Assembly (NCBI GenBank): GCA_020846875.1
Contig: JADLDB010000131.1
Coordinates: 1 to 53,533, forward strand
Direction of reading: 5' to 3'
DNA from: Myxococcales bacterium
GTDB lineage: Bacteria; Myxococcota; Myxococcia; Myxococcales; Myxococcaceae
DNA: 53,533 nt
In this document: piece by piece, positions 1 through 53,533 of the stretch
Position numbering within the stretch: the stretch's first letter is position 1
How the letters are laid out: each line of letters starts with the position of its first letter
Notes under the pieces: generated by a model
What the model saw: the letters and a program-made list of their open reading frames with translations, nothing else
Told to the model about the DNA's origin: nothing
The model's database searches: none
Made by a program: the position numbers and the translations under genes

Positions 1-918
1 GACGAGCTGCGGATCGAAGGAGATCTTCTTGGCCGGGGCGAACACCTCCAGCTCGTACTGGCCCGGCTTGGTCACCGTCCAGGTGTACTCCTCGCCCGAC
101 TCGCTGCTCACGGTGTCGTCGCACTTCACGCGGGTGTCGGTGAGCTGCGACTCACAGAACATCGACGGCGCGTTCGGATCCGGCTGGGGCCCGAAGATCA
201 TCACCGGGATGGACAGCACCGCCGCCACGCCCCCGCCGATGAACGAGAACTTCTTCTTCTTGGCGATGCTGCCCAGCAGCCCCTCGCGGCCCTTGTTGGA
301 CGCCACCATCGAGCGCCAGCCCGGCTTGACCAGCTTCGAGCCTTCCAGCTTGCCCAGCACGAAGAGGGTGCCGTCCACCGGCACGTACTTCTCGGTGGCC
401 TTGAAGCCGATCGTCCAGCCCTTGTCGGAGCCGATCACGGGAATGTCGTAGCGGTACTCGCCGAACTGCACGTTGGACGAGCCGCCCCAGCCGTTGAGCT
501 CCTTCTTGAAGCCGTCCTTCAGGTTGTCGAAGTCGGCGCCCTTGGTGCAGTCGACCTCGAGGCGGCCAGAGCCGTCGTCGAGCGCGAAGACGCTGCCGCC
601 CTTGATGGTGTCCAGCGTCTCGGTGCCCTTCACCGTCTTGGTGCCGTCCTGGGTGGTCTCGGTCTTCTCGAAGATGCGCTCGATCTTGAGCTCGTAGTAC
701 AGGCACGGCGTCTTGGACGCGGGCGAGAGCAGCGCCTGCGCCGGCGGCAGCACCCTGCCCTCGGTGGACATGGCGCCCTTCGGATCCTCCGACGTCGGAT
801 TCTTGGCGATGTCACCCGTCTTCTTGAAAGGCGCGGCGAGGATCCGCTTGCCCTTGAGGTGCTGCATCAGGCCGAAGCCCAGGACTCCGAAGCCCACAAT
901 CAGCAAGAAGACACCCAT
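1..918 (-). CDS. GIDE-domain membrane protein, 3' end beyond the window
   Basis: The frame is open for 306 codons from ATG at 918 to the window edge and contains no stop, so the C-terminus is missing. GGAG lies 7 bases before the ATG. The N-terminus (GVFLLIVGFGVLGFGLM) is one hydrophobic segment. Around residues 60-230 the stretch LLSPASKTPCLYYELKIER, then FALDDGSGRLEVD and a YVPVDGTLFVLGKL-like strand, matches the GIDE domain known from the mitochondrial ubiquitin ligase MULAN and from many bacterial membrane proteins without a RING. A second hydrophobic stretch (FSFIGGGVAAVLSIPVMIFG) follows near residue 230-250, then an extracytoplasmic region with two Cys. Family membership is fairly clear; the bacterial function is not known to me. 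It is the last gene seen on this strand, 148 bp after the caspase gene. Confidence 0.7.
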   Translation of the reverse strand, partial: MGVFLLIVGFGVLGFGLMQHLKGKRILAAPFKKTGDIAKNPTSEDPKGAMSTEGRVLPPAQALLSPASKTPCLYYELKIERIFEKTETTQDGTKTVKGTETLDTIKGGSVFALDDGSGRLEVDCTKGADFDNLKDGFKKELNGWGGSSNVQFGEYRYDIPVIGSDKGWTIGFKATEKYVPVDGTLFVLGKLEGSKLVKPGWRSMVASNKGREGLLGSIAKKKKFSFIGGGVAAVLSIPVMIFGPQPDPNAPSMFCESQLTDTRVKCDDTVSSESGEEYTWTVTKPGQYELEVFAPAKKISFDPQLV

Positions 919-1066
919 CTGGTCACTCCAGTGTGAAGGCCGCCCGTCGCGGCACCCTTTTGAGAAGCTCGCGGAGCCCCTCTCCGCGTGTGCTGGTGAA
1001 CCCCACGCCCCCACACGGTGTGCAGGGGAATTTCGAACAGAAATTCGGGAGCGGAATCGGGCGCTT

Positions 1067-2710
1067 CTAGAAGAAGAAGGCCACGCCCAGCGCCAGGCTG
1101 GGGAACGCGTACCACTGGAGGCGCGTGCCGAACTCGTCGGCGATGGTGACGCCGGTGATGCTCAAGTCGCCGTCGACGGTGAGGGACACGCTGTCCGTCA
1201 GCTTGCCGCGCAGGAAGAGGCGGGGCGCCGCGGCCAGCGCCAGGGAAGACGCCCGCGAGCCGTAGAGCTGGGACAGGAAGCCCACGCCGCCCTCTACGCC
1301 CAGGCCCAGCTCGAGCCGCCACCAGGTCGCCGAGGCTCGGTAGCCCACCCGCAGCTGCGCGCCGGCCTCGTTGGTCGCCTCCTGCCCGGGCGGAGCGCCC
1401 TCGAAGCTCATCTCTCCCAACCCCAGCAGGTGCAGCGCACCCGAGAAGGTCACGGCCCCCGCGGCGCCAAAGCGCGTGGTGAGCGGCTCGAAGCCGATCC
1501 TCAGTTGCCACTTGGGCGCCCTGGCCGCTGAAGGCTCCACGAGGATGCGCCCCGTACCTCCCACGGCCACGCCCAGCCCGAGCCGCTTCGGACTCACCGG
1601 TTGATCGACGGTCTGCACCACCACCGGCCCGCCCTTCGCCGCCACCAGCACCGACGAGGACACCGGCGTCAAGTCGTCCAGGTTCACGGTGTGGCTCATC
1701 CCCGGCGTCAACCGGACGCGCCCGCCGAAGGCCTGCCCGTCCTTGAAGACGCGCACGCCGTAGTCGCCGGGCGCCAGCGCCACCTCGCGCGCCGGCCCGG
1801 CGGGCACCTCCACCAGCACCTGGTCGCGGGCCAGGTCCACCACCAGCGCGCGCTCCGCCTGGGGCAGCACCAGCGCCGCCGACGGCTTGAGCAGCGTGGC
1901 CAGCACCAGCTCGCCCTGGCCCGAGAGGCGGTAGTCGTAGTTGGGGTGCTGGGCGCCCACCGGCAGCATGGCGGTGGCGCTCACCGTGCGATCGTACGCG
2001 TAGCGGTAGGCCTCGGCCAGCGTCACCAGCTTGTCGCCCGACGAGTCCGCCGCCCCGCGCAGCCCGGAGATGAGGTTGTGGGTGAAGTAGCTGCCCATCA
2101 CCTCGCTGGACTCGAGCGCCGCCTCGTCCGCCGCGCTGGAGGTGATGAAGGCCTCTCCCGTGGCCTGCAGCGCGTCCGCCAGGCGAATGGTGAAGGGGTC
2201 GGCCGGCTTGCCGCCCTTCTCCCGCAGGCCCGCGCCGGAGCGGCACGCGTCGACGATGGACAGCCGCACGTCGGCCCCGGTGCCGGCCAGCAGGGCCTTG
2301 AGGCGCGCGTAGGCCAGCTTCTCCCTCCCCAGCTCGATGGCCTCCCCGTCGGAGTGGCCCGAGAAGTAGAAGAGCACCACGCTGCGCACGTCGGGGCTCT
2401 GCTTGAAGGCGCTGACCCGCTCCCGGGCACGGGCGATGGCGCGCTCCAGATCCCCCACGCCGCGCCCCTGGAGGAGCTGCACGTCCTCCGCGGTCACGTC
2501 CCCCAACTCGACCAGCACCCGAGCCATCTTCCCCGCGTCGTTCTCCGCGAAGCGCAGGGGTGGCAGGTCGCCTGAGCCGGCGTTGTTCCCCACCACGATG
2601 GCGATCCGGCGCGTCTCCGCCAGGGCGCCGCTGGCCAGCAGCGTCAGGGACAGGGCGAGCGCGCCCACCGCGCGCAGGGTGTGGGCGCCGATGGGCGGCG
2701 ACGAGCTCAC
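1067..2710 (-). CDS. Caspase-like (C14) protease fused to a predicted outer-membrane beta-barrel
   Basis: The 547-residue product starts at a GTG whose GTGA overlaps the stop of the upstream gene by 4 nt; a longer GTG start at 2731 is less likely. Residues 1-31 look like a signal peptide (hydrophobic LALSLTLLASGALA). Residues 33-260 form a caspase-like fold: RRIAIVVGNN strand, catalytic His119 in FYFSGHSDG and Cys156 in SIVDACRSG. A short PEGA-like beta segment follows (about 300-350). From about 390 to the end, alternating beta strands finish in GVAFFF with a terminal Phe, typical of an outer-membrane barrel. The active dyad is intact. The fusion implies an outer-membrane-anchored protease; the substrate is unknown. 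Coupling to an ECF sigma operon suggests envelope-stress control. The barrel assignment is inference from strand pattern and the terminal Phe. Confidence 0.8.
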   Translation of the reverse strand: MSSSPPIGAHTLRAVGALALSLTLLASGALAETRRIAIVVGNNAGSGDLPPLRFAENDAGKMARVLVELGDVTAEDVQLLQGRGVGDLERAIARARERVSAFKQSPDVRSVVLFYFSGHSDGEAIELGREKLAYARLKALLAGTGADVRLSIVDACRSGAGLREKGGKPADPFTIRLADALQATGEAFITSSAADEAALESSEVMGSYFTHNLISGLRGAADSSGDKLVTLAEAYRYAYDRTVSATAMLPVGAQHPNYDYRLSGQGELVLATLLKPSAALVLPQAERALVVDLARDQVLVEVPAGPAREVALAPGDYGVRVFKDGQAFGGRVRLTPGMSHTVNLDDLTPVSSSVLVAAKGGPVVVQTVDQPVSPKRLGLGVAVGGTGRILVEPSAARAPKWQLRIGFEPLTTRFGAAGAVTFSGALHLLGLGEMSFEGAPPGQEATNEAGAQLRVGYRASATWWRLELGLGVEGGVGFLSQLYGSRASSLALAAAPRLFLRGKLTDSVSLTVDGDLSITGVTIADEFGTRLQWYAFPSLALGVAFFF

Positions 2711-3468
2711 TGCGCCTTCCGGAACTCCCACGTCAGCACGCTGGCGTTGGGCACCTTCGGCGCGGCGGCGTCGGCCTCGAGCGCCGCTTCCACGTCGGCG
2801 GCCTTCACCGGCTGGTTGGAGAAGACGGCCACCAGGTGCTCCGTGCCCAGCGTGTCGTCGAGCTCCACGCTGCCCGGCAGCTCCAGCTTCTTCGGCACCG
2901 CGCTGGCCAGCTTCACGCTCTCGGCCGCGCCGAACGGGTGGTACACGGTGAACACCCCCGCGCCGTCCCGCGAGGCGATCAGCACGTACTGCGCGCCCGC
3001 CGGGTTCACCACGAAGCGGATCCGGTCCTTCGGCTTGAGCTCCGCGCCCGGCTTCACGGGGAACTGCGTCTCACCGCGCAGCGCCACCACCTCGAGGCTG
3101 GGGCTGGCGCCCTTCACGCCGATGTACAGCTCGTCTTCCGTCTGGGTGCCCGGCCCCGTCAGCGCCACCACGCCGAACACCGCCGCCGCCGCCACCCCCA
3201 TCGCCGGCAGCAGCCACATCACCCGGAAGCGCTCGAAGAAGCCGCCCTGCGCGCGCTCTTTCTCCAACCGCGCCTCCACCTTGGGAAGCGTGCGGGCGAA
3301 GACGAACTGCTCGAACTTCTGCTTGTCCTCGTTCAGCTCGCGCCAGCGGGTGCGGCACGCCTCGCAGGTGTCGAGGTGGGCCTTGGCCTCGTTGGCCTCG
3401 CCAGCCGCCAGGGCGGACAAGAGCAGCAGGTCGATGGTCTCGGAAGACAGGTGGCCGCGCGGGTTCAT
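2707..3468 (-). CDS. Zinc-binding anti-sigma-like membrane protein with DUF4384-like C-terminal domain
   Basis: 253 residues; ATG overlaps the sigma-factor stop by 4 nt. The cytoplasmic N-terminus carries [12 protein letters not shown], an HxxxCxxC zinc motif of the ZAS anti-sigma type. One transmembrane segment ([20 protein letters not shown], about residues 86-105) precedes a periplasmic beta-rich domain with [28 protein letters not shown] and [11 protein letters not shown], which resembles DUF4384, a domain often linked to caspase-like proteases in bacteria. The order sigma, anti-sigma, protease with 4-nt overlaps at both joints indicates one translationally coupled unit. The likely role is to hold the sigma factor until a periplasmic signal is sensed. 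The domain call on the C-terminal half is tentative. Confidence 0.75.
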
Positions 3469-3980
3469 GCCGCGTCTCCTTCGCGCGCGAGGAACTTGCG
3501 ACTGCGCTCGGTGAACTCCTGAAGCCTGTTGATGACGGTGCGCCTCGAAATGCCCAGCGTCTTCGCGATCTGCTCCTGCTCCAGCCCATCCATGTAATAG
3601 AGGAGCGCCGCCGCCCGCAGCTTCTCCGGCGCCCGGCTGACCAGCTTGAGCGCCAGATCCCGGTCCATCATCGTGGGCTCGGGGTGCTCGGTCGGCTGCT
3701 CGGGGATGTCGGAGGGATCCGTCGTCTCTGCCTGGCGGCCGCGGTCGCGGATCTGGTTCAAGCAGAAGTTCGTGCTGATGCGGTAGATCCACGCCAGCGC
3801 CGAGGCGTCGTCCGGAGCACTCTCGATGTGACGCAGCACGCGCACGAAGACCTCCTGCGTGGCGTCCTCCGCGAGGGCGTCGTCCTTCAACAGACGACGA
3901 CAGCGCGAATAGATCGCCGGACCGAACTTCCGGTACAGGTGGGAAACCCGTCCGCTGCTGTCGACCCCGCCGGCCGCCAC
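3465..3980 (-). CDS. ECF-type sigma-70 factor
   Basis: 171 residues from a GTG at 3980 with AAAGG 9 bases upstream; longer in-frame starts would run into the purF promoter and leader on the other strand. Region 2 is seen as [35 protein letters not shown] (about residues 13-47), and region 4 as [24 protein letters not shown], a helix-turn-helix. The linker between them contains an acidic and Pro-rich stretch. No extra domains are present. It is the first gene of the sigma / anti-sigma / caspase unit and diverges from purF, with 138 bp between the two starts. Autoregulation is usual for such factors but no promoter motif was identified with confidence. Confidence 0.88.
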
Positions 3981-4118
3981 GGTGTGCAACCTTTCTTGCG
4001 CGAATTTTCCAGCCCGAAACGACGCAGCGCGTCCTACCACATCGGCCCACCTCACGTAGACCCCCGGCTTCAACTCGGGTACACGCGCGGCACCTCCCAC
4101 CTCGAGGAAATCCCCAGC

Positions 4119-5465
4119 ATGTGTGGAGTCTTCGGCATCTTCGGCCATGAAGAAGCAGCCAACCTGACGTACCTCGGGCTGCACGCCCTGCAGCACCGCG
4201 GGCAGGAGTCGGCGGGGATCGTCGCGTCAGACGGGCACGTGCTCAAGTCGCACCGGGCGATGGGGCTGGTGGCGGACACCTTCACCGCCGAGGTGCTGGA
4301 GCGGCTGCCGGGCAAGGCGGCGATCGGCCAGGTGCGCTACTCCACCGCGGGGGGCAGCCACATCCGCAACGCGCAGCCCTTCCTGGTCAGCTTCGCCGGC
4401 GGGCAACTGGCGGTGGCCCACAACGGCAACTTTGTCAACGCGGACGCCACCCGCAAGGGGCTGGAGCAGGGCGGGGCCATCTTCCAGTCCGACGCGGACA
4501 CGGAGAACGTGATCCACTTCATCGCGCGCTCGAAGGCCAACACCTTCGAGGGGCGGGTGGTGGACGCGCTGCGGCACCTGGACGGCGCCTTCTCGATGGT
4601 CTTCTTGAATGACGGGCAGCTGATCGCGGTGCGCGACGCGATCGGCTTCCGGCCGCTGGTGCTGGGGCGGCTCAAGAACGCGTACGTGGTGGCCAGCGAG
4701 ACGACGGCGCTCGATCTCATCGAAGCGGAGTTCCTGCGCGAGCTCGAGCCCGGCGAGGTGCTGGTGATCGACGCGGACGGGCTCAAGTCCAGCTTCCCGC
4801 TGGAGAAGCGGCCGCCGGGGCGCTGCGTGTTCGAGCTGGTCTACTTCGCGCGGCCCGACTCGCGGGTGTTCGGCCAGAGCGTCTTCGAGGTGCGCAAGAA
4901 CCTGGGGCGGCAGCTGGCGAAGGAGCAGCCGACGGAGGCCGACGTGGTCATCGCGGTGCCGGACTCGGGCGTGCCGGCGGCGATCGGCTACGCGGAGCAG
5001 AGCGGCATCCGCTACGACCTGGGGCTCATTCGCAGCCACTACGTGGGCCGGACCTTCATCGAGCCGCAGCAGTCGATTCGGCACTTCGGCGTGAAGCTGA
5101 AGCTGGCGCCGGTGGTGTCCACGCTGGCGGGCAAGCGGGTGGTGGTGGTGGATGACTCGATCGTCCGCGGCACCACGTCGCGGAAGATCGTGAAGATGCT
5201 GCGGGCGAGCGGCGCCAAGGAAGTGCACCTGCGCATCTCGAGCCCGCCGACCGCGTGGCCGTGCTTCTACGGCATCGACACGCCCAGCCGGCAGGAGCTG
5301 ATCGCCGCCTCGCACACCGTCGAGGAGATCGCCAAGTACGTCACCGCCGACTCGCTGGGCTACCTCTCGCTCAAGGGCCTGCACACCGCCGCGGGCGATC
5401 CGGAAGGGCGATCCTTCTGCTCGGCGTGCTTCAGCGGGAAGTACCCCACGCCGCTGGCCAGCTGA
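4119..5465 (+). CDS. purF: Amidophosphoribosyltransferase PurF
   Basis: 448 residues. The enzyme makes 5-phosphoribosylamine from PRPP and glutamine, the first step of purine synthesis, in the cytoplasm. The start is ATG at 4119 with GAGGAAA 9 bases upstream, giving [13 protein letters not shown], so the nucleophilic Cys2 is exposed by Met removal without a propeptide. The class II glutaminase domain shows [18 protein letters not shown] and HNGNFVN. The PRTase domain has the PRPP loop [16 protein letters not shown]. Cys in [21 protein letters not shown] and FCSACF match the [4Fe-4S] ligands of the Bacillus-type enzyme. It stands alone, divergent from the sigma gene and convergent with an RluA-family gene 44 bp away. 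Confidence 0.97.
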
Positions 5466-5562
5466 CGCAAACCACGGCACCTACTACGTCATCGACGAAC
5501 GGCAGGTCGTCATCGTGCTGCGGGCGTGGAGTCAGCTCCGACAGGGCCCGCCGCGGCTGTGA
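5466..5562 (+). pseudogene. Possible C-terminal remnant of a RelE/ParE-type toxin
   Basis: Directly after the purF stop, in another frame, a run reads HGTYYVIDERQVVIVLRAW and ends RQGPPRL before a stop at 5560-5562. It resembles the last strands of a RelE/ParE toxin (basic, Val-rich, Trp then basic end). There is no start codon or upstream part, and it overlaps the 3' end of the RluA gene on the other strand. GC-rich DNA gives chance look-alikes, so this is a weak call. Confidence 0.2.
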
Positions 5563-6625
5563 CGGCGTCGGGTTCGGGAAGCGGCTTGCCGTCGATGAAG
5601 TCCTTCAAGTCGTCAGGCAGCGGCGACTCGAAGGAGACGCGCTGCTGCGTCACCGGGTGCACGAAGGACAGGGACGCCGCGTGGAGCGCGTGGCGCTCGA
5701 GCCTCAGCCGCTCCCACGCCTCCGGCTCCAGGCACCGCTTCGAGAAGCGATCGAAGTACCCCGGGTCCGGCCCGTACATCTTGTCCCCCACCAGCGGGAA
5801 GCCCGCCACCTGCGCGTGGATGCGGATCTGGTGCTGCCGCCCCGTCTCCGGAAAGCACCGCAGCACCGCGAACTTCGCCCCGTCGCGCTCGAAGCGCTGC
5901 ACCACCCGAAGGCGCGTCTTCGCCGGCTTGCCCACCGCGCGATCGATCCGCACCGCGATGCGGATCAGCGGCGTCCCCTCGGCGATCGGCGCGTCCACCT
6001 CGAAGTCGTCCCACGGCGGCCAGCCCTCCACCACCGCGAGGTACTGCTTCTCCACCTCGCCGTCCTTGAAGGCCTTCACCAGCCGCTGACACGCCTCGAG
6101 CGTGCGCCCGCAGACGACCAGCCCGCTCGTCTCCCGGTCCAGCCGGTGCGCCGGGTCCGCCCGGAAGTCCTTCCCGTGCTTCACCGTCAACTGCGAGACG
6201 AGCGTGCCGTGGTGGTAGCGCGCGGTGGGGTGGATCGGCAGGCCGGCCGGCTTGTCCACCACCAGAATGGCGTCGTCCAGGTACACCTCGCGCAGCGCCT
6301 CGGGCGGCGGCACGGTCGGCTCCCGGCGCATCCTCCGGCGCAACTCGAAGGTGAGCCCCGGCCACACCAGCGTCGAGGGCTTCAACTTCCGCTCGAAGAC
6401 CAGGTCGCGCTCGATGATCTGCTGCACCCGGGTGCGCGACGCGCGGCGGATCTTCTCGCAGAGGTACTTGTCCAGCCGCCACCCGGCGTAGTTGGGCTCC
6501 ACCGTGTAGCGCAGCAGCACCAGGTCGCTCTCGGGCGGGGCCTCGCCTTCGGGCGGGAAGCCGGCCTCGTCCTCCAGGTCCTCCGGATCCTCGCCCTGCT
6601 GCGGCTCTTGCTCGACTGACGCCAT
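5510..6625 (-). CDS. RluA-family 23S/tRNA pseudouridine synthase with S4 domain
   Basis: 371 residues. It converts specific uridines in structured RNA to pseudouridine. The N-terminus (about 1-35) is acidic and low-complexity. An S4 RNA-binding domain follows (NYAGWRLDKYLCEKI, RTRVQQIIERD), then the catalytic domain with AHRLDRETSGLVV carrying the catalytic Asp, and GRQHQIRIHAQ plus PLVGDKMYG motifs near the end. ATG at 6625 was preferred to an upstream one at 6676, which would overlap the divergent gene. Even so, only 20 bp separate its start from the PEGA gene. The exact RNA target cannot be read from sequence. A second paralogue lies at 27.8 kb. Confidence 0.88.
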   Translation of the reverse strand: MASVEQEPQQGEDPEDLEDEAGFPPEGEAPPESDLVLLRYTVEPNYAGWRLDKYLCEKIRRASRTRVQQIIERDLVFERKLKPSTLVWPGLTFELRRRMRREPTVPPPEALREVYLDDAILVVDKPAGLPIHPTARYHHGTLVSQLTVKHGKDFRADPAHRLDRETSGLVVCGRTLEACQRLVKAFKDGEVEKQYLAVVEGWPPWDDFEVDAPIAEGTPLIRIAVRIDRAVGKPAKTRLRVVQRFERDGAKFAVLRCFPETGRQHQIRIHAQVAGFPLVGDKMYGPDPGYFDRFSKRCLEPEAWERLRLERHALHAASLSFVHPVTQQRVSFESPLPDDLKDFIDGKPLPEPDAVTAAAGPVGADSTPAAR

Positions 6626-6645
6626 GTGTCCGGTATGTTCCACGC

Positions 6646-7710
6646 ATGCCCCTCGCCTGGCCAGCCCTGCTGGCAACCCTCGCTGCCGCGCCGGGCCCCC
6701 TCGCCATCGTCGACGTCGACGCGCCGGACCTGATGATGGGCCTCGGCGCCCAGGTCACCCGCTCCATCGTCCACGCCGCGGAGGCCCAGAAGCTCGAGCT
6801 CCTCAAGCCCGAGGAGCTCCGCGCGAAGTTGGACCCCAAGAAGTACGAGGGGCTGCGGAAGTGCGCCGGCAACGTGGCCTGCAGCGCCGACGTCCTGAGC
6901 CAGCTCGGTGTGGCTCGCGCCGTCCTCGGCAAGCTGGACCGCGACGAGAAGAACTACCTGCTCAAGCTGTGGCTGGTGGACCTCAAGTCCCTCACCGTGG
7001 TGGCCGACGTCGACCGCCCCATCCTCATCGCGGCGCGCCGCTTCCAGAAGGACGTCGATCAGGTGGTGCCGCCCCTGCTGCGCGGCGAGCGCGAGGCCCG
7101 CGGGACGCTCACCATCAAGTCCAACCTCTCCGACGCCCAGGTGACCGTCGACGGCGAGTTCGTCGGCGTCACCCCGGTGACGATCACCGTCAAGCCCGGC
7201 AAGCACGAGGTGAAGCTGGATCGAAAGAAGTACCTCCCCATCGCCCGGCTGCTGGACGTCGAGCCCAACAAGGAGACGGTGGAGGCCTTCAAGCTGCTGC
7301 TCAAGCCGGGAGAGATCCCCGACGACGAGGTGGTGCCCGGCCTGGTGAAGAAGGACGGCGCGTCCCAACAGGCTCGCGTGCGGCCGTCCTGGTACACCTG
7401 GGTCGCCGGAGGGACCGCCGTCGTCGCCGGCGGCGTGGGCCTCTACTTCGGCCTCACCGCGCGCAGCCAGGAGAAGGCGCTGCTCAACGGCTACGACGAG
7501 GCCAGCATGACCTTCCAGGGCACCCGCCAGCAGGCGCTCGACGCCCAGTCCAACGCGCTGGCCGCCAACATCGCCTTCGGCGTGGCCGGGGCCGCGGCCG
7601 CCGCCACCGTCGTCTTCATCATCCTCGACGTGAAGAACCCCGTGCCGGTGGACGTGGCGCCGGCCGTCACGCCCGGTGGCGCCGGCGTCGTGGTGGGAGG
7701 CCGCTTCTGA
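6646..7710 (+). CDS. PEGA-domain exported membrane protein
   Basis: 354 residues with a signal peptide (PLAWPALLATLAAAPGPLA). Residues about 20-130 form an alpha/beta region seen in myxobacterial proteins of unknown role. A PEGA domain follows at about 150-225 (GTLTIKSNLSDAQVTVDGEFVGVTP, then LDRKKYLPIARLLDVEP). PEGA is a small surface-layer-like beta domain. Two C-terminal hydrophobic segments lie near residues 248-267 and 302-325. The stop overlaps the next ATG (TGATG), so it heads a coupled run of four exported-protein genes. Its molecular role is not known; it may scaffold the others at the envelope. Confidence 0.75.
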   Translation: MPLAWPALLATLAAAPGPLAIVDVDAPDLMMGLGAQVTRSIVHAAEAQKLELLKPEELRAKLDPKKYEGLRKCAGNVACSADVLSQLGVARAVLGKLDRDEKNYLLKLWLVDLKSLTVVADVDRPILIAARRFQKDVDQVVPPLLRGEREARGTLTIKSNLSDAQVTVDGEFVGVTPVTITVKPGKHEVKLDRKKYLPIARLLDVEPNKETVEAFKLLLKPGEIPDDEVVPGLVKKDGASQQARVRPSWYTWVAGGTAVVAGGVGLYFGLTARSQEKALLNGYDEASMTFQGTRQQALDAQSNALAANIAFGVAGAAAAATVVFIILDVKNPVPVDVAPAVTPGGAGVVVGGRF

Positions 7711-8561
7711 TGCTCCGCGCGCTCGTGCTCCTCTGTGTGGCGCTGGGCCTCGCCGCCTGCCGCTCCTCCGTCAACCCGGACCAGGGCCGCTTCTCCTGCG
7801 CCGAGGACAAGGACTGCGGCACCGGCTGGGAGTGCCGGCCTCAATTCTCAGGCGGCGGCCTCTGCTTTCGCGAAGGCGAGTGCGTCGACCTCGAGACCTG
7901 CAACGGCTCGGACGAGAACTGCGACGGCCGCACCGACGAGGCCTTCCCCGAGCAGGGCAACGCCTGCCTGACCAACGAGCTGGGCGAGTGCGCCGCCGGC
8001 ACCGTCACCTGCGTGGTGGGCGCGCTGAGCTGCGCCAGCGCGAAGGATCCTTCGGCCGAGCTGTGCAACGGCCTCGACGACGACTGCGACGGGATGACCG
8101 ACGAGACGTTCGACTTCACCTCCGACGAGATCCACTGCGGCGGCTGCTTCCGCCCCTGCGACGCCGGCACGGCCTGCCTGGCCGGCGCCTGCGACGAGAC
8201 CGCCTGCGACGACGGCCAGGACAACGATCTCGACGCGCTCACCGACTGTGAGGACGAAGGCTGCTTCAACCAGCCCTGCCCGACGCCCATGCCCCCCACC
8301 TGGCGCTGCGGGGCGGTGGTGCCCGACGGCGGCGTGGACGGGGGCGTGCTCGACACGGACGCGGGACTGCCCGACGGCGGCGCGGATGGCGGCGTCGACG
8401 GGGGCCTCGTGCGCGGGTGCTTCCCTCCTGAGTCCGACTGCGCCAACCTCTTCGACGACGACGGCGACGGGCTGACCGACTGCGCCGATCTCGACTGCGA
8501 CGGGCGCACCTGCTTCAGCGGAACGCAGTGCGCCGCTCGCGCCTGCCCCGGTCCGGGATAG
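7710..8561 (+). CDS. Lipoprotein with MopE-type putative metal-binding repeats
   Basis: 283 residues. The N-terminus MLRALVLLCVALGLAAC is a lipoprotein signal with lipobox LAAC (Cys17). Cys/Asp-rich repeats include CNGSDENCDGRTDE and CNGLDDDCDGMTDE, matching the putative metal-binding motif named after the Methylococcus MopE protein, and two looser ones, CDDGQDNDLDALTDCEDEGC and CANLFDDDGDGLTDCADLDC. A DGG-rich linker (VPDGGVDGGVLDTDAG and onward) lies between them, a composition typical of myxobacterial surface proteins. Calcium binding is plausible from the Asp pattern. The start overlaps the upstream stop. Function is unknown beyond probable surface attachment. Confidence 0.8.
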   Translation: MLRALVLLCVALGLAACRSSVNPDQGRFSCAEDKDCGTGWECRPQFSGGGLCFREGECVDLETCNGSDENCDGRTDEAFPEQGNACLTNELGECAAGTVTCVVGALSCASAKDPSAELCNGLDDDCDGMTDETFDFTSDEIHCGGCFRPCDAGTACLAGACDETACDDGQDNDLDALTDCEDEGCFNQPCPTPMPPTWRCGAVVPDGGVDGGVLDTDAGLPDGGADGGVDGGLVRGCFPPESDCANLFDDDGDGLTDCADLDCDGRTCFSGTQCAARACPGPG

Positions 8562-8584
8562 CCCCATGGAATAGGTGTGCCACA

Positions 8585-9868
8585 ATGCGATCGCTCATGA
8601 GCCACCACCGTCTCCGCTGCAGCGCCGTGGTCTTCTGCTTCGCCGCCGCGGCGCAGGCTCAGGTGCCCTTCACCGTGGAGACCGAGGCGATCCCCACGGC
8701 CACCGCCGGAGACCTCGCCATCGTCGTCGACCGCAGCGATGCCGGCCACCCGCCGATGATCGCCGCGGGGGACCCGATCCAGAACGGGCTGTACGTCTAC
8801 CACCTCGACGGCGGGCTCTTGCAGGTCGTCCCCTACGGCGCGATGCGCGGCGTGGACTCCCGCACCGACCTGGTGTTTCAGACTGCTCCCGCCACCCTCG
8901 TCGCCGCCGCGGCCGCCATCACCCAGGAAGTCGTGTTCGGCGCCCCGGTCGATGGGGGCCTCCTCGACGTCACCAGCGTGCCGGTGCAGGTCCCCACGGC
9001 GTCGGCGCTCACCCTCCATCGTCGGGCCAACGGACAGTTGGAGCTCATCGCCGATGACTCCGCCGGCAACCTGCACCGCTTCTCCGTGGACGACGACGGC
9101 GCAGGCAAGGTGGTGGGTACGAGCACCGGCAACCTGCAGCTCCCGGGCGTGCCTTCCGCGCTGGTCGTCGACGACCGCTCAGGGACGATGTACGCCGCCA
9201 TCCCCAACTCGGGCGTCTTCCGGGTGGGCCTGGCCCTGGGCTCCGTCGACTTGATCGTCCCGATGGATGGCGGGCAGTTCAACGGGCTGGTGGCGGGGCT
9301 CGCCTTCTACCCGCTCTTCGACGGGGGCGGCTTGCTGCTCACCACCGTCCCCGCCCTCGACGAGGTGACGGTGCACGAGCTGGCCGGCCCAACGGCGGCC
9401 ACCTACCTGACGCGCTTCACCGTCGAGCGCGGAGCCGAGGTGGTGCGCCAGCCGCGGCACGTGGACGTGGTCCCCAACCGGCTCCCCGGCTTCGACGCCG
9501 GCCTCTTCGTCATCCACGACACCGCGGGCGCCAACTACAAGCTGGTCCCGTGGGAGGTGCTGGCGAGCTCCACCCCGGTGCGGCTGCCCATTCACGTCCC
9601 AGAGGACTTCGGGCTCGACGCCGGGCTCCCCGACGCGGGGCAGGGTGACGGAGGAGAAGTGTTCGCCGATGCCGGTGCGGGCGACGGCGGCCTGATGGAC
9701 GGAGGGCGCCCCGATGGCGGTGGCGGCTCCGGCGGCTCCGGCGGGCCGGGGCCCCAGCCCGTCGAGGAAGGCTGTCACTGCAGTCAGGTCGATCCCTTGT
9801 TCTTCCCGGCCCTCTGGGGCCTGTGGATGCTCGCCAGGAGCCGGCGCCGCCGGACAGGAGACTCATGA
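8585..9868 (+). CDS. Phytase-like beta-propeller surface protein with MYXO-CTERM tail
   Basis: 427 residues, signal peptide ending AAAAQAQ. AIVVDRSD, GLYVYHLDGGLLQVVPYGAMRGVD and VDDRSGTMYAAIPNSGVFRV line up with blades of Bacillus-type beta-propeller phytases (LYVYDLDG, NNVDVR, VDDE-G-LYI-EED-GIWKY). The acidic EED patch that binds calcium and phosphate in those enzymes reads IPN here, so activity may be lost or altered. Residues about 345-390 are DGG/DAG-rich, followed by EEGCHCS, a hydrophobic stretch (LFFPALWGLWML) and ARSRRRR: a MYXO-CTERM sorting signal. Two ATGs (8585, 8597) are possible starts. The stop overlaps the 5'-nucleotidase start (ATGA). Neighbours suggest organophosphate use. 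Confidence 0.7.
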   Translation: MRSLMSHHRLRCSAVVFCFAAAAQAQVPFTVETEAIPTATAGDLAIVVDRSDAGHPPMIAAGDPIQNGLYVYHLDGGLLQVVPYGAMRGVDSRTDLVFQTAPATLVAAAAAITQEVVFGAPVDGGLLDVTSVPVQVPTASALTLHRRANGQLELIADDSAGNLHRFSVDDDGAGKVVGTSTGNLQLPGVPSALVVDDRSGTMYAAIPNSGVFRVGLALGSVDLIVPMDGGQFNGLVAGLAFYPLFDGGGLLLTTVPALDEVTVHELAGPTAATYLTRFTVERGAEVVRQPRHVDVVPNRLPGFDAGLFVIHDTAGANYKLVPWEVLASSTPVRLPIHVPEDFGLDAGLPDAGQGDGGEVFADAGAGDGGLMDGGRPDGGGGSGGSGGPGPQPVEEGCHCSQVDPLFFPALWGLWMLARSRRRRTGDS

Positions 9869-11697
9869 GAAACCAGTGGCTTTTCGTCTGCGCGCTGGCG
9901 CTGTCCTGCGCCACGCCGCAAGAGGCGGTCGCCCCCCCCAGCCCGATCCACGAGCCGGTGTCGCCGGTGGCCGCCCGCGCCCCCGAGCGCGCGCCGCTCC
10001 GCATCACCCTGGTGGGCACGAACGACGTGCACGGCTGGGTGATGACCCAGGAAGAGCACTTCTCGGGAGCGACCGTGCGGTACGGCGGCCTCGCCAACTT
10101 CGCGGCCTACCTGCAGGTGCTGCGGGAAGACAACCCGGGCGGGGTGGTGCTGGTGGACGCCGGCGACCTGTTCCAGGGCACGCTGATGTCCAACCTCACC
10201 GAGGGCCAGGTGGTGATCGACGCCTTCAACCTGCTCAAGTACGACGCCGCCGCCATCGGCAACCACGAGTTCGACTACGGCCCGGTCGGCCCCGTCTCCG
10301 CCGCCACCGAGGCGTCGATGGATCCCTTCGGGGCGCTCAAGGCCCGCATCGCCCAGGCGAAGTTCCCCCTCCTGTCCACCAACATCTACGAGACCGAGTC
10401 GGGGATGCGGCCCCGCTGGCTGCCCAACGAGGGGAGCGTGATCATCGAGCGCCGCGGGGTGAAGATCGGCATCTTCGGGCTGACCACCCCCCAGACGCCA
10501 ACCGTCACGCTCCCCATCAACGTGGCCACCCTGCGCTTCGGCGCGCTGGCCACCGAGGCGCTCGCCACCGCCAAGCGCCTGCGCGAGCAGGGAGCCGACC
10601 TGGTGATCGCCGCGGTGCACGCCGGGGGCCGCTGCGCCAGCGTCGATCACCCCGAAGACTCCACCTCCTGTGACCTCGACTCTGGCGAGGTGTTCGAGAT
10701 GATGAAGGGCCTGCCCGAGGGCACCCTGGACGGCGTGGTGGCCGGCCACACCCACGCGCAGATCGGCCACTTCATCAAGGGCACGCCGATCATCGAGAGC
10801 TGGGCCCTGGGCCGCTACTTCGGGATGATCGAGTTCTACGTCGATCCGCAGACGAAGAAGGTGATCCCGTCCAAGACGAGGATCCACTCCGGCATCGAGG
10901 TCTGCGAGACGGTCGACGAGGAGCTGGGGAGCTGCGATCCCCGCAAGCTGAAGGCCAAGGCCGAGCCGGTGGTGGCTGCGCAAGCCCGCTTCCGCGGCCG
11001 GGAGATCACCGCGGACGCGACCGTGCTGGCGGCGCTCAAGCCCGCGGAGCAGCGCGTCGCTGAGCTGCAGGAGAAGGACCTGCACCTCAAGGTGCCCGTC
11101 ACCCTGGGCCGCGACTACGAGAACGAGAGCGCCCTGGGCAGCTTCCTCGCCGACTCGCTGCGCGGCCTCGCCAAGGCCGACGTGGCGCTGCTCAACCCGG
11201 GCGGCCTGCGCGCGGACCTGAAGGCCGGCGGCGTGAAGTACGGCGCGGTCTACGAGGTGCTGCCCTTCGACAACCAGGTGGCTACCCTCGAACTCACCGG
11301 TGAGCAGTTGGTGCGGTTGCTCAAGGCCGCCTACGGCTCGAAGAAAGGCGTCTTTCAGGTGTCCGGCCTCGAGGTGCAGCTCGCCCGCTGTCCCGCGCCC
11401 GATCGGCTCAAGAAGGTGGCGCTCCCTGGCGGCAAGGCCCTCGATCCCGCAGGCAAATACAAGATCGTGATGCCCGACTTCCTCGCGCGCGGCGGCGATG
11501 GCCTGGCGCCGGTGCTGGCCACCATCGATCCCACGCACGTCAACCTCGGAGACACCCGCAGCTCCAACCTGCGCGACGAGCTGGTCACCTGGTGGCAGAG
11601 CCACAAGGTGCCCTTCCGCGCCCCCCGCCCGGGCCGCATCGCCTTCCAGGATCCCAAGGCCGAGTGCCAGGCCGCGGATCACTCCGGAACCCCGTGA
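9865..11697 (+). CDS. 5'-nucleotidase / UshA-family metallophosphoesterase lipoprotein
   Basis: 610 residues. It hydrolyses nucleotides or related phosphate esters outside the cytoplasm. The N-terminus has lipobox ALSC. The metallophosphoesterase domain shows GTNDVHG (about 50), DAGDLFQG, GNHEFDYG, AVHAGG and GHTHA, the five metal-binding blocks. The C-terminal nucleotide-binding domain has LLNPGGLRADL, PFDNQV and GGDGL. All catalytic residues expected for the family are present. It is the last gene of the four-gene exported operon and starts within the previous stop codon. With the phytase-like neighbour it suggests phosphate release from organic esters at the surface. Confidence 0.92.
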   Translation: MRNQWLFVCALALSCATPQEAVAPPSPIHEPVSPVAARAPERAPLRITLVGTNDVHGWVMTQEEHFSGATVRYGGLANFAAYLQVLREDNPGGVVLVDAGDLFQGTLMSNLTEGQVVIDAFNLLKYDAAAIGNHEFDYGPVGPVSAATEASMDPFGALKARIAQAKFPLLSTNIYETESGMRPRWLPNEGSVIIERRGVKIGIFGLTTPQTPTVTLPINVATLRFGALATEALATAKRLREQGADLVIAAVHAGGRCASVDHPEDSTSCDLDSGEVFEMMKGLPEGTLDGVVAGHTHAQIGHFIKGTPIIESWALGRYFGMIEFYVDPQTKKVIPSKTRIHSGIEVCETVDEELGSCDPRKLKAKAEPVVAAQARFRGREITADATVLAALKPAEQRVAELQEKDLHLKVPVTLGRDYENESALGSFLADSLRGLAKADVALLNPGGLRADLKAGGVKYGAVYEVLPFDNQVATLELTGEQLVRLLKAAYGSKKGVFQVSGLEVQLARCPAPDRLKKVALPGGKALDPAGKYKIVMPDFLARGGDGLAPVLATIDPTHVNLGDTRSSNLRDELVTWWQSHKVPFRAPRPGRIAFQDPKAECQAADHSGTP

Positions 11698-11815
11698 AGT
11701 GCGGCTCAAAGTCGCTGAAATGACGTAGGAATGGATCGAATGTCAGACCCGTCTGCTAAGCACACGAGGACGTGTGGCTGTCGCAGGCAGTGACGTCCAC
11801 CCGCGAGGAGGGCAA

Positions 11816-12232
11816 GTGCTCTACAAGGTCACGCCGATGATGACGCCTCCAGTGAAGGAGAAGCGTCAAGCGAAGAACGCTGATCCCGATGCGCCGAAGG
11901 AGCCGCGAAAGCGCCGCAAGTCCGCGGTGTACGACGCCGAGGGCAACGAGGTGCTCATCACGATGATGTGCCTCAAGTGCCGCTCGATGAAGCCGCTGAC
12001 CATGTTCGGCCTGCGGAAGATGGCGGACGGGGCGATCCGCAACCAGCCGTGGTGTCGAACCTGCCGCTCGGGCGCGTCCTCCGGGAAGAAGAAGACGCCG
12101 GAGCAGGCTCAGGCCGCTGGGGCCGAAGTCCCCCCGGCCGTGCAGGTGGTCGCGCCCCCAGGCCCCTTCGTGCCCGAGTCCTCACCAGAGGCCGTTGCTG
12201 CGCCCGAAGCGACCGAGCCCGCGCCGGCCTGA
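11816..12232 (+). CDS. Small Lys-rich four-cysteine zinc-ribbon protein
   Basis: 138 residues from GTG at 11816, preceded by AGGAGG with a short 4-base spacer; ATG at 11837 is an alternative. The first 45 residues are very Lys/Arg-rich. A ribbon follows: MCLKCRSMKPL, about 24 residues, then WCRTCRSG. The C-terminal 60 residues are Ala/Pro/Glu-rich and look disordered. Cys4 plus a basic tail suggests nucleic-acid or protein binding in the cytoplasm, but I do not recognise the family. It is a single gene; the hairpin downstream serves better as terminator of the opposite tRNA gene. Confidence 0.65.
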   Translation: MLYKVTPMMTPPVKEKRQAKNADPDAPKEPRKRRKSAVYDAEGNEVLITMMCLKCRSMKPLTMFGLRKMADGAIRNQPWCRTCRSGASSGKKKTPEQAQAAGAEVPPAVQVVAPPGPFVPESSPEAVAAPEATEPAPA

Positions 12233-12239
12233 AGAGGCG

Positions 12240-12282
12240 GAAGAAAAAGAACGAAGCCCCACTCCCTTTTCGGGGGTGGGGC
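12240..12282 (-). terminator. Rho-independent terminator of tRNA-Ala
   Basis: An 11-bp stem (gccccactccc / gggggtggggc, one G-T pair) with loop ttttc lies at 12256-12282. Read on the minus strand it is followed by TTCGTTCTTTTTCTTCC, a U-rich tract. It lies 20 bp after the tRNA 3' end. Confidence 0.7.
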
Positions 12283-12302
12283 CTCGTCACCTCTGGTGCT
12301 TG

Positions 12303-12375
<73 letters not shown>

Positions 12376-12520
12376 GCACGGCTGCTGCGGACGTCGCCAA
12401 AGGCGGGCGGCTGACTACTTGGAGAATCCTGGTGTGTCAATGGTGCGAGAATGCCCTGCACTCTCGCGGTTTTGACATTTGACGCAGGGTGTTCTGGGTG
12501 CCATAAAAATCCGTCTGTCG

Positions 12521-14920
12521 ATGCCTCCCACCACCAAGACGCTGAGCCCGGCCGAGCTCGCGAAATTGGAACATGCCTTCGCCACGGATCCGGCGTCCGA
12601 GGCGTACAAGCCTCTGGCCGAGGCGTACCTGGGCATGGGCCGCTTCATGGAGGCGATGGTCGTCTGCAAGAAGGGGGTGAAGGCCCACCCGCAGATGCCC
12701 GATCCCCGCGTGCTGCTGGCCCGCGTCTACGCCGAGCAGGGCAAGGACAAGAAGGCCGTTGAGGAGCTGAACGGCGCCTTGCAGGTCGCGCCCTCGGACA
12801 AGCTGGCGCTGCGGCTGATGGGCACGCTGCAGTTGCGCAACGGCGAGCCCGACGCCGGCAAGGCCAGCCTGCTCAAGGCCTTCGAGGCGGATCCCGCGGA
12901 CGCCGAGACGCAGGAAGCCATGCAGAAGGCCGGCGTGCCCGTGCCCAGGCCCGCGGCGCCGGAGCCGCCGCCTCCTCCGCCCGTGCAGGTCGCGCAGCCG
13001 TCGGGGGTGCCTCACAGCCCGCACACCCCGGGCAACGGCGTCGGTTCCGCTTCTGCGCAGCACGGCTCGAGCCCTCGCCTTCAGCCGGTGCCCCACCATG
13101 CGCAGCCTCCTCCTCAGCCGCGCCCGTCGCGTCCTCGCCAGCAGGCCCGTTCCCAGGCCCGCCGAAGCTACGCCGACGAGGCGGTCGAAGAGGAGTCGAT
13201 CAGCGAGCTTTCGGAGGTCAGCGATCCCGGGTACCGGAAGCGGAAGAAGTCGAAGAGCGGCAGCTCCAAGGCGGTCTTCATCCTCCTCATCTTCGCCGTG
13301 CCCGTCGCCGCCGCCGCCTACTACGGGGTAGGCCAGTGGAAGGCCCGCCAGGTGAAGGAGGCCAACGGCAAGCTGCGCGAGGCCACCGACAAGATCAAGG
13401 CCGACACCTACGCCGGCTACCAGCAGGGCATCGAGCTGGCGGACCAGGCGCTCACCATCGACGGCTCGGCCGACACCAACCGGCTGGCCCGCGGCCTGCT
13501 TGCCTACGCGTACACGGTGCGGTGGGGCGAGCACCAGCGCGATGAGTCCAACCGCGAGGCCGCCGAGAAGCACCTTCGCGAAGGCATCGAGGGGAAGGAA
13601 GCCAGCGCCTACCTCCGCGCCGCCGACGCCCTCTTCAAGTACTACTCAGGGAAGAACGACGAGGCCCTGTCCACCATCGAGGAGTGGATCAAGGGCGCCG
13701 AGGCCGAGAAGAAGCAGGTCGGCCTGTACTACCTCACGCGCGGCATCATCCAGATGAACTCCGGCGACCTCGAGGCCGCCAAGGAGAGCCTGGACAAGGC
13801 CCAGAGCATCACCCCGGACGATCCCCGCGTCTTCGTCGCCCTGGGCAACCTGCACCGCCGCCGCGGCTCGGACATGCAGGCGCTCACCGCGTTCAACAAC
13901 GCGCTCAAGTACACCCGCAACTCCCACCCCGACGGCCTGCTGGGCACCGCCAAGCTGATCCTCGATCAAGGCGATCCCGCGGCCGGTTACATCACCGCGG
14001 CGAAGTACCTGAAGACGCTGCTGGAGATGGAGCCGCCCCCCTCGCCGCGCCAACTGGCCCAGGCCCACTTCGTCAAGGCGCTGCTGGTGAGCCGGCTGTC
14101 GACGGATCTCACGCTCTATACCGACAAGGACTTCGTGAAGAAGCTGGAGACCGAGACGGGCGTCAGCTCCGACGCGGGCAAGGCCCGCAGCGAGATCCAG
14201 AAGGAAGAGAACGAGGGCCTGGCGCTCGATCGCAACAACCCCGAGCTGTCGATGCTGCGCGGCCGCCGGCTGGCCTACGAGAACCGGCTGGACGACGCCG
14301 CGGCTGAAATCCGCAAGGCGATCGAGATGAACAACTCCGCCTCGCACTTCCACGTGGAGCTGGCCAAGGTGCTGATGCGCAAGGAGGGTGGCGAGCCGGC
14401 GGCGGAAGAGGCGCTCAAGAAGGCGCTGGCGCTGGTGCCGGGCAGCCCCAAGCTTCTGGCGATGCTGGGTCAGGCGCAGTACCGGCAGCGGAAGTTCGAC
14501 GACGCCAGGGCCACGCTGGAGAAGGCCGTCAGCGACTCGAAGACGCGCAACCCCGAGGCCCGCTACCTGCTGGGGAAGATCCTGCGCGACGAGAAGAAGG
14601 ACTACGCGCGGGCCGCCGAGCTCTTCGACAAGGCCGCGCAGGAGTACTTCCAGGATCCCACCCAGTCGGCCGCCTCGTACGACGAGCTGGGCCAGACCTG
14701 GGAGCTCAAGGGCGACAAGGACAAGGCGCGCACCAGCTACGAGAAGGCGCTCAACGCCGACAAGGACTACCCGATGGCCTACTGCCACTACGCGCGCTTC
14801 CTCTCCAGGCTGGGTGACGCGAAGGAGAAGGACAAGGCCAAGGCGCTGGCCGCGGAGTTCTTGAAGCAGGCGCCCAGAGATCCCTGCGCCGAGGACATGA
14901 AGAGCCTCAGTGGTGGCTGA
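12521..14920 (+). CDS. Large TPR-repeat membrane protein
   Basis: 799 residues from ATG at 12521 (the frame is open further upstream). Residues 1-140 form cytoplasmic TPR units (LAEAYLGMGRFMEAMVVCKKG, ARVYAEQGKDKKAVEELNGAL). Residues about 145-225 are Pro/His/Gln-rich and disordered, then an acidic and basic patch, then one transmembrane helix near 251-272 (AVFILLIFAVPVAAAAYYG). The remaining 520 residues are TPR units predicted outside the membrane (LYYLTRGIIQMNSGDLEAAKESLDKA, LGQAQYRQRKFDDARATLEKA and others). TPRs mediate protein contacts. Several motility and polarity proteins in myxobacteria have such a build, but no specific match is claimed. The heme farnesyltransferase follows about 50 bp downstream. 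Confidence 0.8.
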   Translation: MPPTTKTLSPAELAKLEHAFATDPASEAYKPLAEAYLGMGRFMEAMVVCKKGVKAHPQMPDPRVLLARVYAEQGKDKKAVEELNGALQVAPSDKLALRLMGTLQLRNGEPDAGKASLLKAFEADPADAETQEAMQKAGVPVPRPAAPEPPPPPPVQVAQPSGVPHSPHTPGNGVGSASAQHGSSPRLQPVPHHAQPPPQPRPSRPRQQARSQARRSYADEAVEEESISELSEVSDPGYRKRKKSKSGSSKAVFILLIFAVPVAAAAYYGVGQWKARQVKEANGKLREATDKIKADTYAGYQQGIELADQALTIDGSADTNRLARGLLAYAYTVRWGEHQRDESNREAAEKHLREGIEGKEASAYLRAADALFKYYSGKNDEALSTIEEWIKGAEAEKKQVGLYYLTRGIIQMNSGDLEAAKESLDKAQSITPDDPRVFVALGNLHRRRGSDMQALTAFNNALKYTRNSHPDGLLGTAKLILDQGDPAAGYITAAKYLKTLLEMEPPPSPRQLAQAHFVKALLVSRLSTDLTLYTDKDFVKKLETETGVSSDAGKARSEIQKEENEGLALDRNNPELSMLRGRRLAYENRLDDAAAEIRKAIEMNNSASHFHVELAKVLMRKEGGEPAAEEALKKALALVPGSPKLLAMLGQAQYRQRKFDDARATLEKAVSDSKTRNPEARYLLGKILRDEKKDYARAAELFDKAAQEYFQDPTQSAASYDELGQTWELKGDKDKARTSYEKALNADKDYPMAYCHYARFLSRLGDAKEKDKAKALAAEFLKQAPRDPCAEDMKSLSGG

Positions 14921-14971
14921 GCCCACGGGCGCTTGTGCGAAGGCCGGGCCGGTGGTTATGAGCGGCACGCC

Positions 14972-15901
14972 GTGAGCGTGTCTTCCCTGGACGTGGTGCT
15001 TCCCGAGTCGTCACCGCCACAGGCGCGCGCGCGCGGCCCGTGGAGCGTGGTGAAGGACTACCTGGCGTTGACCAAGCCGCGGCTGTCCAGTCTGGTGCTC
15101 TTCACCACCGCGGGCAGCATGTGGCTGTCCGGGCGGCCCGTCTCGGGGTGGACCTGGCTGTGCGCGCTGGCCGGCACGGCGGGCACGGTGGGCGCGGCCC
15201 ACACCTTCAACTGCGTCCTCGAGCGAGACTCGGATCGCTTCATGGCGCGCACCGCCCAGCGGCCGCTGCCCGCGAGGCGGCTGACGGTTCCCCAGGCGCT
15301 CGTCTTCGGTGTGGTGCTGGCGGGCTTGGCGCTGCCGGCGCTGTCCCTGGGGGTGAACTGGCTCACCGGGCTGTTGGGGCTCTGCGCGCTGCTGCTGTAC
15401 GTGCTGGCCTACACGCCGCTCAAGCCGCGCACGCACCTGGCGATGCTGGTGGGGGCGATCCCCGGTGCGTTGCCTCCGCTGATGGGGTGGACCGCGACGA
15501 CGGGTCAGGTGGCGCTGCCCGGGCTGGTGCTCTTCGGCATCCTCTTCTTCTGGCAGTTGGCGCACTTCATCGCGATCGCGCTGTTTCGGAAGGCGGAGTA
15601 CCGGGCCGCGGGGCTCACCAGCCTGCCCTTGCAGAAGGGCGACGACGTGGCGCGGCTCCACGCGGTGCTGTACCTCGCGGCGCTGGTGCCGGTGTCGGTG
15701 CTGCCGGCGGTGGTGGGGGTGGCGGGGTGGCTCTATGCGGTGGTGGCGGTGGCGCTGGGCGCGTGGTTCGCCTGGGTGGGCGTGGAAGGGTGGCGGAGGC
15801 GCGGTGGTGAGGCCTGGGCGCGGAAGTTCTTCAGGGTGTCCCTGCTGTACTTGACGGGGCTGTTCGCCGCGCTGGCGATCTCGGGGGGCCTCGGCCTCTG
15901 A
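14972..15901 (+). CDS. ctaB: Protoheme IX farnesyltransferase (heme O synthase)
   Basis: 309 residues. An integral-membrane UbiA-superfamily enzyme that adds a farnesyl group to heme b for heme o/a-containing oxidases. The first motif reads NCVLERDSDRFMARTAQRPLP, with Glu at the first acidic position as in many CyoE proteins, and the second region contains KGDDVARLHAVLY. About nine hydrophobic helices are seen (for example ALVFGVVLAGLALPALSLGV, GLVLFGILFFWQLAHFIAIAL). The start is uncertain: GTG at 14972 and GTG at 14978 both lack a strong ribosome site. No oxidase subunit genes lie alongside in this window. Confidence 0.93.
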   Translation: MSVSSLDVVLPESSPPQARARGPWSVVKDYLALTKPRLSSLVLFTTAGSMWLSGRPVSGWTWLCALAGTAGTVGAAHTFNCVLERDSDRFMARTAQRPLPARRLTVPQALVFGVVLAGLALPALSLGVNWLTGLLGLCALLLYVLAYTPLKPRTHLAMLVGAIPGALPPLMGWTATTGQVALPGLVLFGILFFWQLAHFIAIALFRKAEYRAAGLTSLPLQKGDDVARLHAVLYLAALVPVSVLPAVVGVAGWLYAVVAVALGAWFAWVGVEGWRRRGGEAWARKFFRVSLLYLTGLFAALAISGGLGL

Positions 15902-16029
15902 CAAGTGGTTGCCTCCGCCCGGCGCATACCCTCCCTCCCCGGGGCTTGTGTCACTCGGTGGGGCGGGCTACACACAACGGTTCGAAGCGCAGCACCTTCG
16001 GGGCCGGGCCTGACTCGAAAGTCACGGGA

Positions 16030-16356
16030 ATGATAGGGGAAACGTCGGCGCCGAGGGCCAGCGTCACCGTCCTGCTGACGCAGATCCCTCGGGTGCACCC
16101 GGAGACGGCCGTGTCGAAGGTGGGCGGCCGGTGGATGGCCGCCACCCCAGACGAGCGGTTGCATACCTTCGAGGACGCCGACGGCGTGGTGTCGGAGGTG
16201 GGCGAGCGGATTGTTGAGTTGGTGGACGGGTGTCGAAGCGTGGGGGCGATCGTCGAGGCGCTGGTGGAGGAGTTCGAAGTGGGCCGCGACCAGGCCGAGG
16301 CGGACACGCTGCAGTTCATCGGGTTGTTGGTTCAGAAGCAGGTGCTGGTGGTGTAG
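16030..16356 (+). CDS. PqqD-like RiPP recognition element protein
   Basis: 108 residues. HPETAVSKVGGRWMAATPDERLHTFEDADGVVSEVGERIVELVDG, then VGAIVEALVEEFEV and a Leu-rich final helix ending VQKQVLVV, fit the PqqD fold: three strands and three helices that bind leader peptides of ribosomally made, modified peptides. ATG at 16030 was preferred; an ATG at 15946 in frame would add an unrelated N-terminus. It lies 45 bp before the giant lipoprotein gene and in the same direction as the Cys-rich peptide gene at 21.8 kb. No radical-SAM or other maturase gene is in the window. Family assignment is good; a link to RiPP synthesis is inference. Confidence 0.75.
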   Translation: MIGETSAPRASVTVLLTQIPRVHPETAVSKVGGRWMAATPDERLHTFEDADGVVSEVGERIVELVDGCRSVGAIVEALVEEFEVGRDQAEADTLQFIGLLVQKQVLVV

Positions 16357-16401
16357 GTGAATGCCGGACAGGGCTTTGCGGCACAGAGGGAGGACGTGGC
16401 A

Positions 16402-19400
16402 ATGGTGCGAGGAAGCATGACCAGGTGGGGGCTGGCGGTGTTGGCGGCGGCGGCCGGGCTGACGGGGTGCAACTGCGGCCAGTCGACGGTCGAGTGCACC
16501 GACGTGACGGTGAGCTTCGTGTCGCCGACGAACGGGGCCCAGGTGGTGTCGCCGTTCGACGTGGAGATTCGCGCGGCGGACTCGACGGGCGTGGCGTACA
16601 AGTACGACACGGCGACGCTGACCAGCGACAACTTCTCGGCGAACGGCGTGGTGTCGGACGCCACGGCGCACTTCAACGGGGTGCAGTTGCCGGGCGGGCC
16701 GCACGAGCTGACCGCGACGATCGTGAAAGACTCCTGCACGCGGACCGCGAAGATTGACGTGACGGTGCGGACGGAGACGTGCACCACTCCCGCGGTGACG
16801 GCGGTGGCCTTCCCCCAGGACACGAGCAACGACGGCATTCTCAGCGCGGCCGAACTGCCTTCGGGGACCAACCTGCAGGTGCGGGTGACGGCGGAGTGCA
16901 CGACGGGCGTGCAGGTGCAGATCAAGCGCGGCGCCACGGTGGTGGGCGGGCCGGCGGCGTTCTCCAACGGGGTGGCGACGGTGGCGCTGCCCACGCTGCC
17001 GGACTCGGACTCGGCGACGTACGACCTGACCGCGGAGCTGCTGCAGGGCGGCGCGCCGGTGGGCCAGCCGGGGGCGGGGAGCATTCGGGTCGAGCGGGCC
17101 TTGCCGCAGTGCCAGAACACGACGGTAGCGGTGCAGGGCCCGCTGCAAGGCGGCGCGGGCGCGATGCACCCGCTCCTGGGGACCGGCGTCACCACGGGCG
17201 TGTCGGCGGAGTTCCGGCTGGACGGCGCGCAGGCGATGACGTCCACCCCGTCGATGGGGATGGTGTCGGCGACGTGGAACGTGCCGAAGACGGGCGAGAC
17301 GACGTACGCGGTGGAGCTGCGCTGCACGGACAACTTCGGGAACGTGGCGACGGACACGCACATGGTGCGGGTCGATTACCTGGCGCCCACCGTGATGATC
17401 ACCCAGCCGGCGACGAACCCGGACGGCGGGGCGACGCAGGTGACGAACAGCCCGGTGACGGTGTCGGTAATGACCAACGCGGAGAACGGCTCGCAGGCGT
17501 GCGCCTTCCGCGTGCAGGCGACGACGCGGACGCCGGCGGGGTGTGGGATGGTGAACGGCGGCGTGGCGACGGTGCCGGTCGATCTTCCGCTCGACGGGGC
17601 GTACACCATCGAGGTGGAGGTGACGGACCTCGCGGGGAACCTGGGGACCGGGAGCGTCGGCATCGCTGCGGTGCTCGCGGGCTGCGGGCTGGGCTTCACG
17701 AGGCCGCCGGCGTGCCCGGCGTTGATCACCGCGGCGCAGGTGAACAATGGCGTGTACTCGTTCCAGACGCAGAGCAATGTGTCGTGCTCCGGCCAGACCG
17801 TGCGCCTGTCGATGCAGACGGTGTCGGCGGACGGCGGCGTCGGCGCGCCGACGGGGGTGGGGACCGGGACGATCGCGGCCAGCGGGCAGGCGAACATTCT
17901 CGGGACGGTGGCCAGCGGCGAGTACGTCTACACGGCGGAGGTTGACAACCTGGGCGCGGACGCCGGGGTGAGCCGGGCGAGCTGTGACGTGACGGTCGAT
18001 CTCGACGGGCCGGTCATCCAGAGCCCGACCGTCCCGACAGGCCAGTCCTACGCGACCATCAACGTCGCTCAAGACACCCAGCCGGGCACTCCTGGAGCCC
18101 AGCGGCTGCTGCAGTTCTCCGCGCGAGTACCGGCGGGTGGGCGGGTGGATGTGTGCACCACTCAGGCGGTTGATCCGGACACCATGCAGCAGCGCAGCAC
18201 CTCGGCGGCCTGCGGTCCCGGGTGGTACGTGCTGCAGGCGAACGTGAACTCTCCGGCGAGCGGGTTCACCTTCAGCGAAGGCCAGTACTCGATCAAGATC
18301 GTAGTCGTTGGTGGTGGAACGACCGTCGAGTCGCTCCCCGTCCCGCTCCTCGTCGACGTGACGCGGCCGTGTGTCCGGAAGGTGATGAGTCCCTGGCCGC
18401 AGGACACGGCTGCTCCAATGGGTGCGCTCAACCTCGTGGAGCTGGGAACCAACGCCCCACGCCTGCAGTTTCAGTTGGATCCGGCGTGTAAGGACGTCGA
18501 CACCACGACGCTCTCCGCGACGAGTCCGGTGGTCGTCAGGAACATCGTGAGCGGCCTGCCGACGGGCTCGTTCAACCTGGCTGCGGATGCGTCCTTCGCC
18601 TCGGGTACGTACACGGTGAATCTGACGCAGGGCGTGGCCAGCGAGCAGGACTACCAGTTCTTCGTGGAGCTCACCGACCTCGCGAACAACAAGAACCTGT
18701 ACGTGGGGGGCGCGACCGACCCGGCACGTCACGATGTACGGATCGACAAGGCGGCGCCGACTTGCGACATCGTCGACCCCTCCGCTTCGCAGACGCTGCT
18801 GGGCCAGGCGCAGGTGCCCGGAGGCCAGTTCAACGTCACGGTGGGGACCTCTTCCGACGTGCCGATGAACGGCATCAGCGTGACGCTGGCGGGACCGACC
18901 ACCACCACGCGGGCCATCACTCCCGCGGCGCCGGCCTACCAGGCCTCCACGGCCTTCAACGTGACCGGCACCAACAACTGGACCGTGTCGTCGACCTGCA
19001 CCGACGTGGCGGGCAACCCCACGGCGGCGATGAGCCGGTCGCTGACCATCGATCTCGATGCGCCAACCTGCGCCATCGTCGCGCCGACCAACACCATGCC
19101 GTACTCGGTGAACCAGATTCAGACGACGCTGAACGTGACGGGCGCCGAGGGCCGAATGGTGACGTGCACCACCAACGGCACGCCGCTGACTCCCGCGCTG
19201 CTCGTCTCTGGCGGGGTCGCGACGCACCTGCTCACCTATCCAAATGGCACCCAGACGGTGGCGTGCAGCCTGACGGACGCGGCTGGTAATGCCGGCTCCT
19301 GCTCGGTGCTGGGCGTGGTGGTCAACTCCACGGCCTGTGCGCTCAACCTGACCAGCACCGCGACGACGGCGTCGGGCTTCTGGCACAACCGCACGAATAC

Positions 19401-21765
19401 CGGGAACCTGACGGCGAACACCGGTACGGCCGACGTGGCGGTGAACACGCCGGACTGCGGTGCGATGAAGACGGTGACGCTGCAGCGGATGGTGCCGACC
19501 ATGGGCGCGCCGACTTCGACGATGACGAACGCGATGGGTAACGCCTCCTTCGCCGGCGTCGCGGTCGCCGATGGAGATCGCTGGGAGGTGCGGATCGACA
19601 ACGGGGCAGGCGTGCTGACGACCCAGTCGTTCCGGGTGGGGCTGGTGGCGCCCGCGGCGAGCGGCGTTCAGCTCGGCTTGTCCCCCGTGACGACGGGGAC
19701 GAACCTCTTCTTCGTGGCTGCCACGGGGAACCGGAACGTGGAGACGATGACCGCCGGTTATTTCGCGGACACCAACGCCGGGACCAACGGAGCGCAGTTC
19801 GACGCGGCGGTGAACGGGGTGACAGGCGCGCGCAAGTTCGGCCTCGATGGGACGGTGCAGCTCGTCTTCAAGGGCGCCGTCGTCAGCTCGCAGGCGGTGA
19901 CGACCGAGCCGCAGAGCTTCACCTTCGTGGGCTCGACGCTGCCGCACAATGACAGCGGGGCGTTCGAGGTGCGGGTGCTGGACACGGCCGGTAACTCGAC
20001 GTCGGTGCTCAACAACCCCACGGTCATCGACGTCATCGCTCCAGGCGCGCCAACGGTGACGCAGAGCCTGACCAACGCACGGGCCGCGCAGGTGACGCTG
20101 CAGTGGGCGCCGACCTACGACGACGGGATGACGATGTCGTCCGGCGGGCACGCGGGGTACGACGTGCGGTGGACCACCAGCTCGGTGCCGGGCAACAACG
20201 GGATGGCGACGAGTACGGACTACTTTGGCTCGTCGAGTTACCAGGACACGCTGAGCGCGTGGAGCGCGTCGAACATCAATCGGGTGCTCGACCTGCCGCC
20301 GTTGAATACGTACTTCATCGGCGTGCGGGCGCGGGACGAGGTGGGGAACTACTCGGCCTTCGCGGCGCCGACTGGCCTGGCCAACAACTGGACTCAGGTC
20401 ACTCTGGGGCCGATCTTGGGTGTCAGCTTCGGTCAGTCGGTCGTGGCTTCCGCGAGCCTGAACAACGACACCGTCGAGGACATCGTGGTGTCCGCGCCCA
20501 CCGCCGGCGGTGGCGGCGCCGTCTACGTGTACTACGGGAACGCAGGCTTCCCATCGCAGGCGACCTGCGCCGCCGGATGCCAGCAGCTGGTGCCCTCTGA
20601 CGCCACGGCCGGTCAGTTCGGCTCCGACCTGGGCGTGGGCGGAAACCTCGGCGACGTGGCGTCCGAAGGGAAGTCGGATCTCGTGGTGGGGCAGATCTGG
20701 ACCGGCGCCGGTTTCGGTGGGCGCGCGGTGATCTTCTTCGGCACGACCTCTGCGGCGAGCGTGTCGACCGCCAACTCCATCGAACTGCGTGGCGATGGGA
20801 CGAACCGGATCGGCAGCACGGCGCGGATCATCAGGGACATCGACGGGGATGGGTTGGACGAGCTGGCGCTCGCTGCCCCGAGCTTCAACTCCAACCAGGG
20901 ACGAGTCTTCATCTTCCGCGGTAGGACGCAGGCTCAGTGGGCCGCCGCTCGGACCGCGACTGACCCAACGACGATGGTGCCCTACATCCCGGTGTCTGCG
21001 AGTACGGCGAACTACGTGATTGACGGGCCGACGCCCCTCCTCGTCGCGAACGGCAACGCCTTTGGCCAGAACCGTTTCGGGTTCACCTCGGTCGGGGACA
21101 TCAACTCCGACACCACCCCGGACGTGGCCATCCCCATGTCGCGCTCGACCATCAACCGCTACCGGATTTTCTCCGGGGCAGCGTTGGCCGCGTCGTCCGG
21201 CACCATGCCCATGTCCGCCGCTACCTTCCTTCTGGAACTGTCGGAGACCGTCGGCACCAACAGCGCCGTCAACAGCGGACTGGGAGCGACTTCGGTGGGC
21301 GGGCGGGACCTGGTTGACTCGACGGCGCCGGATCTCGTGACGTCGTACAACGGCGCGGGCGGTGGCGGGCGCGTCTACGTCTACTCTTCGCCTGTGGCGA
21401 TGGGCACCGGCCAGCCGGCACCCATTGCCACCATCACGGGGCCGTTGACGTTCGGATTCCAGGTGTCGGCCGGGCAGGTCAACACGGCGGACACGCGAGC
21501 GGATCTGGTGGTGGGCCAGGGCCTGAGCACCGACAATGTGGGTTGGGTCGTGTACCAGCGAGCGGGTTCGGCCTTCGACGGCACTTCAGGGAGCCTGGGG
21601 ACCTCGCCTGCCTTCTGGGTGTCCCGGTTCGACGGGAACGTCATCTCTGGATCGACGAATACCAGCCTCGGCAAGTCGAACGGTGTGGCGGACATCGATG
21701 GCAACGGACAGGCAGATGTGGTTCTTTCCGATGACCGGGCGGGAACCGTGGTTATTTGGCGCTGA
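16402..21765 (+). CDS. Giant lipoprotein with Ig-like repeats, Fn3-like domain and FG-GAP propeller
   Basis: 1787 residues. ATG at 16402 has AGGGAGGA upstream and gives signal MVRGSMTRWGLAVLAAAAG with lipobox LTGC (Cys23). Residues about 30-1210 are tandem Ig-like beta units with recurrent ends such as VEVTDLAGNLG, STCTDVAGNPT, SLTDAAGNAGS and VLDTAGNSTS. A fibronectin-III-like unit lies at about 1220-1330 (VTLQWAPTYDDG, TYFIGVRARDEVGNYS). The last 450 residues carry integrin-type FG-GAP blades: NDTVEDIVVSAP, IRDIDGDGLDELALAAP, GDINSDTTPDVAIP and VADIDGNGQADVVLSDD. Such proteins are adhesive, calcium-dependent surface molecules. It sits between a PqqD-like gene and a small Cys-rich peptide gene 11 bp downstream. 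A 1472-codon antisense frame across it is a GC artefact. Confidence 0.85.
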   Translation: MVRGSMTRWGLAVLAAAAGLTGCNCGQSTVECTDVTVSFVSPTNGAQVVSPFDVEIRAADSTGVAYKYDTATLTSDNFSANGVVSDATAHFNGVQLPGGPHELTATIVKDSCTRTAKIDVTVRTETCTTPAVTAVAFPQDTSNDGILSAAELPSGTNLQVRVTAECTTGVQVQIKRGATVVGGPAAFSNGVATVALPTLPDSDSATYDLTAELLQGGAPVGQPGAGSIRVERALPQCQNTTVAVQGPLQGGAGAMHPLLGTGVTTGVSAEFRLDGAQAMTSTPSMGMVSATWNVPKTGETTYAVELRCTDNFGNVATDTHMVRVDYLAPTVMITQPATNPDGGATQVTNSPVTVSVMTNAENGSQACAFRVQATTRTPAGCGMVNGGVATVPVDLPLDGAYTIEVEVTDLAGNLGTGSVGIAAVLAGCGLGFTRPPACPALITAAQVNNGVYSFQTQSNVSCSGQTVRLSMQTVSADGGVGAPTGVGTGTIAASGQANILGTVASGEYVYTAEVDNLGADAGVSRASCDVTVDLDGPVIQSPTVPTGQSYATINVAQDTQPGTPGAQRLLQFSARVPAGGRVDVCTTQAVDPDTMQQRSTSAACGPGWYVLQANVNSPASGFTFSEGQYSIKIVVVGGGTTVESLPVPLLVDVTRPCVRKVMSPWPQDTAAPMGALNLVELGTNAPRLQFQLDPACKDVDTTTLSATSPVVVRNIVSGLPTGSFNLAADASFASGTYTVNLTQGVASEQDYQFFVELTDLANNKNLYVGGATDPARHDVRIDKAAPTCDIVDPSASQTLLGQAQVPGGQFNVTVGTSSDVPMNGISVTLAGPTTTTRAITPAAPAYQASTAFNVTGTNNWTVSSTCTDVAGNPTAAMSRSLTIDLDAPTCAIVAPTNTMPYSVNQIQTTLNVTGAEGRMVTCTTNGTPLTPALLVSGGVATHLLTYPNGTQTVACSLTDAAGNAGSCSVLGVVVNSTACALNLTSTATTASGFWHNRTNTGNLTANTGTADVAVNTPDCGAMKTVTLQRMVPTMGAPTSTMTNAMGNASFAGVAVADGDRWEVRIDNGAGVLTTQSFRVGLVAPAASGVQLGLSPVTTGTNLFFVAATGNRNVETMTAGYFADTNAGTNGAQFDAAVNGVTGARKFGLDGTVQLVFKGAVVSSQAVTTEPQSFTFVGSTLPHNDSGAFEVRVLDTAGNSTSVLNNPTVIDVIAPGAPTVTQSLTNARAAQVTLQWAPTYDDGMTMSSGGHAGYDVRWTTSSVPGNNGMATSTDYFGSSSYQDTLSAWSASNINRVLDLPPLNTYFIGVRARDEVGNYSAFAAPTGLANNWTQVTLGPILGVSFGQSVVASASLNNDTVEDIVVSAPTAGGGGAVYVYYGNAGFPSQATCAAGCQQLVPSDATAGQFGSDLGVGGNLGDVASEGKSDLVVGQIWTGAGFGGRAVIFFGTTSAASVSTANSIELRGDGTNRIGSTARIIRDIDGDGLDELALAAPSFNSNQGRVFIFRGRTQAQWAAARTATDPTTMVPYIPVSASTANYVIDGPTPLLVANGNAFGQNRFGFTSVGDINSDTTPDVAIPMSRSTINRYRIFSGAALAASSGTMPMSAATFLLELSETVGTNSAVNSGLGATSVGGRDLVDSTAPDLVTSYNGAGGGGRVYVYSSPVAMGTGQPAPIATITGPLTFGFQVSAGQVNTADTRADLVVGQGLSTDNVGWVVYQRAGSAFDGTSGSLGTSPAFWVSRFDGNVISGSTNTSLGKSNGVADIDGNGQADVVLSDDRAGTVVIWR

Positions 21766-21776
21766 CTGAGGGTTTC

Positions 21777-21959
21777 ATGAGCGAGAAGACGAAGGACCTC
21801 CGAGCGAAGAAGCCCTACGTGCCCCCGAGGACGCGGGAGAGTGCAGGCGCAGTGAAATCGGCGGTGTTGCTCGGGTGCACGGGACAGTTCGATTGTGGCA
21901 TCCACGGTTTCGATGGGTGCTGCCAACCAGACGAGGAGTCCTGCTTCGTCAATTGCTGA
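21777..21959 (+). CDS. 60-residue Cys-rich peptide with YxxP leader, candidate RiPP precursor
   Basis: ATG at 21777 is preceded by GAGGG and lies 11 bp after the giant gene. The N-terminal half is charged and contains KKPYVPPRTRESAG; Tyr14-x-x-Pro17 with a Gly at 24 is close to the YxxPxLxxxG leader motif bound by PqqD-like recognition proteins in lasso-peptide systems (Leu is Thr here and the Gly is one residue late). After GAVKSAVLLG the C-terminal 27 residues hold six Cys (34, 40, 48, 49, 56, 60) and end in Cys. That is a leader/core layout. The core lacks a clear lasso ring acceptor, so disulfides, thioethers or another modification are possible. The frame is short, so confidence rests on spacing, ribosome site and motif. 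Confidence 0.6.
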   Translation: MSEKTKDLRAKKPYVPPRTRESAGAVKSAVLLGCTGQFDCGIHGFDGCCQPDEESCFVNC

Positions 21960-22031
21960 GCCCCAGTTCTCGGCGCAGTGCAGGGGAGAAGCGCTGGCGT
22001 TGTGCGAGGCGCTTGATACATCGCGTACCGC

Positions 22032-23138
22032 GTGTCGCGTCCCTCCAGTGACAAGGCCGTCGGGGCACAAGGGCCGATCACTGCCGATCGCCTGTTCCTC
22101 GCGCTGCTGCTGGTCGCCTTCCCGGCGGCGGTCGCCTCGCACTTCTTCTTCCCCGGCACCAACACCTTCCTCCTCTGCTGCCTCGCGCTCATCCCGCTCG
22201 CGCGGCTGATGGGCGAGGCCACCGAGGTCATCGCGCACAAACTCGGCGCCGGCCTGGGCGGGCTGATGAACGCGTCCTTCGGGAACGCGGCGGAGTTGAT
22301 CATCGCCATCGCTGCGCTGCGCGAAGGGCAGATCGAGGTGGTGAAGGCCTCCATCACCGGGGCCATCCTGGGGAACATCCTCCTGGTGCTGGGCATGGCC
22401 ATCGTCGCTGGCGGCGTGCGCCGTGAGAAGCAAACTTTCAACGCCACCGCCGCCCTGTCCGGCTCCGCGATGATGTTCCTCGCCCTGGTCGCGATGACCA
22501 TTCCCGATCTCTTCCACGTCGCCCGCGGAGACGCCGCGCTGCCCGTGCTGCAGAAGATGTCCGTGGGCATCTCGGTGGTGCTGCTCTTCATGTACGCGCT
22601 GTCGCTGCTCTTCGCGCTGCGCACCCACCAGCACCTGTACGCCGCCGAGGACGAGGGCGTGGAAGAGGACCTCCCCAACTGGAGCCAGGCCAAGGCAGTG
22701 GGCGTGCTGCTCGGCGCCACCGTGGGAGTGGTGGTGATGGCCGAGTTCCTGGTGAAGGCCATCGAGCCCACCATCGAGAGCTTCGGACTCACCCACACCT
22801 TCATCGGCGTCATCGTCATCGCCATCATCGGCAACGCCGCCGAGCACTCCACCGCCATCCTGATGGCGCGGAAGAACAAGATGGACCTGGCGTTCAACAT
22901 CTCCTTCGAGTCCTCGAAGCAGATCGCTCTCTTCGTCGCGCCGGTCCTCGTGCTCCTCTCGATTCCGATGGGGCACCCGCTCACCCTGGAGTTCAGCCAC
23001 ATGGAGGTCGTCGGCATGGGCGTGGGCGTCGGCGCTGCGACGCTGATCGGGCTGGACGGCGAGTCCAACTGGCTCGAAGGGGCGATGCTGCTGGGGGTGT
23101 ACGCGATCCTCGCGGTGGCGTTCTTCTTCGTGCCGTGA
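22032..23138 (+). CDS. Calcium/proton antiporter (CaCA family, Cax type)
   Basis: 368 residues with about eleven hydrophobic helices. The two alpha-repeats typical of calcium/cation antiporters are seen: GLMNASFGNAAELIIAIAAL with KASITGAILGNILLVLG in the first half and VIVIAIIGNAAEHSTAILMARKNKMDLAFNISFESSKQIALF in the second. An acidic loop (AAEDEGVEEDLPN) separates the halves. It exports calcium in exchange for protons at the inner membrane. The only in-frame start with the full first helix is GTG at 22032. Its stop overlaps the GTG of the next gene by 4 nt, so the two transporters are coupled. Confidence 0.93.
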   Translation: MSRPSSDKAVGAQGPITADRLFLALLLVAFPAAVASHFFFPGTNTFLLCCLALIPLARLMGEATEVIAHKLGAGLGGLMNASFGNAAELIIAIAALREGQIEVVKASITGAILGNILLVLGMAIVAGGVRREKQTFNATAALSGSAMMFLALVAMTIPDLFHVARGDAALPVLQKMSVGISVVLLFMYALSLLFALRTHQHLYAAEDEGVEEDLPNWSQAKAVGVLLGATVGVVVMAEFLVKAIEPTIESFGLTHTFIGVIVIAIIGNAAEHSTAILMARKNKMDLAFNISFESSKQIALFVAPVLVLLSIPMGHPLTLEFSHMEVVGMGVGVGAATLIGLDGESNWLEGAMLLGVYAILAVAFFFVP

Positions 23139-24037
23139 AGCCGGCGCGAGAGGCGTGGTCGACGCGGTGGGGGCCTGACGCGGCGCTCCTCTTCATCACC
23201 GCGGTGTGGGGGGCCACCTTCGTCACCGTCAAGCGCGCGCTGGAGGACGCGGACACGTTCACCTTCCTCGCGCTGCGCTTTGGCCTGGGTGCCGTCGCAG
23301 CCGCGTGCCTGGCGGGGGGGGCGTTGCGCAGCCGTGCCGCCTGGCGAGGAGGGGTGGTGCTGGGCGTGCTGCTCTTCGGGGGCTACGCGCTGCAGACGTG
23401 GGGACTGTCCCTGACGACGCCTTCGCGCAGCGCGTTCCTCACCGGGTTGACGGTGGTATTCGTCCCCTTCGCGCAGCTGGCGATCTTCCGCGGTCGGCCG
23501 GGCGGGTGGGCGCTGGGAGGAGTGGTCCTCGCGGTAGTCGGCCTGGCGCTGCTCACGGGCGTGGAGTTTCGGAGCGGGCTGCCCGCGGGAGATCTGCTCA
23601 CCCTGGGATGCGCGGTCGTGTACGCCTTTCACATTGCCCTCACCGGGAAGTACGCCAGGCAGGCACCTCCGACGGCCCTGGTGACGGTGCAGCTGATAGT
23701 GACCGCGGGATTGGCCGCGGTGTGCATGCCGCTGGGGCCGATGCGGCTTCATTCCACGGCGGGCTTCTGGGGCGCGGTGGTGGTGACCGGCGTCGTGGCG
23801 AGCGCCGTGGCGATCTCGCTGCAGGCGTGGGCCCAGGCGAAGGCCAGCCCGGTGCGCGCCGCGTTGATCTTCTCCCTGGAGCCCGTCTTCGCCGCAGGGC
23901 TCTCCGCGGGGCTGGGGCAGGAGCGCCTGTCGGGAAGGGAAGTGATGGGGGGCGCGGTGATCATCCTCGGCGTGGTGGTGGGCGAGGTGGGCGCTGCCTG
24001 GCAGCGCGCGGACAGGGGGAGCGGCGGGAGCGAGTGA
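23135..24037 (+). CDS. EamA-type drug/metabolite transporter
   Basis: 300 residues, ten predicted helices in two EamA repeats (ALLFITAVWGATFVTVKRAL, GVLLFGGYALQTWGLSLTTPSRSAFLTGL; LLTLGCAVVYAFHIALTGKYA, AALIFSLEPVFAAGLSAGLGQERLSGREVMGGAVIILGVV). Start GTG overlaps the antiporter stop (GTGA). The substrate cannot be read from sequence. The stop TGA at 24035-24037 is the first triplet of a 9-bp tandem repeat. Confidence 0.9.
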   Translation: MKPAREAWSTRWGPDAALLFITAVWGATFVTVKRALEDADTFTFLALRFGLGAVAAACLAGGALRSRAAWRGGVVLGVLLFGGYALQTWGLSLTTPSRSAFLTGLTVVFVPFAQLAIFRGRPGGWALGGVVLAVVGLALLTGVEFRSGLPAGDLLTLGCAVVYAFHIALTGKYARQAPPTALVTVQLIVTAGLAAVCMPLGPMRLHSTAGFWGAVVVTGVVASAVAISLQAWAQAKASPVRAALIFSLEPVFAAGLSAGLGQERLSGREVMGGAVIILGVVVGEVGAAWQRADRGSGGSE

Positions 24038-24061
24038 GGGGGTTGAGGGGGTTGAGGGGGT
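24035..24061 (+). repeat. Perfect 3 x 9-bp tandem repeat
   Basis: The unit TGAGGGGGT occurs three times without mismatch, beginning at the transporter stop codon. It is G-rich on the plus strand and lies just before palindrome-like sequences in the 102-bp gap. Confidence 0.9.
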
Positions 24062-24074
24062 CGGGAGCGACTGA

Positions 24075-24110
24075 GAGTGCCGGAGTACCTGAGGGTGTCG
24101 GAGGATCCGT
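24075..24110 (+). repeat. Two degenerate REP-like palindromes
   Basis: gagtgccggagtacctgag (24075-24093) differs from the family consensus at a few stem bases. A partial copy gggtgtcggaggatccg (24093-24109) follows directly. They are the first copies seen from the left and lie between the transporter and nuclease genes. Confidence 0.55.
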
Positions 24111-24139
24111 CACCGCCCCTTCTCGGGTAGATCCTCGGC

Positions 24140-25117
24140 ATGCCGGTCGAGCTGCAGCGGGGCAGTCTGGTGATGCAGGGTGCCCCCCTCTGGTTTGACG
24201 CGAAGCGGCGCACGTCCCTGGCGTTCGTCTCCCACGCGCACACCGATCACATCGCCCCGCATGAGTGCGTCATCGCCACCCGGGAGACCCTCGCGCTGAT
24301 GGCGCACCGCCTCGGGCCGCTGAAGGCCACGCTGCCATTGGCGTATGGCGAGGCTGCGCAAGTGCATGGGCTCCGGGTGGAGCTCTTCCCGGCGGGACAC
24401 GTCCTCGGTGCGGCGCAGGTCCGGGTGACCCGGAGTGATGGCCATCGGGTGGCGTACACCGGTGATCTCTCGTTGGGGGAGGCGCTGACGGCCGCGCGGG
24501 CGGAGATCGTGTCCTGTGACACCCTGCTCCTCGAAGCCACCTTCGGTCACCCCCGGTACCGGTTTCCACCCCAGGAGCAGGTCTACGACCAGGTCGCCCG
24601 GTGGTCACGCAACCAACTGGCCGCCGGGGTGCAGCCCATCCTCCTCGCGTACTCACTGGGCAAGTCACAGGAGGCCATCCGCCAGCTTTGGGCCCGCGGT
24701 CTCCCCGTGACGGCGCACCCGGCGATTCACGCGGTGGCAGAAGTCTACGAGGGCCTCGGAGTACCCGTTGGCGCCCGCCTGTTCGATGGACACTTCCGCC
24801 CCGGGGAGGTCGGCCTCTTTCCTCCCTCCAGGCGGGGGGACCTGCAGGGTGCCGGAGTACCTGTGGCGACCGCGGTCCTGACTGGCTGGGCGCTCGAGCC
24901 CTGGGGCGCCCGGAGATCGGGTGCTGACGTGGCCTTCCCGGTTTCCGATCACGCGGACTTCCCGTCGCTCGTCGCATACGCGAGGGCTACCGGCGCGAGG
25001 GAGGTCATCACCGTCTACGGCTTCGCGGAGGACCTGGCCGAGGGCCTGAGGAGGGAAGGCCTCTTTGCCCGGGCGGCAACCGAAGCGGTCCAGATGGAAC
25101 TTCCGCTGCTGCTCTGA
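24140..25117 (+). CDS. MBL-fold beta-CASP nuclease-like protein
   Basis: 325 residues. The metallo-beta-lactamase motif SHAHTDH supplies His32, His34, Asp36 and His37. Further metal ligands lie in FPAGHVLGAAQV and YTGDLSLG, and a beta-CASP-type C-terminal part has LLAYSLGKSQEAIRQL and PVSDHADFPSLVAYA. This is the arrangement of the DNA-ligase-associated exonuclease family and CPSF-like RNA nucleases. No ligase or helicase partner lies beside it, so DNA versus RNA substrate is open. A palindrome copy at 24845-24863 lies inside the frame and encodes QGAGVPV between motifs. ATG at 24140 is the natural start. Confidence 0.8.
   Translation: MPVELQRGSLVMQGAPLWFDAKRRTSLAFVSHAHTDHIAPHECVIATRETLALMAHRLGPLKATLPLAYGEAAQVHGLRVELFPAGHVLGAAQVRVTRSDGHRVAYTGDLSLGEALTAARAEIVSCDTLLLEATFGHPRYRFPPQEQVYDQVARWSRNQLAAGVQPILLAYSLGKSQEAIRQLWARGLPVTAHPAIHAVAEVYEGLGVPVGARLFDGHFRPGEVGLFPPSRRGDLQGAGVPVATAVLTGWALEPWGARRSGADVAFPVSDHADFPSLVAYARATGAREVITVYGFAEDLAEGLRREGLFARAATEAVQMELPLLL
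24845..24863 (+). repeat. REP-like palindrome inside the nuclease gene
   Basis: cagggtgccggagtacctg; stem CAGG/CCTG around the conserved CGGAGTA core. It is in frame within the coding sequence (residues about 236-242). Confidence 0.5.
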
Positions 25118-25147
25118 CACAACCCGGACTTCGTCTCGTGAGGGAGC

Positions 25148-25609
25148 ATGGCCGAACCGTCCAAAGCGCTTCGTCAGGTGTTGGTCGCTTCCATCCAGGG
25201 GCTCACCGTGACGCGTCTGGAGGCCGCTGGAGTCGACGCGCTGGTGCTTGATGCAGGAGTGGTGGCTGCGGCGGGGCTCTTGCCGCATGAGAAAATCGAG
25301 GTGCTCAATCTCACCTCCGGCGCGCGGTTCGCGACGTCCCTGGGGATCAGTCGGCGGGCGCCTGGGGGCGTCGAGGTGGCGGGGCCTGCGGTGCACTTCG
25401 CCGCCGTGGGCGACGTCCTGGTGGTGTCGGCCTGGGCCTGGATGCGGGAGAAGGCCGCAACGAGGCACACGCCCAGGCTCGTCGCCGTAGATGCGCGGAA
25501 TCGCGTGGCTCGAGCCGCTCCTCGCGGGGACTCCGACACCCCGGAGGCTGCCCGCGGAGGCACCGACGCCTCGTCCGCGCGAACCGATGGTGGGCGGCGA
25601 GCTCGCTGA
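25148..25609 (+). CDS. PanD (aspartate decarboxylase)-like pseudoenzyme
   Basis: 153 residues; ATG with GAGGGAGC just upstream. Residues 10-115 follow PanD closely: VTRLEAAGVDALVLDAGVVAAAGLLPHEKIEVLNLTSGARFATSLGI, then VEVAGPAVHFAAVGDVLVVSAWAWM. PanD makes beta-alanine by self-cleaving at Gly24-Ser25 to create a pyruvoyl group. Here that pair aligns with Asp30-Ala31, so cleavage cannot occur. The active-site Lys9, Tyr58 and Asn72 align with Ser15, Ser64 and Ala78. All key residues are gone while the fold-defining core is kept, so a non-catalytic binding or regulatory role is likely. The last 40 residues are a low-complexity tail holding a palindrome copy. The stop overlaps the kinase start (TGATG), implying a joint function. 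Confidence 0.75.
   Translation: MAEPSKALRQVLVASIQGLTVTRLEAAGVDALVLDAGVVAAAGLLPHEKIEVLNLTSGARFATSLGISRRAPGGVEVAGPAVHFAAVGDVLVVSAWAWMREKAATRHTPRLVAVDARNRVARAAPRGDSDTPEAARGGTDASSARTDGGRRAR
25524..25542 (-). repeat. REP-like palindrome in the PanD-like C-terminal tail
   Basis: gcggggactccgacacccc, the reverse complement of the consensus (GGGGTGTCGGAGTCCCCGC). In frame it encodes RGDSDTP. Confidence 0.85.
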
Positions 25610-26379
25610 TGCGCGACGCGGTGCAGCTCTGCTGCGGGACTGGCCTCATCCGGGTCGATGCCTCGCTGGCCGAGATGTCGACGCCCCGCGTCCACTGGCG
25701 AAGCTTTCTCAATGGAGCTCGCGACCAGGCCCCGCTGTTGACGGTTCGCCGGCACGCCTCGCTGACCGGCCAGCCGGTGGAGGGGCCGCTGGGCCGCTGT
25801 GTCATTCAGCTGGGCGAGAAGACACTGGACGTCCAGGTGGAGGACGGACCTTTCCTCGGCGAGCTGGTGCTGCGGCTGGCCTGGTACGTCGTCACCACGC
25901 GCCTGGGGGGAGTGCTGGTCCACGCCTCCGGGATTGCGAATGCCCAGACGGCGATGATCGCCTGCGGGAAGAGCGGAGACGGAAAATCCACGCTCTCGCG
26001 GCTCTGCCGGGCGGGCGGACTGCGGTTGCTTTCCGATGAGGTGGTGCAGCTCTTCCCCGACGGCCGCGCCGGCGGGACGCCCTTCCAGTCCGACTTCGAC
26101 AATGTTGGCACTCCGGGGCTGGTCGACGCGCGGTACTTCGTGGCGCTCAAGAAGGCGGACCTGGAAGTGCTCGAGCCCTTGAATGGGACCGAGGCGGCGC
26201 AACTTGTCCTGGCGCAGTGCTTTTCGGTGGAGGAGCTGGCCTTGCCAAAGGTGGAGGTGCGTCGCCGACTCCTCGCGTTCCTGGGTCGAGTGGAGCTGCG
26301 CACGCTCGCGTTCCGCAAACACCCCGAAGTCGCCGGATTTGTTCGGGAAACGCTGCGGGGACTCGGACACCCCGCCTAG
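25609..26379 (+). CDS. HprK-related P-loop kinase
   Basis: 256 residues. A C-terminal HPr-kinase/phosphorylase-like domain shows strand LVHASGI, Walker A GKSGDGKSTLSRLCRAGG, and LLSDEVVQL in the position of the HprK acidic motif. The first 100 residues are a separate alpha/beta region with no clear match. HprK-like kinases outside phosphotransferase regulation occur in peptide-modification clusters, where PqqD-like proteins are common partners, but here the PqqD-like gene is 9 kb away. Translation is coupled to the PanD-like gene (TGATG). The last codons and the TAG stop lie within and beside a REP-like palindrome, so the natural C-terminus may have been altered. Confidence 0.75.
   Translation: MRDAVQLCCGTGLIRVDASLAEMSTPRVHWRSFLNGARDQAPLLTVRRHASLTGQPVEGPLGRCVIQLGEKTLDVQVEDGPFLGELVLRLAWYVVTTRLGGVLVHASGIANAQTAMIACGKSGDGKSTLSRLCRAGGLRLLSDEVVQLFPDGRAGGTPFQSDFDNVGTPGLVDARYFVALKKADLEVLEPLNGTEAAQLVLAQCFSVEELALPKVEVRRRLLAFLGRVELRTLAFRKHPEVAGFVRETLRGLGHPA
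26354..26375 (-). repeat. REP-like palindrome at the kinase 3' end
   Basis: tgcggggactcggacaccccgc, reverse orientation with one core change (GTGTCCGAG). It encodes the end of the kinase (GLGHPA), with TAG two bases beyond, and lies between convergent genes. Confidence 0.85.
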
Positions 26380-26399
26380 GCTGACACCCCGCCTAGGCT
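26366..26399. repeat. Perfect 17-bp direct duplication of half a palindrome
   Basis: gacaccccgcctaggct is repeated head to tail at 26366-26382 and 26383-26399. The first copy carries the kinase stop codon TAG. Confidence 0.9.
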
Positions 26400-26408
26400 C
26401 GCGAGCCC

Positions 26409-27626
26409 TCAGGTTTCCGCGGGCTGTCCGGCCATCGACTCGACGTGCGCGGTCGCTTCGGCCAGGTAGGCCAGGCGGCGCATCCGGCCTTCGTCCGGCA
26501 GCTCGGCGAAGGCCCGGAAGGCGTCAGCCAGGAGCGCTCGATTGCCGTTGGTCGCCACGTGGGCGAGATCCTGCGAGGCCTCCTGCGAATCCACCGCCTC
26601 CTCCCAGTTGTTCTCGGGAGAGAACCCCGCCTCGAGCAGCGCGGTGAACAGGGCGCACCCCGCCAAGCGCATCCGGAGCTCCCCGACGTGCTCCAACGCT
26701 TCGGCGCCCGCGCGCAGCTCGCTGAGCGCCAGCGTGATGCGGGGATCGACGTCCGCGGTCGGATCCTCCACCTCCACCGCCTCGCGCAAGGCGACGTTGA
26801 GCAGGTCGATGGCTGCCTCTGAAGGCGTCACCGCCTCGTCCACCTCGTGGAGGTAGCTGACCGCCAACGCCACGTCCGGCCCGCCGGCCGCGACGATCTG
26901 CTTCGCTTTCGCGACGGCTTGCATGTCGGGGACCGGCCGGCGGCCCTCCAGGCGGGTCTTCACCGCTTCCCGGTACAGGTGCTCGAGGCTGGTGCCCGGG
27001 GGCATTCGCACCGGCAGCGGGAGCCGGAGCCCCGGTACGTCGAGGACCCACGGCGGCGGGTTGGAAACGTGCTTGAGCGACCGGAAGAGCAGGGCGGAGG
27101 GCGCGTCGCCGGGCTTGAAGGGAGGCAGCTCGCTCTCGGGGGTCGGCTGCTGGGCGGCCATCGCCGCGGCCCGCTGCTCGCGCGTGAAGCTGGTGATGCC
27201 CACGGCGGGCGGAGGAGGCGGCGGCGGGGCGTCCTCTCCATCGAGGCCGACCACCCGATCCATGTCTACGTCGTCGAACTCGATCTCTTCGAGCCCGGTG
27301 GCGCCGGTGAAGTCGCAGCGCAGGAGCTTGAGCTTCTCGAACGTCACCCCCGAGAGGTTGGCGCCGCGGAAGTCGCAGTCCTGCAGCCGCCCTCCGTGGA
27401 AGTAGGAGTTGGAGAGATCCGTGTCCTTGAAGGTGACCTTCGAGAGATCGCACTTCTCCCACTCGGAGCCGATCAACGTCAGGCCGGAGAGATCGGCGTT
27501 CGCCGAGAAGAGATGCGGGAAGGTCGCACCGGTGTGATCGAGCGGCACCCGTCCGTCCTTGCGGAGCTGGTTCCACTGCTTCGAGCCGTTCTTGAGGAGT
27601 TCTTCAATGCTGGGCTGCTTGGCCAT
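26409..27626 (-). CDS. Pentapeptide-repeat protein
   Basis: 405 residues from ATG at 27626. Residues about 38-115 form a short right-handed beta-helix of pentapeptide repeats (ADLSGLTLIG, CDLSKVTFKDTDLSNSYF, CDFRGANLSGVTFEKLKLLRCDFTGATGL). After a Pro-rich linker (PPPPPPPAVG) a helical domain of about 240 residues follows that I do not recognise (LPVRMPPGTSLEHLYREAVKTRL, ALSELRAGAEALEHVGELRMRLAG). No signal peptide or membrane segment is visible, so it is probably cytoplasmic. It converges with the kinase gene 29 bp away and diverges from the RluA-like gene. Confidence 0.8.
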   Translation of the reverse strand: MAKQPSIEELLKNGSKQWNQLRKDGRVPLDHTGATFPHLFSANADLSGLTLIGSEWEKCDLSKVTFKDTDLSNSYFHGGRLQDCDFRGANLSGVTFEKLKLLRCDFTGATGLEEIEFDDVDMDRVVGLDGEDAPPPPPPPAVGITSFTREQRAAAMAAQQPTPESELPPFKPGDAPSALLFRSLKHVSNPPPWVLDVPGLRLPLPVRMPPGTSLEHLYREAVKTRLEGRRPVPDMQAVAKAKQIVAAGGPDVALAVSYLHEVDEAVTPSEAAIDLLNVALREAVEVEDPTADVDPRITLALSELRAGAEALEHVGELRMRLAGCALFTALLEAGFSPENNWEEAVDSQEASQDLAHVATNGNRALLADAFRAFAELPDEGRMRRLAYLAEATAHVESMAGQPAET

Positions 27627-27698
27627 GACGCGGCCTTCTAGCTTCACCCGCCGGGCGCTTCCACAACTGAAGGTGCTCAGATGGTGGGAGGTGATGGT

Positions 27699-27718
27699 GG
27701 GGTGTCGGAGTACCCGCA
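27699..27718 (+). repeat. REP-like palindrome, consensus copy
   Basis: GGGGTGTCGGAGTACCCGCA; stem GGGT/ACCC. It lies between the divergent pentapeptide and RluA-like genes, 45 bp before the latter's start. Confidence 0.9.
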
Positions 27719-27762
27719 AGGGCTCCCCCAATTCCGCAACAGCCCGTATACACACGGGCTCC

Positions 27763-28848
27763 ATGCTGGAACTCCGCATCAACGACGACTTCGCCGGGAT
27801 TCGCCTGGACAAGTACCTGAAGAAGGCTTTGCCCAACGTCCCCACCTCGCACCTTTTCAAGATGATCCGGGTGAAGAAGGTGCGGGTGAACGGGAAGCGG
27901 GCTCAGCCGGACCAGCACCTGTCGGCGGGTGACGTCATCAGCGTTCGGGGGGATCAGCAGCAGTTGTTGGGGGAGCGCGAGCACCCGCCGCCGCCTCCTC
28001 CCGAGGTGGATCTGTCGCAGCTGTCGATCCTCTTCGAGGACGAGTGGATCCTGGTGCTGGACAAGCCTTCGGGAATGGCGGTGCACACCGGCAGCGGTAT
28101 CACTGGAGGCACCGTGGTCGACCTGGTGCGCGCCTACCTCGGTCCGAAGGCCGTCCGGAACGACTTTGCCCCGAGTCCGGCGCACCGGATCGATCGGGAA
28201 ACGTCGGGCGCGCTGGTCGTGGCCAAGCGGCGACCAGCGATGGTGCACTTCACCGACATCTTCACCCACCACAAGGCCCGCAAGCGCTACCTCGCGCTGG
28301 TCAAAGGGCAACTTCCAAAGGCGAAAGGACTCATCGACGTGCCCCTCGCTGAGCACCAGCAGACGGCGGCCTCGAAAGCGCGCCGGGGAATCAACCTCCA
28401 GGACGCCCGCACCCGGTACCAGGTGCTGTGCCATTCCAGCCACGCGTCTCTGGTGGAGTGCACGATCGAAACTGGTCGCACGCACCAGATTCGGCGACAT
28501 TTCGCTGCCATAGGTCATCCGGTGGTGGGCGACTCCAAGCATGGCGACTTCGCGTTCAACCGGGAGGCACGGGCGCGCTGGGGCCTTTCGCGCTTGTTCC
28601 TTCATGCGGCCAGGCTGGAGTTTCCCCACCCGAATGGTGGGCGGAGATTGGTGGTAGAAGCGAAACTCCCCGGGGCGTTGACGGACGTGTTGAAGAGAGC
28701 CGGCCTGCCCTGGGCGGAGCACCCGGCGGAAGGCGGACCAGTGGAGGAGGAGAGGGTGTCGGAAGAAGAGGGGGTGTCAGAGACCCCGCACGCTCCCGAC
28801 GGAGCGTCCGAGGCCCCTCAGAAGCGCCAGGAGAAGAAGCGAGAATGA
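27763..28848 (+). CDS. RluA-family pseudouridine synthase (RluC/RluD type)
   Basis: 361 residues. The S4 domain (IRLDKYLKKALPNVPTSHL, KKVRVNGKRAQPDQHL) is followed by the catalytic domain with VLDKPSGMAVHTG, AHRIDRETSGALVVAK (catalytic Asp) and GRTHQIRRHFAAIGHPVVGDSKHG. The arrangement matches RluC-like enzymes acting on 23S rRNA. ATG at 27763 has a weak ribosome site. The C-terminal 45 residues are an acidic then basic tail that contains one partial and one full palindrome copy in frame (ERVSEEEGVSETP), so the tail seems built from repeat sequence. The stop overlaps the PBP1A ATG (ATGA). Confidence 0.92.
   Translation: MLELRINDDFAGIRLDKYLKKALPNVPTSHLFKMIRVKKVRVNGKRAQPDQHLSAGDVISVRGDQQQLLGEREHPPPPPPEVDLSQLSILFEDEWILVLDKPSGMAVHTGSGITGGTVVDLVRAYLGPKAVRNDFAPSPAHRIDRETSGALVVAKRRPAMVHFTDIFTHHKARKRYLALVKGQLPKAKGLIDVPLAEHQQTAASKARRGINLQDARTRYQVLCHSSHASLVECTIETGRTHQIRRHFAAIGHPVVGDSKHGDFAFNREARARWGLSRLFLHAARLEFPHPNGGRRLVVEAKLPGALTDVLKRAGLPWAEHPAEGGPVEEERVSEEEGVSETPHAPDGASEAPQKRQEKKRE
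28754..28790 (+). repeat. Partial plus full REP-like palindrome in the RluA-like tail
   Basis: A half copy gggtgtcggaag (28754-28765) is followed by the full GGGGTGTCAGAGACCCCGCA (28771-28790), stem GGGGT/ACCCC. Both are translated in the C-terminal tail of the pseudouridine synthase. Confidence 0.85.
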
Positions 28849-31427
28849 GCGAGACTTCCGAGTCACGGCTGATGTTGGTGGACCTGCCGGAGAAGCGCTG
28901 GTGGAAGGTGCCCTTCAAGCTGGCGGGCTTTCTGGCGCTCACCGGCCTCACCGGGGGGCTCTTCGCCTACGGGGTGGCCTGGCTGAAGTATAGCGACGGG
29001 CTGCCGAACTTCCCGAAGGTCGAAGAGTACCGTCCCCCGATCCTCACCGAGGTGTACACCGGTGATGCGGTGCTCGCCGGCGAGTTCTACAACGAGCGCC
29101 GCAAGGTGGTGCCCTACGAGCGAATCCCCAAGCGGCTGGTCCAGGCCTTCATCGCCGCGGAGGACGCCGACTTCTTCGACCACTTCGGCGTGGACGTTCT
29201 TGGCACCGGCCGCGCCGCCACCAAGACGATCGCGAAGAAGCTCACCGGGAAGGGGAAGGTGCAGGGCGGCTCCACGCTCACCCAGCAGACCGCCAAGGCG
29301 GTGCTGATCAGCGCCGAGGGGTACAAGGACGCCACTGCGAAGACCATCAAGCGAAAGATCCGCGAGGCGTTGCTGGCGCGCCGCCTCGAGAGCGAGCTGA
29401 CGAAGGAGGAGATCCTCTACCTCTACCTGAACAACGTGTACCTCGGGCACCACAGCTACGGTGTCCAGTCGGCCGCGGAGAACTACTTCCGCAAGGACGT
29501 GAAGGACCTCTCACTGGCCGAGATGGCCCTCATCGCCGGGCTTCCTCAGGCGCCTAGTTCCTTCTCACCGTTCCGCAACCCCGAGGCGGCCCGGAAGCGC
29601 CGCCAGTACGTGCTGGGGCAGATGCGAGACAAGGGGATGATCACCAGGGCCGAGCACGACGAGGCCAGCCAGGCGGAGGTCAGCGTCTACCCGGTGGAAG
29701 ACGTCTTCCACGAGTTCTCCCCTTACTTCACCGAAGAGGTCCGGCGGGACGTGGTGGCCCGCTATGGCAACCCGGCGCTCCTCAACGACGGGCTCAAGAT
29801 CTTCACCACCATGGACTCGGAGAAGCAGCGCGCCGCGCAGGAAGCGGTGTTGTGGGGGCTTCTTGCGGTCGACAAGCGGCAGGGCTTTCGCGGGCCGGTG
29901 ATGCACCTCGAGTCGAAGAAGGAGCAGGAGGCCTTCGTCGACCGGAGCCGCTCGGCGATGAGCGGGGACGAGGTGACGCCCGGAAAGTACTATGTAGGCC
30001 TGGTCACCGGGTTCTCCGCGAACCGGCTGGTGGCGGACATCAACATCGGAGGCAAGACCGCGAAGCTGCCTGCCCTTGGCATGCGGTGGGCTCGCGACGT
30101 GAACGCGGAGCGGTATTACCCCTCGGTGTTGATCAACGCGGTGAGTCCTCCGCTCAAGGTCGGCGACGTGGTGGTGGTGCGCGCGGTGAAGGACGTGAAA
30201 GGCCTGGTGGACGACAAGGAGGCGTGGTCGGAGTCGCTGGCGAAGGAGGTGCCGACGGCGGGTTCTCTGGTACGCCTCGAGCAGGAGCCCGAGCCGCAGG
30301 CGGCGATCGTGAGCATCGATCCCCATCGGCAGTACCTCCTGGCGATGGTGGGCGGGTACGACTTTGACGCGAACGAGTACAACCGGGCGTTTCAGGCCTG
30401 CCGGCAGCCGGGCTCCAGCTTCAAGCCCATCGTGTACGCCGGAGCGATCGAGAAGATGGGGTGGACGGAAGGCACCATCCTCCTGGACAGCCCGATCGTC
30501 TACGACGACCCGGAGAACCAGAACCGCTGGAAGCCGGCAAACTACGACGAGAACTTCCAGGGCGAGGTGTTGCTGCGTACCGCGCTGGTGAACTCGATGA
30601 ACATCCCGGCGGTGAAGACCTTCATCGAGCTGGCCCGCTACCTCGGCAACAAGAACGAGGTGATCGGCATTCAGAAGATCGGGGAGTTCGCGAAGACGCT
30701 CGGGTTCTCCACGCCGATCAACCCCGACTATTCCGCGGCCCTGGGGAGTTCCTGTGTGTACCCGTACGAGCTCGCGCAGGTGTATGCGACGGTGAATCGG
30801 CTCGGGGTGAAGAAGCCCACGCACTTCGTGCGGAAGATCGAGGACCGCTTCGGGAGGATGGTCGAGGACCACACAGCCTTCGATGATCCCTGGGCGTCGC
30901 TTCAGGACCGCGTCGCTTCCGGCTACGCGCGCCTGTGGGACCCAGGGGAGCAGGTGCTGTCGCCCGAGAGCGCCTTTCTCGTCACGGACCTGATGCGTGG
31001 CGTCGTGCGTGAGGGAACCGGCGCACCCGCATCGCGCCTGGGGAAGCCGGCGGCGGGGAAGACGGGCACCACGAACGACAGCTTCGACGCCTGGTTCACG
31101 GCGTTTACGCGTGACCTCGTCACGAGCGCCTGGGTGGGCTACGACCTGAATCCTCATCCGCTGGGGAAATACGAGACGGGTGGGCGAGCAGCCCTGCCGA
31201 TCTGGCTGGCCTACATGACGAAGGCCCTCGAGGGCCGCGAGCAGCCCGAGTTTGCGCCTCCTCCGAGCCTCGACGTGGTCCAGAAGCGCGTCGACAAGAA
31301 GACCGGCCGCCTGGCGAGCTCGCTGAAGAACAGCGTCCAGCTCTGGTTCAAGCGCGGAAGCGAGCCGGAAGACAGCGAGCCGGAGAAGGGCTCCGTCGAC
31401 GCGAATCAGTACCTCCAGGTGCCCTGA
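28845..31427 (+). CDS. Class A penicillin-binding protein (PBP1A)
   Basis: 860 residues. A bifunctional peptidoglycan synthase anchored in the inner membrane by one helix (about 25-47, LAGFLALTGLTGGLFAYGVAW). The GT51 glycosyltransferase domain has catalytic Glu106 in FIAAEDADFFDHFG, GGSTLTQQ and LYLNNVYLGHHSYG. An OB-like insert follows, then the transpeptidase with GSSFKP (SxxK, about 524), SMN (about 585) and KTGTT (about 739). All catalytic blocks are intact. The start overlaps the stop of the RluA-like gene by 4 nt. A palindrome copy lies 14 bp after its stop and could end or protect the transcript. Confidence 0.95.
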   Translation: MSETSESRLMLVDLPEKRWWKVPFKLAGFLALTGLTGGLFAYGVAWLKYSDGLPNFPKVEEYRPPILTEVYTGDAVLAGEFYNERRKVVPYERIPKRLVQAFIAAEDADFFDHFGVDVLGTGRAATKTIAKKLTGKGKVQGGSTLTQQTAKAVLISAEGYKDATAKTIKRKIREALLARRLESELTKEEILYLYLNNVYLGHHSYGVQSAAENYFRKDVKDLSLAEMALIAGLPQAPSSFSPFRNPEAARKRRQYVLGQMRDKGMITRAEHDEASQAEVSVYPVEDVFHEFSPYFTEEVRRDVVARYGNPALLNDGLKIFTTMDSEKQRAAQEAVLWGLLAVDKRQGFRGPVMHLESKKEQEAFVDRSRSAMSGDEVTPGKYYVGLVTGFSANRLVADINIGGKTAKLPALGMRWARDVNAERYYPSVLINAVSPPLKVGDVVVVRAVKDVKGLVDDKEAWSESLAKEVPTAGSLVRLEQEPEPQAAIVSIDPHRQYLLAMVGGYDFDANEYNRAFQACRQPGSSFKPIVYAGAIEKMGWTEGTILLDSPIVYDDPENQNRWKPANYDENFQGEVLLRTALVNSMNIPAVKTFIELARYLGNKNEVIGIQKIGEFAKTLGFSTPINPDYSAALGSSCVYPYELAQVYATVNRLGVKKPTHFVRKIEDRFGRMVEDHTAFDDPWASLQDRVASGYARLWDPGEQVLSPESAFLVTDLMRGVVREGTGAPASRLGKPAAGKTGTTNDSFDAWFTAFTRDLVTSAWVGYDLNPHPLGKYETGGRAALPIWLAYMTKALEGREQPEFAPPPSLDVVQKRVDKKTGRLASSLKNSVQLWFKRGSEPEDSEPEKGSVDANQYLQVP

Positions 31428-31772
31428 CGCAAAAAGCAGAGGGTGTCGGAGCACCCGCAAGAAGCTGAGAAGCACCCGCGCATCAGCCCCGCGTCGGTGG
31501 TCCTCTCGAGTTCCGAGAGCAGACTGGTGCATGCGTGCTCGTCCGGATTCCTCGAGCGTGTCGGCCGAAGTGAGACGCCTGGTCCCGCGCTCCACCCGTA
31601 CGTTTTGAGGCCTTCCGCCTGGCATCGCTCGTGCGATGGCTGCGCTCGCCGACGAAGGTGGTTGGCGGCGGAGCGGTGGCGTCGGTACGGCGGTGCGAGG
31701 AGGGCGGAGCGGACGGGGTCAGCATCCGTTCTCCTCGCGCCGGCTGGTTCACTCGAACTCTTGGGAGGCGTC
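31428..31772. other. 345-bp gap between PBP1A and the RAYT gene
   Basis: It holds the palindrome at 31441-31459, a half copy agcacccgcg near 31471, and a GC-rich stretch. The RAYT frame is open through the gap, but its translation there is Arg/Ser-rich and unlike the family, so it is taken as non-coding leader. No promoter was recognised. Confidence 0.5.
31441..31459 (+). repeat. REP-like palindrome upstream of the RAYT gene
   Basis: gggtgtcggagcacccgca. The stem is GGGTG/CACCC, so the base after GGAG co-varies with the left arm. It lies 14 bp after the PBP1A stop and 313 bp before the transposase start. Confidence 0.9.
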
Positions 31773-32795
31773 GTGGGCAGAACAATTCGGATGTATGGAT
31801 CAGAGGGCATCTACTTCGTCACGGCACGGGTCACGCAGGGGCGGTTGTTGATGCGCCCCTCCGTGATGGCAAACGAGGTGATCGGCGGGATCCTCGCCCG
31901 CGCGTGTCGTCATTTCGGGGTGAAGCTGCGCGGCTTCATCTTCATGTCGAACCACCTGCACCTCCTGGTGCGCGCGCAGGGGCGGGTGCTGTCGCAGTTC
32001 ATGCAGTTCCTCCTGGGCAACATCGCTCGGAAGGTTGGCCGGCTGCACGGCTGGAGTGGTCCCTTCTGGCAGCGGCGGTTCTCGTGCGAGCCCGTGCTGG
32101 ATCCCGAGGCCGAGCTGGGGCGGCTGCGCTACATCCTCTCGCATGGGGTGAAGGAAGCGCTGGTGGCGCGGCCGTCGGAGTGGCCGGGGCTCTCGTGCCT
32201 CAAGGCGCTGCTCGCTCAGGACGAGTCCTACCCCTTCTACAACTGGGACTGGCGGTGGAATCGTCCGGGGCTTCGGGGCCTGGATCCCTGGAACCGACGC
32301 CTCGTCGAGCAGGAGGTCCTGGTCGTGGAGCCGATCGGCGCGTGGAGGGAGTACAGCCCGCAGCGCCGTGCGGAGGTGGTCGGCGCCCTGGTCGATCAGA
32401 TCGCGGCCCAGTATTGGAGACCAGAGGTCAAGGTGCTGGGCGCGGCCGCGGTGCTGAAGCAGAACCCGCACAAGCGCGTCCCCCTTGAGCGGCGCTCTCA
32501 CCGCCCCCTGTGCCACGTGTCGTCCGTCCTGGTGTGGACTCAATGGATGGATCTCCACCGGGCGTTCCTGGCGGCCTACTTCGTGGCCTCCAAGGCCTTT
32601 CGCGGTGGCCAGCGGACAGTGGAATTCCCGCAGTGGGCCTTCCTGCCTCCCGACGCCCGCGCGAGTGAGCCGCCGAAACCGCAGCCTACCGCCTCAGGCT
32701 CGCCAGAGCCCGGGAGCAAGGCCGGTGTTCCGGTACACGTCTTTCACCCGCGAGACCGCGATGGAAGTGTCGCGGCCGGCGCCCTCGGGGAATGA
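31773..32795 (+). CDS. REP-associated tyrosine transposase (RAYT, Y1/HUH family)
   Basis: 340 residues from GTG at 31773 with GGGAGG 4 bases upstream. The fold matches IS200-like Y1 transposases: strand GIYFVTARV, helix NEVIGGILARACRHFGV, then FIFMSNHLHLLVRA with the HUH pair His61/His63. WSGPFWQRRF and LGRLRYILSHGVKEALVARPSEWPG follow; Tyr120 occupies the position of the catalytic Tyr of the YIxxNPV motif in Escherichia RAYT. Such enzymes are single-copy, not flanked by IS ends, and bind and cut REP hairpins. The C-terminal 200 residues are longer than in typical RAYTs, and the last 35 (after PPDARASEP) have weaker codon bias and overlap a convergent frame, so the end may be run-on. The surrounding palindrome family is the likely substrate. 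Confidence 0.88.
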   Translation: MGRTIRMYGSEGIYFVTARVTQGRLLMRPSVMANEVIGGILARACRHFGVKLRGFIFMSNHLHLLVRAQGRVLSQFMQFLLGNIARKVGRLHGWSGPFWQRRFSCEPVLDPEAELGRLRYILSHGVKEALVARPSEWPGLSCLKALLAQDESYPFYNWDWRWNRPGLRGLDPWNRRLVEQEVLVVEPIGAWREYSPQRRAEVVGALVDQIAAQYWRPEVKVLGAAAVLKQNPHKRVPLERRSHRPLCHVSSVLVWTQWMDLHRAFLAAYFVASKAFRGGQRTVEFPQWAFLPPDARASEPPKPQPTASGSPEPGSKAGVPVHVFHPRDRDGSVAAGALGE

Positions 32796-32939
32796 CTCTC
32801 TGCGCTGACCCGCCAACACCTCCAGGGGAGCGCGAGACCACAGGGCGCGAATTCCGCGGAGGCGTCCGGGGGACTCCTGGTGCAGAGCGCCGGGATCGTG
32901 CGCCTCGAACACCGGGTCCAGGTGCGCGCGGGACTTCAT
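32694..32939 (-). CDS. Hypothetical 81-residue protein, convergent with RAYT
   Basis: ATG at 32939 opens a frame with G/C-rich third positions and a protein-like composition ([38 protein letters not shown]). It overlaps the last 102 bp of the RAYT frame. Its CAT is the same palindromic CATG as the proposed chemoreceptor ATG, so both starts cannot easily be right. No family is recognised and the ribosome site is weak. Confidence 0.35.
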
Positions 32940-35082
32940 GCGTTTCTTGCCGCCTCCGGGGCCTCTCCATACAGTCGCCCCGGTGGCGGTGCGATCACAA
33001 AGACCGGGCCTGACGTGGGCCATCTTCGGCGTCACCGCCGCGGCCCTGGTCCTCCTCGTGCTGGCGCTGTTCATCGTGGTCCCCCAACAGGCCAACACCC
33101 ATCTGACGCGCGCGCTGGCGGAGCGTGGCCGGGCCGTCGCGAAGGAGATCGAGCGACGGATCACCATCGCCTCGCGGGAAGGGATCGACCCGGCCGCCTC
33201 AGCAGAGATCAACGCCATCGTCGGGGGAGAGCCGGAGATCCGCCACGTCTGGGTGCTGGTCTGCTCCCAGCCCGCCTGCAAGGTGTCGGAGCTCATTGCG
33301 CACAAGCCCGAGACCGACCCTCGCGACACCGAAGCGGTCCTTCAGCGGTTCAACGAGCGTGCCAACGATCAACCTCTTCAGCTCGAGCTCGGGGACTCCG
33401 ACACCCCCCTTGTCCTGGTGGCCGACCGGGTGTCGCCGAGATCAGGCTCAGGCACCGGCTACGTTCTGATCACCCTGGCCCGAAAGAAGATCGACGAAGG
33501 CCTCGACTCCCTGCGTCAGACGCTGCTCATCGCCCTCGTCCTCTCCGTGGCGATCTTCCTCGCGATGGTCTTCATCCTCTCGCGCCTGATGCTGATCCGG
33601 CCGATCAAGTCGATGCGGGCGATGGCCGTACGCCTGGCCGAAGCCGATCTCTCCGGGCGGGTCGAGCCGGTGGGCACGCGAGAGCTCGATGAGCTCGCCG
33701 AGTCCCTCAACAACATCGGGCAGGGGCTTCGCGACACGCTGGGCCGGGTGCGCGGAGTGGCCGAGAGCGTCGCCCAGGTGATCGATCAGATCAGCCGTAC
33801 CGCGGCCACCACCAGCGGGGGCTCCTCGACCGTGCTCACCCGCGTTGAGGAGACCTCCAGTGCGATGGTGGAAATGCTGACCAGCCTCAAGGGCATCGCG
33901 GAGAACGTGGAGGTCCTCTACCAGAGCGCCGAGGAGTCGAGCTCGTCCATCCAGGAGATGGCCACCACCAACGACGAGGTTGCGACCAACGTGACCACCA
34001 TGGCCGCGTCGGTCGACGAGACCACCAGCGCCATCGAGCAGATGACGTACTCGATCAAGGAGGTGGCGCGGAACGTCGAAGACCTGCTCAAGAGCACGGA
34101 GAGCACCAGCACGTCGATCCGCGAGATGGACGTGGCTAACAGCCAGGTCGAGACCAACGCCTACGAGACGGCGCGCCTGTCCGAGCAGGTGTCCAAGGAC
34201 TCGGAGATTGGCATGGAGTCGATCCAGAAGACGATCGCCGGCATCGACAAGATCAAGGACTCCTCGCGCGCCGCCTCGACGGTGATCGACCAGCTCGCCC
34301 GCCGCATCGGAGAGATCGGCAACATCGTCGACGTGATCGACGACGTGGCGGAGCAGACCAACCTCCTCGCGCTGAACGCCGCGATCATCGCCGCGCAGGC
34401 CGGAGAGCACGGGAAGGGCTTCGCGGTGGTGGCCGAGGAGATCAAGGACCTCGCCGAGCGCACCGCCGCCTCCACCCGGGAGATCGCCGAGCTGATCCGC
34501 GCGGTCCAGGCTGAGTCACGCAACGCGGGCGCGGCGATGAACCAGGGCGTCAAGAGCGTGGAGGAAGGTGTGCAGCTCGGGCGCGAGGCCGAGGAGGCGC
34601 TGCGGAAGATCCAGGAGTCGGCGAAGAACTCCACCCAGATGGTGCGCGCCATCGCCCGCGCCACCGTGGAGCAGTCGCGGGGCTCGAAGGATGTCACCGG
34701 CTCGGTGGAACGGATCCGGGAGACGGTGGAGCACATCAACAAGGCGACCAACGAGCAGGCGCGGGGCTCGGAGCAGATCATGAAGGGCGCCGAGCAGATG
34801 CGGCTGCTCACCCAGCACGTGAAGCGCTCGGTGGACGAGCAGTCGCACGGGTCGAAGCAGATCAACCGCTCCATCGAGAACATCAACGAGATGGTGACGC
34901 ACTTGAACCGCGCGCAGAAGGAGCAGACCCGCGGCACGGAGCAGGTACTCAAGGCCATCGAGACCATCAAGTCGGTCGCCGAGCAGCAGAACAAGTCGGT
35001 GAAGCAGTTGGAGGAGGCGATCGAGACGCTGCGGCAGCAGGCCGACGTGCTGCGCGGGGAGATTCGGCGGTTCCGTGTCTGA
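32938..35082 (+). CDS. Methyl-accepting chemotaxis protein
   Basis: 714 residues. TM1 about 26-48 ([24 protein letters not shown]), a periplasmic sensor of about 145 residues with one close Cys pair (CSQPAC), TM2 about 195-217, a HAMP domain ([25 protein letters not shown]), then a long coiled-coil signalling domain. The hairpin tip is [35 protein letters not shown] (written here as [13 protein letters not shown] then [18 protein letters not shown]), which binds CheA and CheW. No C-terminal CheR-tether pentapeptide is present. ATG at 32938 is used; GTG at 32983 is a real alternative. A palindrome copy inside the sensor encodes GDSDTP at 152-157. The stop overlaps the OsmC start by 8 nt. Confidence 0.92.
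33391..33407 (-). repeat. REP-like palindrome inside the chemoreceptor sensor domain
   Basis: ggggactccgacacccc, reverse orientation (GGGGTGTCGGAGTCCCC). It is translated as GDSDTP in the periplasmic domain. Confidence 0.85.
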
Positions 35083-35569
35083 GCACCTGGTGAGCGTGGC
35101 GTGGCAGCGCGGAGGAGCGCCGTTCCGGGGTGGGGAGTACTCCCGCGAGCACCGGTGGCGCTTCGACGGGGGGCAGGAGGTGGTGGCGGCAGCCTCGCCG
35201 TGGATCGTCCCCGAGGAGCGAACGAACCTGGCGGGTGTGGATCCTGAGGAGGCCTTCGTCGCCTCCTTGTCGAGCTGCCACATGCTTTGGTTCCTCTCGT
35301 TGGCTGAGAAGGCCGGCTACCTGGTGGACCGGTACGAGGACCTGGCGGTCGGCGTGTTGTCGGAGGACCCGCAAGGGCGGCAGGCAATCACCCAGGTGAC
35401 GCTTCGGCCGCTCGTGACCTTCGTCGGCACGGGGCCGGATCCCGTCGGCCTGATTGCCCTCCATGAGCGTGCCCATGCCGCGTGCTTCATTGCCAACTCC
35501 GTGAAATCCGAGGTGTCGATCAGTCCTCGTGAAGCGTCCCACGCTGGCCTCGGGGCCCCTCAAGCGTAG
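35075..35569 (+). CDS. OsmC/Ohr-family peroxiredoxin-like protein
   Basis: 164 residues. Family members reduce organic hydroperoxides using two Cys. Both are present: [18 protein letters not shown] and [18 protein letters not shown]. The strand [15 protein letters not shown] precedes the first Cys as usual. The GTG start lies 8 bp inside the chemoreceptor gene, so the two are coupled, an unusual pairing. Two palindrome copies follow the stop. Confidence 0.9.
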
Positions 35570-35572
35570 TGT

Positions 35573-35592
35573 GGGGTGTCGGAGAACCCGCA
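35573..35592 (+). repeat. REP-like palindrome, first of a tandem pair
   Basis: GGGGTGTCGGAGAACCCGCA, 4 bp after the osmC-like stop. Stem GGGT/ACCC. Confidence 0.9.
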
Positions 35593-35602
35593 CAGACGCA
35601 GA

Positions 35603-35621
35603 GGGTGTCGGAGTCCCCGCA
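35603..35621 (+). repeat. REP-like palindrome, second of a tandem pair
   Basis: gggtgtcggagtccccgca, same orientation, 10 bp after the first copy; a head-to-tail doublet in the 101-bp gap. Confidence 0.9.
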
Positions 35622-35670
35622 GCCAGTGGGTTGATCCTTCTGCTTGCCGTGGGTTACACGCTCACTCCTC

Positions 35671-37353
35671 ATGAAGATCCGCCTTCTCTGCGCTCTGCTG
35701 TGCGTCTGCCTCTCCTCCACCGCCGCCCTCGCCCAGGAGGAGATCGGTGACGTAGCCGGCCCCAAGTCCGCCGCACCGCAGGACGAAGTGGGTGGCAGCC
35801 GTCGCAAGCCGATCACCCGCTCGGATCGCGACGCCGCGCTGAAGGCCGAGGAGGAGAAGAAGAAGCGCGAGGAAGAAGAGAAGAAGCGCCTCGACGCCGA
35901 GCGCCGCGCCGCCGAAGCCGAGGCCAAGGCGAAGGCCGCCGAAGCCGAGACCGCCCGCATCAAGGCCGAGGCCGAAGCCCGGGCGAAGGCGGACGCCGAG
36001 GCGAAGCGGCTCAAGGACGAGCAGGCCCTGGTGGAGAAGAAGCACCAGCAGGAGCAGGAGGCCAAGCGCCTCGCCGAGGAGGAGAAGAAGCGCAAGGAGG
36101 AGGAGAAGCGCCTCGCCGAGGAGAAGAAGAAGCTGGACGCGGAGGAGAAGAAGCGCCTCGCAGAGGAAGAGAAGAAGAAGAAGGAGGAGGAGAAGCGCCT
36201 CGCTGAGGAGAAGAAGCGCGAGGAGGCGCTCGCCAGGCAGAAGGCCGACGCTGAGGCGCGCGAGGCCGCCCTCGCCAAGCAGAAGGAAGAACTGGAGAAG
36301 AAGAAGACCGAGCTCGAAGAGAAGAAGCGCCTGGCCGAAGAGGAGAAGAAGAAGAAGGAGGAAGAGCGGCTCCTGGCGGCCGAAGAGAAGAAGCGGAAGG
36401 CAGACGAAGAGAAGACGCGGCTGGAGGAGGACAAGAAGCGCAAGGAAGACGAGAAGCGCCTGGCCGCCGACGAGAAGAAGCGGCTCGCCGAGGAAGAGAA
36501 GAAGAAGAAGGAGGAGGAGCAACGCCTCGCGGCCGACGAGAAGAAGCGCCAGGCCCAGGAGGAGCAAGCCACCCGCGCCGCGGCCGCGGAGGAGAAGAAG
36601 CGCCTCGCGGAGGCCGAGCGTCAGCGCAAGGAGGAGGAGAAGCGCGCTCTGGCGGAGTCGAAGCGCCTCGAGGCCGAGGCGAAGAAGCTGGAGGCTGACG
36701 CGAAGAGGGAAGCCGCCCGCCTGGAGGTCGAGGCGAAGAAGCTGGAGGCGGAGCAGAAGAGGGAAGCGGCTCGCCTCGCCGCCGAGGCCGCGAAGAACCC
36801 GTCGCCAGAGGGACAGGGTGCGAGCCGTCGCGTGGTGCGGGGCGGAGAGGCTCCTCCGCCGACGCCGGTGGCGACCAACGCCCCGCCTCCCACCGCGCCG
36901 CCCCCCTCGCCCGTCCCCTCGTCACCTGGTGCCGCGCCGACGAAGGCGACCGCTACCTCCGCCGGGGCCTACCTGGGTGCCAAGGCCGCGGGCGGCGGAT
37001 TGATGCCCGCTCGTTCCGTGGAGGAGGCGAAGGCGGACCCCCGCTTCCGTGAAGGCGCGCTCGTCGAGGATGCGCGGGTCAAGGTGGTCTCGGTCGCAGA
37101 GAAGTTCCCGTACTACGGCATCGCCAACAACGGCTGCTCTTCAGGGCGCAGCTTCGTGATGGCGGAGCTCCTCTCTCCCTTCGACGGGCTGTCGGCGGGC
37201 ATTCCGGTGGTCCTGCGCATCGAGGACCCGTCGCTGGGGCCCGCCCGCGCCGGTGCCGCGCTCGCGTTCTCCGGCTTGCGGCGCGCCGGCAAGGCCCCCG
37301 ACGGCACGTTCGTCTACTGTGGGCGCGGAACCGCCTTCCCTGTGCGCCGGTAG
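35671..37353 (+). CDS. Exported Lys/Glu-rich coiled-coil protein
   Basis: 560 residues. ATG at 35671 gives a clear signal peptide (KIRLLCALLCVCLSSTAALAQ). Residues about 55-375 are an almost unbroken charged coiled coil of EEKKR/LAEEEKK/AEAKK repeats. A Pro/Ala-rich linker (TPVATNAPPPTAPPPSP) follows, then a globular C-terminal domain of about 110 residues (VEEAKADPRFREGALVEDARVKVV, two Cys, FVYCGRGTAFPVRR). I do not recognise that domain. The repeated coil could span the periplasm like a TolA-type rod. The TAG stop shares its G with the next palindrome copy. Confidence 0.7.
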   Translation: MKIRLLCALLCVCLSSTAALAQEEIGDVAGPKSAAPQDEVGGSRRKPITRSDRDAALKAEEEKKKREEEEKKRLDAERRAAEAEAKAKAAEAETARIKAEAEARAKADAEAKRLKDEQALVEKKHQQEQEAKRLAEEEKKRKEEEKRLAEEKKKLDAEEKKRLAEEEKKKKEEEKRLAEEKKREEALARQKADAEAREAALAKQKEELEKKKTELEEKKRLAEEEKKKKEEERLLAAEEKKRKADEEKTRLEEDKKRKEDEKRLAADEKKRLAEEEKKKKEEEQRLAADEKKRQAQEEQATRAAAAEEKKRLAEAERQRKEEEKRALAESKRLEAEAKKLEADAKREAARLEVEAKKLEAEQKREAARLAAEAAKNPSPEGQGASRRVVRGGEAPPPTPVATNAPPPTAPPPSPVPSSPGAAPTKATATSAGAYLGAKAAGGGLMPARSVEEAKADPRFREGALVEDARVKVVSVAEKFPYYGIANNGCSSGRSFVMAELLSPFDGLSAGIPVVLRIEDPSLGPARAGAALAFSGLRRAGKAPDGTFVYCGRGTAFPVRR

Positions 37354-37372
37354 GGGTGTCGGAGTCCCCGCA
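37353..37372 (+). repeat. REP-like palindrome
   Basis: GGGGTGTCGGAGTCCCCGCA. Its first G is the last base of the preceding TAG stop. Stem GGGG/CCCC. Confidence 0.9.
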
Positions 37373-37431
37373 GCCGGAGCCCCAGCCAACGATGCTGGCG
37401 CGCACCCGAGGGATTCCGTAGAACTTCTCTC

Positions 37432-37878
37432 GTGTTCAACATCGGCTCCGGCGAACTTGCGCTCATCGCCGTCGTGGCGCTGCTGATCCTCGGGCCCAAG
37501 CGGCTCCCGGAGCTGGCCCGCGGCATCGGCAAGTTCATGCGCGAGTTCCGGCGCCAGACGGACGAGGTCCGCGGCGTCGTCGAGCGCGAGTTCTACAAGA
37601 TGGACCAGGAGCTCCCCGCCGCCCAGCCGCCGCGGATCGCCCCCGACGCCGTCGCGGTCGGCCAGCCACAGCCCGCGGAAGCGCCCCACCCGCCGGCCGA
37701 TCAGGCGCCCACCGCTCCCGCAAGCACCTCCACTGCCGCTGACGGGGCGTCCCCTTCCCCACCGGAGGACGCGCTTCCTCCCGTGACGGAGCACACCTCC
37801 TCGCAGATCCTTCGCGGCATGCCCTCCGAGGGCGAGGGCCAGGCCGAGGGCTCGACTTCCCCCTCCAACAAGAGCTGA
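37432..37878 (+). CDS. tatB: Twin-arginine translocase subunit TatB
   Basis: 148 residues from GTG at 37432. The N-terminal helix FNIGSGELALIAVVALLILGP with Glu8 is followed by the hinge KRLPELARGIGKFMREFRRQTDEV and an amphipathic helix. The length and FNIG start favour TatB over TatA. The C-terminal 80 residues are Pro/Ala/Ser-rich and disordered. It lies 12 bp before tatC; no tatA is present in the window. Confidence 0.85.
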   Translation: MFNIGSGELALIAVVALLILGPKRLPELARGIGKFMREFRRQTDEVRGVVEREFYKMDQELPAAQPPRIAPDAVAVGQPQPAEAPHPPADQAPTAPASTSTAADGASPSPPEDALPPVTEHTSSQILRGMPSEGEGQAEGSTSPSNKS

Positions 37879-37890
37879 CTCACCCCCGCC

Positions 37891-39135
37891 ATGCCCGAGG
37901 CTCCCAGCCCTGACGACGTCAAGATGAGCCTCATGGATCACCTGGGTGAGCTCCGCACCCGGCTGCTCCGCTTCACGATCACCGTGCTGGTGCTGGGGCT
38001 CGCCTCCCTCCTCTTCGCGCGCGAGCTCTACGGCCTTCTGATGCGGCCGGTGCTGCTGGCGCTCCCGCCCGACTCGGCCTCGCTCGTCTACACGTCGGCG
38101 ATCGAAGAGATCAACGTGCTGATGAAGATCGGCCTCTACGCCGGAGTCTTCCTCAGCACGCCGGTGCTGCTGTGGCAGATCTGGGGCTTCGTCGCCCCCG
38201 GCCTCTACGAGGACGAGCGGAAGCTGGCCGGGCCGTTCATCTTCTTCGGCTCCCTCGCGTTCCTGGCCGGCGCGGTCTTCTGCTACCTGGTGCTCCTGCC
38301 GCAGATGTTCTCGTTCCTCCTCCAGAAGGAGGACGCGTCGGCCATCCAGCGCAGGCTGGACACTTCGCGGCTCCGCGAGGACGACGCGCTGCGGTACCTG
38401 CGGCTCGGCCAGCCCCAGTTCGCAGGGGCCCAGGCGCGGGTGGCGATCGGCGATCTCGAGGCCGCGGGGGAAGGGCAGACGACCGAGACGAGCCTCTCGC
38501 TGGCCATCGTCCCCAAGCAGAGCGTCGAGGCGAAGGAGCGTCTGGCGGGGCTGGGCCGGCTGACCGACGCGGTTCGGATCGGTTTGTCCGACGGCGCCCG
38601 GGAGCGGCTGCTGCCGGTGATGGAGGAGCGCGTGGCGGCGGTGAAGGCGTTTGGCGAGCGCGACTTTGGCCAGACCGTGGCCCACTGCGACGCAGCGGCG
38701 CGGCTCCTCGGGGAGGCGTGGCCCGAGTACCAGGCCGACCTCGACGCGGTGTGGAAGGTGGAGCGCCTGCTCAGCGTCGGCCAGGCCCGCAGCGAGTCCA
38801 TCAACTGGACGCGCCCCATGCTGTCGATGAGCGAGCAGTTGACGCTGGTGCTGATTCTGGAGCTGGCCTTCGGCGTCATCTTCGAGCTGCCCCTGGTGAT
38901 GATGGTGCTGGGGATGGTGGGGCTGGTGTCGTCGAAGTTCCTCTTCAAGTACCAGCGGCACGCCTTCGTGGTGTGTCTCATCCTCGCGGCGATCATCACC
39001 CCCACCGGCGACGCGGTGAACCTGGCCTTGATGGCTGGCCCCATGCTGCTTTGCTACGAGCTGGGCGTGTTGCTGGTGTGGTTGGTCGAGAAGCGCCGTG
39101 GCCGACGCGACCCCGGAGCCATCACCCGCGTCTGA
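37891..39135 (+). CDS. tatC: Twin-arginine translocase subunit TatC with large periplasmic insertion
   Basis: 414 residues, against about 250 for typical TatC. Conserved parts are LMDHLGELRTRLLR, QIWGFVAPGLYEDERKLA, and six helices. TM3 (about 115-143, FIFFGSLAFLAGAVFCYLVLLP) and TM4 (about 318-343, LVLILELAFGVIFELPLVMMVL) are split by about 160 extra residues (146-308). The insert is charged and mostly helical (AIQRRLDTSRLREDDALRYL, ARERLLPVMEERVAAVKAFGE) and would face the periplasm, where the second periplasmic loop is normally about 15 residues. The frame is continuous, so this is not an assembly error. The insert is seen in the sequence; any role in binding a partner is inference. Confidence 0.93.
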   Translation: MPEAPSPDDVKMSLMDHLGELRTRLLRFTITVLVLGLASLLFARELYGLLMRPVLLALPPDSASLVYTSAIEEINVLMKIGLYAGVFLSTPVLLWQIWGFVAPGLYEDERKLAGPFIFFGSLAFLAGAVFCYLVLLPQMFSFLLQKEDASAIQRRLDTSRLREDDALRYLRLGQPQFAGAQARVAIGDLEAAGEGQTTETSLSLAIVPKQSVEAKERLAGLGRLTDAVRIGLSDGARERLLPVMEERVAAVKAFGERDFGQTVAHCDAAARLLGEAWPEYQADLDAVWKVERLLSVGQARSESINWTRPMLSMSEQLTLVLILELAFGVIFELPLVMMVLGMVGLVSSKFLFKYQRHAFVVCLILAAIITPTGDAVNLALMAGPMLLCYELGVLLVWLVEKRRGRRDPGAITRV

Positions 39136-39136
39136 T

Positions 39137-39156
39137 TGCGGGGCCTCTGACACCCC
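39137..39156 (-). repeat. REP-like palindrome after tatC
   Basis: tgcggggcctctgacacccc, reverse orientation, one bp after the tatC stop. Confidence 0.85.
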
Positions 39157-39413
39157 TCACGCTGCCCGCTGGGCGGGGCATGAGAGAGGTCGCACGGCAT
39201 TCCTGAGCGAATTCAGAGACTTCGGCGCCAGGGTGCCTACCCGCAATGGGTTTTTTCAGGTCGCGTATTGGGGGCAACAGCGAGCAAGACGGTCGATGGC
39301 CGAACCCGAAACCGTGCCGCTCGCCGAAATCGAAGGGACCACTCCACTTGGGGGAGCGCGGCCATGGGGGCCGGCCTCACGCCACGGGTGTGCCCGACAC
39401 GAAGGAGCGCGTC
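39157..39413. other. 257-bp gap between tatC and the small membrane protein
   Basis: A very small hairpin ACCC-gcaat-GGGT followed by six T lies at 39239-39256 and could be a weak terminator for the tat operon. The remainder shows no gene I can support. Confidence 0.35.
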
Positions 39414-39605
39414 ATGTTCGCCACCGCCCGCAAGAACCCTGGTTTCGCCGGCCTGCTCGCCGTTGTCCTGGTCATCGCCGGGTACCTGGCGGGAGTCGGC
39501 TTCGTCTGGAAGACCTACGTCGACGCGGGGGAGCAGCCCGCGGCAGTCGAGCAGTGCCGCGTCGTCTGTGGCCCTGCGATGGCCGCGAGCGATACGAACG
39601 GCTGA
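39414..39605 (+). CDS. Small single-span membrane protein
   Basis: 63 residues; ATG at 39414 with AAGGAG 7 bases upstream. FAGLLAVVLVIAGYLAGVGFVW is one transmembrane helix, followed by a short tail with CRVVCG. No family is recognised. It stands alone. Confidence 0.55.
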   Translation: MFATARKNPGFAGLLAVVLVIAGYLAGVGFVWKTYVDAGEQPAAVEQCRVVCGPAMAASDTNG

Positions 39606-39802
39606 CGCGGATCGTCCACCACGAAATCAACGCGCGTCAGGAAATAGCCCCGCGTCGCGCACGTTATGTCCGACGCAGCTGGCTCTGGGCGGTGGCGACA
39701 GGAAACTCCCAGGACTTCCAGGAGAGCGTGCGGAGAATGGTTCTCCGCCACTGGAAACGAATTGCGCCGGTCGGCGCCGCCCAGGGCCGCTGCACTTCTC
39801 CG

Positions 39803-40474
39803 TCAGGCCGGCTTCGGCTTTGGCCCCAGGCCGGCTTTCTTCCGCGCCTCGAGCAGCTTCGCCACGTCGCCCGGCGGCAGCGCAGGCACCGGGCCCAGCG
39901 CCCGCGCCGCGCTCAAGATCTTCGCGTAGTGCTCGACCAGCTCCATCCGCAGGAGCGCCTGCTCGAGGTCCACGCCCAGGGTCAGCGCGCCGTTTCCCTG
40001 CAAGAGCATCGCGTCGAACTGCGAGGCCGCCGCCTCCACCAGCGTCACCGCCTCGCTCGTCCGGGGCATCGCGCGGGGAAGGGTGGGGATCCGGTCGCCC
40101 AGGGACACGACGAGCTCGGCCATCGCGACGGGCGAGAGCTCCTGGCCCACCAGCCCCCAGGCGGTGGCGTGCGGCGGGTGCGCGTGCAGCACCACGTCCA
40201 CCTCGGGCCTCGCGCGAAACGCCGCCAGGTGCAGCTCGAGCTCCGAGAAGGGCTTGCGCCTGCCCTCCAGCACCTTGCCGTCGTAGTCGACGACCAGCAA
40301 CATCCCTTCGTCGACGTCGGCCTTCGACACCGCGGTGGGGGTGATGAGCAGCCGGTCTCCGGTGAGGCGCACCGAGAGGTTGCCGTCGTGGTTGGCAACC
40401 CACCCCAGCTGGTGGAGCCGGCGCGACGTGGCGGCGAGATCCGCCCGCACCTTCGGCAGCGGAGGCACCGGCAT
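39803..40474 (-). CDS. Class II aldolase / fuculose-phosphate aldolase-like protein
   Basis: 223 residues. Zinc-dependent aldolases of this family cleave sugar phosphates such as fuculose-1-phosphate. Seen are the phosphate loop GNLSVRL (31-37), the SELELH segment holding the catalytic Glu (about 80), the metal pair His97 and His99 in VLHAHPPHA, and a third His in VEHYAK. ATG at 40474 lies 5 bp after the stop of a vertex-protein gene, so it shares the operon. Class II aldolases with multiple vertex proteins are the mark of fucose/rhamnose-type (PVM-like) bacterial microcompartments. Here it may act on an aldehyde-generating sugar phosphate. Confidence 0.88.
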   Translation of the reverse strand: MPVPPLPKVRADLAATSRRLHQLGWVANHDGNLSVRLTGDRLLITPTAVSKADVDEGMLLVVDYDGKVLEGRRKPFSELELHLAAFRARPEVDVVLHAHPPHATAWGLVGQELSPVAMAELVVSLGDRIPTLPRAMPRTSEAVTLVEAAASQFDAMLLQGNGALTLGVDLEQALLRMELVEHYAKILSAARALGPVPALPPGDVAKLLEARKKAGLGPKPKPA

Positions 40475-40479
40475 GGCCG

Positions 40480-40758
40480 TCAGCGGCTCCCCAGGTCGAG
40501 GCGATCCACCACGCCCATCACCAGCGAGCGGATGGGCGCCTGCTTGTCCCCCAGCACCTGGCGGGTGCCGCTGCCCTCGTTCAGCACCAGCACCACGTCG
40601 CCCTTCCCGGCGGACGAGGTGTTGTCGACCGCCAGGAAGCTCTTCCCCAGCGGGGCCAGCGTCTCGTCCACCGGCTGCACCACGAGGATCTTCCGCCCGT
40701 GGAAGGAAGGGTGCTTCTCGGTGGCCACCACCGTCCCCAGCACGCGGCAGAGGTTCAT
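40480..40758 (-). CDS. EutN/CcmL-type microcompartment vertex protein (first)
   Basis: 92 residues: MNLCRVLGTVVATEKHPSFH, LVVQPVDETLAPLGKSFLAVD, GKGDVVLVLNEGSGTRQVLG and RSLVMGVVDRLDL. These are the strands of the pentameric BMC-P fold that caps vertices of bacterial microcompartments. The start overlaps the stop of the second vertex gene by 4 nt (ATGA), and the aldolase begins 5 bp after the stop. Confidence 0.88.
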   Translation of the reverse strand: MNLCRVLGTVVATEKHPSFHGRKILVVQPVDETLAPLGKSFLAVDNTSSAGKGDVVLVLNEGSGTRQVLGDKQAPIRSLVMGVVDRLDLGSR

Positions 40759-41018
40759 GCGTCCACCTCGTCGACGATGCCGACGATCGCGCTGTCCACC
40801 GGGACGAACCAGGGATCGCAGGCCAGCGCCGCTTCCCGGCTCCCTTCGAGGAGCACCAGGGTGCCCGGGCTGGCCGAGGCGCGGTCCACCGCCACCTCCA
40901 CAGGCCCCGCCTTCTGCCGCTGGTGGTCGAGCGGCTGCACCAACAGGAAGCGAGCCCCTTCGAGGCCGGTCACCCGCTTTGTGCACACCACCGTGCCGAT
41001 CACCTGTCCCAGGTACAT
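40755..41018 (-). CDS. EutN/CcmL-type microcompartment vertex protein (second)
   Basis: 87 residues: MYLGQVIGTVVCTKRVTGLEGARFLLVQPLD, PGTLVLLEGSREAALA (read in two pieces) and VDSAIVGIVDEVD. The BMC-P pattern is clear, and it is a distinct paralogue of the neighbour. ATG at 41018 fits the family start; an upstream in-frame start adds 13 unrelated residues. It is the first gene of the vertex/vertex/aldolase operon and lies 60 bp after the stop of the GltJ-like gene. Confidence 0.88.
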   Translation of the reverse strand: MYLGQVIGTVVCTKRVTGLEGARFLLVQPLDHQRQKAGPVEVAVDRASASPGTLVLLEGSREAALACDPWFVPVDSAIVGIVDEVDA

Positions 41019-41078
41019 GCGGGGGCGGAGAATCGACGAGGGGCGCGCGCGATGCAACGTTTGTAAGGACGCCGCCGC

Positions 41079-42710
41079 TCAGGGCGACAGGGCCACCCCG
41101 ACCTTGAAGGGCAGCTCCACCTGCGTCTCCCCGTCCGAGGAAGGGAAGACGATGCGCCGGGCGGCGCTCACCATGCACTGCGCCCAGTCGCTGCCCTCGT
41201 GCTTCTTCGGCTCGACGAAGGCGCCCTTCACCGCGCCCGACGCCCCCACGTTCAGCACCACGGTGATGTTCCCCACCGAGAGGTTGGGGTTGCGGTGCAG
41301 CGCCTGGTCGATGCAGAGCTGGAAGGCCTTGGACTTGTCCGCCACCACCTTGGCCACGGCCTCTGCAGAGAGGCCGGCGCTGTTCACCGAGGAGCCGGGG
41401 TTGGCTTCCTGGTCGCTCTTGCGCACCTTGGGCCCCACCGTCTTCTTGCCCTCGTCCTGGTAGAAGGCCGCGAGCGAGGGATCCTGCGGCCTGGGCTGGG
41501 GAGGTGGCTCCGGGGTGTCCGTCCCCTGGGGCTTCACCTTCGCCCCAGCCGCGGCGGCCAGCGCCTCCTTCTCCTTCTTCAGGCGCTCGGCCTCGGCCTG
41601 CTTGCGCTTGGCGTCGCCGGTGAGCAGGTCCTTGAGTCCGGACATGCCGCCTGGAGAGAAGAAGGGCTCCTGCGTCACCGTGCCGTCCTCGTTGGTGCGC
41701 GTCACCGTGGGCAGCTCCACGATGTGGAAGCTCTGCAGGAGGTAGACGAGGCCCACCGGCACGCCGATGAAGGCGAAGACGAAGAGGGCGACCTTCCACG
41801 GCGGGTTGCGCTTGTTGACGCCGGCCTGGGCGATGAAGAAGCGGGTGGCCTCGCCGATGGGAGGGGCCTGCGCGTCGTCGCCGCCCGAGAGCTGCGCGAA
41901 GGGGTCGACGGGTGCGCTGGAAGCCTGCTCCTGGTCGCCCGTGGCCGAGGTGGCGTGCTCCTGCGACGGCGCGGGCGTCTCTCCGGTGCCGCCCAGGTCG
42001 CCGAAGAGATCGTTGAGCGGTTGCGCCTGCACCTGCGGGCGCGCTCTGGGCTGCGGTGCGGGCTCGACAGCGGGCGTGGACTCCGGGGTGACCTTCCCGC
42101 GGACGCCGGAGTGCGCTCCGGTGCGGCGCGGCGCGGCGACCTCGGGGGAGGGTACCTCGTTGGCCGTGGCGACGTCGCGCTGCACGGCGGGGGCCCTGGT
42201 GCCGGTCCGGCGGGCCTCGGGGGCAGGCTGGGTGGGGCCGGTGGCGGTGGCGCCCACCGAGACGCCCGCGAAGATGGGGCTCACCTCGGGCACGTCGCTG
42301 GCCCGCTTCCAGTCGCCCATGCCGGGTTTCCAGAGGTAGGTGCGCAGCGTCACCTCGCCGCCGTTCACCTTCGCGGACAGGGCGCGGAGATCGAGCGGCC
42401 CCACCTGCGCGCCCTGGATCATCGCGTACCAGGTGGCGGAGGTGTCCATGGCCGGCATGGCGCGGGTCTGCTCCTCGGCCCAGGGGCTGGCGGCAGGGGC
42501 CGGCGGCGCGGAGACGGCGTGGCTGCGGGAAGGGCGGGCGTGGGCGGCTCCGACGGAGGGGGCGGACCCGGCGGAGGCCGCGGCGCCGGTGACAGCCACG
42601 GAGATCAAGCTCTGGCACTGCTTGCAACGAATCTTCACCGACGCCTTCCCCGCGACCTTGTCGTCGGAGATGACGTACTTCTTGCCGCAGTTGTTGCAAG
42701 TGACGTTCAC
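41079..42710 (-). CDS. GltJ/AgmX-like protein: zinc ribbon, GYF domain, TM helix, TonB-like C-terminus
   Basis: 543 residues from GTG at 42710. An MJ0042-type zinc ribbon has Cys5, Cys8, Cys29 and Cys32. A GYF-type domain lies at about 92-140 (TWYAMIQGAQVGPLDLRAL, GDWKRASDVPEV). A long Pro/Ala-rich linker is followed by one transmembrane helix (about 303-326, WKVALFVFAFIGVPVGLVYLL), a charged helix and a C-terminal AgmX/TonB-like domain (IDQALHRNPNLSVGNITVVLNVG, GAVKGAFVEPKK). This order is that of the gliding-machinery protein GltJ of Myxococcus, whose zinc ribbon and GYF domain contact polarity regulators. It is shorter than GltJ and stands beside unrelated genes, so it may be a paralogue. 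Confidence 0.8.
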   Translation of the reverse strand: MNVTCNNCGKKYVISDDKVAGKASVKIRCKQCQSLISVAVTGAAASAGSAPSVGAAHARPSRSHAVSAPPAPAASPWAEEQTRAMPAMDTSATWYAMIQGAQVGPLDLRALSAKVNGGEVTLRTYLWKPGMGDWKRASDVPEVSPIFAGVSVGATATGPTQPAPEARRTGTRAPAVQRDVATANEVPSPEVAAPRRTGAHSGVRGKVTPESTPAVEPAPQPRARPQVQAQPLNDLFGDLGGTGETPAPSQEHATSATGDQEQASSAPVDPFAQLSGGDDAQAPPIGEATRFFIAQAGVNKRNPPWKVALFVFAFIGVPVGLVYLLQSFHIVELPTVTRTNEDGTVTQEPFFSPGGMSGLKDLLTGDAKRKQAEAERLKKEKEALAAAAGAKVKPQGTDTPEPPPQPRPQDPSLAAFYQDEGKKTVGPKVRKSDQEANPGSSVNSAGLSAEAVAKVVADKSKAFQLCIDQALHRNPNLSVGNITVVLNVGASGAVKGAFVEPKKHEGSDWAQCMVSAARRIVFPSSDGETQVELPFKVGVALSP

Positions 42711-42793
42711 GTGCGAGAGCCCGGCCCGCTGGCCAGCCTAACCTCTGGACCGTTGACTTGGAAACGTCGCGACACTACGAAGCCGCCCCGCCC

Positions 42794-43060
42794 ATGCCCG
42801 CGAAAGACCTCGGCACCAAGCACCTCTGCTTCAAGTGCAGCACCAAGTTCTACGACTTGAAGAAGCCCGATCCGATCTGTCCCAAGTGCGGGGCCGATCA
42901 ACGCGACGCCGTCGCCACCCGGCCCACGGAGCGGAAGAGCCGCCTGTCCGCGGTGCCGAAGATCATCGCGCCCGTCGAGCCCGCTGAAGTCTCCTCCTCC
43001 GAAGAAGAAGACGAGGACGAGGAGTCGGAAGAGATCGCCGGAGACGACGAGGACGCCTGA
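42794..43060 (+). CDS. FYDLN-acid domain protein (TIGR02300-like)
   Basis: 88 residues. The N-terminus LGTKHLCFKCSTKFYDLKKPDPICPKCG holds two CxxC pairs around the FYDL signature. The C-terminal half is strongly acidic (SSSEEEDEDEESEE...), the pattern that names the family. Its role is unknown; it is small, soluble and conserved in several proteobacterial groups. It diverges from the GltJ-like gene with 83 bp between starts. Confidence 0.85.
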   Translation: MPAKDLGTKHLCFKCSTKFYDLKKPDPICPKCGADQRDAVATRPTERKSRLSAVPKIIAPVEPAEVSSSEEEDEDEESEEIAGDDEDA

Positions 43061-43067
43061 GTCAGCT

Positions 43068-43241
43068 TCAGGCGTGAGGCTGAGAGGCCGTCGACAACTG
43101 CTCCAGCGCGCGGATCGCCTGGCGCACCTTGTCCCACGTCTTCCGACTCATCCGCTGGACACCGGCGGGCCGCTTGCCGCCGTGACTGGCCGGTTGGGTG
43201 GGGGCGGTAGGTTTCGGGCTGACGGGACGGGACTGGTTCAT
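43068..43241 (-). CDS. Hypothetical 57-residue basic protein
   Basis: ATG at 43241 with GGGGAG about 8 bases upstream. The product is Pro/Ser/Lys-rich at first, then KTWDKVRQAIRALEQLS forms an amphipathic helix. It converges with the FYDLN gene, 7 bp apart. No family is recognised. Confidence 0.4.
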   Translation of the reverse strand: MNQSRPVSPKPTAPTQPASHGGKRPAGVQRMSRKTWDKVRQAIRALEQLSTASQPHA

Positions 43242-43455
43242 GGTGCGTCTCCCCTGGCCACCCATCAGAGCAACCTCCTTGCCACGGCGTGGCTCTCGCT
43301 CAACGCGCCACCATTGCGGAAGATTTCTCACGCGGATCCTTTCTGCGCGCGAGGGTGGACCGCGACACGCGTGTCCTGTCCGACTCATGAAAGGACGTGG
43401 ATCCCCCGGGGGCTTTCCGGTAGAAGCCGCGCGGCTCACGGAATCGGAGGAAGGT

Positions 43456-44184
43456 TTGCGGGACAAACTGCTGGCTCTCGCGGCGCTGCAGAAAGTCGAT
43501 CTCGACATCGCGGCGCTCCAGAAAAACGCGGAAGCATACCCGCGGGAAATCGCTGAACTCGAAAAGCAGTTGGCCCAGGCCAGAGCCGCGGTCGACGCAG
43601 AGCGGACCAGGCTGGAAGAGCTCGACAAACAGAAGGTCAACCTCGAGCACACCATCACCGACGACAAGGACAAGGTGAGGAAGTGGGAGGCGCGGCTCAC
43701 CGAGCAGCGCAGCACCCGCGAGTACTCGGCCCTGGCGCGGGAAATCGACATCGCCAAGAAGGGCCAGCAGACGATGGCCGAAGAGGTCGTCGAGCTCGGT
43801 AAGCAGGCCACGCTCCAGCGCGAGGCGGTGAAGCAGAAGGACGCCGACTTCCAGGTGAAGGCCAAGGACTTGGTGGAGAAGGTCGACCAGCTCAAGGGCA
43901 AGCTGAAGGATGTGCAGGCGCAGATCGCCGGCATCGACGGGGCGCGCACCGAGGCGGCGAAGCAGGTCGATTCGGGGCTGCTCAAGCGCTACGACACGAT
44001 CCGCAAGAAGCGCCTGCCCGCGCTGGTGGCGGCGGTGGCCCCGGGGACGTGCACCGGCTGCCGGATGAATATTCGCCCGCAGCTCTACAACCAGCTGGTG
44101 GCGTCGCGCGGCCTGGACGTGTGCCCGTCGTGCTCGCGCATGGTGTACGCCGCGGAGGCGCTGGAAGCGGCCACTCCGAAGTGA
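43456..44184 (+). CDS. Coiled-coil C4 zinc-ribbon protein (CdsZ-like)
   Basis: 242 residues if translation starts at TTG 43456, chosen because a perfect GGAGG sits 5 bases upstream and LRDKLLALAALQKVDLDIAALQ is the usual family beginning; ATG at 43387 would add 23 residues without a ribosome site. About 170 residues of coiled coil (QLAQARAAVDAERTRLEEL, YSALAREIDIAKKGQQTM) lead to a C-terminal ribbon with GTCTGCRMNIRPQLYNQL and LDVCPSCSRMVY. This zf-RING_7 / CdsZ-type family is widespread and poorly characterised. It lies 5 bp before the RNase HI-like gene, a pairing also common elsewhere. Confidence 0.82.
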   Translation: MRDKLLALAALQKVDLDIAALQKNAEAYPREIAELEKQLAQARAAVDAERTRLEELDKQKVNLEHTITDDKDKVRKWEARLTEQRSTREYSALAREIDIAKKGQQTMAEEVVELGKQATLQREAVKQKDADFQVKAKDLVEKVDQLKGKLKDVQAQIAGIDGARTEAAKQVDSGLLKRYDTIRKKRLPALVAAVAPGTCTGCRMNIRPQLYNQLVASRGLDVCPSCSRMVYAAEALEAATPK

Positions 44185-44189
44185 CCTGA

Positions 44190-44795
44190 ATGAGCGTCAA
44201 GCCGGCCAAAGCGCTCACCGGGAAGAAGCTGCAGTTGGCGGTGCTGCGCTTCATCGCGCGGGAAGAGCCGCTGCTGGCCACCCTGGGCGCCTTCCCGCAG
44301 CTCGATCGCGCCCGGCTCAAGCGGATCCTCGAGCGCGCGGCGAGCATGGTGGAGGGCGGCGAGCAGGCCCCGGTGGTGCAAGTGCCGGCGATTTCCCGGG
44401 TGCGCGTGTACTCGGACGGCGCGGCGCGGGGGAACCCGGGGCCGTCGGGCGCGGGGGCGGTGCTGGTGGAGCCGTCGGGGCAGGTGGTGGACCGCTTAGG
44501 CAAGTTCCTCGGGCACCAGACCAACAACTACGCCGAGTACATGGGGCTGTTGTTGGGCCTCAAGCGCGCCAAGGAGCTGGGCGTCGCCGAGGTGGAGGTG
44601 TTCGCCGACTCGGAGCTGATGCTGCGGCAGCTCGGCGGGCGCTACCAGGTCAAGAGCCCCAGCTTGCGGCCGCTGTACCAGGAGGCCCTGCGGCTCCTCA
44701 ACGACTTCGAGCGGGTGAAGTTCGTGCACGTCCCGCGCGAGATGAACCGTGCCGCCGACGAGATGTCGAACCGGGCCATCGACGAGCGGATGTAG
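44190..44795 (+). CDS. RNase HI-like protein with N-terminal helical extension
   Basis: 201 residues. Residues 70-198 form an RNase H fold: YSDGAARGNPGPSGAGAV (Asp76), NNYAEYMGLLLGL (Glu116), FADSELMLRQL (Asp140) and NRAADEMSNRA (Asp190). The DEDD set is complete, so cleavage of RNA in RNA/DNA hybrids is likely. It lacks the basic protrusion of the Escherichia enzyme. The first 60 residues are helical and do not match the usual hybrid-binding domain. It is coupled to the CdsZ-like gene and precedes the RNase P RNA gene. Confidence 0.9.
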   Translation: MSVKPAKALTGKKLQLAVLRFIAREEPLLATLGAFPQLDRARLKRILERAASMVEGGEQAPVVQVPAISRVRVYSDGAARGNPGPSGAGAVLVEPSGQVVDRLGKFLGHQTNNYAEYMGLLLGLKRAKELGVAEVEVFADSELMLRQLGGRYQVKSPSLRPLYQEALRLLNDFERVKFVHVPREMNRAADEMSNRAIDERM

Positions 44796-44854
44796 TCGCG
44801 CTCCCTGCGGGCCCCTGCTGGCCCGGGCAGCTCCTCATGGCGGATCGTCTGTCG

Positions 44855-44874
44855 GGGGTGTCGGAGACCCCGCA
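44855..44874 (+). repeat. REP-like palindrome before the RNase P RNA
   Basis: GGGGTGTCGGAGACCCCGCA, stem GGGGT/ACCCC, 60 bp after the RNase HI-like stop and about 48 bp before the RNA. Confidence 0.9.
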
Positions 44875-44921
44875 GCCCGGAGGTCAGGTGCGGGGGACGC
44901 CGGCGTGTGGTACCTCGGAAG

Positions 44922-45308
<387 letters not shown>

Positions 45309-45332
45309 TTTTCTTTCCTCGTGGGCCTTCGC

Positions 45333-45352
45333 GGGGACTCGGAGAACCCGCA
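45333..45352 (+). repeat. Variant REP-like palindrome after the RNase P RNA
   Basis: GGGGACTCGGAGAACCCGCA; the usual TG after the G-run is AC. With the copy at 44855 it brackets the RNase P RNA gene. Confidence 0.7.
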
Positions 45353-45509
45353 GCCCTCTCACTTCTCAAGAAAACGCCTGAGCACCCGAGTGACCGGTTT
45401 GAAGACAGGCCGAAGCGCTCCAGCCGAGGGCACTCCATTTACATTCTCCCTCGAAGGGATTGGTGTGGCCGCTGGCTGGCTCGCGTGTTGCCTACGCGAG
45501 GCCCCGGCC

Positions 45510-46808
45510 ATGCGAGCTACGACTCTCTTGTCAGCGGTGTTGCTCCTCACGGCGGCGGGCTGCCAGTGCGGGGGCGAGGCGCTGACCCGTTCCTACATGG
45601 GGGAAGATCCGGCGAACCGGGACGCAGGCGCGGGGGGCGGCGGGGCCAGCAGCCAGGGCGGAGGCGCGGGCGGAGGAGGTGGCACGGCCGCAGGCGGCGG
45701 CGGCGTGGGGGGCGGGGGAGGAGGAGGAGGCGGCGGCGGCGCGGTCGGACCGGGCTGGTGCGCGTCGGACTGCGACTGCCCCTCGGGGCAGCGGTGCGTG
45801 GCGACGACGGGCGAACTGCCCACCAACGAGTGCCAGCCGGGCGCGGGGACTTGCAGCGTGCCCTGCGCGACGGTGTGCGGGGCGGGGACCCAGTGCGTCA
45901 ACGGCGCCTGCACGGTGGTGCCGTGCGTGGGCACCAACTGCATGTCGACGTTCCTCACCTCGGTGCAGGGGCGCTACCTCACCTACTACGAGCTGGACAT
46001 CCACGAGTTCGCGGACCGGGCGAGCGACATCGCGCGGCTGCTCGACGTGCTGCGGGCGGCGCTGTCGGGGCAGGGCGCGTCCTGCGGCAACCAGACGACG
46101 CCGGAAGGGCGGCTGTTGTGCATCGTGGTGTCGCTCATCGCCTCCAACATCCAGGCGCCGCCGTGGGTGGGGCAGTTGATCAGCGTGCTGGCGGACGCGT
46201 TTCGCTTCGGGAACGCGCCGCTCAAGGCGCGCGGGGTGATGAACGTGGCGGAGTCGGGGAACGTGCTCTACGCCTCGGAGACGTGGAGCGAGCTGTGGCT
46301 CACCTACAACGGCCAGTCGCTCAACGTGATGAACAGCCCCACGCTGGGGCAGAACGGGCAGCTCACGGTGACGGTGCGGGCCTTCGGGGGCACGCGCTCG
46401 GCGACGGAGGTCTTCCTGGGGCCGCGGGAGATCGAGTTCGACGTGAACAAGCTGCTGGTGAACCTGATCAACGTGGCGATCAGCGCGGCGTCGAACAACC
46501 AGGCGCACGACGTGGGGGAGCTGCTGGACCTGGTGTTGTGCAGCAACATCCCCATCACGGATCCGAACTACTTCGTGTGCACCTCGGCGGCGCAGGCGCT
46601 GGCGCAGAACTTCGAGCTCGAGTCGGGGCTGGGGGGCATCAGCATCACCCAGCAGAAGGCGACCATCTTCGACCTGGACAACAACGGCATCGCGGACGCG
46701 CTGGGGCTGCCGAACGCGCGGGGCAGCGTGACGGGAGAGATGTCGAACGGCCTGGTGGACGGGGCGCTGGGGCCGTTCCCGGCGAGCAACTGGTACGGGA
46801 CGAAGTGA
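45510..46808 (+). CDS. Lipoprotein with poly-Gly linker and Cys-rich segment
   Basis: 432 residues from ATG at 45510; the frame extends upstream into the RNase P gene but is not plausible there. Signal MRATTLLSAVLLLTAAG with lipobox AAGC (Cys17). Residues about 38-80 are nearly all Gly with Ala and Ser. A Cys-rich segment follows (WCASDCDCPSGQRCV, CSVPCATVCGAGTQCVNGACTVVPC). The remaining 290 residues (IHEFADRASDIARLLDVL, LYASETWSELWLTYNGQ, FDLDNNGIADALGL) form a domain I do not recognise. The Gly-rich linker is typical of myxobacterial surface lipoproteins. Confidence 0.75.
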   Translation: MRATTLLSAVLLLTAAGCQCGGEALTRSYMGEDPANRDAGAGGGGASSQGGGAGGGGGTAAGGGGVGGGGGGGGGGGAVGPGWCASDCDCPSGQRCVATTGELPTNECQPGAGTCSVPCATVCGAGTQCVNGACTVVPCVGTNCMSTFLTSVQGRYLTYYELDIHEFADRASDIARLLDVLRAALSGQGASCGNQTTPEGRLLCIVVSLIASNIQAPPWVGQLISVLADAFRFGNAPLKARGVMNVAESGNVLYASETWSELWLTYNGQSLNVMNSPTLGQNGQLTVTVRAFGGTRSATEVFLGPREIEFDVNKLLVNLINVAISAASNNQAHDVGELLDLVLCSNIPITDPNYFVCTSAAQALAQNFELESGLGGISITQQKATIFDLDNNGIADALGLPNARGSVTGEMSNGLVDGALGPFPASNWYGTK

Positions 46809-46859
46809 GCGGCGGGAGAGCTTGCCTTCAGTGGGCAGGGGGGTAGAAGCCACTGCCCC

Positions 46860-47405
46860 ATGCGACGCGCGCTCCTGGCAACTGTCCTCCTGCTGACGGC
46901 GGCGGCCTGCATCATCGAGGCTCCGACGAAGGAAGGGACGCAGGCGACGGCGGCCAGGCCTCCTCCGGCACCTCCGGCAGAGGTGAAGAACGGCGCCAAC
47001 TTCGGTGATCTGGTGGAGCTGACGTCGGCGGTGCTGGCGCCTTCGCGGGCGGTGGCGGGGGACGGGGTGCGGGTGTCGCTCAACTTCAAGGTGCTGGGGA
47101 AGATCGACCGGGACTACATGATCTTCGTGCACGTGGAGGACGTGGACGGGCGGGTGGATCGCCTGAACGTCGATCATGCCCCACGGCTCAAGCCGACCAG
47201 CGCGTGGCAGCCGGGGGAGACGGTGCGGGACGACTTCGAGATCCCCATTCCGCCGACGATGCCGGTGCGGGGCCTCAACCTGGTCTTGGGCTTCTGGGAT
47301 CCGCGCACGGACGAGCGGCTGCCGCTCAAGAACAAGGATCAGGTGCGCAACGACGGGCGCGATCGCGTCTTCGTGGCGACCATTCCGGTGACGCCGGCGC
47401 AGTAG
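46860..47405 (+). CDS. Hypothetical lipoprotein with beta-sandwich-like domain
   Basis: 181 residues, signal MRRALLATVLLLTAAA with Cys17 and a Pro/Ala-rich spacer. The rest is predicted beta-rich (VRVSLNFKVLGKIDRDYMIFVHVEDVDG, VRDDFEIPIPPTMPVRGLNLVLGFWDP). Function is unknown. It lies 51 bp after the previous lipoprotein gene; a palindrome copy begins two bases after its stop. Confidence 0.7.
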   Translation: MRRALLATVLLLTAAACIIEAPTKEGTQATAARPPPAPPAEVKNGANFGDLVELTSAVLAPSRAVAGDGVRVSLNFKVLGKIDRDYMIFVHVEDVDGRVDRLNVDHAPRLKPTSAWQPGETVRDDFEIPIPPTMPVRGLNLVLGFWDPRTDERLPLKNKDQVRNDGRDRVFVATIPVTPAQ

Positions 47406-47406
47406 C

Positions 47407-47426
47407 GGGGTGTCGGAGTACCCGCA
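47407..47426 (+). repeat. REP-like palindrome, rightmost copy
   Basis: GGGGTGTCGGAGTACCCGCA, identical to the copy at 27699. Flanking gc extends the stem to GCGGG/CCCGC. It lies just after a TAG stop and 50 bp before ftsY. Confidence 0.95.
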
Positions 47427-47475
47427 CACGTCGGCGGTTCCGCTCCCGGCGCCTTTCCGGTAGACGCGCAAGCCC

Positions 47476-48978
47476 ATGAAGACACTCCTCGCGCAGGTGC
47501 CGGTGCCCCCCGTTCAGGACGTCCAGTCGGGCGATGGCGGGCTGGTGGGGACGGTGGTGGCGATCGTCCTGGCGGTGGCGGTGGTGGTGCTGATGGTGCT
47601 GGCGCTGCGGCGGGTGATGAAGCGCCGCGGCCCGGCGGCGCCCCCGAAGCTGCCGGGACAGACGCTCCAGCAGACCATCCCCGAGAAGGTGGAGGCGCCG
47701 AAGGTGGTGCTGCCGCCGTCGGAGCTGGAGGCGCAGAAGCAGGCGCAGGCCGAGGCCAAGCGGGCGGAAGCCGACGCGGCGAAGGCGAAGCTGGCGGAGC
47801 TGGAGGCGCAGAAGGCGCAGGCGGAGGCCGCGCAGAGGGCGGCGATCGAGGCGGAGCAGCAGAAGCTCCGGGACGAGGCGGAGGCGGCGAAGAAGGAGGC
47901 GTACCGGGCGCAGAAGGCGGCGGAGGCGGAGGCGAAGGAGCGCCACAAGCGCGAGCGGGAGGAGGCGGAGCGGCTGTTGCGCGAGGAGGAGGCGCGCAAG
48001 GTGGCCGAGGCGGCGCGGCTGGAGGCGGAGCGGAAGGAGGCGGAGCGCCGGAAGATCGAAGCGGAAGCCGGGCAGACGCTGGCGGTGGGCCTTGCGAAGA
48101 CGAAGCGGGAAGGCTTCATGGCGCGGCTCAACGGCTTGTTCGGCGGGGCGCCCAAGGCGATCGACGAGCACACCCTCGCGGAGCTGGAGGAGGTCCTCTT
48201 CACCGCGGACATCGGGGTGAAGACGGCGTCGCGGCTGGTGGAGCTGGCGCGAGAGAAGGCGAAGGCGAAGGAGCTGGATCAACCCGAGAAGCTGAAGGCG
48301 GTGATCCGCGCCGAGGTGCAGAAGATCGTCGATCTCAAGGCGCCGCACGGGCTGCAGGGCGGGGGGCCTCCGCACGTGATCATGGTGGTGGGCGTCAACG
48401 GCGCGGGGAAGACGACGACCATCGGGAAGTTGGCGGCGAAGGCGAAGGCGGCGGGGAAGAAGGTGCTCCTGGGGGCGGGGGACACCTTCCGCGCGGCGGC
48501 GGCGGAGCAGCTCGACGTGTGGGCGGAGCGCGCGGGGGTGGACATCGTGAAGGGGAAGGAGGACGCGGATCCGGCGTCGGTCGTCTTCGACGCGGTGAAG
48601 AAGGGGGTGGCGGAGGGGTACGACCTGGTCATCGCGGACACGGCGGGGCGGCTGCACACCAAGGCGAACCTGATGGAGGAGCTCAAGAAGGTGCGCCGGG
48701 TGGTGGACAAGGCGTTGCCGGGGGCGCCGCACGAAGTGCTCCTGGTGCTGGACTCGACCAACGGGCAGAACGCGATCATCCAGGCCAAGCAGTTCCAGGA
48801 GGCGGTGGGCGTCACCTCCATCGCGCTGACCAAGCTGGACGGGACGGCGAAGGGCGGGGTGATCATCGGCATCTGCGACGAGTTGAAGGTGCCGGTGGCG
48901 TGGGCGGGCGTGGGGGAGAAGGTGGCGGACTTAAGGCCCTTCGAGCCCAAGGAATTCGTCCAGGCGCTGTTCGACTGA
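47476..48978 (+). CDS. ftsY: Signal recognition particle receptor FtsY
   Basis: 500 residues. The NG GTPase domain (about 215-500) has GVNGAGKTTTIGKLAAK (P-loop), DTFRAAAAEQLDVW, DTAGRLHTK and TKLDGTAKGG, the hallmarks of SRP GTPases. It docks ribosome-SRP complexes at the membrane. Unlike the peripheral Escherichia protein, a true transmembrane helix is seen at about 24-46 (VGTVVAIVLAVAVVVLMVLAL), followed by about 120 residues of Ala/Glu/Lys coiled coil. This membrane-anchored form is known in other deltaproteobacterial lineages. Confidence 0.96.
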   Translation: MKTLLAQVPVPPVQDVQSGDGGLVGTVVAIVLAVAVVVLMVLALRRVMKRRGPAAPPKLPGQTLQQTIPEKVEAPKVVLPPSELEAQKQAQAEAKRAEADAAKAKLAELEAQKAQAEAAQRAAIEAEQQKLRDEAEAAKKEAYRAQKAAEAEAKERHKREREEAERLLREEEARKVAEAARLEAERKEAERRKIEAEAGQTLAVGLAKTKREGFMARLNGLFGGAPKAIDEHTLAELEEVLFTADIGVKTASRLVELAREKAKAKELDQPEKLKAVIRAEVQKIVDLKAPHGLQGGGPPHVIMVVGVNGAGKTTTIGKLAAKAKAAGKKVLLGAGDTFRAAAAEQLDVWAERAGVDIVKGKEDADPASVVFDAVKKGVAEGYDLVIADTAGRLHTKANLMEELKKVRRVVDKALPGAPHEVLLVLDSTNGQNAIIQAKQFQEAVGVTSIALTKLDGTAKGGVIIGICDELKVPVAWAGVGEKVADLRPFEPKEFVQALFD

Positions 48979-49019
48979 CCAGGTCTCCCTCCGCCCCATC
49001 GGGGGAGCGGGGAAGAGCC

Positions 49020-49456
49020 CTACGGCTCGGTGGGATCGATTACGCGCAGGCTGGGGAACCGGCGGAAGTCGTGATCGCACGACACGACGCTCCCTCCGTG
49101 CTCGAGGGCGAGGGTGGTGGGTGGGGGTCTGAGGCGAGGTTCCCTCCGATGCCGAGCCCGAGGACGAGATCGCGCAGGAGCGCAGGGTGGCGTTCAGCGG
49201 GCGTGACGACGGCGCTGGCGGGTGCGGACAGCCAGGCATCGATGAGGCCGAAGGCCTCGGCGGGCGAGAGGGGCCGCGCGAAGAGGCCGGCCTGGGTCGC
49301 CACCCGGAGGAAGGCGAGCAGGACGGTCCAGGCGATGGCGACGCGGAGCCGCCCGCCCAGGGCGATGGCGAGCCACGCGCGACACGCGCGGTGCAGGGGC
49401 GCGTCGCGATTGATGGCGTACGCGTACAGGAGGACGTTGGCGTCGACGAGCAGCAC
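49020..49456 (-). pseudogene. Frameshifted VapC-type PIN-domain toxin
   Basis: GTG at 49456 begins VLLVDANVLLYAYAINRDAP, a PIN-domain N-terminus with the first catalytic Asp. The fold runs to LVLGLGIGGNLASD, after which the frame becomes Pro/Ser-rich and stops at 49040. In another frame the expected end is intact: TLALEHGGSVVSCDHDFRRFP and then SLRVIDPTEP with a stop at 49020. A one-base loss (or two-base gain) in the run CCCCACCCACCACCC near 49110-49125 explains it. The last acidic residues of the active site are lost from the main frame. A sequencing slip cannot be ruled out. It follows the antitoxin-like gene by 2 bp. Confidence 0.75.
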
Positions 49457-49458
49457 GG

Positions 49459-49665
49459 CTACTTCCCCAGGGTGAGCTTGCGGGCGAGCTCTTCGTCCTC
49501 GAGCTCGGCGGCGAGGCGCAGGGCCTTGGTTAGATCGACGCCGGGGTGCTGGCCCATCGCGAAGGTCGGAAAGCGAACGACGCGCTGGGTGGGCGGCGGG
49601 GACGACACGCCGGTGCGCAGAACGGTGTTCAAGGCTTCCTTGAAGGACAGCCGCTTCTCCCGCAT
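49459..49665 (-). CDS. VapB-like antitoxin, shortened N-terminus
   Basis: 68 residues from the second ATG, with GGGAGGAG 6 bases upstream. REKRLSFKEALNTVLRTGV is the helix of VapB-type antitoxins; the rest is acidic and toxin-binding in type (VDLTKALRLAAELEDEELARKL). The beta strand that normally precedes this helix is not found: upstream in frame reads RFREEM, then Arg/Ser-rich sequence to a stop without a start codon. It may therefore have lost its DNA-binding strand. Confidence 0.6.
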   Translation of the reverse strand: MREKRLSFKEALNTVLRTGVSSPPPTQRVVRFPTFAMGQHPGVDLTKALRLAAELEDEELARKLTLGK

Positions 49666-49671
49666 CAACAT

Positions 49672-49960
49672 CTCCTCCCGAAACCGGCGGGCGCGAGGGG
49701 AGCGGGAAGAGCTGCCCCGTTTTCAGCTCTCGCCACATCTCCCCTCGCACCGCACGCCGTACCGACCCACCTGCCCCGTCCGTCCAACCACCCTGGTCGG
49801 CGAGCGGAGGTCATTGCGCGAGGGATGCCAGCGCGAAGTGCGCGGAATGCAGCGAGCGCGGCGCGGAAGGACCGTCCCGTGTGGTGACGGGGCGCACACG
49901 GGCGCGGACGAGCGCGCATGCACCAGTCGTCGTCTCAAGTCCTGAGAGGGCGGGCGCCCC
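49672..49960. other. 289-bp gap with an inverted repeat
   Basis: An 8-bp perfect inverted repeat cccgtgtg / cacacggg with an 11-base loop lies at 49876-49902, 58 bp after the helicase stop on the minus strand. It has no T-run, so it may slow polymerase or stabilise mRNA. No gene can be supported here. Confidence 0.5.
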
Positions 49961-52900
49961 TCAAGCCTCGAGCGATCCGCCGCGGATCAGCTCGGCCAAC
50001 TGGGTGGTGGACAGCTTGCCCACCGAGTCGGTGCCGGCCAGCAGCGCGTCCACCAGCTCGCGCTTCTGCGCGTGCAGCGAGAGGATCTGCTGCTCGATGG
50101 TGCCCTCGGCGATGAGGCGGTACACCGTCACCGGGCGCGTCTGCCCGATGCGGTGGGCGCGATCGCTGGCCTGATCCTCCACGGCCGGGTTCCACCAGGG
50201 ATCGAGGTGGATGACGTAGTCCGCGGCGGTCAACGTCAGCCCGGTGCCGCCGGCCTTCAGGGAGACGAGGAAGACGTCGCCGCCCTCACCCTTCTGGAAG
50301 GCCTCGACGCGCCGCTGGCGCTCGGCGAGCGGCACCTGGCCGTCGAGGTACGAGAAGGCGACGCCGTCCTTCCGCAGGGCGTCCACCACCAGGGCCAGGT
50401 GGGAGGTGAACTGCGAGAAGACCAGCACGCGGTGGCCGGCCGCGGACAGATCATGGAGCAGCTCGAGGAGCCGGCTCAGCTTGGAGGTGGCGCCTTCCCA
50501 CTTCTCGTCCACCAGCCGCGGGTGGCACGCGGACAGGCGCAGGCGGGTCAGCGCGGCCAGCACGTCGAAGCGCTTGGACTCCCCGGTGATGTCCCCCAGC
50601 TCGGCCACGGCCGAGAGCCGCACGTCGTCGTACAGCGCGCGCTCCTCGGAGGACAGGGGGACGAGCACGTCGAGATCGGTGCGAGGCGGCAGCTCCTTCG
50701 CCACCGCGTCCTTGGTGCGCCGCAGGATGAAGGGCCGGACGATGGTGGCCAGCGCGCCCAGGGCCTCGCGGGACGCGGCGCCGAAGCGGTGGCGGAAGGA
50801 CTCCTCGCTGCCCAGAAGGGAAGGCATCACCGCGCGGCACAGGCTCCACAGCTCGCCGACGTGGTTCTCCACCGGGGTGCCGGACAGGGCCACCACGAAG
50901 TCCGCCTGGACCTGGTGGGCGGCCTTCGCTCGCTGGGTGGACGCGTTCTTGATGGCGTGGGCTTCGTCCAGCACCGCGGTGGCGAAGCGGACGGCGCGGA
51001 ACGCCTCGGCCTGGCGGGCGAACAGAGTCCAGCTCACCACCACCACGTCGCCTGGGCCCAGGCCAGACAGGGTGCGCTCGCCCTCGTGGAAGAGGTGCAG
51101 GCGCAGGGAGGGGGCGAAGCGGGCGGCCTCGGTCCGCCAGGTGTGCAGCACCGAGGACGGCGCCACCACCAGCGCCGGGCCGCTGGCAGCGCGGGCCAGC
51201 AAGAGCGCCAGCGCCTGGAGCGTCTTGCCCAGGCCCATGTCGTCGGCCAGCACCGCGCCGGTGCCCCACTGGGCCAGGCGGGACAGCCACTCGAAGCCCT
51301 CGCGCTGGTAGTCGCGCAGCTCGGCCTTCAGGCCTCTTGGGAGCTTGAAGCGCGCGGTGCGGGCGGTGGCCAGCTTCTGCATCAGGGTGCGCCACTCCTT
51401 CACCGCCTCGAGGGAGGCGATCTGCCCTTCCAGCGCGTCGAGCAGCGGGGCGGCGCCGGCCGTCACCTCGACGCTCTTGCCGGGGACGGCGAGGTGGGCG
51501 AGGGGCGAGAGGCGCTCGACGAGGGCCTCGGAGAGCTGCGCGTAGTCGTCGTCGGCCAGCTTGACGAAGCGGCGGCGCTCACGGGCCGCCTCGAGGAGCG
51601 CGGCGAGGGCGACGCGGCGGCCGTCGATCTCCACCTCGCCGTCGAGGCCGAACCAGTCGCGCTGGCGGGTGACGGCGAGGCGCAGCGCATCGAGGCGGGC
51701 CTCCCTGGAGAACTTCACGGGTGGCCCCTTCCACTCCACGGGGACGCCGAGGGCCGGGAGGCGGCGGAGCGCCTCGATGGAGGGGGCGGAGGCGTCGAGG
51801 TGCCAGGTGTGAGGCTCGGGGGCGGCGTCGGGATCGAGCCCGAGGTGGCCGGCGACGGCGTGGGCTTCGGCCACCTCGCGGGGGAAGTCGCGGCGGGTGA
51901 AGGTGCGGCGGCGGCCGTCGAAGGTGGCGGAGACGGGCACGCCCTGCCCGGGGACGAAGACGGGGCCGTGCTCGAGGGGCTCGACGCGGACGCCCAGCGT
52001 GAGGCCGTCGGGCCGGCGCTGGATGCGGATCAGGGGGCGGGTGGCGGGGGCCTGCTCGTCGCCGCGCAGCTCCTCGGGCAGCTCGACGAGGGCGCGGGTC
52101 TCGAGGCCGGGGAGGAGCTGGGTGAGGCGGGGAGCGGCTTCCTTCGGCAGCACCGGGCCGTAGCGGTTGGCGGCGACGAGGAGGTGCCGGAAGGTCTCGG
52201 TGAAGTGGACGAGGAGGAGCTGTCCGTCGGGGCCGGGGAGGAGCGCCACCAGCCCGTCGCTGCAGGGCCAGGCGCGCAGCTCCTTGGTCAGCTCGACGCC
52301 GCCGGCGAGGAAGCGCAGGCGGTAGCCCTGGGGATCGTCCTCGACGCGCACCGTGCCCTCGACGCGGACGACGGGAGCAGGCTCGGAGGCCCCGTTCCAG
52401 TGGACGCGGGGGTGCCCTTCGAGGAGCAGCACGGCGTCGCCGAAGTGGGGGCCGCGCTGGCGGGCGTCAGACTCGGCGATGGCGAAGCGCTCGGCGAGGC
52501 GCAGGTCGACGCCGTCGAGCTTCTCGAGGACGCTGGCGGGGGGCACGCGCTTGCCGGCCTTCGAGGGCACGCCGCGCTTGCCGACGGTGTGGAAGCGCAG
52601 CTCGAAGCCGTAGACGTTGGCGTGGAAGGACAGGACGCCTACGTCTCTGGTGGGGGAGGCGGGCGGCGCGTCGGCGGCGTCGAGGAGGCGTTCCCAGGCG
52701 GGGCGCAGGGCCTTCTTGAGGGTGTCGCAGAGCACCGGGTCCTCGGCCAGGCCGACGCAGAGCATTTCGAGGGCGATGACGCGGTGGATGCACTCGGCGC
52801 GGCCGCAGGTGCACTTCAGCGTGGGGTGGTTGGCCCATTGGAAGAGCTCCGGGACGGTGACCTCGGAGGGGTGCGACTGGCCCCAGGGCCGCACGCGCGC

Positions 52901-53533
52901 GAGGAGATCGCAGTCGCGCAGGTTGTAGGAGATGTCGCCGGGGCTCAGGCCCAGCGGGTAGGTGGAGGCGCGGGCGGTGCGTTCCCTGCGGGCGGCCGCC
53001 TGGAGCGCGGCGAGGGAGGGATCGGCCACGAGGGGCGGGAAGAGCAGGGGCTGGGCGCGGAGGTGCTCCACGTGGCGGGTGAAGTCCTGGAGGCGGGCCT
53101 CGAGGGTGCGGAGGTCGGAGCCGAAGTGGAGGTGGTGGTAGAGGCTGGGGCCGCCGGGAGAGTGCTCTTCGGGGCTGAACATCTCGAGGGTCCAGTCCTC
53201 GAGATCGGGGACGGCGAGGGCGGCGAGGCGGGCGCGGAGGGAGGCAACGGTGGGGACGGAGCGCAGCGGGGCGACGGTGCCGCCTGGCGTCTTGAGGCGT
53301 GGGCGGAGCCACTGTTTGAAGGCGGAGAGGAGGCGGGCGCGCTCGGTGGGGGAGAGGCGCAGCGTGTCGGCCTCGCGGAGGAAGCCCGGGAGATCGGCTT
53401 TGCGCATGACAGCGCCGGCGGTGAGCGTGGCGCGGAGGGGCCGGCCGACGGCGAGGAGTGGGATGATCTCAAGCAGCGGGGTGGCGGCGAGCGGCGTGCC
53501 TTCGACGAAGGGAAGGAGTTGGGCGAAGGAGGA
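49961..53533 (-). CDS. SWI2/SNF2-family helicase with SWIM zinc finger, 5' end beyond the window
   Basis: At least 1148 residues from ATG 53407, but the frame stays open with G/C-rich codon ends for 42 more codons to the edge (SSFAQLLPFVEGTPLAATPLL...), so the true start is probably outside. Using ATG numbering, a SWIM finger CTCGRAECIH lies near 200. The ATPase has AVLADDMGLGKTLQALALLL (Walker A, about 722), LDEAHAIKNAST (about 812), LSGTPVENHVGELWSL, FILRRTKDAV, VFSQFTSHLALVV, LVSLKAGGTGLTLT and DRAHRIGQTRPV (motif VI, about 1088). Such proteins move on double-stranded DNA; bacterial SWIM-SNF2 forms are linked to transcription or repair but the role is not settled. It is the only gene seen in the last 3.5 kb. 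Confidence 0.93.
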   Translation of the reverse strand, partial: SSFAQLLPFVEGTPLAATPLLEIIPLLAVGRPLRATLTAGAVMRKADLPGFLREADTLRLSPTERARLLSAFKQWLRPRLKTPGGTVAPLRSVPTVASLRARLAALAVPDLEDWTLEMFSPEEHSPGGPSLYHHLHFGSDLRTLEARLQDFTRHVEHLRAQPLLFPPLVADPSLAALQAAARRERTARASTYPLGLSPGDISYNLRDCDLLARVRPWGQSHPSEVTVPELFQWANHPTLKCTCGRAECIHRVIALEMLCVGLAEDPVLCDTLKKALRPAWERLLDAADAPPASPTRDVGVLSFHANVYGFELRFHTVGKRGVPSKAGKRVPPASVLEKLDGVDLRLAERFAIAESDARQRGPHFGDAVLLLEGHPRVHWNGASEPAPVVRVEGTVRVEDDPQGYRLRFLAGGVELTKELRAWPCSDGLVALLPGPDGQLLLVHFTETFRHLLVAANRYGPVLPKEAAPRLTQLLPGLETRALVELPEELRGDEQAPATRPLIRIQRRPDGLTLGVRVEPLEHGPVFVPGQGVPVSATFDGRRRTFTRRDFPREVAEAHAVAGHLGLDPDAAPEPHTWHLDASAPSIEALRRLPALGVPVEWKGPPVKFSREARLDALRLAVTRQRDWFGLDGEVEIDGRRVALAALLEAARERRRFVKLADDDYAQLSEALVERLSPLAHLAVPGKSVEVTAGAAPLLDALEGQIASLEAVKEWRTLMQKLATARTARFKLPRGLKAELRDYQREGFEWLSRLAQWGTGAVLADDMGLGKTLQALALLLARAASGPALVVAPSSVLHTWRTEAARFAPSLRLHLFHEGERTLSGLGPGDVVVVSWTLFARQAEAFRAVRFATAVLDEAHAIKNASTQRAKAAHQVQADFVVALSGTPVENHVGELWSLCRAVMPSLLGSEESFRHRFGAASREALGALATIVRPFILRRTKDAVAKELPPRTDLDVLVPLSSEERALYDDVRLSAVAELGDITGESKRFDVLAALTRLRLSACHPRLVDEKWEGATSKLSRLLELLHDLSAAGHRVLVFSQFTSHLALVVDALRKDGVAFSYLDGQVPLAERQRRVEAFQKGEGGDVFLVSLKAGGTGLTLTAADYVIHLDPWWNPAVEDQASDRAHRIGQTRPVTVYRLIAEGTIEQQILSLHAQKRELVDALLAGTDSVGKLSTTQLAELIRGGSLEA

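Follow-up and report, generated by a model that had tools for sequence, protein, structure and literature searches.

A Myxococcota operon encoding a leader-binding protein, a giant lipoprotein and a YxxP peptide resembles phosphorylated-peptide pathways

The closest described counterparts of the locus analyzed here are the LPP and bsf pathways, in both of which a RiPP recognition element (RRE) and a kinase act on a YxxP peptide. In the closer of the two, the Linear Polyphosphorylated Peptide (LPP) pathway (Popov et al. 2026, PMC13381572), described as confined to Bacillota and as having no known role, LppK polyphosphorylates core residue Ser3 and LppS, with its S29/H68/D93 triad, cleaves with the help of the RRE (PMC13381572). 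In the bsf lasso cluster of Bradymonas, BsfK phosphorylates Ser3 of the lasso precursor in a reaction accelerated by its RRE, and an FG-GAP protein that the authors took to have no part in the pathway lies next to the cluster (PMC10368454). A literature search, in which subscription papers were thinly covered, found no paper describing the myxobacterial system reported below.

The three-gene unit and its conservation

The stretch of DNA analyzed (the window; 53,533 nucleotides) belongs to the 7.06-Mb genome of a Myxococcales bacterium (G000); its relatives that bear a name belong to Archangium and elsewhere in the Myxococcaceae. A sequence-only reading had proposed a RiPP-like unit of three genes, and their order, coordinates and spacing were confirmed in the ORFs, all three lying on the plus strand with intergenic gaps of 45 bp (PqqD-giant) and 11 bp (giant-peptide). 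The features considered were as follows:

16030..16356, + strand: PqqD-type RiPP recognition element (RRE), 108 aa (Pfam PF05402)
16402..21765, + strand: giant lipoprotein, 1787 aa (lipobox LTGC, FG-GAP repeats, propeller model)
21777..21959, + strand: precursor-like peptide, 60 aa (KKPYVPP leader motif, Cys-rich C-terminal half)
22032..25609, + strand: cax, dmt, nuclease-like and panD genes between peptide and kinase, outside the system
25609..26379, + strand: putative HprK-like peptide kinase, 256 aa (TIGR04352-like match, invariant residues, AlphaFold2 fold)

The assignment of the first protein as a leader-binding PqqD type held (PF05402, E = 1.6e-11), and its profile A2 matched the solved lasso and LPP RREs TbiB1 (E = 1.6e-10), PbaB1 (9x90) and LppB (9x8z; E = 1.1e-5). 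Among 21 relatives residue F96 was invariant and position 92, Asp in the window protein, was D or E. The giant protein, which begins at ATG 16402, is a 1787-residue lipoprotein as proposed, with lipobox LTGC and FG-GAP repeats recognized by Pfam, and its Ig-like matches were weak. The protein has Ig-like and Fn3-like segments and, at its C-terminus, an integrin-alpha-like beta-propeller; an AlphaFold2 model of the last 620 residues reached a pLDDT of 83, and all PDB matches listed for the propeller were integrin alpha heads, at sequence identities of 14-18%.

The window peptide starts at ATG 21777 with GAGG six bases upstream, and the KKPYVPP motif (leader residues Y14 and P17) and six Cys within the C-terminal 27 residues were found as described earlier. 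At each readable relative locus the start of a 42-65-aa ORF falls between ~19 bp upstream and 32 bp downstream of where the giant gene ends; in many relatives its ATG overlaps the giant stop codon. The earlier reading had made conservation of the peptide frame and of YxxP decisive, and both were present: a basic-[YW]xxP motif ([KR]..[YW]xxP) occurred in 32 of the 32 peptides compared, against a mean of 2.4 and a maximum of 7 in shuffles, the choice among overlapping short ORFs having been guided by position with the motif visible. Position +5 was V, L or I in 30 of 32 peptides (Thr in the window peptide) and position +7 was S or T in 30 of 32. For the peptides of L035, L081 and L085 the start codon was not established, and the leading Met given for L035 is a placeholder. 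The conservation of a peptide in this position thus exceeds chance. Close peptide pairs, when pooled, differed at 7 synonymous and 7 nonsynonymous positions, a small synonymous excess (P ~0.05) that by itself is weak support for the frame. A broad YxxP-peptide regular expression applied over short loci was discarded because it returned mostly out-of-frame noise.

The six-Cys core was present in the window peptide as read previously; it did not prove to be a defining trait, as evidenced by Cys-free orthologues in other families. Cys number was lineage-specific (0-8 per peptide), the window clade having six in a pattern, Archangium-type loci two and the L036/L039 group none, and the cores of L157, L158, L164 and L169, which belong to other classes, were also Cys-free and ended in a GPFR/GPYR-type sequence. 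A rule pairing a second Cys beside the lipobox with Cys in the peptide was considered and dropped, since L086 and L037 break it; the Cys-free peptides of L036 and L039 do accompany giant proteins without CxC.

The three genes were conserved together and in the same order in the relatives' neighborhoods read, with the peptide at the giant end in all readable loci, and ctaB precedes the set in the window and often elsewhere. PqqD relatives were detected in 34 of 60 genomes by the PqqD search; the contig profile search used a closer subset of the 21-row alignment, the full 21 rows being too divergent. A profile of the giant C-terminus matched 40 of 98 relatives, every one of which also had this PqqD type (40/40), and the same profile found the giant protein in none of the 52 genomes lacking that type. 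In G025 and G071 the PqqD and giant genes lie on different contigs, each contig ending there. Carriers include A. lansinium and A. violaceum, and the set extends to other classes, where L157, L158, L164 and L169 have the giant protein, a YxxP peptide, an HprK-like kinase and a peptidase resembling signal peptidase I (SpI-like). The system is spread across Myxococcota, often as one operon, and the proposed RiPP-like unit stood, with leader-binding protein and YxxP motif conserved alongside the giant lipoprotein.

Kinase, peptidase and accessory enzymes

The earlier reading had also stated that no maturase lies alongside, which was contradicted by the HprK-like kinase gene 3.6 kb downstream of the peptide in the window. 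In most relatives the kinase gene directly follows the peptide and is itself followed by the peptidase gene and then the cax, dmt and nuclease genes; in the window the kinase comes after these genes and panD. Since the same genes also lie behind the operon in relatives, we regarded cax, dmt, the nuclease-like gene and panD as neighborhood rather than as part of the system. Farther along, a REP-associated IS200-like tyrosine transposase (NF047646-like) occupies window positions 31443-32795.

The window kinase matched TIGR04352 with E = 6e-9, a score that falls far short of the NCBIfam cut-off, and residues H105, G125-K126, T128 and D143-E144 were invariant among 20 sequences. Its AlphaFold2 model had a pLDDT of 95.8, and Foldseek matched it to PEPCK and HprK/P, with PEPCK first. 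From fold, residues and gene position we predict that this kinase acts on the peptide. Clades with split operons keep the kinase elsewhere (G004:C38, G025:C443, G035:C47), the g5 and g17 clades likewise carry kinase and peptidase elsewhere in the genome, and in L035 both domains form a single ORF. The SpI/S24-like peptidase had invariant S30, H68 and D86 in 14 aligned sequences, a triad of the type seen in LppS, many such peptidases carrying a fused C-terminal GNAT acetyltransferase domain; in the window genome it is unlinked (G000:C134:20257-20676), with Ser, His and Asp kept. The aligned peptidases lack an obvious membrane segment, which would place cleavage in the cytosol and leaves export of the peptide unexplained. 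Two SpI-like domains outside the 14-sequence alignment have Cys at the site of the Ser nucleophile (L157:2686-3738, GRCMSP; L035:7357-8514, GTCMWP), and a Myxococcus-type genome without the operon still has an SpI-GNAT gene (L098:9712-10653) in the syntenic position by the dmt and nuclease genes.

The separation of kinase and peptidase from the peptide in the window clade, together with the gain of six patterned Cys in the core, would suit a different reading, in which the two enzymes are ancestral extras, PqqD is only a chaperone and the window peptide is an unphosphorylated, disulfide-bonded, Cys-rich secreted or surface peptide. We consider this unlikely, because nearly all window-clade genomes retain both enzymes with full catalytic residues and the leader motif is intact.

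A radical SAM enzyme is added at L040 (with SPASM), L109 and L157. Combined with the lasso-like RRE and YxxP leader, and with the FG-GAP protein bordering the bsf cluster (PMC10368454), it would fit a lasso or a sactipeptide/ranthipeptide-type product whose rings or cross-links are made by an unlinked enzyme, with the kinase serving for secondary tailoring as in paeninodin or Bsf lasso peptides. That reading is improbable in view of the lasso B2 leader peptidase family PF13471, which had no match in G000, and of the genes read around the loci, among which there was no macrolactam (Asn synthase-like) cyclase; furthermore, some cores contain no Cys, and a radical SAM gene is missing from most loci of Myxococcaceae.

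Proposed pathway and the giant lipoprotein

Our preferred reading, which we hold to be probable, is that of a RiPP-like system of Myxococcota that works like the LPP and phospholasso pathways and whose product acts with the giant lipoprotein. What the sequences show is the order of the genes, their co-occurrence, the leader motif, the catalytic residues and the predicted folds; phosphorylation, the order of steps, the cleavage site, export and the partnership with the lipoprotein are inferred. The PqqD RRE would bind the 60-mer through its [Y/W]xxP leader, and the HprK-like kinase would phosphorylate a Ser or Thr near the start of the core, perhaps, in the window clade, the Thr/Ser beside the first Cys in an LLxC[T/S] motif. 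The SpI/S24-like serine peptidase would then remove the leader. In many relatives the N-terminus so exposed may be acetylated by the GNAT domain that the peptidase carries, and at some loci the radical SAM enzyme may add a further change. Points that count against this reading are the lack of an exporter and an NTP-transferase gene among the genes read at the loci, the unlinked peptidase of the window genome and its relatives' missing membrane segment, and the low-scoring family matches of the kinase, with PEPCK ahead of HprK/P among solved folds. The core, moreover, differs greatly between lineages, which makes a single modification common to all of them uncertain.

The mature peptide would act with the giant outer-surface lipoprotein, contact probably being made at the latter's integrin-like propeller. 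A functional link between peptide and giant protein is likely given their position in the operon, the coupled start codons and their tight and strict co-occurrence. The overlap of peptide start and giant stop in many relatives, which suggests coupled translation, would also fit a scheme in which kinase and RRE have the giant lipoprotein or some other protein as their substrate, while the peptide, whose synthesis keeps pace with that of the lipoprotein, is a regulator such as a pseudo-substrate. We judge this very unlikely, since a signal peptide and lipobox stand in place of a YxxP leader in the giant protein and since the YxxP peptide is the target of both RRE and kinase in LPP and Bsf.

Within the phosphopeptide reading we tentatively suggest, as a possibility short of an even chance, that the phosphorylated RiPP is a dedicated ligand or bound cofactor of the integrin-like giant lipoprotein from the same operon; with the same tentativeness, such a surface adhesin or receptor would carry its own enzymatically modified peptide. 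This suggestion is also pointed to by a paralogous set, system B (L099:6668-12035, L106:7284-12587), found in Myxococcus- and Archangium-type genomes, in which the order is SpI - PqqD - lipoprotein - exported protein of ~1030 aa - YxxP peptide - HprK. The exported protein of system B, unrelated to the giant lipoprotein, ends in a PQQ/BamB-like beta-propeller, and the peptide of the set has the motif YE[AP]PA[IV]LWEQPFVALAQ; these enzymes are thus found twice in company with an exported protein that bears a propeller. Separately, a second PqqD locus of G000 (L045; G000:C59:205000-222017, at ~8272-9499) has PqqD followed by an HprK-like ORF and by a peptide that contains twin Arg, YAAP and four Cys (RREFFKRLLVLRYAAPLVATYSMKAFAQ...RCCDGDPPPCAPGQEPGIDC); an ORF for an exported protein lies beside it, and the locus may be a third set of RRE, kinase and peptide.

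If the preferred reading is correct, the logic of a RiPP made with a kinase and an SpI-type peptidase would extend from Bacillota to Myxococcota, and the tie to a single surface protein would give a concrete handle on phosphopeptide function.

Comparison with described systems

The likeness to LPP lies in a discrete lasso/LPP-type RRE, a short YxxP precursor with variable core, an HprK-like kinase in the cluster and an SpI-like Ser-His-Asp peptidase, without a lasso cyclase in either system. The two differ in that here the giant lipoprotein is obligate, the peptidase is often fused to GNAT and the hosts are Myxococcota. The LPP leader motif YxxPxVLxHQxIxFETxxS was not found in the 32 peptides, which have in common only [YW]xxPx[VLI] and lack HQxIxFET. 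An NTP-transferase (PF14907) was encoded in all 14 genomes and in none of the operon neighborhoods, and the genes read on either side of the operon in 14 relatives included no MsbA-like exporter. We therefore do not claim LPP membership, given the leader motif and the unlinked NTP-transferase.

With lasso, paeninodin and Bsf systems the locus shares the RRE, the YxxP leader and the HprK-like kinase; bsf, from a Deltaproteobacteria-class host, also lies beside an FG-GAP protein. Lasso membership was rejected because PF13471 had no match in G000. More distant likenesses were seen to the SynChlorMet cassette (TIGR04249-04251), in which ScmC matched 5 of the 20 kinases as an HprK-like protein and ScmE/ScmF resembled the L040 radical SAM enzyme, all matches lying far below cut-off and a radical SAM gene being absent from most loci here. 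The HprK-related kinase A system (TIGR04352) was similar to 17 of 20 kinases through partial matches below cut-off. Integrin alpha heads and FG-GAP surface proteins have the same beta-propeller fold, which is carried here by a bacterial lipoprotein. On the basis of the leader motif, the unlinked NTP-transferase and the missing lasso B2 peptidase, we class the system as an LPP-like variant rather than as LPP or lasso, and the Myxococcota set seems to be a variant, not described before, of the recently reported phosphorylated-peptide pathways.
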